Part shown: positions 1 to 34,772 of the stretch, piece by piece | Numbering within the stretch: the stretch's first letter is position 1 | Layout: each line of letters starts with the position of its first letter | DNA from: a virus | Virus record (IMG/VR): IMGVR_UViG_3300036861_000690 | Span: 1-34,772 of that record | Direction: 5' to 3' (one strand) | Length of the DNA stretch: 34,772 nt | Notes under the pieces: generated by a model | The model's database searches: none | What the model was told of the DNA's origin: nothing | The model's input: the letters and a program-made list of their open reading frames with translations, nothing else | Position numbers and translations under genes: made by a program

Positions 1-100
1 CCTCGGCGGTGGTGAACCCGCTCTTGCCGAGCACCCGGTGGAGCAGGGAGCGGACCTCAGGATCGTCGTCAACCACCGCCACCTGAATGCGGTTGGCCAT
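1..100 (-). CDS. Response regulator receiver domain, N-terminus only (host gene, cut by window edge)
   Basis: The minus strand from the ATG at 100 encodes MANRIQVAVVDDDPEVRSLL and continues to the edge. Seen: a hydrophobic first strand (IQVAVV) followed by a DDD acidic cluster. This is the classic start of a CheY-like receiver domain, where the acidic residues bind Mg2+ near the phospho-acceptor Asp. The acceptor Asp and the output domain lie outside the window, so the regulon cannot be told. This is the only clearly chromosomal gene and marks the host side of the prophage junction. No strong ribosome binding site precedes the ATG. A TATGAT hexamer (minus strand, about 109-114) could be a -10 element. 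Confidence 0.8.
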   Translation of the reverse strand, partial: MANRIQVAVVDDDPEVRSLLHRVLGKSGFTTAE

Positions 101-160
101 GTGGCGCCATCATAGCACTTCCAGTAACACGCCGAGAAGGGCTAAGCATGCGATTTTCCA
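101..160. other. Probable host-prophage junction (attL region)
   Basis: These 60 bp separate the start codon of the host response regulator from the stop codon of the integrase. Tyrosine-recombinase integrases usually sit next to their attachment site, so the core crossover is inferred to lie here or just at its edges. No tRNA gene is visible. The second copy of the core (attR) is outside the window, so the core cannot be delimited. The prophage thus sits in the 5' flank of the regulator and may have replaced or preserved its promoter. Confidence 0.45.
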
Positions 161-1321
161 TCATCCCGCGGCCTGACTGTCCGGGTTTTGTCCATTTCCG
201 CCGCCGCGCGGCCCCGCCGCCTGGGCGAGATAGGCCTGGGTGGTGGCCAGCGCCCGGCTCATGGCCCGCGTGTTCCGGATCGCGTACCGCTTGGCCATGC
301 TCAACGTCCTGTGGCCGACGATGTCCATGGCCGTGAAGGGGTCCACGCCGGCCTCGATCAGGTTCCGGTAGGCCGTCCGCCGGAAGTCGTGGAAGATCTT
401 CGTCGGCCGACCGCCCTGGGGGTGTGCCTCGTCGGGCACCCAGAAGCCGAGCTCCCGGCACACGCGGTTCCACTGCTGGTTCACCCAGCGCACCCGCTGG
501 CCGCCGGCGTGGAAGACGTAGGGGCAGCCCAGCGCCCGCGTGCGCCAGCGCTTGTCGATCAGTGCCCCCAGGTCGAGGGCGACCGGCCGCCCCTCGCTAT
601 CGAGCATGGTCATGGGCACCACCCGACTATCGCCCGTCTTCGTGTCCAGCAGCCTGATCGCCTGGCTGGTGCGATCGATCATCCGCCACGTCAGGCCGAA
701 GACCTCCTCCTTGCGCCAGCCCACCAGGTAGGCCAGATGCGCGCCGTCGTTGATGGGGTCCGGCAGTGCCGCGTGGAGCCGCGTGAAGTCCTCGGGCTCG
801 ATGAAGCCCTGGCGGGCGTTGTTGACGTCGATCACCGGGAACTTCGGCACCTTGGCGATGCGCTCCTGGTCGTACGCCAGGCGGAGCGCGGCCCGGAGGT
901 ACTTCACCCGCACGTCGATGGAGCCGTCGGCATACCCCTCGTCCTCGAGCTGCTTGACCCAGCGCTCGATCCTGTCGGCCGTGATATCCACGACACGCTC
1001 GGCGCCCAGGGCCGCGCGGATGAACTTCATCTCGCTCTTGATCTTCGGGAGCGCCCGCTTCTTCCGCCGCGCGGTCTCGTAGGCGTCGAGGACCTCGCCG
1101 ACCGTGAGCTTCTCGTTGCGCGGCCCGACGAAGCGGCCGCCGTGGATCTCCCGCAGACGGTGCTTGAGCGCGCGCAGGGCGTCCTGCTGCGTCGTCAGCG
1201 CCGCGGGCTTGCCCAGCAGCTTGCCGACCGACTCGTGGTGCTCGACGCCGTTGTGGTAGTACCGGATCGCGTAGCCCCCGCCCTTCCGCTGTCGAATCGA
1301 CCCCATGCCCTTGACCTGCAT
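161..1321 (-). CDS. int: Tyrosine-recombinase site-specific integrase
   Basis: 386 aa. It catalyses integration and excision by cutting and rejoining attP and attB through a covalent phosphotyrosine. Seen: an N-terminal arm-binding-like region (MGSIRQRKGGGYAIRYYHNG), a SAM-like core-binding region at about 70-165, and a C-terminal catalytic domain with the full set: Arg in GWRKEEVFGLTW, Lys in LLDTKTGDSR, HDFR (His about 311, Arg about 314), GHR (His about 337) and the nucleophile Tyr about 346 in AKRYAI. The frame stays open upstream into the HTH gene, but the ATG at 1321 is preceded by GGGGGAG at 9 nt and begins the family-like N-terminus. It is the last gene of the leftward early operon, next to the host junction. 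No truncation is seen. Confidence 0.95.
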   Translation of the reverse strand: MQVKGMGSIRQRKGGGYAIRYYHNGVEHHESVGKLLGKPAALTTQQDALRALKHRLREIHGGRFVGPRNEKLTVGEVLDAYETARRKKRALPKIKSEMKFIRAALGAERVVDITADRIERWVKQLEDEGYADGSIDVRVKYLRAALRLAYDQERIAKVPKFPVIDVNNARQGFIEPEDFTRLHAALPDPINDGAHLAYLVGWRKEEVFGLTWRMIDRTSQAIRLLDTKTGDSRVVPMTMLDSEGRPVALDLGALIDKRWRTRALGCPYVFHAGGQRVRWVNQQWNRVCRELGFWVPDEAHPQGGRPTKIFHDFRRTAYRNLIEAGVDPFTAMDIVGHRTLSMAKRYAIRNTRAMSRALATTQAYLAQAAGPRGGGNGQNPDSQAAG

Positions 1322-1443
1322 CGTTGCTCGCTCCCCCACGCCAGGGTCCCGCCAGTGATGGGAGGCTGGGCGGGGTGCGGGTTCCCCCTTGCGCCACCCG
1401 GCCCGGGCAGTAGGTGCGGGCCGAGCGGACCCAGCTCGTCGGC

Positions 1444-1797
1444 TTATCGCCGGCGCTGAATGTAGGCCATGATCCGCTGCCGGCTCAGGCTGATCTTCTT
1501 CGTCCCGTTGTTCACGGCGAAGTCCACGTAGGGCCGCTGTTGCGCCTTGATCTTCTCCCGGACCGTCGACGCCGACACGTTGAGCAGCCGCCCGGCCTCC
1601 TTCGGCCCGACGAGCTCGTCGCCGCCGGGCTCCGGGGCGTGGACCTCGAGCGTCATCGAACCCACGCGCGCGCCCAGCGCCGCGAGGACGCCGGCGGCCT
1701 GCAACACCATCGCGGTGCACGTCGCGAGCGGCAGCTGCTCCACGAGCTGGGGATTCTGGGCGATGGCATCGAGCGTCGGGACGACGGCGAGGGTCAT
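1444..1797 (-). CDS. Excisionase-like helix-turn-helix protein
   Basis: 117 aa. The C-terminal part (about 65-117: GPKEAGRLLNVSASTVREKI, then KKISLSRQRIMAYIQRRR) matches the MerR/excisionase-type HTH (HTH_17 style): first helix, LLNVSASTV recognition segment, basic wing and a terminal Arg-rich helix. The N-terminal 60 residues are Ala/Leu-rich and unassigned. The ATG at 1797 is preferred over one at 1833 because it overlaps the previous stop (ATGA) and has GAAGGCGAC directly before it. It lies 122 bp upstream of int in the same operon, so a directionality-factor or integrase-regulating role is a reasonable inference. A transcriptional regulator is the alternative. Confidence 0.7.
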   Translation of the reverse strand: MTLAVVPTLDAIAQNPQLVEQLPLATCTAMVLQAAGVLAALGARVGSMTLEVHAPEPGGDELVGPKEAGRLLNVSASTVREKIKAQQRPYVDFAVNNGTKKISLSRQRIMAYIQRRR

Positions 1798-1961
1798 GTC
1801 GCCTTCGGCCCAGAATCGCGACGCGGACACCATACCCTTTCACGTGACGGCCTCATGGCTTGCGGCAGGTAATGGGGCCTCACGTACACGCCCCGCCTGG
1901 GTTCGATGGCGACGATGCGACCACAATACGGGCACGGTACCCTTTCGATAGATTGCGTCAC
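1794..1961 (-). CDS. Small cysteine-containing protein (55 aa)
   Basis: The GTG start at 1961 follows AAAGGCGACAGC, close to the leader seen before neighbouring genes. The protein has VPCPYCG near its N-terminus and WCPRRD near its C-terminus, a possible half zinc ribbon with too few Cys for a classic four-ligand site. It is basic and rich in Arg. Its TGA overlaps the ATG of the excisionase-like gene, so the two are probably translationally coupled. Function unknown. The alternative is that it is an upstream coupling ORF. No better start (ATG with Shine-Dalgarno) exists in frame close by. Confidence 0.55.
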   Translation of the reverse strand: MTQSIERVPCPYCGRIVAIEPRRGVYVRPHYLPQAMRPSRERVWCPRRDSGPKAT

Positions 1962-1987
1962 GCTGTCGCCTTTCACCTGTAAAAGCG

Positions 1988-2209
1988 TCAGTCCGGCCAC
2001 TTGGTGTGGTTGGTGGCCGCCCAGCCTTCCATCCGCATGGCGAGCTTGATAGCCTCGGCCGTCTTGCCGAACGGCGCCCCGTGGAGCGAAGCCAGCTCGG
2101 CCCACAGCTTCACCAGCGCGGGCGCCAGCCGGTCCTGCGCTCGCAGGACGAAGATCGGCTCATCGGAGTAGACCTTCGCCAAACAGGCGTCGTTAGACTT
2201 CAGTCCCAT
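1988..2209 (-). CDS. Hypothetical phage protein (73 aa)
   Basis: The ATG at 2209 is preceded by GAGAAGGCGAC, a good ribosome site. The body (DEPIFVLRAQDRLAPALVKL then WAELASLHG...KTAEAIKLAMRMEGW) predicts two or three amphipathic helices with no Cys, transmembrane segment or recognised catalytic motif. The FVLRAQDRLAPALV style is reminiscent of small helical proteins from early operons of other temperate phages, but no family is assigned. It sits between two other small genes of the leftward operon. Confidence 0.6.
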   Translation of the reverse strand: MGLKSNDACLAKVYSDEPIFVLRAQDRLAPALVKLWAELASLHGAPFGKTAEAIKLAMRMEGWAATNHTKWPD

Positions 2210-2234
2210 GTCGCCTTCTCCCCTTTTTCACGAC

Positions 2235-2432
2235 TCACCATGCCTCCTTCACTTCCTCGAGCTGCTCGACGATCGCGTGCGCCCTCTCCGGCGAGGTCGC
2301 GTGGGCCTCGAAGATCCGCAACAGCCGCGCCGTGATGATCCGGAGGCTGATGGGCGTGAAGCCCCGGGGCCAGCCAGCATCAGCTTGCTCCTGGAGCGCG
2401 CGCGCCTCAGCTATCGCCTCGTCAATCGTCAT
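2235..2432 (-). CDS. Hypothetical helical protein (65 aa)
   Basis: A short, mostly helical, acidic protein (MTIDEAIAEARALQEQADAG at the start, PERAHAIVEQLEEVKEAW at the end). Composition and codon use look coding. The ribosome site before the ATG at 2432 is weak. It lies just downstream of a tRNA-like sequence (2441-2506), so its message may come from processing or read-through of the upstream nuclease gene. No motif suggests a function. Confidence 0.5.
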   Translation of the reverse strand: MTIDEAIAEARALQEQADAGWPRGFTPISLRIITARLLRIFEAHATSPERAHAIVEQLEEVKEAW

Positions 2433-2440
2433 GGAAAAGC

Positions 2441-2506
2441 AAGCGGGCGCAGGAGTCGAACCTCCGACGAGGTCGCTGGCGCGCCCCGCCTTCCCAGAAA
2501 CCCGCC
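2441..2506 (-). other. tRNA-like sequence (T-arm and acceptor-like ends; not a complete tRNA)
   Basis: Read on the minus strand, the stretch ends with a T-arm-like GGAGG-TTCGACT-CCTGC (one G-G mismatch in the stem) followed by GCCCGCT. Seven bases, GGCGGGT, about 60 nt upstream can pair with that acceptor-like strand (two wobble pairs). CGAC-CTC-GTCG forms a small hairpin just before the T-arm, where a variable arm would be. No normal D-arm or seven-base anticodon loop fits and no CCA is encoded, so this is not called a tRNA gene. It may be a decayed tRNA, a tRNA mimic or chance. The 192 bp between the nuclease and the 65-aa gene otherwise holds only a doubtful overlapping 68-codon frame. Confidence 0.3.
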
Positions 2507-2624
2507 TGCGGCCAGCTACCGCGCGGGGCCATGTTCAGGAGCGGTCCGCTCCCGGGCCGACTCCCCGCGCGGCTTGACTCCGGACGCTGACTCCACCGCC
2601 CGGCAGCACCGTCGGCCTGGATCG

Positions 2625-3998
2625 TCATGCCTTGGCCACCCTGACGATCGCGTTGATGCGCGTGAGCGACGCCGCATCCTTGCGGTTATAGCCGTCGATC
2701 AGCTCCCGGAGCATCTCGAGCTTGGCCAGCTCGGCCTGCTCGAGGTCCTCGACGCCGGCGACCTCCCGACACACGGCCGTCCACAGATCGTCAGACATTG
2801 GCTTCTTCATCACGGCGCGCGCCCGCTTGACGGCATCCACCTTGTCGGCGTGCTCACTGAAGAGCGTCGCCTCGGCGGGTGGTGAAGCCGCCGGCGCCAC
2901 CATGGACGCCGGCGGTGCAGCTGGCGCCGCGGCCGTCGCCGCCGGCGCCTCCGAAATCGCTGGGGTCGCCGCCGCCTGGCCGACGGCGACGCGCGTGAAC
3001 TCGAAGAGGGTGTCGACGCGGTCCTTCGTCGTGTAGCTCTTGACCGCGCGCTCGGAGACCTCGATGATGAATGGCCCGCACATGACGGTCGCGCCGGTCT
3101 TCAGCCCGAGCTGCTTCAGCTTGGCCTTGATGGCCTTGTCGACGTCCTCGAACTCCTTCTTCGTCGGCTGCAGGACCTCGCGCTTGGCCAGGTCCTCGAC
3201 GAGCTGGGAGTCCTCCAGAACCTGGGCGCCGGCGCCGAAGTCTTTCGGGGGATAGCACAAATGCAAAAACGCGCAGCGGCCGCAGACGTCCTTGTCGTAG
3301 GGCATCGGCGGCGGGTCAATGACCTTGTCGACCATCGGTTGCAGCCGCTCCACGCGCTGGAGCAACCATTCGGCCCGGTCGAAGTCGAGCTCATACGGGA
3401 TGACTTTCAGCATCCCGGTGGCCTTGTTTTTAAGCGCGATCAGACCCTGGGGCAGGTTCTCCAGGAAGCTGTACGTATAGCCTTGGTCGGCATAGCCCCG
3501 GATGTAATGCTGGTCGGCGCCCAGGATGTCGTCGATCGTGTTGAGGCGGTCGAACTGGTAGCTCTGCGTCGTCTTGATTTCCAGGATCCGCGGCATGGCG
3601 TAGCGCCCGCCGCTGCGCGTCTTCGGATCTCTCCAGCCCAGGACCCGGCCATCCGGTCGGCCGGAGATGACGACGCCGGGGGCGGGCTTGTATTGGGTGG
3701 GCCGGTCCGACTCCCGGACGATCTCGAAGCCCATCCGCTCCAGGCGCTGGTAGATCGCCGGCTGGTGGAGGTTGCCCTCGCCGAAGATTGCCTGGAGGAC
3801 ATAGTCGTGGCGCTTCTTGTCCTGCCAGCGCGTGAAGTTGAACACCAAGTACCGATCGCACGGGTGCCCAATCGAGGACGGGTACCACGCGCGCGCCGGA
3901 TAGACGGTGATCTCCTCCTCGAGCTGGCGCTTCAGGAGCTGAGCGAAGCCGTCCGGGGTAGCCGCGGTCTCGGCGTCGAGTGTGACAGATGAGGTCAT
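2625..3998 (-). CDS. Cas4/RecB-like PD-(D/E)XK exonuclease with Fe-S signature and long C-terminal extension
   Basis: 457 aa. Seen: the nuclease core GRPDGRV (Asp116) and ILEIKTT (Glu140, Lys142), then QHYIRGYADQGY, as in RecB/Cas4 nucleases. One N-terminal Cys (HPCDRY, Cys47) and a C-terminal triplet CGRCAFLHLC (Cys239, 242, 248) give the 1+3 cysteine arrangement that binds a 4Fe-4S cluster in Cas4 and AddB. Residues 260-335 include a segment ending KDRVDTLFEF. An Ala/Pro-rich linker (about 340-375) leads to a helical tail (380-457). Cas4-like phage proteins are DNA exonucleases. With the upstream annealing-like gene it could form a recombination pair (inference). No CRISPR array or cas1/cas2 is present. 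The ATG at 3998 overlaps the previous TGA (ATGA). Confidence 0.8.
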   Translation of the reverse strand: MTSSVTLDAETAATPDGFAQLLKRQLEEEITVYPARAWYPSSIGHPCDRYLVFNFTRWQDKKRHDYVLQAIFGEGNLHQPAIYQRLERMGFEIVRESDRPTQYKPAPGVVISGRPDGRVLGWRDPKTRSGGRYAMPRILEIKTTQSYQFDRLNTIDDILGADQHYIRGYADQGYTYSFLENLPQGLIALKNKATGMLKVIPYELDFDRAEWLLQRVERLQPMVDKVIDPPPMPYDKDVCGRCAFLHLCYPPKDFGAGAQVLEDSQLVEDLAKREVLQPTKKEFEDVDKAIKAKLKQLGLKTGATVMCGPFIIEVSERAVKSYTTKDRVDTLFEFTRVAVGQAAATPAISEAPAATAAAPAAPPASMVAPAASPPAEATLFSEHADKVDAVKRARAVMKKPMSDDLWTAVCREVAGVEDLEQAELAKLEMLRELIDGYNRKDAASLTRINAIVRVAKA

Positions 3999-4159
3999 GG
4001 CCGTTTGATCTCCTGGATCGCCCCGACCTGCTCCTTCGCGTGCTCGAGCGTCGCCACGAGGAGTTTCCGATTGAGGCCCTCCAGGGCATCGGGATCCTTG
4101 AGGCGCTCGATGGCGTGCTCGATCGACTTCAGCGCTTCCGCTTTCTGCGCGTTCGCCAT
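3995..4159 (-). CDS. Small helical protein (54 aa)
   Basis: The ATG at 4159 is preceded by GGAGTAGGGGGCCC. The frame runs 54 codons to a TGA that overlaps the nuclease ATG. The product (MANAQKAEALKSIEHAIERL at the start, then NRKLLVATLEHAKEQVGAI) predicts two charged amphipathic helices and no other motif. Tight placement, 7 bp after the annealing-like gene and overlapping the nuclease gene, makes it part of the recombination block. It could be a small partner subunit or mainly serve translational coupling. Function unknown. Confidence 0.65.
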   Translation of the reverse strand: MANAQKAEALKSIEHAIERLKDPDALEGLNRKLLVATLEHAKEQVGAIQEIKRP

Positions 4160-4166
4160 GGGCCCC

Positions 4167-5333
4167 CTACTCCTTCAGCGTCGTCGCGCGGGTGAACAGC
4201 ATCGTGAGCCCGGTCTCGTCGAGCAGGGCGAGCTGCTCGAGCTCCTGGTCCTTGAGCTGGGAGAGGTTGGCGCGGGGCTCGGCGCCATGATCCTTCGTGT
4301 AGAGCCGGACCATCCCCGCGATGTGGCGGGCGTTGCCCTGGGCCACGTCCGACAACCGCGCGTAGACATCGCCGAGCAGCCGGCCGCGCGGCGTGGGCCC
4401 CTTGCCGGTCTGCGACGGACCGTTCGTCGCGGGTGCTCCCGCACTCTCGACCGCCGCCGGCGTTGGCGGGTCGCTGGTGGAGGCCCCCGCGGTCGGTGCG
4501 GCGCCCTGGGCGCGGCGCTCTTTCTCAGCCTTCAGGGCCTCGAGGATCCGCTGGTTCTCCGCCCGGTACTTGGCCTTCTTGGGATCCGCGACGTTCTCCG
4601 CGTACGCCTTGAGGCACCAGTCGAGATCCGCGCTCTCCAGCTCCACCGGCTTTTTGCCCTTGCTGCGGCCGAAGCCGATGAGGACCTCTTTGGCGCCCTG
4701 GCCGCCGGCCGCGCCGAAGTCGTGGCCCTTGGCCTCCGAGCGGAGCGTCTCGGCCTCTTCCTCCGTCCAGTCGCCCAGGCCGACGCCGCGGAAGACCGCC
4801 TTCTTATAGGTCTCGGTTTGCGCTGCCACCATGACGTCGACGACGTTGACCTCATCGATGCTCTTCCAGGGGTTCTCGCGGCTCGTGTCCTTGGCGAAGA
4901 ATGCGTCCTTGGTCGAGAACGAGCCCATCTGCTCGATCGACTTGCCGTCGGGACGGGTGTACCGACCGAAATAGGTGTAGATGCGGTACTCGCCGACGTC
5001 GGGATCATTGGTGACCACCTGCACGTCGACCAGCGGCTTACCGGTGCTGTCCTTGAGCAGCTCGAAGCTGCCGCCGAAGATTTCGTGCAGTTTCTCGGCG
5101 GCGAACTTGTTCTTGGCCAGCTTCTCCCCGAGCTTGGCCACGTCGGTCACGTTGAGCGTCCGGAGGACCAGCTTGCGGCGCGCCTCCAGGACCGCCAGGC
5201 GCTTCTCCGCAGCCGCCAGCAGGATCTCCTCGACGGTCGCCTGGGCGAACTGCTCTGTCGCCTGGGCCCGGGCCGCGTCCATCGCGCGGTCGATCTGGAC
5301 CTGGGCCGATGTGGTGGTGGCAAGATCTCCCAT
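4167..5333 (-). CDS. Candidate phage single-strand annealing/recombination protein with ExoX-like C-terminal motif
   Basis: 388 aa. The N-terminal about 50-200 region contains EYRIYTYFGRYTRPDGKSIE, MGSFSTKDAFFAKD and VVDVMVAAQTETYKKAVFRG, an order (glycine-rich beta segment, S-T/S-K-D segment, then a helical A-x-T-x-x-x-K-A-V segment before a GLG) that resembles ERF/Sak-type phage proteins acting on single-stranded DNA. A short motif at about 220-275 (IGFGRSKGKKPVELESADLDW, then Ala/Tyr- and Lys-rich helix) resembles the ExoX-like C-terminal domain found on several DNA-processing proteins. A low-complexity Pro/Thr/Ala linker and a helical tail follow. AAAGGAG lies 7 nt before the ATG. Its place beside a Cas4-like nuclease supports an exonuclease-annealase pair. 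The family call is tentative. Confidence 0.5.
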   Translation of the reverse strand: MGDLATTTSAQVQIDRAMDAARAQATEQFAQATVEEILLAAAEKRLAVLEARRKLVLRTLNVTDVAKLGEKLAKNKFAAEKLHEIFGGSFELLKDSTGKPLVDVQVVTNDPDVGEYRIYTYFGRYTRPDGKSIEQMGSFSTKDAFFAKDTSRENPWKSIDEVNVVDVMVAAQTETYKKAVFRGVGLGDWTEEEAETLRSEAKGHDFGAAGGQGAKEVLIGFGRSKGKKPVELESADLDWCLKAYAENVADPKKAKYRAENQRILEALKAEKERRAQGAAPTAGASTSDPPTPAAVESAGAPATNGPSQTGKGPTPRGRLLGDVYARLSDVAQGNARHIAGMVRLYTKDHGAEPRANLSQLKDQELEQLALLDETGLTMLFTRATTLKE

Positions 5334-5681
5334 TCACCTGCTCCTTTCGTAGAAGCGAACGACCTCGACGGCGAGGCACGCATCCGCCGGATGGACCATC
5401 GTCTGGGCGAGTGAGGACCTGGCCTTGAGCGAGCGCAGCTGCTCCGCACAGAGCGCGCGCTCGAGCTGGCGCTTCTCGTGGACGAGGGTCGTCACCCGGA
5501 TCGCGCCGGCGAGGGCCACGAGAAGCGCCAGGCCGGCGAGGGCCCGTATGACCCAGGGCTGCAGCTGGGCCCGCCATGGCGGCCGACGCCGCGGAGCATC
5601 GAGGTGCTCCCAGAACGCAGGACCGTAGACGGCGGACGTGTCGATCTGAAGGGACGAGGAAAAGAAGAAGTCCCTCTTCAT
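5334..5681 (-). CDS. Single-pass membrane protein with coiled-coil segment (115 aa)
   Basis: Starting at the ATG at 5681 (TGATG overlap with the previous gene), the product has a polar N-terminus with MKRDFFFSSSLQID, one hydrophobic span (ALAGLALLVALAGAIRVTTL, about 54-73), then a charged helical region (HEKRQLERALCAEQLRSLKA). It is therefore probably a bitopic inner-membrane protein with a short coiled coil. The frame is open further upstream, but that would overlap the zinc-protein gene. Its stop TGA abuts the next ATG. A membrane protein beside recombination genes could be a host-takeover or exclusion factor. Nothing in the sequence decides this. Confidence 0.6.
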   Translation of the reverse strand: MKRDFFFSSSLQIDTSAVYGPAFWEHLDAPRRRPPWRAQLQPWVIRALAGLALLVALAGAIRVTTLVHEKRQLERALCAEQLRSLKARSSLAQTMVHPADACLAVEVVRFYERSR

Positions 5682-6073
5682 CAGCTCGCCACCGCCATCG
5701 CGGTTGGCTCTCTCACCAGCCAGAACGTCGCGCCGCACATGAGGCACTCGTAGGGTCTGCCGTCGCCATAGATCGTCCCGCCGCATTTGCGGCAGGCGGC
5801 AAGTTCCCCCATCACCGCGTTCTGCCGCAGGCCGGGGATGCGAGCCGGCAGCCCATCGCCCAGACCGATCACGCCCATGCGATTGTTGCTCTTCGAGGGT
5901 TTCACCGACTCCGGCTCAGGCTTGGGCGCGGACTTCCTCAGATCGGTGGTGTAGTAGCGCATCGCCGGCTTGTGAGTGTGGCGGTAGAGGACGCTGTAGC
6001 AGCTCCCACAGAGTTCTAGAGCCGCATGGAGGCGCTCGCGCTGACACGAGCGGCAGGTGATCATCCGTCCCAT
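5681..6073 (-). CDS. Two-zinc-finger protein (130 aa)
   Basis: The ATG at 6073 overlaps the preceding stop (TGATG) and follows GGAGGAGGGGCC. The N-terminal MITCRSCQRERLHAALELCG then SC gives a CxxC...CxxC pair, and the C-terminal CRKCGGTIYGDGRPYECLMC-G gives a second one, typical of a zinc ribbon. Between them lies a basic, Ser/Pro-rich linker of about 50 residues. Two zinc ribbons suggest nucleic-acid or protein binding. No HNH or nuclease residues are apparent. It belongs to a series of small Cys-rich proteins in this prophage. Confidence 0.65.
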   Translation of the reverse strand: MGRMITCRSCQRERLHAALELCGSCYSVLYRHTHKPAMRYYTTDLRKSAPKPEPESVKPSKSNNRMGVIGLGDGLPARIPGLRQNAVMGELAACRKCGGTIYGDGRPYECLMCGATFWLVREPTAMAVAS

Positions 6074-6297
6074 CAGGCCCCTCCTCCCAGCTCCCTGCGC
6101 AGTACTTCCGACGCGCCGGCGACGAGGGCGGCAGCCGCTTTGCCTCTCAGAATGAGTTCGTCCTGAAGGGCATCGAGAATCACGATCATCTCGCGCAGGG
6201 ATGCGATCTTCGCCCACTCGGCGAAGTTGCCGGCCAGACGCCGCGTGCGATCGAGGGGATCCTGGGCCATCGCCTCGCCGGTCACGGGGTCGGTCAT
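6073..6297 (-). CDS. Hypothetical helical protein (74 aa)
   Basis: The ATG at 6297 overlaps the previous gene's TGA (ATGA), and GAAGGCGAC lies 6 nt before it. The product is nearly all predicted helix (RRLAGNFAEWAKIASLREMI, then VILDALQDELILRGKAAAAL), soluble, without Cys. It resembles helical bundle or oligomerisation proteins only in a general sense. Overlaps at both ends show it is part of a coupled set (6620 to 5334). Function unknown. Confidence 0.6.
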   Translation of the reverse strand: MTDPVTGEAMAQDPLDRTRRLAGNFAEWAKIASLREMIVILDALQDELILRGKAAAALVAGASEVLRRELGGGA

Positions 6298-6620
6298 CGA
6301 GGTGTCGCCTTCGCCAGGGGCTTGCGGGGGTCGGCTTCACATCCGTTACCCGACGGAACATCTGTGATGCCGAAGCCGAACAACTGACCGAGTGTGTCGT
6401 AGACCCAGCGGTAGTCCCCGCTGATGATCCGCGCGATGAGGGCGTACTTCAGGGACGCCAGGATGAGGAAGTCGCCCCGGCCGACATCCTGGCCGCGGGC
6501 CCGGTCGAGGATCACGCCGACCGTCGGCTGGACCCGGAGCCGGTCGAAGCCCGGGAAGACCGCCGCCGGGATGGGCCAGGTGGCCTCCTTGGATTCGGAG
6601 AGGAGCGCGTTGCGAGGCAT
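6294..6620 (-). CDS. Hypothetical protein (108 aa)
   Basis: Soluble protein with a beta-like first half (AAVFPGFDRLRVQPTVGVIL) and a helical second half (GDFLILASLKYALIARIISG, DYRWVYDTLGQLFG), and a disordered basic C-terminus. No Cys cluster, transmembrane span or known motif. It starts at the ATG at 6620, 6 bp after the XRE-like regulator gene, and its stop overlaps the next start, so it is the second gene of the leftward operon. A role in early takeover or in the lysis-lysogeny decision would be expected from position only. Confidence 0.55.
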   Translation of the reverse strand: MPRNALLSESKEATWPIPAAVFPGFDRLRVQPTVGVILDRARGQDVGRGDFLILASLKYALIARIISGDYRWVYDTLGQLFGFGITDVPSGNGCEADPRKPLAKATPR

Positions 6621-6626
6621 GCCGCC

Positions 6627-6866
6627 CTACCCCGCGAGCGCCGCTTCCCGGGGGCGGCGCGGACGCTCCCGGCGGGCCTCGGCCACTAGCTCCTCGGTGA
6701 CGACCCGCAGCCGCGCCGGGGCCCGCCGGCCAGAGAAGAAGTGCACCACGTAGGTGCGATCACACTTGGCCCGGGCGGCGATCATGTCGTGGGTGATCCC
6801 CAGGCGCTTACGGGCGCTGTTGAGCCGGCCGAGCCACTTCGGTATTGTCACGGTGACGGCTGTCAC
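6627..6866 (-). CDS. XRE-like helix-turn-helix regulator (Cro-position)
   Basis: 79 aa. The segment LNSARKRLGITHDMIAARAK, followed by CDRTYVVHFFSGRRAP, fits the XRE/Cro HTH pattern: first helix, turn (GITHDMIA), recognition helix (DRTYVVHFFSG). First gene of the leftward operon, divergent from the CI-like gene, so it takes the place of Cro. The start is uncertain. GTG at 6866 lies within the GTCAC/GTGAC repeats and only about 2 nt after the expected transcription start of the promoter at 6875-6904, so it would be leaderless. A second GTG at 6851 has no Shine-Dalgarno. The repeats encode the odd VTAVTVT N-terminus. Confidence 0.65.
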   Translation of the reverse strand: MTAVTVTIPKWLGRLNSARKRLGITHDMIAARAKCDRTYVVHFFSGRRAPARLRVVTEELVAEARRERPRRPREAALAG

Positions 6867-6896
6867 GGTGACGGATGCTAAGTCACACTACGTGAC
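6846..6896. repeat. Operator-like GTCAC/GTGAC inverted repeats
   Basis: Three inverted repeats lie between two divergent HTH genes. Two are identical 14-mers (TGTCACGGTGACGG at 6846-6859 and 6861-6874, period 15), each holding GTCAC-G-GTGAC. The third is GTCAC-ACTAC-GTGAC at 6882-6896, with a wider 5-bp spacer, and occupies the spacer of a minus-strand promoter. This is the expected layout of phage operators that toggle between lysogeny and lytic growth. Which HTH protein binds which site is not shown by the sequence. Confidence 0.65.
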
Positions 6897-6904
6897 ACTG
6901 TCAA
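6875..6904 (-). promoter_or_regulatory. Sigma70-type promoter of the leftward early operon
   Basis: On the minus strand a perfect -35 TTGACA (6904-6899) is followed after 18 bp by TAGCAT (6880-6875; four of six matches to TATAAT). The spacer contains the GTCAC-ACTAC-GTGAC inverted repeat, so a bound repressor would block RNA polymerase. The expected transcript start is near 6868, almost on the GTG of the first gene. No equally convincing promoter was found for the rightward genes. Confidence 0.5.
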
Positions 6905-6916
6905 GCACAAAATGTG

Positions 6917-7246
6917 ATGCCCCGAAACTGCCCGTACGATCAGGCTTTACGCTACGTCTCCGAGTCGACGCTGCGTCGAATCGCCGTCGCCTCGCGTGGG
7001 AAGAGCCAGCCGTGGCGCAACTGGCCCAAGCGCGGTGTTCCCTGGGAGATTGTGGCGCGGGGGCTCATCGAGCGGCTGGCGACGAGTGATCGCGATGCGG
7101 AATTGGACAAGGCGATCGCCCTGCTCCGCGAGATCCGCCAGTCGCAGAACGGCAATCACTGGCTCGGGATTATGGTCAATCTCGACGCTATCGCTGCCCG
7201 GACCAGTTCACAGGCGCCCCGCCGGCGCCTAAAAAGGGGGTCGTAG
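6917..7246 (+). CDS. CI-like DNA-binding protein, candidate prophage repressor
   Basis: 109 aa from the ATG at 6917 (a GTG at 6914 is also in frame). The N-terminal segment YVSESTLRRIAVASRGKSQP followed by WRNWPKRGVPWEIVARGLIE resembles phage CI/YdaS-type HTH domains, in which the recognition helix runs into W-x-x-R-G-V/I-P. There is no S24 peptidase domain, so no RecA-dependent self-cleavage is expected. The C-terminus has a helical stretch (DRDAELDKAIALLREIRQSQ) and a basic end. First plus-strand gene facing the XRE-like gene across the operator repeats. It ends at TAG just after an A5G5 run (7231-7240) that could allow slippage. Confidence 0.6.
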   Translation: MPRNCPYDQALRYVSESTLRRIAVASRGKSQPWRNWPKRGVPWEIVARGLIERLATSDRDAELDKAIALLREIRQSQNGNHWLGIMVNLDAIAARTSSQAPRRRLKRGS

Positions 7247-7257
7247 AAGTAGGGCAT

Positions 7258-7416
7258 TTGCCCTATGACGAGCGCTGCCTAGCCCGGCGTGATAGACTCC
7301 GCCCCGCCTCGCAGACGCGGCGGCGGGAGGACATTGCAGAGGTTATCGTGATGATTGAGCGCTGGGTCAGCGCGGAGCGGGCGCGGTTGGTGCGCGAGAT
7401 GAAAAGGAGAACGTGA
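7258..7416 (+). CDS. Small basic protein or -1-frame extension of the repressor-like gene
   Basis: A 52-codon frame from a TTG at 7258 (GTAGGG 4-9 nt before) encodes a strongly Arg-rich product (RDRLRPASQTRRREDIAEVI then VMIERWVSAERARLVREMK). Its TGA overlaps the lipoprotein ATG. The same frame stays open back through the A5G5 run at 7231-7240 and lies in the -1 frame of the upstream repressor-like gene, so a slippage product would fuse the two. Real coding status is uncertain. The overlap and a helical C-terminus favour it. Confidence 0.4.
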   Translation: MPYDERCLARRDRLRPASQTRRREDIAEVIVMIERWVSAERARLVREMKRRT

Positions 7417-7763
7417 TGAAGGTGATGATGCTGGCGGTGCTCGTGCTCGGGCTGGCGGGGTGCGGGACATATCACTGGACATCGCTGGGCACGCGCGACG
7501 GCCGCCCCGTGCTGGATCTCGCCGAATTCACCAAGGATCATCGGACGTGTGCCCGTGAAGCGGCGGTGTCCGTGGGCACCACGCCGCCCGGGCACGGGAT
7601 CATCCAGCAGACCTTCTTTCGGGCGTGCATGACGCGGCTCGGATGGCGGCGCGCGCTGCCGCCAGGCGCGATCATTCCCGCCGGCTGGTTCCGCGGCGTT
7701 GAGGATGATGATATCGTCGTGAGTCTCGACGCGATTCCGGCGCAGCCGAACGCGGCGAGATAG
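7416..7763 (+). CDS. Prophage-encoded lipoprotein (115 aa)
   Basis: The ATG at 7416 follows AAAAGGAG at a good distance and overlaps the upstream TGA. The N-terminus MKVMMLAVLVLGLAGCGTYH is a textbook type-II signal peptide with lipobox L-A-G-C (lipidated Cys16). The mature part (about 100 aa) has Cys in DHRTCAREA and FFRACMTRLGW, which could pair as a disulphide in the periplasm. The C-M-x-x-x-G-W ending resembles small envelope lipoproteins. Expressed from the lysogeny side of the switch, it is a candidate conversion or superinfection-exclusion gene (inference). It could also be a passive cargo gene. Confidence 0.75.
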   Translation: MKVMMLAVLVLGLAGCGTYHWTSLGTRDGRPVLDLAEFTKDHRTCAREAAVSVGTTPPGHGIIQQTFFRACMTRLGWRRALPPGAIIPAGWFRGVEDDDIVVSLDAIPAQPNAAR

Positions 7764-7796
7764 GAACAGTCTGACGGGAATGGGAAGGGGCCCACT

Positions 7797-8099
7797 ATGG
7801 AGCTTCTGATCATCGTCGCCGTGTGGTTCTGGCTCATGGGGTCGATCCTCGTCGGCTGCGTTGCCAGTGAACAGCACCGCGGTGGCGTCCTCTGGTCCTT
7901 GCTCTCATTCTTTGCTGTGGGTCCGTTGCTGGCGCTAATCGCACTCGCGGCCCTTGAGACTCCGAGTTCCGAGGACGACGAACGGGGCGGCTGCCCTTAC
8001 TGCGCGGAAGACATCAAGCCCGAGGCGATCCTCTGTCCCCATTGCCGGAGCGATCTTTCCAAACCGTCGGCGGCCGATCGCTTGGTGACCCGGAACTAA
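7797..8099 (+). CDS. Two-span membrane protein with C-terminal zinc ribbon (100 aa)
   Basis: Seen: two hydrophobic spans (about 2-22 LLIIVAVWFWLMGSILVGCV, and about 34-53 LLSFFAVGPLLALIALAALE), an acidic linker (SSEDDERGG), then CPYCAEDIKPEAILCPHCRS, a complete four-Cys zinc ribbon. This arrangement is common in small bacterial membrane proteins of unknown function. GGGAAGGGG lies about 7 nt before the ATG at 7797. Last gene of the plus-strand group, read with the lipoprotein. It ends 68 bp from the convergent lysis operon. Function unknown; a role in the lysogen's envelope is possible. Confidence 0.7.
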   Translation: MELLIIVAVWFWLMGSILVGCVASEQHRGGVLWSLLSFFAVGPLLALIALAALETPSSEDDERGGCPYCAEDIKPEAILCPHCRSDLSKPSAADRLVTRN

Positions 8100-8167
8100 T
8101 CGCGCCTCCCGCGCGTCGTTCGACCAGGGCCTCGGCGTCCTGGGCGGGCCGGTTCTCGGCCACCGGT

Positions 8168-8776
8168 CTACGGCCCCCCGATCGCGCGCAGCCGGTTGCT
8201 CAACTTATCGGCCCAGCCATCGAGCAGGACCTCGCGCGTCTCGGCGCAGCCCCGGTACTCGCGCATGTAGCGGTGCAGCAGCTTGGCCTGCTCGAACGGG
8301 ATGATGACGATCGCCGCGCCCTCGTCGTCCCTGGAGAGTGCCCCCTCGACGAGGGGAAGTTCCGGGCAATCGGGCAGGATCGGGCGGGAAGGTACGTCGA
8401 CGCGGACGCCCGGCGGCGCCGCGATCGGCGTGGCGCACGCGATCAATCCTGCGGCGATCGCCACCAGGACCCAGCAGAAACGAAATCGATCCGGCTTCGA
8501 CGGGCCAGCGCCGGCGTCGGCTTTGCGCTTGATCGTGGCGACCTTGTCGCGGGTCGCCTGGTCGATCTCGGCATCCTTGCTGCGGGAGTCGTCGAGCTTT
8601 CGCTGGGTCTCCTGCTGGGCCTGGTAGGTCGCCTTGAAGTGGCGGTCCCGCTCTTCGGCGGCCCCGCGGCGTTTGATGCCGAAATAGGCGGCGGCGAGGG
8701 CCACGATGATGGCCACCGCCCCGATGATGTACTTCAGGAACGGCGCGAGGAGCGGGAGGAGCAGCTCAAGCCCCAT
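8168..8776 (-). CDS. Spanin-like lysis protein combining an N-terminal anchor, coiled coil and internal lipobox
   Basis: 202 aa. Seen: an N-terminal membrane span (about 14-33, LKYIIGAVAIIVALAAAYFG), a basic then charged coiled-coil region (about 35-87, KATYQAQQETQRKLDDSRSK), then an internal signal-peptide-like span ending L-I-A-C (FCWVLVAIAAGLIACATP; Cys114) and a Pro-rich stretch (PPGVRVDVPSRPILP) like the periplasmic part of Rz1 o-spanins. The C-terminus has two more Cys. Lambda Rz/Rz1 are separate proteins that disrupt the outer membrane at lysis. Here both hallmarks are in one frame. No credible separate start was found for the lipoprotein half. Last gene of the lysis operon. Alternative: an unrelated two-span membrane protein. 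Confidence 0.5.
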   Translation of the reverse strand: MGLELLLPLLAPFLKYIIGAVAIIVALAAAYFGIKRRGAAEERDRHFKATYQAQQETQRKLDDSRSKDAEIDQATRDKVATIKRKADAGAGPSKPDRFRFCWVLVAIAAGLIACATPIAAPPGVRVDVPSRPILPDCPELPLVEGALSRDDEGAAIVIIPFEQAKLLHRYMREYRGCAETREVLLDGWADKLSNRLRAIGGP

Positions 8777-9026
8777 TGGGAGCCTTCCCGTTCCCGTTGA
8801 CCTTGCACTTCTCGGTGTACTCGCGCTGCCCGAGGTAGGCGAGCCAGATCCCGACGGCGATCCCGTACTCCGCGGCGGACTTGGTCGCCGTTAACACGTG
8901 CAGCGACCCGATCGTGACGTCGAGGCCACCGGCCAGGAACCAGCCCGTCAGCCCGATCGTTGCCGGCACCGCCAGCGTGTGGCTCCAGCTCGGATTGCCG
9001 CGGCTGTCGCGGAGGAGCAGGTTCAT
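8766..9026 (-). CDS. Holin-like membrane protein (86 aa)
   Basis: The ATG at 9026 is preceded by GGGGAGGAACGG and overlaps the previous stop (ATGA). The product starts MNLLLRDSRGNPSWSHTLAV, then has two hydrophobic spans (about 20-38 and about 52-68) and a charged polar tail (REYTEKCKVNGNGK). Small size, two spans, charged tail and position in the lysis block fit a class II holin or a holin-associated protein. It overlaps the spanin-like gene by 11 bp. Which of the membrane proteins here is the actual holin cannot be told. Confidence 0.55.
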   Translation of the reverse strand: MNLLLRDSRGNPSWSHTLAVPATIGLTGWFLAGGLDVTIGSLHVLTATKSAAEYGIAVGIWLAYLGQREYTEKCKVNGNGKAPNGA

Positions 9027-9127
9027 CCGTTCCTCCCCTTCTCCTTGCACTTGGTGCAGACGTCTGCGCGGTGGTCCGGGAACGCCCGAGCGGGCTTCCG
9101 GTTGCCGCATGCTGAGCAGCGGCGCAT
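9023..9127 (-). CDS. Mini zinc-finger protein (34 aa)
   Basis: The ATG at 9127, with GAGGA 4 nt before it, starts MRRCSACGNRKPARAFPDHR and continues ADVCTKCKEKGRNG, a compact CxxC-17-CxxC zinc finger making up the entire protein. This fold is a common free-standing finger in phage genomes. Its TGA overlaps the holin-like ATG. The longer open frame upstream lies over the next gene and is not favoured. The start sequence ATGCGCCGCTG recurs at 9340. Confidence 0.65.
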   Translation of the reverse strand: MRRCSACGNRKPARAFPDHRADVCTKCKEKGRNG

Positions 9128-9134
9128 CAGTTCC

Positions 9135-9323
9135 TCATATCGCCGGCCAGAGCTCGTCGCTCCGCGCAGTCTCCGGGAGCCGGCGCGGCACCACGCCGCG
9201 ATGGATGAGATCGCAGAGGACTCGATTGGCCGACGCCCAGTCGTCGCCATAGGTGCAGTGATGGTACGGACAGAGCTGGTCATCGCCCACGAGTTGAAGA
9301 CCGCAGGACGCGCACAGGCTCAT
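9135..9323 (-). CDS. Small zinc-binding protein (62 aa)
   Basis: The N-terminus MSLCASCGLQLVGDDQLCPY then HHCTYG has CxxC followed by C-x-x-H-H-C, a plausible zinc site. The rest is helical (DDWASANRVLCDLIHRGVVP). The DDW-x-x-x-NR-x-x-CD-x-x-H-R-G-V pattern recurs in my experience of phage/prophage small proteins, but no function is known. The start at 9323 has only a weak ribosome site. A 6-codon frame (MRRCQP) ends on its ATG and may deliver ribosomes by coupling. Confidence 0.6.
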   Translation of the reverse strand: MSLCASCGLQLVGDDQLCPYHHCTYGDDWASANRVLCDLIHRGVVPRRLPETARSDELWPAI

Positions 9324-9339
9324 GGCTGGCAGCGGCGCA

Positions 9340-9423
9340 TCAGTTGCGCGCCTGCCGCGCCATGTCCAGCGCGATGAGCGCCCAGATGTACGAGAGGCGG
9401 AACGTGACGAAGTTGGTGGCCAT
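9340..9423 (-). CDS. Very small hydrophobic protein (27 aa)
   Basis: ATG at 9423, overlapping the endolysin TGA (TGATG), encodes MATNFVTFRLSYIWALIALD followed by MARQARN: a short amphipathic/hydrophobic helix with a basic end. It could be a tiny membrane peptide of the lysis cassette or only a coupling ORF. Its own TGA overlaps a 6-codon frame (MRRCQP, 9340-9320) leading to the next gene. Too short for a firm call. Confidence 0.4.
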   Translation of the reverse strand: MATNFVTFRLSYIWALIALDMARQARN

Positions 9424-9818
9424 CAGGTTCTCGCCCGCTTCGGGTAGTAATCCCACGCGACCTCTGGGGGATGCTCCGGCCGCTCCGAGATCCCGACGTG
9501 GAGGAAGTCGGCCCCGATCCCGACGCGCTTGAAGCCGGCCAGGCGTGCGGCGTTGAGCATCTGGTACCGCTGCCGACTGCTGACGCAGGCCAGGTCGGCC
9601 CCGTCGCCATAGAGGTGCTCGCTCTTGGGATCGCCGTGCTCCTGCTCGTTGTACCAACGGCAGCGCGGGCCGCTCGTCACCGCCATCGGCTGGCCGTAGA
9701 GGTGCCGCATCACGTTGAGCATCTCGATGAGGGCGGGGTTCGGCGTCGGCGCGTCGCACACCTCGCGCCCGCAGGAGCACCGGAACAGCCTGGGGTCAGC
9801 CTTGGGGGTGAAGTACAT
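9423..9818 (-). CDS. Endolysin, M15-family zinc peptidase
   Basis: 131 aa. It is expected to cut peptide cross-links of peptidoglycan (L-Ala-D-Glu or D-Ala-type peptidase) at lysis. Seen: TSGPRCRWYN, then SEHLYGDGADL (His68, Asp75) and GADFLHVGI (His107), matching the H-x6-D...H zinc-ligand pattern of Peptidase_M15 phage endolysins. The length fits the single-domain form, with no cell-wall-binding module. An extra Cys trio near the N-terminus (Cys14, 16, 21) is unusual. The ATG at 9818 overlaps the preceding stop (TGATG) and has GGAG 8 nt before. Surrounded by holin-like and spanin-like genes. No signal peptide, so export depends on a holin. Confidence 0.85.
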   Translation of the reverse strand: MYFTPKADPRLFRCSCGREVCDAPTPNPALIEMLNVMRHLYGQPMAVTSGPRCRWYNEQEHGDPKSEHLYGDGADLACVSSRQRYQMLNAARLAGFKRVGIGADFLHVGISERPEHPPEVAWDYYPKRART

Positions 9819-10066
9819 CAGCCCGGCTCCCCGTCCTGCAAGATCCACCACGCCGCCGCCATTGCGGAGATCCCCGAGCCGATGGCCCACCCGAAGGCCA
9901 GCGAGCCGAGCAGGCTGACCGGCGCCGTGACGCCGACCGAGTTGGCCAGCATGAACGAGAAGCCGGGCACGATGCTGGTCATGCCGAGGGTGAAGAGGCT
10001 CATCGCCGCCAGGCGCCGGCGCCAGGGCTTGGAGATCTCAGGCCGGCGGATGAGCGACTGCTTCAT
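9818..10066 (-). CDS. Two-span membrane protein, putative holin (82 aa)
   Basis: Starts at the ATG at 10066 with AAAGGGGG 6-10 nt before and an ATGA overlap. Basic N-terminus (MKQSLIRRPEISKPWRRRLA), two hydrophobic spans (about 21-41 MSLFTLGMTSIVPGFSFMLA and about 49-75 including LGSLAFGWAIGSGISAMAAA) and a short acidic tail. It directly precedes the endolysin, the usual holin position. Holin families are diverse, so this rests on size, topology and context. Confidence 0.55.
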   Translation of the reverse strand: MKQSLIRRPEISKPWRRRLAAMSLFTLGMTSIVPGFSFMLANSVGVTAPVSLLGSLAFGWAIGSGISAMAAAWWILQDGEPG

Positions 10067-10323
10067 TGCTGACCCCCTTTCAGCCACACCATGAGCGCTC
10101 CCCACAGGCCGGCCAGGACCGCCAGCCCGCCCGTGATCCAGGCGCGCCACTTCTCCAGGGAGTTGATCCGCCGGGAGTGGGTGTCCAGGCGCGCGCCGAC
10201 ATTCACCTTGAGATCCCGGAAGGCCTCCCGCATTTCCTCCCGGAAGTCGGTGAAGGTGGCCTGCAGCCCCTCGACCTTGGCTTTCAACTCCCCCAGCTCG
10301 CGCTCGTGGCCGTCCATGGTCAT
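10063..10323 (-). CDS. XhlA-like haemolysin/holin-associated protein (86 aa)
   Basis: Seen: a long charged coiled coil (HERELGELKAKVEGLQATFT then REEMREAFRDLKVNVGARLD), HSRRINSLEKWRAW, and one C-terminal membrane span (GGLAVLAGLWGALMVWLKGG). This is the layout of XhlA and similar proteins that act with holins in lysis. Candidate starts are GTG 10326, ATG 10323 and ATG 10317. None has a strong Shine-Dalgarno, so the start is uncertain. First gene of the lysis cassette. Confidence 0.6.
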   Translation of the reverse strand: MTMDGHERELGELKAKVEGLQATFTDFREEMREAFRDLKVNVGARLDTHSRRINSLEKWRAWITGGLAVLAGLWGALMVWLKGGQQ

Positions 10324-10345
10324 CACGCCGTCATGACGCCCTTAC

Positions 10346-10726
10346 TCACGGCACCTTCGCCAGATTGACCACCGTGAACTGCACCTCGTGCTTGCCCGCT
10401 TTGAGGCCAGCCGCCCAGGTCCATTCCACGAGCGCCACGTGGATCTCGCTGCCCTGGGTCGGGTCGATGAGGACGTTGTCCGCTGGCAGCAGCGTGAGCG
10501 TCAGCTTGCCGGCCGCGTCCACGGCCCCGCGCCCGGTGTTCAGGATGTTCGCCGCAGTCACCCCGTTGACGATCGTGAGCGCGGCGTCTAACGCGTAGAG
10601 CGTGAGCACAAGCGTGGCCAGGCTGGCCGCCGGCAGGGCCGCGCCGGACTCGTCCGTGATCGTCGCCGTGATCCGGTAGGTCGATTTCTCGACCGCCGAC
10701 TCGCTGAGCGCCGTGCGGATCGTCAT
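10346..10726 (-). CDS. Putative tail/fibre accessory protein with Ig-like beta fold (126 aa)
   Basis: A beta-rich protein (STYRITATITDESGAALPAA, LATLVLTLYALDAALTIVNG, AGKLTLTLLPADNVLIDP, KHEVQFTVVNLAKVP). The T-D-E-S-G-A-A-L...LVLTLYA pattern resembles small Ig-like/BppU-like phage proteins that decorate tails or baseplates. No signal peptide or membrane span. The ATG at 10726 overlaps the preceding stop (TGATG). It lies between tail accessory and lysis genes, as such proteins often do. Exact role unknown. Confidence 0.55.
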   Translation of the reverse strand: MTIRTALSESAVEKSTYRITATITDESGAALPAASLATLVLTLYALDAALTIVNGVTAANILNTGRGAVDAAGKLTLTLLPADNVLIDPTQGSEIHVALVEWTWAAGLKAGKHEVQFTVVNLAKVP

Positions 10727-10935
10727 CAGCTGGTCCCTACCCCGGTCAGGGTCGGCGCGCTCCCGACGACGCTCCCGCTCGGGATGGCCATGGCGGCCGG
10801 CACCAGCGGGGATGGTTGTCCGAGGACCAGGAGGATACCGGCCAGGGCGAGGACCTGCGGCGGGGCCGCTGCCGGCGGGGTCCCCCCGGACATGCCGACG
10901 GTCCCGTCCGTCGCGATCGCGCCGAGGTCGGCCAC
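10726..10935 (-). CDS. Small Pro/Ala/Gly-rich tail-associated protein (69 aa)
   Basis: GTG start at 10935 with GGAGG 8 nt before. The product has a low-complexity Pro/Ala segment, a hydrophobic segment (QVLALAGILLVLGQPSPLVP) and ends IPSGSVVGSAPTLTG. No catalytic or metal motif. Placed between fibre-like and Ig-like tail proteins with overlap on the left, so a minor structural role is inferred. Function not recognised. Confidence 0.5.
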   Translation of the reverse strand: MADLGAIATDGTVGMSGGTPPAAAPPQVLALAGILLVLGQPSPLVPAAMAIPSGSVVGSAPTLTGVGTS

Positions 10936-10936
10936 G

Positions 10937-11092
10937 TCAGTTCCCTCCGCGGATGCGCCAGCCGAGGCCCGACTCCAGCTCGACCGACGTCAGGGCCGCG
11001 GCCTGGTCCCCGGCCACCGCGACCTCGACGACGACGTCACCATCGCCGACGCCGCGCTCCTCGACCTGGCGCTTGAAGTCGCCCCACGTCAT
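10937..11092 (-). CDS. Small hypothetical protein (51 aa)
   Basis: The ATG at 11092 overlaps the fibre-like gene's stop (TGATG), and the frame ends 2 bp before the next GTG. The product (MTWGDFKRQVEERGVGDGDV, then a beta pair VVEVAVAGDQ and SVELESGLGWRIRGGN) looks like a tiny folded alpha/beta protein, close in style to small proteins of the form W-x-D-F-K-x-x-V-E...G-V-x-D-x-D found near phage tail genes. Overlaps on both sides support coding. Confidence 0.6.
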   Translation of the reverse strand: MTWGDFKRQVEERGVGDGDVVVEVAVAGDQAAALTSVELESGLGWRIRGGN

Positions 11093-12075
11093 CAGTTCGT
11101 CTCCCACGTATCGGACGTCTCGACGACGTAGATGCCGTCCGCCGTCATCGCCGGCTTGAGGATCATGAAGGTCTTGCCGGCCAAGGTCCCGGCTCCGCTG
11201 AAGGTGTCCTGGTCATTGACGGGCGCGCTGGCGATGTGCAGCCACTGCCACAACCCGCGAAGGCGTCCCCGCACCGTGCCTTGGAGGCCCGTGTCCTCGT
11301 GCACCCAGAGCTGCGAGAGGAGGACGTTCCCATCCGTCGGGTTCGGGTACAGCATGTTGCCCTCGAGCCGGGTCGTCGACCCCTTCACGCCGTCGCCGTG
11401 CTTGCCGATGGTGCTGGTGGCGCCGACAATGTCGCCCTCGTACGATCTGGGAGTGTAGTGCCCAGCAACCAGCGTCGTCAGCGCCGCAAGGACGCTCAGG
11501 TTGTCGACCGACTCGTCCGCCTGACTGGCGTCACCCGCCGAGCGGCCGATGATGATGGCCCGGTACGGATCGGTCGCGCCCTTCAGCGAGAAGAAGTCCC
11601 CGAAGCTGAACCCGGACCATCCCATCGTCCCCAGCGGTTTCGTCCAGAGGTGGAACGTCCGCTGGTCGGCGACCATGATCCAGTCCCGGGCCGTGGCGTC
11701 AGCCGACTTGGACTTCCGGACGATGATGCCGGCCGCAAGCAGTCCGGTCGTGGGGAACGGCCCCGTCACGCCGGTGACTGCCGTTCCCGTGTTGGCCTGC
11801 GTCGCAATCTCGTTGCCGCGCAGCCGGGCCTCGCGCGCGCCGGCCGTCGCTGCCTGCGCGTTGTCATCGACGTTCAGGTAGACACCGGATCCGACCGCCG
11901 CGGAGTTGCGGTAGACGGCCAGATTCGTCCCGCTGAACGGCTTCGTCCAGCCGGCGGCCGGCTTCGCCCCGTAGCCGTTGACCAGGACCGCGTCGAGTAG
12001 AGCAATGAGCGCGCCGACGGTACCGGATAGCACTGGGGCCGACGCGTCGGAATGCTTGTAGACCGTGACCGCCAT
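11092..12075 (-). CDS. Virion-associated protein, probable tail or baseplate component (327 aa)
   Basis: Starts MAVTVYKHSDASAPVLSGTV, then a glycine-rich mixed beta protein with WTKPFSGTNLAVYR, GSGVYLNVDDNA, RDWIMVADQRTFHLWTKPLG and a C-terminal beta region ending near VVETSDTWETN. This order is typical of a conserved phage structural family placed near fibres. The precise position in the virion is not known. GGAGGG lies about 8 nt before the ATG. A terminator-like hairpin (12123-12170) lies just upstream, so the gene may need its own promoter or read-through. No clear promoter was found in the 47 bp before it. Confidence 0.65.
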   Translation of the reverse strand: MAVTVYKHSDASAPVLSGTVGALIALLDAVLVNGYGAKPAAGWTKPFSGTNLAVYRNSAAVGSGVYLNVDDNAQAATAGAREARLRGNEIATQANTGTAVTGVTGPFPTTGLLAAGIIVRKSKSADATARDWIMVADQRTFHLWTKPLGTMGWSGFSFGDFFSLKGATDPYRAIIIGRSAGDASQADESVDNLSVLAALTTLVAGHYTPRSYEGDIVGATSTIGKHGDGVKGSTTRLEGNMLYPNPTDGNVLLSQLWVHEDTGLQGTVRGRLRGLWQWLHIASAPVNDQDTFSGAGTLAGKTFMILKPAMTADGIYVVETSDTWETN

Positions 12076-12122
12076 CTCATCGCCCTCCCGGCCTGCTGTC
12101 AGGCATCAACTCGCCGCCCAAA

Positions 12123-12170
12123 AGAAAAGGGCCGGCATCGTTCGTCGCGACGATGACGACCCTTCTCTTC
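12123..12170. terminator. Terminator-like hairpin inside the late region
   Basis: The 152-bp gap between the GNAT gene and the 327-aa gene holds a long inverted repeat: AAGAAAAGGG (12123-12132) opposite CCCTTCTCTT (12161-12170) with one mismatch, a 4x4 internal loop, and CATCGT opposite ACGATG with an 8-nt loop. On the minus strand the 3' arm is T-rich (CCCTTTTCTTTT), as in an intrinsic terminator for the structural operon. It would separate the head-tail genes from the fibre/lysis genes, or attenuate read-through. No other feature is seen in the gap. Confidence 0.5.
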
Positions 12171-12227
12171 GGCTTCCGCCCCCATCGCTGGCCAGCGACG
12201 GGTGGGCGTATCGTGAATGATTATGCG

Positions 12228-12734
12228 CTAATTGCCCTCATGTCCGTAGCGACCTTTGTGGGAGCCATCCGCCTGATTGGCCCACCAGAAGAGCTGCGCC
12301 TCGGCGCCCGGGATCTCGACGCGGCCGGCGGGCCGCCAGGGCACCGTCCCGGCTTGGGCCCGGCGCAGCTGGGTGACCTGAAACGAATGGTTCGTATCGA
12401 GGACCTCCATGACGAGCCCGTCGACCGACCAACGCTCGAAGGCCAGCGTCGCCGCCCACTCCCGCACCCGCGCCGCCACCTGCTGCCGCTGCCACGTCGG
12501 CCACACGCCCATCGTGAACCACGCCCACGGCTCGACGGGGTCGCGGCGCAGCGAGACCCAGGCGACCGGATCGGCAGCGTCTCGGAATAGCCAGACGTCT
12601 TCGCCCGCCACAGGCTGGCGTGGCCAGTAGGCGCCGTAGGCCGCCCGCAGGGCCTCGCGCCCGATGGCGTCGCCGAACGCCGCCCAGAGGGCGGTGGCGT
12701 CAGCGTCGGTCAGGCTATCCACCGTGAGATTCAT
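12228..12734 (-). CDS. GNAT-family N-acetyltransferase-like protein (168 aa)
   Basis: The N-terminus (MNLTVDSLTDADATALWAAF) matches the first strand and helix of GNAT enzymes. The central region WAWFTMGVWPTWQRQQVAAR followed by VREWAATLAFERWSVDGLVM and EVLDTNHSFQ has the beta4-alpha3 layout (acetyl-CoA site, normally Q/R-x-x-G-x-G/A, here degenerate as QRQQVAA) and the later N-H-S-F in place of the common N-x-x-x. Family activity: transfer of an acyl group from acyl-CoA to an amine; substrate unknown. Last gene of the structural operon before a hairpin, overlapping the ferritin-like gene by 20 bp. It could modify a tail protein or a host target, both inference. Confidence 0.6.
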   Translation of the reverse strand: MNLTVDSLTDADATALWAAFGDAIGREALRAAYGAYWPRQPVAGEDVWLFRDAADPVAWVSLRRDPVEPWAWFTMGVWPTWQRQQVAARVREWAATLAFERWSVDGLVMEVLDTNHSFQVTQLRRAQAGTVPWRPAGRVEIPGAEAQLFWWANQADGSHKGRYGHEGN

Positions 12735-13323
12735 CTACGGCGATCTCCGCCAACTCGTGCCAGATGGGAACATGCGTCGCCTGGGAAATAGCGAGGTAGA
12801 CCCGCCGCGTCAGCTTATAGGCCGCCTCGAACGTCTTACAGAGGGCCGGGTCGTCGCGCTCGATCCGGGCGATGACTCGGCGTCCCCAGGCGACGTGGGT
12901 CTCCTCGTCCTTGACGATCTCGCGAAAGTCTTTCGCGAGCTCGGGTTCGAGTCGCTCGAAGATGCGGATCCATCCCGGGTAGTAGCGGAGCACGTTCCGC
13001 TCATTCCAGTGGACCGCGGCGAGGCAGTGGGCGAATTGCGCGCGGCCGCCCATCTTCGCCGCCAGGGTCACGTCCCGCGTCGTCAACGAGCCGAACGCCC
13101 CCAGTCCAGTCGTCGGGGCGACCCAACGCCGGGCCCAGCCGGCGCAGACCGCCGCGTGCACCAGTTCGTCTGCGGCGATCGTATCGAGCATGAACCGCCG
13201 CTCGGGGCCGGTCAGGAACGGCGAATCGCGCAGGAGCCGCATCATCGAGTTCCCAACGGTTTCGCTCTTCCCCAGCTCCTTGAGGAACCGTCCGAGCCTC
13301 TGGTACGCGCGCTGGTCGTTCAC
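12715..13323 (-). CDS. Predicted diiron ferritin-like protein (202 aa)
   Basis: All-helical sequence with two E-x-x-H motifs: DELVH (Glu53, His56) and DEETH (Glu140, His143), plus Glu21 and Glu108 (HWNERN) exactly 32 residues before each. E...ExxH...E...ExxH with equal within-pair spacing is the iron-ligand layout of ferritin-like diiron proteins (rubrerythrin, AurF and ribonucleotide-reductase-R2 types). Family roles: O2 activation, amine oxygenation, hydroxylation or iron storage; the reaction here is unknown. The GTG at 13323 overlaps the preceding TGA (GTGA). The frame is open further upstream but lies over the next gene. Flanked by two acetyltransferase-like or unknown genes, not by structural genes. 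Not recognised as a named family. Confidence 0.6.
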   Translation of the reverse strand: MNDQRAYQRLGRFLKELGKSETVGNSMMRLLRDSPFLTGPERRFMLDTIAADELVHAAVCAGWARRWVAPTTGLGAFGSLTTRDVTLAAKMGGRAQFAHCLAAVHWNERNVLRYYPGWIRIFERLEPELAKDFREIVKDEETHVAWGRRVIARIERDDPALCKTFEAAYKLTRRVYLAISQATHVPIWHELAEIAVDESHGG

Positions 13324-14345
13324 GGGAACGCTCCCGCCTGGCGGTAGGCCCGGAGGAATCCTTCGACGCCCTGCGCGAGGATCGCGTCGGCGTCCATGTG
13401 GATCTCGCGAAACGGCTGCGTCCGCTGCGCGCTCTTCGGCGTGACCGCGAGGCGCCGGTGCGTCTGGAACCGGGCACGCCCGGCGTGCTCGTCCCACTCG
13501 ACGCAGGAGTCGGGGATGAATGCCGTCCCCGTCGCGTACCCGACCGCCCGGTGCCAGGCGCAGACGCCGTACAGGAACGCGCCGTCGTCGGGCCGGCGGT
13601 CCAGCGGCGAGACGCTCGCGATGGTCGACATGGCCTGGCGGCGCTCCCGAACGACGCGGCAGAATTCGACCTGCCCGGCGACCTCGCCGATGAGGATCGT
13701 CGCGGCGTCGAGGGCGGTCCACTCATCGACGAGGCGGCGTGCCTCGTCGCGGAGGGCCGGCCGCAGGCGCCACCACCTGGCCAGCCACGCGTCGAGCTGG
13801 CCGAGGTCGGCGTCCGGGAGCTCGCGCAGGACGTGGTCGCCGTGGCGGAACGCCCAGCCCGGGCCGGCCGAACGCCGGGCGGGCCAGCCGGTGCAGGCGG
13901 CCAGCGCGCGCTCGACGTCGTAGGCGATCACCAGGAACTTCCCGCTGACGGTGCGGCCGATCTCCTCGGCCCCGTACTCCGTGCGCAGCGTCTCCACCCA
14001 CTCGAGCAGGTCGGCGCGGGGACGGCTGGTGATCCGGCCCACCCCCACCTCGCGGAGCGCCTCCAGGACCGGCCGCCACGCCTCCCGCCAGAACCGGCGC
14101 GGCCGCGTCACCAGGTGCGCCATGAACCCCGAGCGCGCGATCTGCCCCTCCGGGTCGAGGAACAGGCAGTCGTACTGCAGCGGCCGTCCGCGGAACTCCA
14201 GCACCAGCGGCCACGCGGACGGTGTGCCCCACCAGGTCCGGACGACCGCCTCCGGGTTTGCATAGATCTCTGCGGCCTTCACGGCCGCCGTCCACCCGGC
14301 CAGGTCGGCCGACTCCATGAGGCGGAGGCGGAGGCCGGGCCGCAT
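13320..14345 (-). CDS. Uncharacterised protein, possibly two degenerate acyltransferase-like domains (341 aa)
   Basis: The N-terminal half (about 1-150) begins RLRLMESADLAGWTAAVKAA and includes LVLEFRGRPLQYDCLF and RFWREAWRPVLEALREVGVG, reading like a GNAT fold without a clear acetyl-CoA loop. The C-terminal half includes TILIGEVAGQVEFCRVVRER and DDGAFLYGVCAWHRAVGYAT, faintly like the last part of FemAB/CelD-type acyltransferases. Both are weak, inferred only from pattern. No membrane span or signal. The ATG at 14345 has a poor ribosome site. The stop overlaps the ferritin-like start, which argues for co-translation and a shared process. Confidence 0.45.
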   Translation of the reverse strand: MRPGLRLRLMESADLAGWTAAVKAAEIYANPEAVVRTWWGTPSAWPLVLEFRGRPLQYDCLFLDPEGQIARSGFMAHLVTRPRRFWREAWRPVLEALREVGVGRITSRPRADLLEWVETLRTEYGAEEIGRTVSGKFLVIAYDVERALAACTGWPARRSAGPGWAFRHGDHVLRELPDADLGQLDAWLARWWRLRPALRDEARRLVDEWTALDAATILIGEVAGQVEFCRVVRERRQAMSTIASVSPLDRRPDDGAFLYGVCAWHRAVGYATGTAFIPDSCVEWDEHAGRARFQTHRRLAVTPKSAQRTQPFREIHMDADAILAQGVEGFLRAYRQAGAFP

Positions 14346-14411
14346 CTCGACCGGCGGGAATGCGATGCGCCGAGTCCCGGGCGCCGGCGCCGCCGGCGCG
14401 TGGCGCTTCGC

Positions 14412-14663
14412 TCAGTCGCCATCGTTCGCGACCTCCCCGCAGTGCTCCCGCACCAGGCGGACGAGCACCTCGCCGAGCGCGCCGGTCGGTTTGGCGGCGA
14501 GCCGGTGATACTCGTCCGTCACGGCCCGCCAGTCCGCCGCCGTCGCCGGGGCCCGTCCCATGCCGGCCTCGACCTTCGAGCACGCGAGCGCCCAGAGCTT
14601 GGCGAGTGCCGGCTCCTCCGGAACCGCGAGGAAGACGCCCGGCTTGTCGGCGAGCTCGATCAC
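14412..14663 (-). CDS. Small helical protein (83 aa)
   Basis: GTG start at 14663 overlapping the previous TGA (GTGA). The product (MIELADKPGVFLAVPEEPAL, LAKLWALACSKVEAGMGRAP, LGEVLVRLVREHCGEVANDG) is soluble and mainly helical. No motif recognised. It lies between the baseplate-like protein and the 341-aa gene, with a 66-bp gap downstream in which nothing is seen. Could be a tail assembly factor or part of the following non-structural module. Confidence 0.5.
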   Translation of the reverse strand: MIELADKPGVFLAVPEEPALAKLWALACSKVEAGMGRAPATAADWRAVTDEYHRLAAKPTGALGEVLVRLVREHCGEVANDGD

Positions 14664-15862
14664 GAGATGCTCTCCACGTAGTCGATCGTGAGGGCCTTCT
14701 GGTCGATGTGCAGCCCGCTCTCGGCCAGGCTGCCGCCAGGACAGCTCGCGTTGTTACACATGTCGGGGTTCAGGCCCGGACACGGGTCGGCCTGCTGCCC
14801 GGCGGAATCGAAAAAGGTCTTCACGTTGTACTGGTCCGCGGCCCGGTTCGGATCGCAGAACACCGACCAGAAGTCTTCGGCGGGCAGCCCCGGGTGCACG
14901 TCGCTCGCCTGGCAGTCTGACGTCGCGTACTGCGCGACGGACCCTCGCGTCTGGGGCCACGTCGTCCCCGGCACCGGCACCCAGCCCGTGCTCGGATCGC
15001 CGCCGGTGCCCGGCGCGTCGACCGCGCCCACCGTCTTGAACTCCTGTCGGTAGGTGACCGACCCCGTGTAGGACCGATTCACAAAGCTCTGCGGCCCGGG
15101 CCCGCAGATGATGTCCTTGCCGCCGCCTTGGGGTACCTGCGTGTTGAGCAGGCAGTGCCACAGCCGGTGGGTCAGGTGCTTGAGCCCGGTGCGGAACTGG
15201 CGCGTCGACGCCGCTGTCGTCACGGTGACCGAGGACCCGAACGGGACGGCGACGTCCGTCGTGTTCAGCGACGAGATCCCCGGCACGAGCACGAGCAGCT
15301 GGCCCGTCGGCGCGGCCGAGGACTCGATGGCGCCAGTCCACAGCAGCACGTACTCGATGTGCCCCCCGGCCAGGAAGTGGGGGATCACGTCGACGATTTC
15401 GAACAAGTCGCGGTCGAGCCCCCGCTGCCCGGTCAAGGGGTTCTCCATGGCGGCCGAGCTGACGCGCACGCGATCCGCGGGCTCCCCCATGTGGCGCCGG
15501 AAGGTCGTCCGCAGCCGCAGAATGTGGGGCCCGAAGCCATACCGCTGGAGAATCTGCAGCGCGTACTCGTCCATCAGGGCCACGCCGTTCTGCGTCGTGC
15601 GTACCCCGCGGGCCTCCAGCCGCAGCGTGGGCTGGGCCAGGTACCGGTCGACGCTGGCCTGGGCCTCGTAGAGCTGCCGCCGGCCGAAGGCATTGGACGC
15701 CAGCCCGATGACGTTCCAATCGAACGAGATCGCCACCTTGTTGAAGATGGTCCGGTCCCTGATCCACTCGGCCATCGGCAGGCCCGTCTGCGGGTCCGCC
15801 AGGATGTCGGCGTCGCCGATCGAGGGATCGAAAGGCGCATAGATCGTCTGCCCCGTCATCAT
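14660..15862 (-). CDS. Virion structural protein, probable tail/baseplate component (400 aa)
   Basis: Starts MMTGQTIYAPFDPSIGDADI. A central region (DWNVIGLASNAFGRRQLYEA, LYEAQASVDRYLAQPTLRLE, LDRDLFEIVDVIPHFLAGGH) looks like a mixed alpha/beta tail-associated domain. The C-terminal about 150 residues are Cys- and Gly/Pro-rich (DICGPG..., CNNASCPGG), suggesting a disulphide- or metal-stabilised tip. ATG at 15862 overlaps the preceding TGA (ATGA); a second ATG at 15859 is also possible. A longer upstream frame would overlap the 117-aa gene completely at its end and is not favoured. Family not identified; the call rests on position after fibre genes. Confidence 0.5.
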   Translation of the reverse strand: MMTGQTIYAPFDPSIGDADILADPQTGLPMAEWIRDRTIFNKVAISFDWNVIGLASNAFGRRQLYEAQASVDRYLAQPTLRLEARGVRTTQNGVALMDEYALQILQRYGFGPHILRLRTTFRRHMGEPADRVRVSSAAMENPLTGQRGLDRDLFEIVDVIPHFLAGGHIEYVLLWTGAIESSAAPTGQLLVLVPGISSLNTTDVAVPFGSSVTVTTAASTRQFRTGLKHLTHRLWHCLLNTQVPQGGGKDIICGPGPQSFVNRSYTGSVTYRQEFKTVGAVDAPGTGGDPSTGWVPVPGTTWPQTRGSVAQYATSDCQASDVHPGLPAEDFWSVFCDPNRAADQYNVKTFFDSAGQQADPCPGLNPDMCNNASCPGGSLAESGLHIDQKALTIDYVESIS

Positions 15863-16212
15863 GAGAGCTGGTTCCAGATCGCCAGCCACTCGTCGCGCGC
15901 CTGCTGGATCTCTGCGGCCGTCGGCGCGCGGCCGAGGACCCGATTCAGGACCCAGAGCGTCGTGACCCGAATGGCTTTGACGGCCTGTTCGCGCGTGGCG
16001 AGCATCGCCCGCTGCGCGAGATCATAGGCGTCGAGTTCGGCCTGGCTGCGGAGCTGGCGCCCCGGCCCCTTGTGCAGCCGCACGTCCGGGTGCGGATCGG
16101 CATCGGGGAACTCATCGAGCGCCTCGGTCGCGGCGTCGAAGTCGGGGTCGTAGAACCCGCCCCGGAGGTATTGCCCATCGCTCAGCCGAAAGATCCATCG
16201 TGAAATCGCCAT
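15859..16212 (-). CDS. Hypothetical tail-region protein (117 aa)
   Basis: ATG at 16212 (MAISRWIFRLSDGQYLRGGF), 4 bp after the fibre gene's stop, with GGGAG about 10 nt before. The N-terminal beta segment RLSDGQYLRGGFYDPDFDAA is followed by helices (ELDAYDLAQRAMLATREQAV, KAIRVTTLWVLNRVLGRAPT). The form, short beta start plus helical tail with W-L-A-I-W at the end, resembles small fibre-associated or chaperone proteins that sit directly after a fibre gene. That placement is the only functional hint. Confidence 0.5.
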   Translation of the reverse strand: MAISRWIFRLSDGQYLRGGFYDPDFDAATEALDEFPDADPHPDVRLHKGPGRQLRSQAELDAYDLAQRAMLATREQAVKAIRVTTLWVLNRVLGRAPTAAEIQQARDEWLAIWNQLS

Positions 16213-16216
16213 CGCT

Positions 16217-17755
16217 TTACCACTCCCACTCGGAGATGCTGATCTGCCACGTGGCCGCGCCGACGGCAAAGTAGATAGCCTGGAACTCGGTCAAGACGAA
16301 CCCGAACTCTAAGGACTCACCGTCCGGAAGACCGATGGAGAACGAGTGAACGAGCCGCGTAGAACCACCTTTGCGGAGTCCCGTCCCACCCGCTACAGAC
16401 GCATTCATGATAAATCCGTCGGGGACAGGACCGACACCGGCCCCACTGAGACCCGCGAGGCTACTGACTCCACCCAACTGAATCCGGACCCTCCCGGGCG
16501 GGATAAACGTGGAGATGTCCTGAAGAACGATGGTGGCGCCAGTGACGTTCCCAATCGTCTGATCTGAGAGCGGCTGGGCCTTGCGGTCGTAGTAGATGAG
16601 CCCTTTCAGGTCGCTCCCAGAGTTGTTGAAGAACCCGGCCGACAGCTTCGTCCTCTGGTCGTACCCGGGAGGCGGCGTGACAGCGAGATCGTTGCGGGTG
16701 ACGTAGATTTTGAAGTCTCGGTCGAGCCCGCTAGCGCCCGGCGTCGCACTCCACGTCGTCCCATTGAAGTCCTTGGACGCCCCGTTTGCATAGCCGCCAG
16801 CGACGAGGCCGGACCAATTGAGCGTGTTGACGTCACTCCGAGCGTAGTCAGCTTGGAGAACGAGATGATACTGAGTCGAGGTGGAGAGAGTCGCAGGTGA
16901 ACGGAAGACGAACCGCGAAAGGGGGCCGCCACTCGTCGCGCCGAATTTGCTCGCGTCCATTTTATCGCTGGTCGCAAGGACTATCCCGCTGGGGCTGCCG
17001 GCGCTGTCCGTCTCGATTGTGACCCAGACATTACTAATGGGGACCGTACCCTGTTTGATGATTGCCACATCGACAAACTCAACCTTGCCTGCTGTGGCGA
17101 CCTGGAATCCCTGGGCGATCTTGTCCGTCGGCGTCGAGGTGGCGAGACGGAGGGCGCGGGATGTGTCAACCGAGGTGAATGACTGGTCGAGGAAGTAGTC
17201 CTTGGCTCGGTGGAGCAGCAGGCCCTTCGTGCCGTCCGAGGACTTGCGGATCGCGTAGAGCTCGTACCAGGTGCTGGCTTCCTCGGAGCCCATGTCGCGC
17301 CCGCCCGCTCCGACCACGCTGAGATCCGCGACGAGGTTGTTCCAGTCGGGGACCGAGACGCCGTCGTCCATGACGATGACGTCGGCGTGGACGAGCAGGA
17401 TCTGGCTCGCGGCCTTGTCGTTGTCCGGGTGCGTGCGCAGGTGCAGGCCGCGGAAGCTCTCCGGGGACTGGATCGCCGACCCGGCCCCGAACGGGTCGAA
17501 GAGGACGATGTCCCGGGTCTTCGTGCCGTCGAACGGGTGGCCGGTCTTCTCGAGCACAACGTCGTAGCGCCCGTTGGCGGCGTAGAAGTCGAAGCTCCCC
17601 GTCGTCTCGTTCGTGAACGGGTTGAGCTTGACCGTCTGGCCGTTGTCCGAGTAGATCGTAGCGAACGTCACGGTGCCCGCCACGAACACCTTCACGGTCA
17701 CGCCGTCGACCGGCGCGCCGGTCAGGTCCGCGACGACCGCGTTGTAGCGCTGCAC
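16217..17755 (-). CDS. Tail fibre-like structural protein (512 aa)
   Basis: GTG at 17755 overlaps the upstream TAG (TAGTG). The N-terminal domain (RYNAVVADLTGAPVDGVTVK, TNETTGSFDFYAANGRYDVV) has the carboxypeptidase-regulatory/Ig-like pattern seen at the base of many phage tail proteins. The middle (about 200-400) is a jelly-roll-like lectin-type beta region (RLATSTPTDKIAQGFQVATA, FVFRSPATLSTSTQYHLVLQ). The C-terminus is beta-rich and Gly/Ser-rich. Base composition drops in the second half: one sampled 60-bp stretch at 16801 is about 58% G+C against about 70% at 17401, fitting exchange of a receptor-binding tip. Longer upstream frames lie over the next gene. Confidence 0.65.
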   Translation of the reverse strand: MQRYNAVVADLTGAPVDGVTVKVFVAGTVTFATIYSDNGQTVKLNPFTNETTGSFDFYAANGRYDVVLEKTGHPFDGTKTRDIVLFDPFGAGSAIQSPESFRGLHLRTHPDNDKAASQILLVHADVIVMDDGVSVPDWNNLVADLSVVGAGGRDMGSEEASTWYELYAIRKSSDGTKGLLLHRAKDYFLDQSFTSVDTSRALRLATSTPTDKIAQGFQVATAGKVEFVDVAIIKQGTVPISNVWVTIETDSAGSPSGIVLATSDKMDASKFGATSGGPLSRFVFRSPATLSTSTQYHLVLQADYARSDVNTLNWSGLVAGGYANGASKDFNGTTWSATPGASGLDRDFKIYVTRNDLAVTPPPGYDQRTKLSAGFFNNSGSDLKGLIYYDRKAQPLSDQTIGNVTGATIVLQDISTFIPPGRVRIQLGGVSSLAGLSGAGVGPVPDGFIMNASVAGGTGLRKGGSTRLVHSFSIGLPDGESLEFGFVLTEFQAIYFAVGAATWQISISEWEW

Positions 17756-18858
17756 TACGCGACCATCTGGAACACGTTGGGATAGACGATGAGCGTCCGG
17801 GCGAACAGTGGGGTACCGAACCGGCGGCCCGAATACTTGCCGTCCTGCGTGGTGAAGGGCACGACGTTGAGCGGCCGGAAGATCTGCTCCTCGATCCAGC
17901 CCTTGGCGTCCTGGGGCTCGCTCTCCCGGAACTCGAGGAGGAGACCAGCAGGGAGCTGACTGCGCAGCAACTCCAGACCGGCCACATCCACCAGAGCTTG
18001 CGGCACGGCCGCCCCGTTCTCTTTCGGCAGGACGTCGTAGGGCCCGTTCGTCTGCGTGCCGGTCGAGAGCAGCACCTGGAGCGCCAAGGTGATCGGGTGC
18101 GACGGCCCCAGGGTGACCGGCGCCAGGGGGGCCGCGTTCTCGAAAATCGCCCGCTTGACGAACCGCTGGATGTCGGAGGCTTGCACGACCCACGCCCGCA
18201 GCTGCGGGTTGTAGCTGAGCCCGCTCACCTCGAGCTTCGTGTACCCCGGGCCGGGCCCGTAGGCCGCCTCGGCGAGCGGCGCGTACCCCAGGAACACTGT
18301 CACGCGCGCGCCCCGGCGGATCTGCTCGCCGTTCCGCACGAGGGCGCCGACGCCGTGCGCGGACGCCGCCGTCCCCCGGGCGGGCCGCGTGATCGTGCCC
18401 ACCAGGCGGTGGGGCGTCGTCGTGAGGTCCTTGGCCGTGTACTGGAAGTCCTCGCTCTCGACCGTCACGTGCCCCACGCTCGGGTATCCGCGGGCGTCGT
18501 CGACCTCGATGGCGCTCGGCGTCCCCGACGCCGCGATCGCCGTCTGCAGCGGCCGCGCCGGGTCCGCCACGTAGCGCGTGATCTCGCCCCCCTGTTCGCG
18601 GAGGGCCGCCTGGAGCACCCCGATGTCCGACCGCCCCTGCACCGGATCCGCGGTCTGCGTGTTGCCCGTCACCTGCAGGACGCACTCGAGCTTCTCGACC
18701 GTCGGGCTGAGGACCGGGCCGCTCGAAAAGTCCCGCGAGAAGGCGTAGCCGGTGCCGTCGCCGGCTTTGCGGACGAACTCGAAGCGCAGGAAGAGCACCG
18801 GCTGGGTGGCGTACTTCCGGCGCTCCGTCCGATAGGCCGTCGTCTCCGAGCGGGCCAC
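17755..18858 (-). CDS. Tail/baseplate protein (367 aa)
   Basis: GTG at 18858. The N-terminal part (TERRKYATQPVLFLRFEFVR, FSSGPVLSPTVEKLECVLQV) and the centre (SAIEVDDARGYPSVGHVTVE, RLVGTITRPARGTAASAHGV, IRRGARVTVFLGYAPL) match the style of phage baseplate hub/wall proteins located between distal tail proteins and fibres. Mixed beta protein, no transmembrane segment. The next gene starts at its stop codon. The exact module (hub, wall or distal tail) is not resolved. Confidence 0.6.
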   Translation of the reverse strand: MARSETTAYRTERRKYATQPVLFLRFEFVRKAGDGTGYAFSRDFSSGPVLSPTVEKLECVLQVTGNTQTADPVQGRSDIGVLQAALREQGGEITRYVADPARPLQTAIAASGTPSAIEVDDARGYPSVGHVTVESEDFQYTAKDLTTTPHRLVGTITRPARGTAASAHGVGALVRNGEQIRRGARVTVFLGYAPLAEAAYGPGPGYTKLEVSGLSYNPQLRAWVVQASDIQRFVKRAIFENAAPLAPVTLGPSHPITLALQVLLSTGTQTNGPYDVLPKENGAAVPQALVDVAGLELLRSQLPAGLLLEFRESEPQDAKGWIEEQIFRPLNVVPFTTQDGKYSGRRFGTPLFARTLIVYPNVFQMVA

Positions 18859-18874
18859 GTGGGGGCCCCGTCGA

Positions 18875-19657
18875 TTAGAACTGGATCACGGCCACGCGGA
18901 CCGTCGCCGCGGCCGGGTCAGCGGTGATGGTCCCGGTCACGTTACAGCGCCGCACCGAGACCGTCCCCGCGGCCGACACCCAGCCGACGAAGGTCGTCCG
19001 CTCGGTCGCGCCGTCAACGTCGGCGAGCGCATTCGGGATCCCCAGCTCCACGACGTCCCCGTCGACCGCTCCGGTGAGGGCGACGGTCAGCACCTCGCAG
19101 GAGTTGGCAGCCAAGGCGGTGAAGTTCAGCGAGGCGGTGGTCGACAGGACGAGCTTGATCGCGGTGGCGCCCGGGCCGATCGCGGTCGCCCCGTTCTTGT
19201 CGACGCTGTATTGCGTCACGCCGGCTTTCTGGAGATCCACCAGCTTGCTGGCCGCGGCGGAGGCCGTGTCGGTGAGGTTGAGCTTCCACGCGGTGAACGT
19301 GATCCCGCCGGCGTTCCAGGTCACCGAACTGTCCGCCACTTTCAGGTCCGTCGTGATCGTGCCGCGCGTCAGGGTGATGTCCTTGGCGCCAAACCCGGCC
19401 TGGGAGACGGTCACGACGCCAGGGCCGGTGATCCCGAAGGCCGGCGCCGTCAGTGACGTCGGCGAGGCCGGCACGCCGAGGAAGTCGACGATGAGCTGGC
19501 GGAACGCCCGGATCTCCCCGGCGCCAGCCGAGATCGCGTCGGTATCGGCCGGCTTCGTGGGGTCGAGGGTCGCCGGCAGCGACGCCAGGGCGACGACCGC
19601 CAGCGCGACGACCGCCAGCGCCGGGCCCGCGACGATTGAGAGCCATTTCGTCTTCAT
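18875..19657 (-). CDS. Exported fibre-like protein with Sec signal peptide (260 aa)
   Basis: ATG at 19657 with AAAGGAG 8 nt before. The N-terminus MKTKWLSIVAGPALAVVALA continues with more Ala/Val to LASLPA, a standard cleavable signal peptide. The middle (DITLTRGTITTDLKVADSSV, GITFTAWKLNLTDTASAAAS, VTQYSVDKNGATAIG) has the repeated-strand pattern of fibre shafts. The last about 90 residues (NSCEVLTVALTGAVDGDVVE, FVGWVSAAGTVSVRRCNVTG) form the small C-terminal domain often found on phage tail-fibre and appendage proteins. A signal peptide on a fibre-type protein inside a tail operon is odd, since virion proteins normally assemble in the cytoplasm. Confidence 0.65.
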   Translation of the reverse strand: MKTKWLSIVAGPALAVVALAVVALASLPATLDPTKPADTDAISAGAGEIRAFRQLIVDFLGVPASPTSLTAPAFGITGPGVVTVSQAGFGAKDITLTRGTITTDLKVADSSVTWNAGGITFTAWKLNLTDTASAAASKLVDLQKAGVTQYSVDKNGATAIGPGATAIKLVLSTTASLNFTALAANSCEVLTVALTGAVDGDVVELGIPNALADVDGATERTTFVGWVSAAGTVSVRRCNVTGTITADPAAATVRVAVIQF

Positions 19658-19674
19658 GGACCGTTCTCCTTTCC

Positions 19675-20856
19675 TCATGGGACGCCGTTCCGCACGAGCA
19701 AGGGCCACCGGAAGATCGTCCGACTCGGCGTCAAGCGGAGCGCCTCCAGGGTGGCGGGGCCGAGCGGCAGGAGCTCCCCGTACGGGAAGTAGTTGCGCCA
19801 CACCGGGCGGTAGTCCGCGAGCAGCAGCGGATTCGGGAACGCCTTCTTGAAGATCGCGAGCGTGTCGTAGGCCCCCGCCGCCCCGTTGGCGGCGAGGTTG
19901 TCAGCACCGACGTAGAGCGTCGCCGGCAGCGCGGCGAGCTTGCCGCTGCCTGCCCCCGCGCCCGAGACCAGCTCGCTGAAGGTCAGGGCGGTCGAGCCCC
20001 ATGGTTCCGGATGGGCGGCCCAAGTCCCCGACGTCCCCGACCAGCTCGGCCCCGTGGGCACGCCGACCCACAGGCGCAGGTTGCCCGCTGCATCCCACGC
20101 GGCGATGACCACGATGCGCGCGTTGGCGGCCCAGGAGACGGCGCCCGCCTTGCTCTTGGCCGCCCCGGTGTCGTCGACGATCTCGAACGTGAGCTGGTTG
20201 GTGGCGCTCTTGTAGAGCCGGAGGCGGTTACTCTGGGTCGCCCAGGTCCCGGTCTGCTGCGCCCACGTCCCCTGCGTATCGATCCAGGCCGCGCCGGTAT
20301 CCAGGAACACATGCAGCGCCGCGTCGTTGCCGCTCCAGATCGGGGTCACATCCAGCACGATCACGCCCTCGGCCTTGCCGAGCGGGTCGTCGAAGACGGT
20401 CCGTGTCGTGGCGCTCGCCTGCGCGAGCCCCACCTGCATCACGTTCCCGACGCCGACCGTCACCGCGCGCCCGTTCACGGCGTCCACAAAGGCCGGCGTG
20501 CCCCCCTGGAACACGAGCGGCAGGAGATTCTGGTCGCGCAGCGAGTCCTCGAAGGTCCAGATCGATCCCGTGTGGCGATCGAGCCAGAGCTCGAACTGCT
20601 TGCCCGGGCCGCCCTGATCGCGGAAGAACCAGCGGAGCTGCGCGAGCTCGTCGGGCTCGCACATGAGGTCCACCCGGGCGGTGTCCTCGATCCGGCCCAG
20701 GAGATACTCCGCCTTGCCGCTCGGCGTGACGTTCACCGTCCGCAGCGCCGTCTCGGGCGTCGCGTAGGCGATCGCCGCCTCGCGGAAGGAGCGCGTGATC
20801 GACCCATACCGCAGGCGCGGGTACGCGAAGGTCGCCGCATCCTTCACGCCGATCAC
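19675..20856 (-). CDS. Distal tail protein with concanavalin-like domain (393 aa)
   Basis: GTG at 20856 just after the tape-measure stop. The N-terminal about 110 residues (FREAAIAYATPETALRTVNV, ELAQLRWFFRDQGGPGKQFE) look like a distal tail or tail-tip adaptor. The centre and C-terminal half (VIVLDVTPIWSGNDAALHVF, NQLTFEIVDDTGAAKSKAGA, ARIVVIAAWDAAGNLRLWVG, LPATLYVGADNLAANGAAGA) read as a LamG/concanavalin-like beta sandwich, usually carbohydrate-binding. Sited directly downstream of the tape measure, where distal tail proteins are encoded in siphoviruses. Carbohydrate binding is an inference. Confidence 0.65.
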   Translation of the reverse strand: MIGVKDAATFAYPRLRYGSITRSFREAAIAYATPETALRTVNVTPSGKAEYLLGRIEDTARVDLMCEPDELAQLRWFFRDQGGPGKQFELWLDRHTGSIWTFEDSLRDQNLLPLVFQGGTPAFVDAVNGRAVTVGVGNVMQVGLAQASATTRTVFDDPLGKAEGVIVLDVTPIWSGNDAALHVFLDTGAAWIDTQGTWAQQTGTWATQSNRLRLYKSATNQLTFEIVDDTGAAKSKAGAVSWAANARIVVIAAWDAAGNLRLWVGVPTGPSWSGTSGTWAAHPEPWGSTALTFSELVSGAGAGSGKLAALPATLYVGADNLAANGAAGAYDTLAIFKKAFPNPLLLADYRPVWRNYFPYGELLPLGPATLEALRLTPSRTIFRWPLLVRNGVP

Positions 20857-20858
20857 GG

Positions 20859-23372
20859 TCAGGTCACCGCCAGGAAGTCCGTGGCCGAGAGATCGACGAC
20901 CATATCCTTCCGGGTGTTGACTTCCTTGATGCGCCGGATCAGGTAGGCGATGAAGTCGTCGTCGTAGCCCTGGTTCCGGAGCAACTGGGTCGAGACGAAG
21001 ATGTCCTGCCGATCCGCGGGCACGCGGCCGAGGGCGGTCGAGGGCAGATAGGTCGTGCGCACGACGCCAGCCGTCGGCTCGCGCTCGACATAGCCGAAGA
21101 GCGCCCCTTCCTCGCGCTCCTGGAGCCCTTGGAGCGCCGACAGGACGCCCGTCAGGAAGTCTCCGACGACCGTGGCGTCGCCAATGTTGCCCAGCAGCTC
21201 CTGGAGGCTGTTCAGGTGCTCCCAGTTGAAGCCCTCGGGCGACATCCCGCGCTCCCGGAGATAGGCGACGAGCTCCGCGTCGCCGGCCGTCTGTGCCATC
21301 GCCAGCAGCAGGCCGCCCACGGAGTTGCCGCTTACCAAGCGGACGCGCAGCATGTCCTCGATCAACACCGGCTGCCGCAGCGCCTGGTCGATCTCACGGA
21401 GGATGCGCTGCGCCTGCCGCGCGCGCTGCTGCCGTCGCTTATACCTGGCGTACCGCGCCTGGCTCACATCCGCCCCAGCGATGCCGATGCCGATGCCGAT
21501 CACCGCTCCGGCGGCAGCACCATAGCCTCCGCCAAGCATGCCGCCGTAGCCGGCTCCGGTAATGCCTCCGGCCACAGCTCCCTCGAAGTAGCTCGTGTTC
21601 TGGCCGCGCTGGGTGCTCTGGTAGACGCCATAGGCGGCCAGGGCCGCCCCCGCCCCGGCGAGCACATAGCCGCCCACCTGCCCGTAGGTCAGCCCTTGAC
21701 CCTGCACCGTCGCCGGCGCCTGCCCGCTAGCCCCGAACTCGCCGCCGTAGCCTGCCAACCCGGAGGGAATCATCGCAGGCCCCCCGGATGGGTAGCCGAC
21801 GATCGGCACCGCGTACGACTGACCTCCAGTGCCAGCGGTGATCTGGTAGCCCTGCTGCTGGAGGGCCGCGAGCGTTTGCGGCGGGGCACCGGTGACGTTG
21901 AGCGCCGCCGTCGCCGCGCTACCTAAAGGGAAGCCGCCCGCACCTCCCGGCAGGATTTGCCGGATCGCCCCAGCCAGCGTCCCGGTCAGGTATTGCGCGA
22001 TCTGGTCTGTGATCGTCCGCAGCATGGCGTTGGCGAAGTCCTTGCCGATCGCCTCGCCGCGCAGCGTCCGGGCGAAGAGCTGCTGGATGTTCGCCGCGGT
22101 GCCGCGGGAGAGATCCTCCATCCGGCGGCCGAGCGCACCCCAGTCGTCCCCGATCTCCCGGAAGCTCTTGTCGAGGCCGGCCACGGGGTCGAGGCGCTCG
22201 AGCTCCTGGCGGAGCAGGGCGGCGCTTCTGACTTGCGCCTCCAGGTTCGCCACGGCCTCGAGCTGCGGAATGCCCCGCGCCTGTTCGACCTTCAGCAGGC
22301 GCTGGGCCTCGACGAGCTGGAGCTCGGCCTCCGCGCGCTCAGACTGCGTGAGCCCATGGATCTGGGTGAGGATCTGGGCTCGCTGGGTGTCGATCTGGAG
22401 CAGTCCGCTCCGGATCGAGATCTCGCCGGTACGCGTCCGCTCTCGGAGGCCCTCGAACTGTCCGAGGGCGGCCGTCCCGATCGCCTTGATCTCGAGGTCC
22501 AGCCCCTGCGCGATGAGATCCAGCTCCTCCTTGGGGCCCCCTCGGGCCTCCGCCGCCTTCCGCAGGAGCGCCGCGCGCGCCCGGGCCGCCTTCTCCAGGC
22601 CGACCGCGACGTCGACGCTGATCGTCTGCAGCTGCGCCATGCGCCGCTGGAAGGCCTCGAGGTCGAGCAGGGCCTCGGCGCGCTCGGCCTGCGTGCCGAC
22701 GTAGCCGGCGAACGCCCCCAGCTCCTTTACGAGCCCCTCGGCGCCGACACGGGCCGCCTCGAAGGGCAGCAGCTTTTTCAGCTCCTCCCCGGCCTTCTTG
22801 ATCTCCTCGGTGAATTGCGCTGGCTGCTTACCGAGGACCGTCTGCCAGTAGGAGACGACGACTTCGAGGGCCGATCGCCAGCCCGTAATCTGCTGCCGGG
22901 CTTGGCTCGCCTGAATGTTGAAGAGCTCGGACTGGCGGGCGGCGTCGGCCATCAGGCCGCGGAGGGCGCCCAGGTCGCCTGATCTCGCGGCGAAGGCCAG
23001 GTCGGCCTGGAACTTCTGCGCGTCCTTCAGCCGGCTGATGAAGAGAGTCAGGCCCGCGCCAGCGGCCGCCAGGCCGACGGTGATGCCGGCAATGGCGACC
23101 GAAAACCGCGAGGCCCCCGTCACGCCGGCCTGGAACTGCGCGACGGCCCCTGCGAGGGCGGGATTCAACTCGGAGATGAGGCCCGTGGAGATAGCCCGGA
23201 CGGCCTGGGTCGAGGCCCGCAGCTGGCGCCCCCAGCTCTCGGTCCGCCGGTCGACGTCCTCCACGGATTGGCCCGTGCCCTTGAGCGCGCGGTCGAGCAG
23301 CGTCTGGACGGCGGCGAGCGTGCGGGAGGCCTCGTCGCGCGCCGTGATGAGGAGCTCGATCTCGTTGGGCAT
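20859..23372 (-). CDS. Tape measure protein (837 aa)
   Basis: Largest tail gene. The first about 60 residues (IELLITARDEASRTLAAVQT) are the standard start of this family. Seen: a hydrophobic stretch at about 93-113 (VAIAGITVGLAAAGAGLTLF), long coiled coils at about 110-420, and a Gly/Ala-rich hydrophobic zone (about 580-655) including YVLAGAGAALAAYGVYQSTQ. It sets tail length, scaffolds tube assembly and may help DNA pass the membrane. By the usual 0.15 nm per residue, about 125 nm of tail (inference). ATG at 23372 overlaps the chaperone's stop (TGATG). The two preceding genes are the expected tail chaperones. Confidence 0.9.
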   Translation of the reverse strand: MPNEIELLITARDEASRTLAAVQTLLDRALKGTGQSVEDVDRRTESWGRQLRASTQAVRAISTGLISELNPALAGAVAQFQAGVTGASRFSVAIAGITVGLAAAGAGLTLFISRLKDAQKFQADLAFAARSGDLGALRGLMADAARQSELFNIQASQARQQITGWRSALEVVVSYWQTVLGKQPAQFTEEIKKAGEELKKLLPFEAARVGAEGLVKELGAFAGYVGTQAERAEALLDLEAFQRRMAQLQTISVDVAVGLEKAARARAALLRKAAEARGGPKEELDLIAQGLDLEIKAIGTAALGQFEGLRERTRTGEISIRSGLLQIDTQRAQILTQIHGLTQSERAEAELQLVEAQRLLKVEQARGIPQLEAVANLEAQVRSAALLRQELERLDPVAGLDKSFREIGDDWGALGRRMEDLSRGTAANIQQLFARTLRGEAIGKDFANAMLRTITDQIAQYLTGTLAGAIRQILPGGAGGFPLGSAATAALNVTGAPPQTLAALQQQGYQITAGTGGQSYAVPIVGYPSGGPAMIPSGLAGYGGEFGASGQAPATVQGQGLTYGQVGGYVLAGAGAALAAYGVYQSTQRGQNTSYFEGAVAGGITGAGYGGMLGGGYGAAAGAVIGIGIGIAGADVSQARYARYKRRQQRARQAQRILREIDQALRQPVLIEDMLRVRLVSGNSVGGLLLAMAQTAGDAELVAYLRERGMSPEGFNWEHLNSLQELLGNIGDATVVGDFLTGVLSALQGLQEREEGALFGYVEREPTAGVVRTTYLPSTALGRVPADRQDIFVSTQLLRNQGYDDDFIAYLIRRIKEVNTRKDMVVDLSATDFLAVT

Positions 23373-23875
23373 CAATTCACCCCGACCAGGCGCGGGTCGT
23401 TCGTGTACACGGGCAGACGTCCGCGGTCGGCGGGCAGCCTCTCGATGACCGTCTTGGCGTTGAAGACGAAGGCGGAGATCGTGTCGGCCCAGACCAGCGA
23501 AGGCAGCGCGCCGTATTCCTTCGCGACCTGGATCGCACAGGCCACCGGGTCATCGCCGATCACCTCGACGACGGCGCGGAGCAGGCTTGGCGAGCTCGGC
23601 TCCTTTACCCCAACTCCGATGGCCCGGAAGTAGCCCGCCAGCAGCTCGTCGCGCGCCCAACCCAGGCGGTGGACGAGGTCGATCGTCAGGGCCGGCTCAA
23701 CCACAACACGTCCCAGCAGCGCATCCAGCCATCGCTCGGTCGCGAGATCGAGGCCGGGGATGTCCTCGAGGTCCGGGAAGCCCTCGAAGAAGGCCGCGGC
23801 GGGGACTTCCCGGGCGACGACCTCTCGGCGTTCGCCGCCGATGGTGACGGAGAGCCGGAAGTCAGGCCGCGCCAC
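23372..23875 (-). CDS. Tail assembly chaperone, downstream member (167 aa)
   Basis: GTG at 23875, 14 bp inside the upstream chaperone gene, in the +1 (or -2) frame relative to it. Starts with a beta pair (RPDFRLSVTIGGERREVVAR) then helices (FFEGFPDLEDIPGLDLATER, DDPVACAIQVAKEYGALPSL). Its place right before the tape measure, after a small tube-proximal gene, is that of lambda gpT. In many phages this gene is made only as a frameshifted fusion to the upstream one. Here it has its own GTG with GAAGGGG 6 nt before, so either mode is possible. Confidence 0.65.
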   Translation of the reverse strand: MARPDFRLSVTIGGERREVVAREVPAAAFFEGFPDLEDIPGLDLATERWLDALLGRVVVEPALTIDLVHRLGWARDELLAGYFRAIGVGVKEPSSPSLLRAVVEVIGDDPVACAIQVAKEYGALPSLVWADTISAFVFNAKTVIERLPADRGRLPVYTNDPRLVGVN

Positions 23876-24275
23876 CCGGGGCCCCTTCGTTCATGAAGTC
23901 CAGGACGGCCTTCGCGACCACGTCGAGATCGTCGCCCAGGCGCTCGGCCTGCTCGGGAGTGAGCTTCGGCTCGAGCGAGGCATCGGCCACGATCTGGTAC
24001 TTCGCCCGGCGCATCTCCCGGCGACGGGCCTCAAGGGCCTCCGGGGCGAGCGACTTCAGCCACTCGATCTCCCTGGCATCGAACTCCTTGGCCGGCCAGT
24101 TTTTCGCCTCCTCGGGGAGCGGAGGCAGCTGGGCGAGATATTCGGCGCGCGCGACCTTCCGGATCGTGATCGTGCACGCGCTGCCCTTGAGCTCGGAGAG
24201 AAACGGCAAGGGAATGACCCGCTCCGTCAGGCGGAGCAGATCGTCGACGGTCCACAGCGTCGGGGCCTCTCCCAT
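23862..24275 (-). CDS. Tail assembly chaperone, upstream member (137 aa)
   Basis: ATG at 24275 with AAGGAG 7 nt before. Helical protein (LWTVDDLLRLTERVIPLPFL at the start, KVARAEYLAQLPPLPEEAKN, EPKLTPEQAERLGDDLDVVA) ending in Gly/Ala. Small acidic-to-neutral helical proteins between the tube and tape-measure genes act as chaperones (lambda gpG type), which bind tape measure until the tube polymerises. It overlaps the next chaperone by 14 bp near GGGGCCCCGGG, a possible slippery site. The frame is open upstream but that part overlaps the tube gene's end. Confidence 0.7.
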   Translation of the reverse strand: MGEAPTLWTVDDLLRLTERVIPLPFLSELKGSACTITIRKVARAEYLAQLPPLPEEAKNWPAKEFDAREIEWLKSLAPEALEARRREMRRAKYQIVADASLEPKLTPEQAERLGDDLDVVAKAVLDFMNEGAPGGAA

Positions 24276-24289
24276 GAGCGGGCTCCTTC

Positions 24290-25282
24290 TCAGTCGAACA
24301 GGATCGTCAGCGCGTCCGCGCCCGCGTTCGGCAGCAGGTTCAGCGTGACCGGCGTGGTCCGCAGCTCGTCGCGGCTTCCCCACCGGAGTGAGGCGATCTG
24401 GGCCTTGGCGTTCGCGGCCTCGCCGAACTTCACCCGGACATACTGGGCCCCATTGGTCTGGAGGCTCCAGTCGATCAGCGTTCCCGCCCCCCACTTCGTG
24501 AACCAGTCGTAGGTCGCGGCGGCCACGGCCTCCGGGTCGAACTCGATCGCCGGCGGCCGCAGCGGGTCGGTCGTGATGAACATGCCGCTATAGGCGTTGA
24601 CGTTGTTCGGATCCAGCTTTGGCACCACCAGGCTGTTGAGGGCGACCGTGAGCGCACGGAACTGCGCGGCGAAGTTCTCCGTGCCGATCTGGAACGCGGC
24701 CGAGGCGAGGATCGGATGAATGGGCGCCTGCTCAGGTGCCGCCGTCACGAGGGCTTGGGTGCCGCGACCGCCGTGGATCCCCCAGAGCTCAAAGCGGAGG
24801 ACCACCGGCTGCCCGGCGACCATGACGAGGGAACCGGTGCCCCGCGTGCCGAGGATAGTGAGGCTCGGGGCGTTCTCCTGCATGAAGATGAGCGAGAGTG
24901 AGTCGTGCTCCGGTACCTTAGGAAACTTGTAGGTCACGGTTTCCAGGCCGGGCGTCGTGACCACGACCTCACTGAAACCCAGCGCGCGCAGGATCGGGCT
25001 CGCCGCCGGTTTATTGGTCGCGCTATACGCTTCGCCCGCCCCCCGCAGCCAGATGGCGCCGCGGACGCGGGCCATGAGCTCGCCCGCCACGCCGGGCTGG
25101 TGATCCAGCAGGCCGGTGGTCGTCGGATTCATGTAGAACCCGCGCGGCTCTTCGATCTCGATGTCGAGCACGGGCAGGATATCAGCCGCCACCGGCGCGC
25201 CCGCGAAGGCGTTCGTGCCGTAGGTCGCCTCGATCTTGGCCGCGAGCGCTGCCCGGCGAATCCGCGGTGTTAGGTCCGGCAT
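24290..25282 (-). CDS. Major tail tube protein (330 aa)
   Basis: Starts MPDLTPRIRRAALAAKIEAT then YGTNAFAGAPVAADILPV, a common start for phage tail tube subunits (IRRAALAAKIEATYGT). Beta-rich centre (VTYKFPKVPEHDSLSLIFMQ, GSLVMVAGQPVVLRFELWG) and a second related half (LTVALNSLVVPKL, AIEFDPEAVAAATYDW), which could be a second tube-fold repeat. GGGGGGATGAGCC precedes the ATG. It lies between tail terminator and chaperones, the conserved siphovirus order. About twice the length of lambda-type tube proteins, which fits a two-domain subunit. Confidence 0.8.
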   Translation of the reverse strand: MPDLTPRIRRAALAAKIEATYGTNAFAGAPVAADILPVLDIEIEEPRGFYMNPTTTGLLDHQPGVAGELMARVRGAIWLRGAGEAYSATNKPAASPILRALGFSEVVVTTPGLETVTYKFPKVPEHDSLSLIFMQENAPSLTILGTRGTGSLVMVAGQPVVLRFELWGIHGGRGTQALVTAAPEQAPIHPILASAAFQIGTENFAAQFRALTVALNSLVVPKLDPNNVNAYSGMFITTDPLRPPAIEFDPEAVAAATYDWFTKWGAGTLIDWSLQTNGAQYVRVKFGEAANAKAQIASLRWGSRDELRTTPVTLNLLPNAGADALTILFD

Positions 25283-25296
25283 GGCTCATCCCCCCT

Positions 25297-25755
25297 TCAA
25301 AACGTCTTGTCTTCGATCAACGGGAAGGCGATCTCGGCGTAATGGACAAGGTAATCGGAGAACTTGCGCACCTCGATGATCCGCACCGACGGCGGCCCCA
25401 CCTCGCGCACGGTGCTGTTGAGCTGGTCGTTGTGTTTCACGCGGAGGGCATCGCAGACCGTTTCGACCAAGTCCTGGAATGCTTCCTCCCCCGCCGCATC
25501 CACGCCAACCGCCTCGTAGCCCCGGATGACCATGAGGTGCCGCCGATCGTTGACGCGCGCCTGGTTGCGCACTGTTTCTGGACTGGCTTCCCTCGTGATC
25601 GTCCAACCCCGGACGATCCCCAGCGTCGCCTTGAAGAAGAACCGCTTGAAGTCCTCGTCGCGCGTGGTCAGCGGCTCGTAGGGCGTGACGATACCGATAT
25701 TGCTGACCGCCTCCAAGGTGGTCTTGATGGCCGCGCGAATGGCCGCGAGCGGCAT
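25297..25755 (-). CDS. Tail terminator-like protein (152 aa)
   Basis: Starts MPLAAIRAAIKTTLEAVSNI, continues with alternating strands and helices (GIVTPYEPLTTRDEDFKRFF, GIVRGWTITREASPETVRNQ, RRHLMVIRGYEAVGVDAAGE, IEVRKFSDYLVHYAEIAFPL). An N-terminal helix, mixed sheet and central A-x-x-x-F-x-x-L-V segment are as in lambda gpU-type tail terminators that cap the tube and join it to the head. Position between the gp10-like gene and the tube fits. ATG at 25755 abuts the previous TGA. Confidence 0.65.
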   Translation of the reverse strand: MPLAAIRAAIKTTLEAVSNIGIVTPYEPLTTRDEDFKRFFFKATLGIVRGWTITREASPETVRNQARVNDRRHLMVIRGYEAVGVDAAGEEAFQDLVETVCDALRVKHNDQLNSTVREVGPPSVRIIEVRKFSDYLVHYAEIAFPLIEDKTF

Positions 25756-26256
25756 TCATCGGCCCCCCAAGGAGCGCGCGAGGCGTTCGGCGAGCTGCGC
25801 GAAGCGCTCGCGCGCGATCGGCAGGAGTTGCTGGACCGTCCGCTCGAACATCTGGTAGCCGCGGAAGCCCTGGCTCCCGATCTTGCGGGCGACGAGGAAG
25901 GCGATCTGGGGTGCGGCCTCCGCAGAGACACCGAGCTTGCGCTGCACCCAGAGCCGCAGCGCTGTGGCCGGGGGCCGGCGGCCTGGCCGGCGCCCGACCT
26001 CGACAATCGGGGCGTAGAAGAGCGAGCTGGCCACGGCGATGCCGCGCCGCATCGGGACCCCTCGCATCTCGGTGAAGATCGAGCCGCGGAGGCCGCCACC
26101 CCCCGCCGAGATCCCGCGCGGCGACCGCTCCACGACCAGGCGCTGGCCGAGGGCGCCCAGCTCGCCCAGCTCCGCGGAGATCTCGCGATCGAACCGGCCG
26201 GCGATGTCCGGAGCCTCGAGCAGGGGGCCGCCGGCGCGGAGCTCGTAGCGGATCAT
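25756..26256 (-). CDS. HK97 gp10-like head-tail/tail completion protein (166 aa)
   Basis: Begins MIRYELRAGGPLLEAPDIAG. Contains long helices and the basic core (QRLVVERSPRGISAGGGGLR then GSIFTEM, SLFYAPIVEVGRRPGRRPPA) typical of the gp10 family, where R-G-S-I-F/x and Y-A-P-I-V-E-x-G are characteristic. This family completes the neck. Its C-terminus is helical (QLLPIARERFAQLAERLARS). ATG at 26256 overlaps the connector stop (ATGA). Confidence 0.75.
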   Translation of the reverse strand: MIRYELRAGGPLLEAPDIAGRFDREISAELGELGALGQRLVVERSPRGISAGGGGLRGSIFTEMRGVPMRRGIAVASSLFYAPIVEVGRRPGRRPPATALRLWVQRKLGVSAEAAPQIAFLVARKIGSQGFRGYQMFERTVQQLLPIARERFAQLAERLARSLGGR

Positions 26257-26948
26257 CGGAACCGTGCCCCGTGGAAGAAGCGCGGGCCGAGCCCCTCGCC
26301 AAGGTCCAGGTCGAGATCGCCGACAGCGCTCGCCGCCAGCGGCCCATCCTCGGGGAGGCCGATGTGCCGGCGATAGCGGTCTTCGTAGCGCGCCGCCAAT
26401 GCCCGATACTCGGCACTCTTGGACCGGTAGTCGACAGCATCGGCGCCGATCGTGGAATCGGACGTCTGGCCATACAAGGCGGCCAGCTCGAGGGCCAAGA
26501 TGGCCGTGGCCAGATCGGCGATGGCGTCGCGGTCGGCGAGGGGCGCCGTGTCCTGGCCACTGTCATTCACGGTGTGCCGCGCCGTGTAGCTCACGTAGGC
26601 CTTCTCGTTCGCCGCCAGGATGAGCGCGAAGAACCGCAGCTTGAGGACGCCCGTCGTGAGGTCCCGGTAGAATCCGAAGTCGCCCTCATCCAACAACTCG
26701 GGCTCTTGCTGATCCACCGGATACTCGATGGACTCTATGAGAGAAAACCGCTCCTCGAAGTCCGAGGCGAGGGCGAACGTGAAGGCAGCCCCATCGCCAG
26801 AGAGCTGCTGGACGCGCCGCCGGGGCCGGTGGCGGGAGTAGAGCGTGAGCGCCTCCTGGATGGCGGAGTCCTTGTCGGCAAGCGTGAGCTTGCCGGCGGT
26901 GTCCCGAATCCGCTCGGTGACCAGCACGCGATAATGGCTGAGTGCCAT
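26253..26948 (-). CDS. Head-tail connector (adaptor) protein (231 aa)
   Basis: Starts MALSHYRVLVTERIRDTAGK with a helical first half (SAIQEALTLYSRHRPR) and a central strand region (FTFALASDFEERFSLIESIE). ADKDSAIQEALTLYSRHRPR is the standard opening of phage gp6-like connectors. A second helical set (DLATAILALELAALYGQTSD) and acidic end follow. The gene lies directly after the capsid fusion, before gp10- and terminator-like genes, the usual order. The ATG at 26948 has no visible Shine-Dalgarno: the 12-bp hairpin at 26956-26988 sits 7 nt upstream. Confidence 0.75.
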   Translation of the reverse strand: MALSHYRVLVTERIRDTAGKLTLADKDSAIQEALTLYSRHRPRRRVQQLSGDGAAFTFALASDFEERFSLIESIEYPVDQQEPELLDEGDFGFYRDLTTGVLKLRFFALILAANEKAYVSYTARHTVNDSGQDTAPLADRDAIADLATAILALELAALYGQTSDSTIGADAVDYRSKSAEYRALAARYEDRYRRHIGLPEDGPLAASAVGDLDLDLGEGLGPRFFHGARFR

Positions 26949-26955
26949 GGCTTAG

Positions 26956-26988
26956 GCCGGGGCGGCGGCCTGGTGGCGCCGCCCCGGC
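26956..26988. promoter_or_regulatory. Strong intergenic hairpin between capsid and connector genes
   Basis: A perfect 12-bp inverted repeat, GCCGGGGCGGCG (26956-26967) and CGCCGCCCCGGC (26977-26988), with a 9-nt loop. It starts 7 nt before the connector ATG (minus strand) and covers the position where a Shine-Dalgarno would be. No U-tract follows, so it is not a classic intrinsic terminator. It could reduce connector synthesis relative to capsid, or protect the capsid message 3' end. Confidence 0.5.
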
Positions 26989-27004
26989 TCCCAGCTCGCC
27001 GTCA

Positions 27005-29512
27005 CTACCCGACGACCACGTTCTTACAAGCCCCACGGAAGTCGACCAGATCGCCGCCATAGATGTGCCGGATCTTGTACTGGACGCGATCGTTCGTGAA
27101 CAGCGTCCCCTGCGTGGGCAGGTCGGCCAGGAGCAGCTCGGGCTCCTCGCGGCCGTCCAGGAAGTCCACCTGGGTCGACTCGCGGCCGCCGCTGGCCGGC
27201 TCGATGTGGATGCCCCAGTCCGTCACGTCGGTGAACAGCACGCCGACGTTGATGCGCTCGCCGCCGTTGGGCGCATCGGGATCCCCGAAGAGGCCGAAGA
27301 CCTGGTTCGTGGTGCCGGCGCCGAACTCGCGGGCGATGTTCAGCCGGCGGGCGACCGACCAGAGGGCGCTTGGCACGTCCAGCCAGAGGCTGCTCAGGGG
27401 CGAGGGCCCCAGCTTCTTCGCGGAGCCCGGCTCGGTCTGATCGAAGAGCTGCACGATCTTGGCGAAGACCTCGGCCGCCCCGGTGGCGTCCGCAGTGAGC
27501 GCCACGGTGCCGGTGTTGCCGTGGGCCGCGTTGAACCAGGCGACCGCATCGACGTCGTAGGTCGCCCCGGCCCCGTTCCAGAAGGTCCAGATGAACTGCG
27601 CCAGCGTCCGCCGCGCGGCGCGGCCCAACCGGTCGACCATCTCCTGGATCGCCCGGAGATCGTCGTTCTTGATCGTCTCGAGCGTGATCGAGAGCAAGTT
27701 GCCACGCTTGGTCACGGCATAGCTGACCTTGTCGTCGGTGACGTTCGTCACGTCGACGTAGGCCGCGTCCTGGGCCACGGTGGCCAGATCCGCGAAGTAG
27801 CCCATGATCACCTTCTCGCGGTTCCGGAAGTCCACGGCGGAGCCGAACCGCGAGATGGTGCGCTCGTTGTACTGCACCTCGGCGTACCGCATCAGCATCG
27901 AGCGGTAGAGCGTGTTGCCGAGGATATCGGCCCAGTCGGTCGAGAGTAGCGCCGCTTCCGAGACACGCTGGCCTTTCGGCGCCCGGCCGGTCACGTCCGT
28001 GTCGCCGGTGACGTAGGCGTAGAAGTCCTTGATGCTCCGGAAGCGCAGCCCGGGATCCTTGGCCGCCTCCGCCTGGGGCTTGAGATCCTCCTGGATGCGC
28101 GCGAGGGTCTGGGGCGTGAAGTGCGAGGACTCCAGCGCCTTGGCGATCTTCGTGGGCGTCGCGTCGAACAGGGCGTCGAGGGCGGCCTGGACCTTGTCGC
28201 GGGGCGCCACCACGACGCGCGCCGCATCGCCGAAGCCCTTCAGATCGCCGGATTCGGCGACCTTCCCCCAGGCCTCGACTTCCGCCTTGACGACGTCGGC
28301 GATCTCCTTGGCTTCGGCGGCCCGGCCCGCGAACTGGGCGGTCACCTTGGCCTTGATCGGCTCCGGCAGCTTGGTCCCCGCCAGCGCCTCCTTCACGCGC
28401 GCCTGGGTCGCCTGCTCGGCCATCTCCCGCTCGAGCTTCTTGGCCCACTCCGGCATCTCGGCCGGCGCGGCCTCCTTGACGACGACCGGCTTCAGGGCCT
28501 CCCGGACGAGGGCCTTCAGCTGATCCTCGGTCAAGGTCTCGACGACCTTCCCCTCGAGCAGCTGGGGCCGGTGCTCTCTGATGAGCGCGATGAGTTCGTC
28601 TCGTTTCATGACCTCGCCCTCCTCTGGAATGAGCAACGGCCCCGCCGTCGCCCGGATGAAGCGCCCGTCTGCCGACGGCGCCGTGACGATGTCCACGCTG
28701 AAGAGGCGCTTGATCTCCTTGATCGCCTTCGCCGCCCCTTCCCGCAGCTGCACCGGCACGTAGCCGGCCAGCGTATCGACCGAGAGTCCGAGCACTTTGT
28801 CGACGACGCCCCGTCGGGCGAGGTCGAGGAGCTTCGTCTTGAGCCAGCCCGCATCTTCGTGGAGATGGAGATCGGCATACACGCCGTCGGCGCCGATCCG
28901 AGGATTCTGGACATCCCCCACCACGTTCCGCGTCACCGCCCCCTTCGCCGCGAGGACGGCTTCCTCGTTGGCGTGCGCGGTCGCGCCGTTCTGGTACACG
29001 TAGACGCCGACCGGCGCGTTGGTCAGATGCGGCAGTAGGGCCTGGCCGCTGGCCTCATCCCAGAACCAGCCGTTTTGCGAGCGCCCGAACTTGAGGACCC
29101 GCACTTCCCAGACCGCGCCACTCTCCTCGAGTGCGCGACCGAAGCCGCAGACCTCGCCCGCCTCCTGGTACTCGACCTTGACCTCCGCGGGGTCCTCGAA
29201 CGTGATCGCCTCGCTATCGAGCGTATAGGCGACCCGATAGAAGGTGGTGCCATTGCGGACGATGATCGCGTCGTCGAAGACGTCCTCGATGTACCAGCAC
29301 AGGGGCTCGTCGTCGGGCTGCATCGAGTACCAGGCGGCCCGCACGATGTCGGCGCGCCCTTCCAGGCTGTCGGCGCTGATCGTCTCCTTGGCCTTGAAGT
29401 ACCGGACCTGGCGCTCGCGCTTCTCGGCGGCCTCCTTGGTCTCGAACTCGCCGAGCTTCTTCTTGCCGTCGCGGGCGTAGAGGACGTATTTGCCCCCTTC
29501 ATGTTTGATCAT
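27005..29512 (-). CDS. Prohead protease-scaffold-major capsid fusion (835 aa)
   Basis: One frame holds all three head-morphogenesis functions. Residues 1-290: N-terminal MIKHEGGKYVLYARDGKKKL, then a Mu-protease-like domain with ADLHLHED, VDKVLGLSVDTLAGYVPVQL and LFSVDIVTAPSADGRFI; candidate nucleophile Ser in GLSVD and candidate His in LHLHED. Residues 302-490: charged, helical scaffold-like (KRDELIALIREHRPQLLEGK, TLTEDQLKALVREALKP). Residues about 490-835: HK97-fold capsid of the Mu GpT type (LRFRSIKDFYAYVTGDTDVT, LLSTDWADILGNTLYRSMLM, KRGNLLSITLETIKNDDLRA). ATG at 29512 with AGGAGG 9 nt before and an ATGA overlap. A good internal start at 28609 (Met302) would give scaffold-capsid alone. Capsid release by the protease is inferred. 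Confidence 0.8.
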   Translation of the reverse strand: MIKHEGGKYVLYARDGKKKLGEFETKEAAEKRERQVRYFKAKETISADSLEGRADIVRAAWYSMQPDDEPLCWYIEDVFDDAIIVRNGTTFYRVAYTLDSEAITFEDPAEVKVEYQEAGEVCGFGRALEESGAVWEVRVLKFGRSQNGWFWDEASGQALLPHLTNAPVGVYVYQNGATAHANEEAVLAAKGAVTRNVVGDVQNPRIGADGVYADLHLHEDAGWLKTKLLDLARRGVVDKVLGLSVDTLAGYVPVQLREGAAKAIKEIKRLFSVDIVTAPSADGRFIRATAGPLLIPEEGEVMKRDELIALIREHRPQLLEGKVVETLTEDQLKALVREALKPVVVKEAAPAEMPEWAKKLEREMAEQATQARVKEALAGTKLPEPIKAKVTAQFAGRAAEAKEIADVVKAEVEAWGKVAESGDLKGFGDAARVVVAPRDKVQAALDALFDATPTKIAKALESSHFTPQTLARIQEDLKPQAEAAKDPGLRFRSIKDFYAYVTGDTDVTGRAPKGQRVSEAALLSTDWADILGNTLYRSMLMRYAEVQYNERTISRFGSAVDFRNREKVIMGYFADLATVAQDAAYVDVTNVTDDKVSYAVTKRGNLLSITLETIKNDDLRAIQEMVDRLGRAARRTLAQFIWTFWNGAGATYDVDAVAWFNAAHGNTGTVALTADATGAAEVFAKIVQLFDQTEPGSAKKLGPSPLSSLWLDVPSALWSVARRLNIAREFGAGTTNQVFGLFGDPDAPNGGERINVGVLFTDVTDWGIHIEPASGGRESTQVDFLDGREEPELLLADLPTQGTLFTNDRVQYKIRHIYGGDLVDFRGACKNVVVG
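28607..28625 (-). promoter_or_regulatory. Internal ribosome binding site and start codon for scaffold-capsid
   Basis: Within the fusion gene, on the minus strand, AGAGGAGGG (28625-28617) is followed after 7 nt by ATG (28609-28607) encoding Met302. It is one of the strongest Shine-Dalgarno matches in the window and lies exactly at the border between the protease and scaffold regions. It would yield a 534-aa scaffold-capsid product in excess over the full-length protein, as nested scaffold genes do in lambda. It is inferred from sequence only. Confidence 0.55.
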
Positions 29513-30414
29513 GCTGCTGCGGCCTCCTGACGCCGCCGAACGAAGGCCTCGTCCTCCCGCCGCGCCGCCTGGATCGCCTCCCGCCATTCCTCACGGAACG
29601 GCACGCTCTGACAGCCACAGAGGATCGTCGAGGCCGGACTCGCGCTCGGGTCGCGGGGAAACATCAGCGCCTCATACGGCATCCCGAGCGCCGGCCGCAC
29701 GCGAAAGGCCTCGCCCACCTCCCGCACTTGGCCATCGGCTTCGACGTGCCCGAGCCGACGATAGGGTCCGGTATTGCCCGAGTGCCGCCATTCCTTGCGC
29801 AGGTCCGGGACCAGGCGCTGGGCCTCCTCGAGGCCGGCCTGGGTGGCGATCGCCTGGATCCGGCCGAGCTCCGTGCGCGTGATGGCTTCGGCCCGCGTGG
29901 CCAGGGAGCCAAAGGGGCCCGGGTCCTGGAGGCGCCCGCCGACACGCTGCAGGACCTCGGGCACGCTCTCGCCGCGGAGGATGCCCAGCCGGAGGTCGGC
30001 GGAAATCCGTCCGATCGTCTCGGCGGTGGCGTTCGTGATGAGGAGCGCCTGGAAGGCCCGGGCGGCCTCGAACTGGCGGCGTCCGACCTGCGGGATCGCG
30101 AAGGTGATGCCGGATTCGAGCAGCGGGCGACCGGCGAGGGCCTGACCGGCCTCGAAGAGGACCTCCTGGGGGGTCCGCAGCGTCCCCTGGTAGCGCTCGA
30201 CGAAGCGCGCCATGACGTCCTGAATCCGACGCTCGAGCTCGCGCAATCGGTATGCCTGGAACCCATCCGGGGCCGCCGCGGCGATCTCACCCAGGACCTG
30301 AACGCGGGCCGCCTCGAGGTCCTGCAACATCGTGGGCACGACCACATCGGGCAGGCGGTCGATCTGGGAGAGAATCTCCGCCACGGCCGCCACAAAGCGT
30401 TCCTGGGGAGTCAT
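29509..30414 (-). CDS. MuF-like minor head protein (301 aa)
   Basis: ATG at 30414 overlaps the preceding TGA (ATGA). The N-terminal two-thirds are helical (VAEILSQIDRLPDVVVPTML, RELERRIQDVMARFVERYQG). The C-terminal part has RAEAITRTELGRIQAIATQA, WRHSGNTGPYRRLGHVEADG and STILCGCQSVPFREEW, the conserved R-T-E...W-x-x-S...H-x-x-x-x-G...P...C-x-C order of phage Mu gpF/SPP1 gp7 head-morphogenesis proteins. It likely acts at the portal vertex and may be ejected with DNA. Followed by the capsid fusion. Confidence 0.85.
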   Translation of the reverse strand: MTPQERFVAAVAEILSQIDRLPDVVVPTMLQDLEAARVQVLGEIAAAAPDGFQAYRLRELERRIQDVMARFVERYQGTLRTPQEVLFEAGQALAGRPLLESGITFAIPQVGRRQFEAARAFQALLITNATAETIGRISADLRLGILRGESVPEVLQRVGGRLQDPGPFGSLATRAEAITRTELGRIQAIATQAGLEEAQRLVPDLRKEWRHSGNTGPYRRLGHVEADGQVREVGEAFRVRPALGMPYEALMFPRDPSASPASTILCGCQSVPFREEWREAIQAARREDEAFVRRRQEAAAA

Positions 30415-31337
30415 AGCGCGAGCGTCTCCAGGAGCTCGTCGTCCTGCTGAAGAATGGGCGCGACCGCATCGTCCCACCGCGTACGCGCCGCGACGCCCGC
30501 CTGGGCCGGGACCGATCCCGTGAACGCTCGAATGAGGGCATCCACGGTCGGAAACGCATCCGCGGGCGGAGGCTCGGACGCCACGAAGGCCGTGAGGGCC
30601 TCGGCGCGGTGATGGGAGGCCACCGCCCCGTGATAGACGTAGGTCTTCTTCCGGCGCCGACGCCGCGGCCAGGGCGTCGATCGTGACCCCATCCCACCGG
30701 CAAAGACGACCTCGGCGATGATGCCGGCGATGCCGTCAATCGCGCCGGCATAGCTGAACGTCGCCGGCCCGGAGGACTGGAAGACGTAGGCCCCGGGGAC
30801 CGTGGCCTGCGCGTCGATCTGTCCCGCCCAGGCCCTCGTGACGGAGCTGGGGGCCGTGATCCCGCTGATCACGTCCACCAGCTCCACTGGATTCGCGATG
30901 AACGCCCAGGCGCCGGCGACCTCGGCCTGGGCGGCGAGCTGGGCTGGCCCGATGAGCGTGAACGTGAGCGTCGCCGCAATCTCCGATTGGCCGGCGACCA
31001 GACCGGCGAGGACGCGCGTCGTCTTCTCGATGACGGTCACGGTCGACTGCCCGGGGATCTCGCCGGCGAACGCCCGCGTGACGTTCTCGATTGCCGCCAC
31101 CGCACTCTGAGCCGCGATGAGCTCGGCCGGGTTCCAGGTCACCCGCCAGGTCGCGGCGACAGCCGATTGGCCATCGATGGCGCCGGCGTAGGTGAAGCTC
31201 TGCGCGCCAGCGCTTTCCAGCGTGATCGGCGGATTCGGATCGTGGCTCGTGAGGGTCGGCTGCCACTGGAATGCGCGGTAGTCGTCGTTGACCCCGGCCA
31301 AGCGGATCGCCAGCGTCCAGGTGGAGATCAGGCTCAT
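30411..31337 (-). CDS. Structural-type protein built of 20-residue GQS repeats (308 aa)
   Basis: ATG at 31337 (MSLISTWTLAIRLAGVNDDY). Residues 54-173 consist of six exact 20-residue units, each starting I/V/L-x-x-Q/I-S/A-x-V/I (IDGQSAVAAT, IAAQSAVAAI, IPGQSTVTVI, VAGQSEIAAT, LAAQAEVAGA, VDVISGITAP), followed by a 26-residue unit from 174 and a partial one at 200. Alternating hydrophobic residues and fixed length suggest a beta-solenoid or stacked beta hairpins. The rest includes a basic patch (about 220-228, RPRRRRRKK-like) and a helical tail. It lies between virion proteins and MuF, so a capsid-surface or vertex appendage is inferred. The family is not recognised. Confidence 0.7.
   Translation of the reverse strand: MSLISTWTLAIRLAGVNDDYRAFQWQPTLTSHDPNPPITLESAGAQSFTYAGAIDGQSAVAATWRVTWNPAELIAAQSAVAAIENVTRAFAGEIPGQSTVTVIEKTTRVLAGLVAGQSEIAATLTFTLIGPAQLAAQAEVAGAWAFIANPVELVDVISGITAPSSVTRAWAGQIDAQATVPGAYVFQSSGPATFSYAGAIDGIAGIIAEVVFAGGMGSRSTPWPRRRRRKKTYVYHGAVASHHRAEALTAFVASEPPPADAFPTVDALIRAFTGSVPAQAGVAARTRWDDAVAPILQQDDELLETLAL
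30699..31178 (-). repeat. Tandem 60-bp coding repeat encoding GQS units
   Basis: The stretch encodes residues 54-213 of the preceding protein. The period is 60 bp (20 codons) for six consecutive units, then one 78-bp unit and a partial one. Consensus at the protein level: I-x-G/A-Q-S-x-V-A-A, ending x-A-G-x before the next unit. DNA identity between units is modest, so the repeat is old and kept by selection on the protein, not a recent expansion. Confidence 0.75.
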
Positions 31338-32497
31338 CCGCTCACCAGGCAGACCTGCCCGCTGTAGGTCGCAGCGGCGGTCGCGCTTTTGAACCACTCG
31401 ATGAACATGAGCGTTGCGCCATCGTAAATGCGCTCCAGGTTGAAGGCGCTGTTGAGGCCGTCCATGAACATCGGCTGGTTGGCGACGTTGATGCCCGGCA
31501 GGAGGGCGAGCGGATGCACGATCATCCGATCGGCATTGCCGGCCCCCATTGCGGCCGAGAGATCAAAGTTGCTCAGGTTGCGCAGGCCGCGGTCGCCCGC
31601 GTTCAACGTGTAGAACCAGGCCGGGGCCGTGGTGGGCGAGGTATCAACCGCCGAGGACACGCGCACGGCCTGCGCCGAGCCGGCTTCGGCCGCGTTGCCC
31701 GCGTCGTCCACGTAGGTCAGCACGAGGTTCGACGCCGTGGCTCCCAGCGCCGTGGTGACGTTCGTGAACTGGAGATTGCCGGGGGCGAGGGCCGCCGTCT
31801 GATAGCGCGTCGGGACCCCAGTGATCGCCTGAGCGTTGAGGTCGTTGTAGTTCCGGTTCACCGCGAACAGGAGATCGCACAGGAGCAGCGAGGAGCTCTG
31901 GGCGACCGTCGACACCATGAAGCCGTTGACGAAGTGCAGGGTGTCGCCCGCGCCCGCATCGACTTGTCCGAGACGCCCGGTCTGCGTGTTGTCGTAGACC
32001 GTGCCCGCGTTGAGGGTGGACGCCGCGGCGCCGGCCGCGGGGAGCACGCCCAGACGCCACATGGACGCCGAGGCGCCCACTGCCGGCTGGGCCACGCCGG
32101 TTTTCTGGAACACCAAGACCTGCTTCTTGCCGCCGGTCGTCGCCTCGCTGATGAGATCGGAGAGCGAGATGAACCCCATACCGACGATCCGCCCGTGGCG
32201 CGCGGTCCAGTTCCGGACGGTCCGCCGATACCGCGAGACGACGTAATCCGTGAGATTCCAGTAATACCCGCCGTCCAGCGGCCCGCAGAAATCGCCGTCC
32301 CCACAGGCGTAGACGCGGCCGGGCACGCCAGCCAGTGCGATGGGCGGCCCATACCACGGCGCGCCTCCGCCCCCGCCGGAGCGCATCCGCTGGCTGATTT
32401 GCTCCACCACGTCGCGCCCCAGCCAGCGTTCGAGGCGGGCAGAATGTGTCGGCCGGCTGAATCGCTTGAAGAGATCGCGGTGGACGGAGGCAAACAC
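31334..32497 (-). CDS. Virion structural protein of unknown position (387 aa)
   Basis: GTG at 32497. Seen: a helical basic N-terminus (DLFKRFSRPTHSARLERWLG), a Gly-rich linker, then a beta-rich domain with ISLSDLISEATTGGKKQVLV, MWRLGVLPAAGAAASTLNAG, DTLHFVNGFMVSTVAQSSSL and LERIYDGATLMFIEWFKSAT. The LP-A-A-G-A-A... and ...N-T-Q-T-G-x-L-G/x-Q pattern, then LLLCDLLF, occurs in conserved phage virion proteins often called structural protein or decoration protein. Placed between portal and MuF. Cys-rich stretch YACGDGDFCGPLDGGYYWNL may form a loop. Overlaps the GQS gene start (ATGA). Confidence 0.6.
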   Translation of the reverse strand: MFASVHRDLFKRFSRPTHSARLERWLGRDVVEQISQRMRSGGGGGAPWYGPPIALAGVPGRVYACGDGDFCGPLDGGYYWNLTDYVVSRYRRTVRNWTARHGRIVGMGFISLSDLISEATTGGKKQVLVFQKTGVAQPAVGASASMWRLGVLPAAGAAASTLNAGTVYDNTQTGRLGQVDAGAGDTLHFVNGFMVSTVAQSSSLLLCDLLFAVNRNYNDLNAQAITGVPTRYQTAALAPGNLQFTNVTTALGATASNLVLTYVDDAGNAAEAGSAQAVRVSSAVDTSPTTAPAWFYTLNAGDRGLRNLSNFDLSAAMGAGNADRMIVHPLALLPGINVANQPMFMDGLNSAFNLERIYDGATLMFIEWFKSATAAATYSGQVCLVSG

Positions 32498-32502
32498 CGG
32501 GG

Positions 32503-32907
32503 TCAGTCCTGGGTGATCTTCGGCGTCACCTTGATGGCGTCGCCATTGTTCTGGATCGGAAAGGGCCCGTTCGAGAATCGCTCCGCCGCCACGAGCTTCC
32601 CGGACGTCGTTTGCACGAGGTAGTAGCCGTAGACGTTCTGCAGCGTCTGGTTCGCCGAGCTCGTGAAGGTCTGCTCGGGATACGTCACGTCGCTCGGGGC
32701 CCCGGCCGTCGTCACCCAGGTCGCCGGGGTGAGCGAGACGGAGGCGTACCCGGTGAAGTCGGCTTCGGTATACGCCGCCTCGGTGTCCCCCTCGACCGGC
32801 GTGTAGTTGTTCTTGAAGAGCTTGAGGATCAGCGTCTGCGGCGCCGTCTTGTTGACGAGCGCCTCGAGCATGATCGTCTCGCCCTGGTTGACGAGCACGC
32901 CGGCCAT
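32503..32907 (-). CDS. Putative virion decoration or fibre-adaptor protein (134 aa)
   Basis: ATG at 32907, directly after the portal's stop (TAG). Beta-rich: LVNQGETIMLEALVNKTAPQ, TLILKLFKNNYTPVEGDTEA, FTGYASVSLTPATWVTT, QTLQNVYGYYLVQTTSGKLV. The G-E-x...L-x-L-F-x-N-x-x-x-P and Y-G-Y-Y-L-V segments are as in small beta-sandwich proteins of phage virions. Likely surface decoration; the exact role is unproven. Read with the 387-aa gene. Confidence 0.6.
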   Translation of the reverse strand: MAGVLVNQGETIMLEALVNKTAPQTLILKLFKNNYTPVEGDTEAAYTEADFTGYASVSLTPATWVTTAGAPSDVTYPEQTFTSSANQTLQNVYGYYLVQTTSGKLVAAERFSNGPFPIQNNGDAIKVTPKITQD

Positions 32908-34772
32908 CTAGGCGCCCTCGGGGCGATCCACGATCTTCGTGATGAGGTTCTTGCCGTCGCGCTGCACCTCGCGGACCATCGCCTTCTGCTCGGGGAGCTG
33001 CACGGTGATGATCGGCGCCTCGACGTGGACGGGCGGCGTCGTCACGTTGACCACGGGCTGGTGCGCGGCCGCGCGCTCGGCCGCCTCCTCCGCCCGGCCC
33101 GCGCGCGCCTCGGCATTCGCCAGGCCGACGTGGAGCGGACGGAGCTGGGCCTCGAGGGCCCCCAGGAGGGCCTCCAGCGACTCCGCCGCGTTCCCGCCCT
33201 TCGGCGTCGTCCGCTTCGGCTCGTTGACGTTGTCGCCGTTGCCATTGCCCTGGCGCTGGAGCTGCGCCACCAGGCGCGCGAGCTGCTCGTAGTCCCGCGT
33301 CGCGTCGCCGGCGGGCACGCCGGGCGTGTATTCCTGGTCGGCGTCGATCTCCAGGCCGAGCTGCGAGGCGAGATGGGCGAAGACGCGGGCGGCCGTCTGC
33401 GGCCGGATCCAGCCCTCGGCCTTGGCCTGCGTCAGCGCCGAGACGAGGCTGGTGACCGCGGCGACGATCGCCGACTGGTCGCGCATCGAGAGCTCTGGCA
33501 GGATGATCTTGAACGCCTGGTCGCTCGGGACACGCATGCCCTTCGACGACCCCGCCCCATCCACCTTGCCGATCACGACCTCCGGGGCGAGCACCTGGTA
33601 GCGCACCGCCTGGTGAATGGCGAAGCGGACCAGCTCGCGGATGATGAAGCGCAGCTCCTTCTGCCGGCGCGTCAGGCGCTTGACCGGCGGCAGCCCCATC
33701 TCCTTGGCGCTCGCGAGGTTGACCTCGCCGGCCAGGCCGTACCAGTGCTCCGGGAAGGAATGCGAGCCGAGGATGTGGCCGCGGAAGAGCCGCGCGAAGG
33801 AGTCCTTATCGAGGGCCTCGAGCTTCGGCTGCGAGGCCTGCAGCTTCAGCTTCTCGTTGTGGGCGAACACGCCATTGCGTTGGATCTGCCCGGCGAAGGT
33901 GGTGACCCAGTCTTTGATCTGCTGCTCGTTCATGGCCTCGAGGGTGACGTCCCACACGAACGTGTTGAAGAGCTCGGCGGCGTCCATCGTGCCGAACAGC
34001 CACCGGTCATACCCGTCGAGCCAGTCGAGATCGGCGACGATGTCGGAGAGGCCGCGCTTCGCCGTCGTGAGTTTGTTCGTCTGGAAGAGGAAGCAGGAGC
34101 CGTCGTAGGCGCGCCCGGTGTGCAGATCCCGCTCCCCGGGCTCGGCCGGCATGAGCAACCCGTAATAGGGCGAGCCCCGCCACGTCTCCTCGCGGATCAC
34201 TTTCAGGACCCGCTTCGACCCGCCGACGATCGTGGTCTTGAGGATCACCGCGCGCGTGATCAGCGAATTGTCGGGATCCGTGATGACCTGCTCGATATCG
34301 AAGGGGTCGAGGACGCCGAGGCGGACGTGGCCGTCGACCTCGTTCACCGCGACCGGCAGGCACAGCTCGCCATAGAGGCCGAAGTCGCGAATGAACGGAT
34401 CCAGGTTGAGGTCCAGGTTGTTGACGGGATCGCCCCAGAATCCGTCGATGACCTCGCGGACCTCGTCGACCTCGCTCTCCACGCGCGCCCCCTCGCCGAG
34501 CACGAAATCGACGGTCGTCTCGATGAGCCACTTCGCCAGCGGGTTGCGCTGCCATTGCAGCGGCGCCATCCGGAGCATCCGGTCGTGCAGCGCCGGGAAG
34601 AGATCGCGAAAGTAGGGGATCTGGCTGCTCGGCCCGCCGATCCGGCGGAAGCCGTTGCGCTCGTCGTTCGCGTCGGTGGCGGCCGCCTCGCGCACCGGGA
34701 AGACGGCGGCCGCCGGCGGCGTGGGCTGGAGCGGAGGGGGCGCGGGCGCCGTCAGGGCCGCCCCGCCGATCC
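32908..34772 (-). CDS. Portal protein, 5' end cut by the window edge
   Basis: The frame is open from the edge (last full codon at 34770) to the TAG at 32908; an in-frame GTG at 34695 has no ribosome site, so the true start is probably outside. Seen: helical and beta regions with FRDLFPALHDRMLRMAPLQW, KWLIETTVDFVLGEGARVES, DPFIRDFGLYGELCLPVAVN, a stem-like SMRDQSAIVAAVTSLVSALT, and a C-terminal Ala/Arg-rich coiled coil (ALLGALEAQLRPLHVGLANA) with a beta end. The order wing-stem-clip fits phage portals, which form the dodecameric DNA gate at one vertex. The length, over 620 aa, is at the large end. Confidence 0.8.
   Translation of the reverse strand, partial: IGGAALTAPAPPPLQPTPPAAAVFPVREAAATDANDERNGFRRIGGPSSQIPYFRDLFPALHDRMLRMAPLQWQRNPLAKWLIETTVDFVLGEGARVESEVDEVREVIDGFWGDPVNNLDLNLDPFIRDFGLYGELCLPVAVNEVDGHVRLGVLDPFDIEQVITDPDNSLITRAVILKTTIVGGSKRVLKVIREETWRGSPYYGLLMPAEPGERDLHTGRAYDGSCFLFQTNKLTTAKRGLSDIVADLDWLDGYDRWLFGTMDAAELFNTFVWDVTLEAMNEQQIKDWVTTFAGQIQRNGVFAHNEKLKLQASQPKLEALDKDSFARLFRGHILGSHSFPEHWYGLAGEVNLASAKEMGLPPVKRLTRRQKELRFIIRELVRFAIHQAVRYQVLAPEVVIGKVDGAGSSKGMRVPSDQAFKIILPELSMRDQSAIVAAVTSLVSALTQAKAEGWIRPQTAARVFAHLASQLGLEIDADQEYTPGVPAGDATRDYEQLARLVAQLQRQGNGNGDNVNEPKRTTPKGGNAAESLEALLGALEAQLRPLHVGLANAEARAGRAEEAAERAAAHQPVVNVTTPPVHVEAPIITVQLPEQKAMVREVQRDGKNLITKIVDRPEGA

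Follow-up and report, generated by a model that had tools for sequence, protein, structure and literature searches.

What does a protein with a putative diiron site do among the tail genes of a phage? This question is raised by a gene in an IMG/VR virus record of 34,772 bases with 68% GC, which was analyzed over its whole length and is called the window here. The window encodes a portal, a protease-capsid fusion, a tape measure protein, tail genes, an endolysin, a spanin, a RecE/Cas4-type exonuclease and an integrase, and most of its genes lie on the minus strand. A plasmid search with the integrase gave no match. Capsid and head maturation protease (positions 27005-29587) are apparently joined in one 860-aa protein, with Phage_capsid_4 at the C-terminus and protease PHROGs matching across the whole. 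The initial annotation had described a 202-aa open reading frame at 12715-13323 without assigning a strand. This reading frame exists on the minus strand, with a GTG start codon at 13323 and the stop codon at 12715; the plus-strand reading of the same interval is in a different frame. Its GTG overlaps the stop codon of the 341-aa upstream gene in the sequence GTGA. As the GC content at the three codon positions (0.67/0.47/0.85) is similar to that of the neighboring genes, the reading frame appears to be a real gene. Its placement inside a structural operon is supported, and tail genes lie on both sides. The features of the region are listed in Table 1.

Table 1. Features of the diiron gene and its surroundings in the window
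Feature	Position	Strand	Basis
Ferritin-like diiron protein (predicted), 202 aa, GTG start	12715..13323	-	Ligand motifs, L112 relative, AF2, Foldseek
Glu21 codon, first ligand, predicted helix A	13261..13263	-	Position computed; kept in L112
D52-E53-x-x-H56, ExxH motif, predicted helix B	13156..13170	-	Pattern match ending at 13170; EExxH in L112
Glu108 codon in VHWNE, predicted helix C	13000..13002	-	Position computed; VHWNE invariant (window and L112)
D139-E140-x-x-H143, ExxH motif, predicted helix D	12895..12909	-	Pattern match; EExxHVAW in L112
Upstream cassette gene, 341 aa, GNAT-like by eye only	13320..14345	-	35% identity to L112:12214-13533
Downstream cassette gene, 168 aa, GNAT acetyltransferase family	12228..12734	-	32% identity to L112:14090-14626
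Tail protein, 409 aa, upstream side of slot	14660..15889	-	Homologous to tail-protein parts in L108, L110, L111, L112, G001
Tail assembly protein, downstream side of slot	11092..12075	-	phrog_9600, E 2.5e-51; 98.8% identical in G050/L108
Strong intrinsic-terminator-like hairpin after cassette	12108..12170	-	Fold energy; shared with cassette-less L108

The diiron site had been read from the residues Glu21, Glu53-x-x-His56, Glu108 and Glu140-x-x-His143, with a distance of 32 residues between the single Glu and the ExxH motif in both halves. We checked each residue and found all six present and the spacing as described. The protein has the two half-sites of ferritin-like diiron-carboxylate proteins, each with one Glu/Asp and one ExxH, and both are conserved in its relative on contig L112. 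When the protein's own letters were shuffled 100,000 times, the exact six-residue layout never occurred, an equal-spacing layout (26 to 37 residues) occurred 100 times (0.1%), and a flexible layout occurred 598 times (0.6%). In the six-frame reading frames of at least 120 aa from the loci then collected, a looser motif was found in 95 of 4420, compared to 94 in shuffles, which is the chance level. The motif alone is therefore no proof of function, and independent evidence was needed. The motif of the window protein stands above chance because the six residues are kept in a relative of 37% identity, because a bundle is predicted, and because weak matches to diiron families were obtained.

The relative, encoded at L112:13530-14120 on a viral contig (phmmer E 1e-32), was reached by an alignment of a neighboring tail protein, which led to six loci including L112. 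All six ligands (E21, E53, H56, E108, E140 and H143) are kept in this protein. As 8 of the 15 Glu and 4 of the 7 His residues are conserved overall, the chance that all six ligands fall among conserved Glu and His residues is approximately 0.051 x 0.286 = 0.015. His99 and His105 are conserved as well. The initial annotation had named homologues lacking the Glu/His residues as evidence against a diiron enzyme, and the single relative is of the opposite kind. An alignment of the capsid protein with that of Microcystis phage Mae-JY22 led to 80 loci; the records searched from among those behind these loci, 50 when Mae-JY22 is counted, contained no homologue of the diiron protein. Single-protein scans of viral contigs and genome contigs, as well as scans of plasmids, revealed no relative, and the phage records gave weak unrelated matches only. 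Scans with two-member alignments returned the same L112 contig only and nothing from genome contigs. Apart from noise, a search with the DNA pattern DExxH...DExxHV found nothing but an unrelated protein of a large phage and an AurF-like family. The members of this AurF-like or DUF455-like family are 303-aa proteins with two DExxH motifs (L089:846-1754, L094:135-1043 and L104:2743-3651; 96-97% mutual identity) and are likewise encoded on viral contigs; a profile comparison testing their kinship with the diiron protein was not significant.

Structure prediction with AlphaFold2 (AF2) from the two available sequences yielded a helical bundle with a pLDDT of 76 and a pTM of 0.74. Only one of five models converged, the others reaching 43-52, and the alignment was minimal because only two family members are known. 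From the single sequence, the prediction reached a pLDDT of 54, and neither this model nor a Foldseek search with it was informative. In the converged model, long helices span residues 2-32, 39-67, 93-125 and 127-157, and segment 68-92 forms a crossover as in ferritin-like proteins. The ligands lie near mid-helix, at 0.43-0.63 of helix length, with convergence judged by helix position. The model is, at moderate confidence, a four-helix bundle carrying the ligands on helices A to D. Foldseek against the PDB ranked R2lox first (probability up to 1.00, TM up to 0.71), followed by R2/R2F, COQ7, aldehyde-deformylating oxygenase and a desaturase. The matches listed with a probability of at least 0.9 were mostly diiron ferritin-like enzymes, together with a few heme-oxygenase-fold and uncharacterized chains. 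As all E-values were above 0.1, these matches support the fold but do not prove it. The better matches in a viral structure library were mainly ribonucleotide reductase (RNR) small subunits and one Dps. The AlphaFold and Foldseek check proposed in the initial annotation thus gave a bundle, diiron matches and mid-helix ligands, though from one of five models and with E-values above 0.1. A ferritin-like fold with a two-metal site is well supported by prediction for the 202-aa protein.

In the family libraries (Pfam, PHROG, NCBIfam and PDB), all matches were below threshold, and most of them were to diiron ferritin-like families. DUF455 (PF04305) reached an E-value of 0.0019 and 18.2 bits, short of its gathering score of 34.3, and COQ7 (PF03232) an E-value of 0.12 and 12.4 bits compared to a gathering score of 23.5. 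The initial annotation had pointed to the rubrerythrin, AurF and R2 families; weak matches to RNR R2 (E 0.047), R2lox (E 0.044) and symerythrin, the top ferritin-like PDB sequence match (E 0.16-0.3), were indeed obtained, but none of them was significant. Unrelated weak matches to Pterin_4a, TPR_17, DUF2300 and Dixin appeared as well. No ferritin or Dps profile of Pfam or PHROGs matched at E<1.

The diiron gene is the middle one of three genes on the minus strand, a 341-aa GNAT-like gene, the diiron gene and a GNAT gene, and the same order is found in L112. It shares four bases with the 341-aa gene and 20 with the 168-aa gene; the four-base overlap is present in L112, too. Its neighbors had been called acetyltransferase-like, which holds for the downstream gene and by eye only for the upstream one, whose product had no match in Pfam, PHROG, NCBIfam or PDB. 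The 168-aa protein itself has a weak PF00583 match below the cut-off and is assigned to the GNAT family because its L112 homologue passes (E 3.6e-8, 34.1 bits compared to a cut-off of 20.7). The usual acetyl-CoA loop of GNAT proteins is Q/RxxGxG/A. The corresponding sequence is QRQQVA in the window protein and QAKGYR in L112, so that acylation by the window protein may be weak or absent. None of the cassette proteins matched a defense-system family. Beside the L112 cassette lies a gene for a methyltransferase and MptE-like fusion (L112:14943-16379; PF13649 and PF01973), another possible tailoring enzyme.

Comparison with related phages located the cassette in a variable position. The window and L108 share 97.4% identity over 11092-12183, and this identity stops at 12183. 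At the position of the cassette L108 encodes a 114-aa protein with a weak DUF7622 match, and L110, L111 and G001 also lack the cassette, which is therefore accessory and sits in a swappable slot with the tail-tip genes on one side and the terminator on the other. The hairpin region at this border has a fold energy of -71.3 kcal/mol (z -4.9), and its long stem ends in UUUUCUUUU; a simple terminator scan of the minus strand did not flag it. Positions 10342-12183 match L108:13646-15338 with 91-97% DNA identity in two stretches, the phages being otherwise divergent. The sharp end of identity beside the cassette appears to reflect a recent module exchange between the window phage and L108.

The best explanation of the locus, to which we assign a probability of about 0.6, is that the 202-aa protein is a catalytic diiron or Mn/Fe protein with a tailoring role in a late accessory cassette. 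With its L112 relative it would form a new small family of such proteins. The two full half-sites of E+ExxH speak for catalysis by a diiron or Mn/Fe protein rather than for an iron store. The six ligands would hold two metals, Fe/Fe or Mn/Fe, and the protein would most likely be an oxidase or oxygenase that activates O2 or peroxide. Its synthesis is presumably late, as suggested by the operon position, and translationally coupled within the three-gene cassette. In the likeliest role, tailoring, the diiron protein would oxidize and the GNAT protein acylate, probably in this order, an amine- or acyl-bearing target such as a tail or fiber side chain, a component of the host envelope or a small host metabolite. 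More specifically, the cassette, as a diiron oxygenase with acyltransferases, could be dedicated to modifying the phage's own tail or fiber proteins, or else the surface of the host, while virions are assembled; this proposal is a tentative and rather doubtful one. The initial annotation's term of a predicted enzyme is reasonable, whereas the roles suggested there (modification of a virion or host component, iron management, or an ejected enzyme) are hypothetical.

Other functions of a ferritin-like protein were weighed against catalytic tailoring. A peroxide-handling protein of the rubrerythrin, symerythrin or catalase type, directed against oxidative stress late in infection, would fit symerythrin as the top ferritin-like PDB match and the phage Mn-catalases and Dps proteins reported in PMC8008677. 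As the symerythrin matches are insignificant, a rubredoxin domain is absent and a GNAT cassette does not suggest stress defense, we consider this function unlikely. Alternatively, the protein could lack catalytic activity and serve the tail module as a structural component or chaperone, having kept the ferritin-like fold and perhaps a stabilizing metal. The gene is surrounded by tail genes and has no counterpart in closely related phages, and structural GNAT-like proteins are possible in phages, T7 gp13 being an example. However, all six ligands are kept at 37% identity and the relatives make tails without the diiron protein, and a structural role is also improbable.

Iron storage or detoxification by a ferritin or Dps-type protein, protecting DNA or holding iron during infection, would agree with the predicted fold and with the Dps-like ferritins that phages carry according to PMC8008677. 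The protein has two complete ExxH motifs and no ferritin or Dps family match, however, and Dps came up in the fold comparison alone, as a weaker match. In the ferroxidase site of ferritins, the histidine of the second ExxH is normally absent. A divergent RNR small subunit is suggested by the weak R2 and R2lox matches and by the class O subunits of cyanophages, which are short (240 aa on average) and have E/D+ExxH motifs (PMC9531940). On the other side, no large subunit was found in the window, G053 or G050 (11 of the 14 control genomes were positive), the neighbors are tail and GNAT genes, and the position of the R2 radical Tyr, four residues after the His of the first ExxH, is Cys60 in the window protein and Met in L112. 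Some R2 classes likewise have no radical Tyr at this position. The missing large subunit and the missing ferritin or Dps match disfavor both of these roles, so that iron storage is quite unlikely and an RNR subunit most improbable.

Among known systems, R2lox and R2 resemble the window protein most, with a bundle carrying one Glu/Asp and one ExxH per half and the best fold matches. They are, however, approximately 285-350 aa long, compared to about 200 aa for the window protein, and the sequence similarity is not significant; R2 further has a radical Tyr at His+4 and a large partner subunit, neither of which was found here. The diiron families DUF455 and COQ7 share the weak profile matches, but both scores stay below the gathering cut-offs. 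Phage-borne proteins of the ferritin-like superfamily have been described in Gratiaviridae phages (Dps and Mn-catalase; PMC8008677) and in cyanophages (the class O RNR subunit; PMC9531940), and in the available parts of these two papers none is described in such a GNAT cassette. Those proteins belong to described families, whereas the window protein, encoded in the tail region, stays below the cut-offs of Pfam and NCBIfam and matches nothing in PHROGs significantly. Should it prove catalytic, the phages of its group would perform oxygen chemistry on some substrate late in infection. Compared to the known phage Dps, catalase and RNR proteins, its further novelty is the position of the diiron gene within a swappable GNAT cassette.
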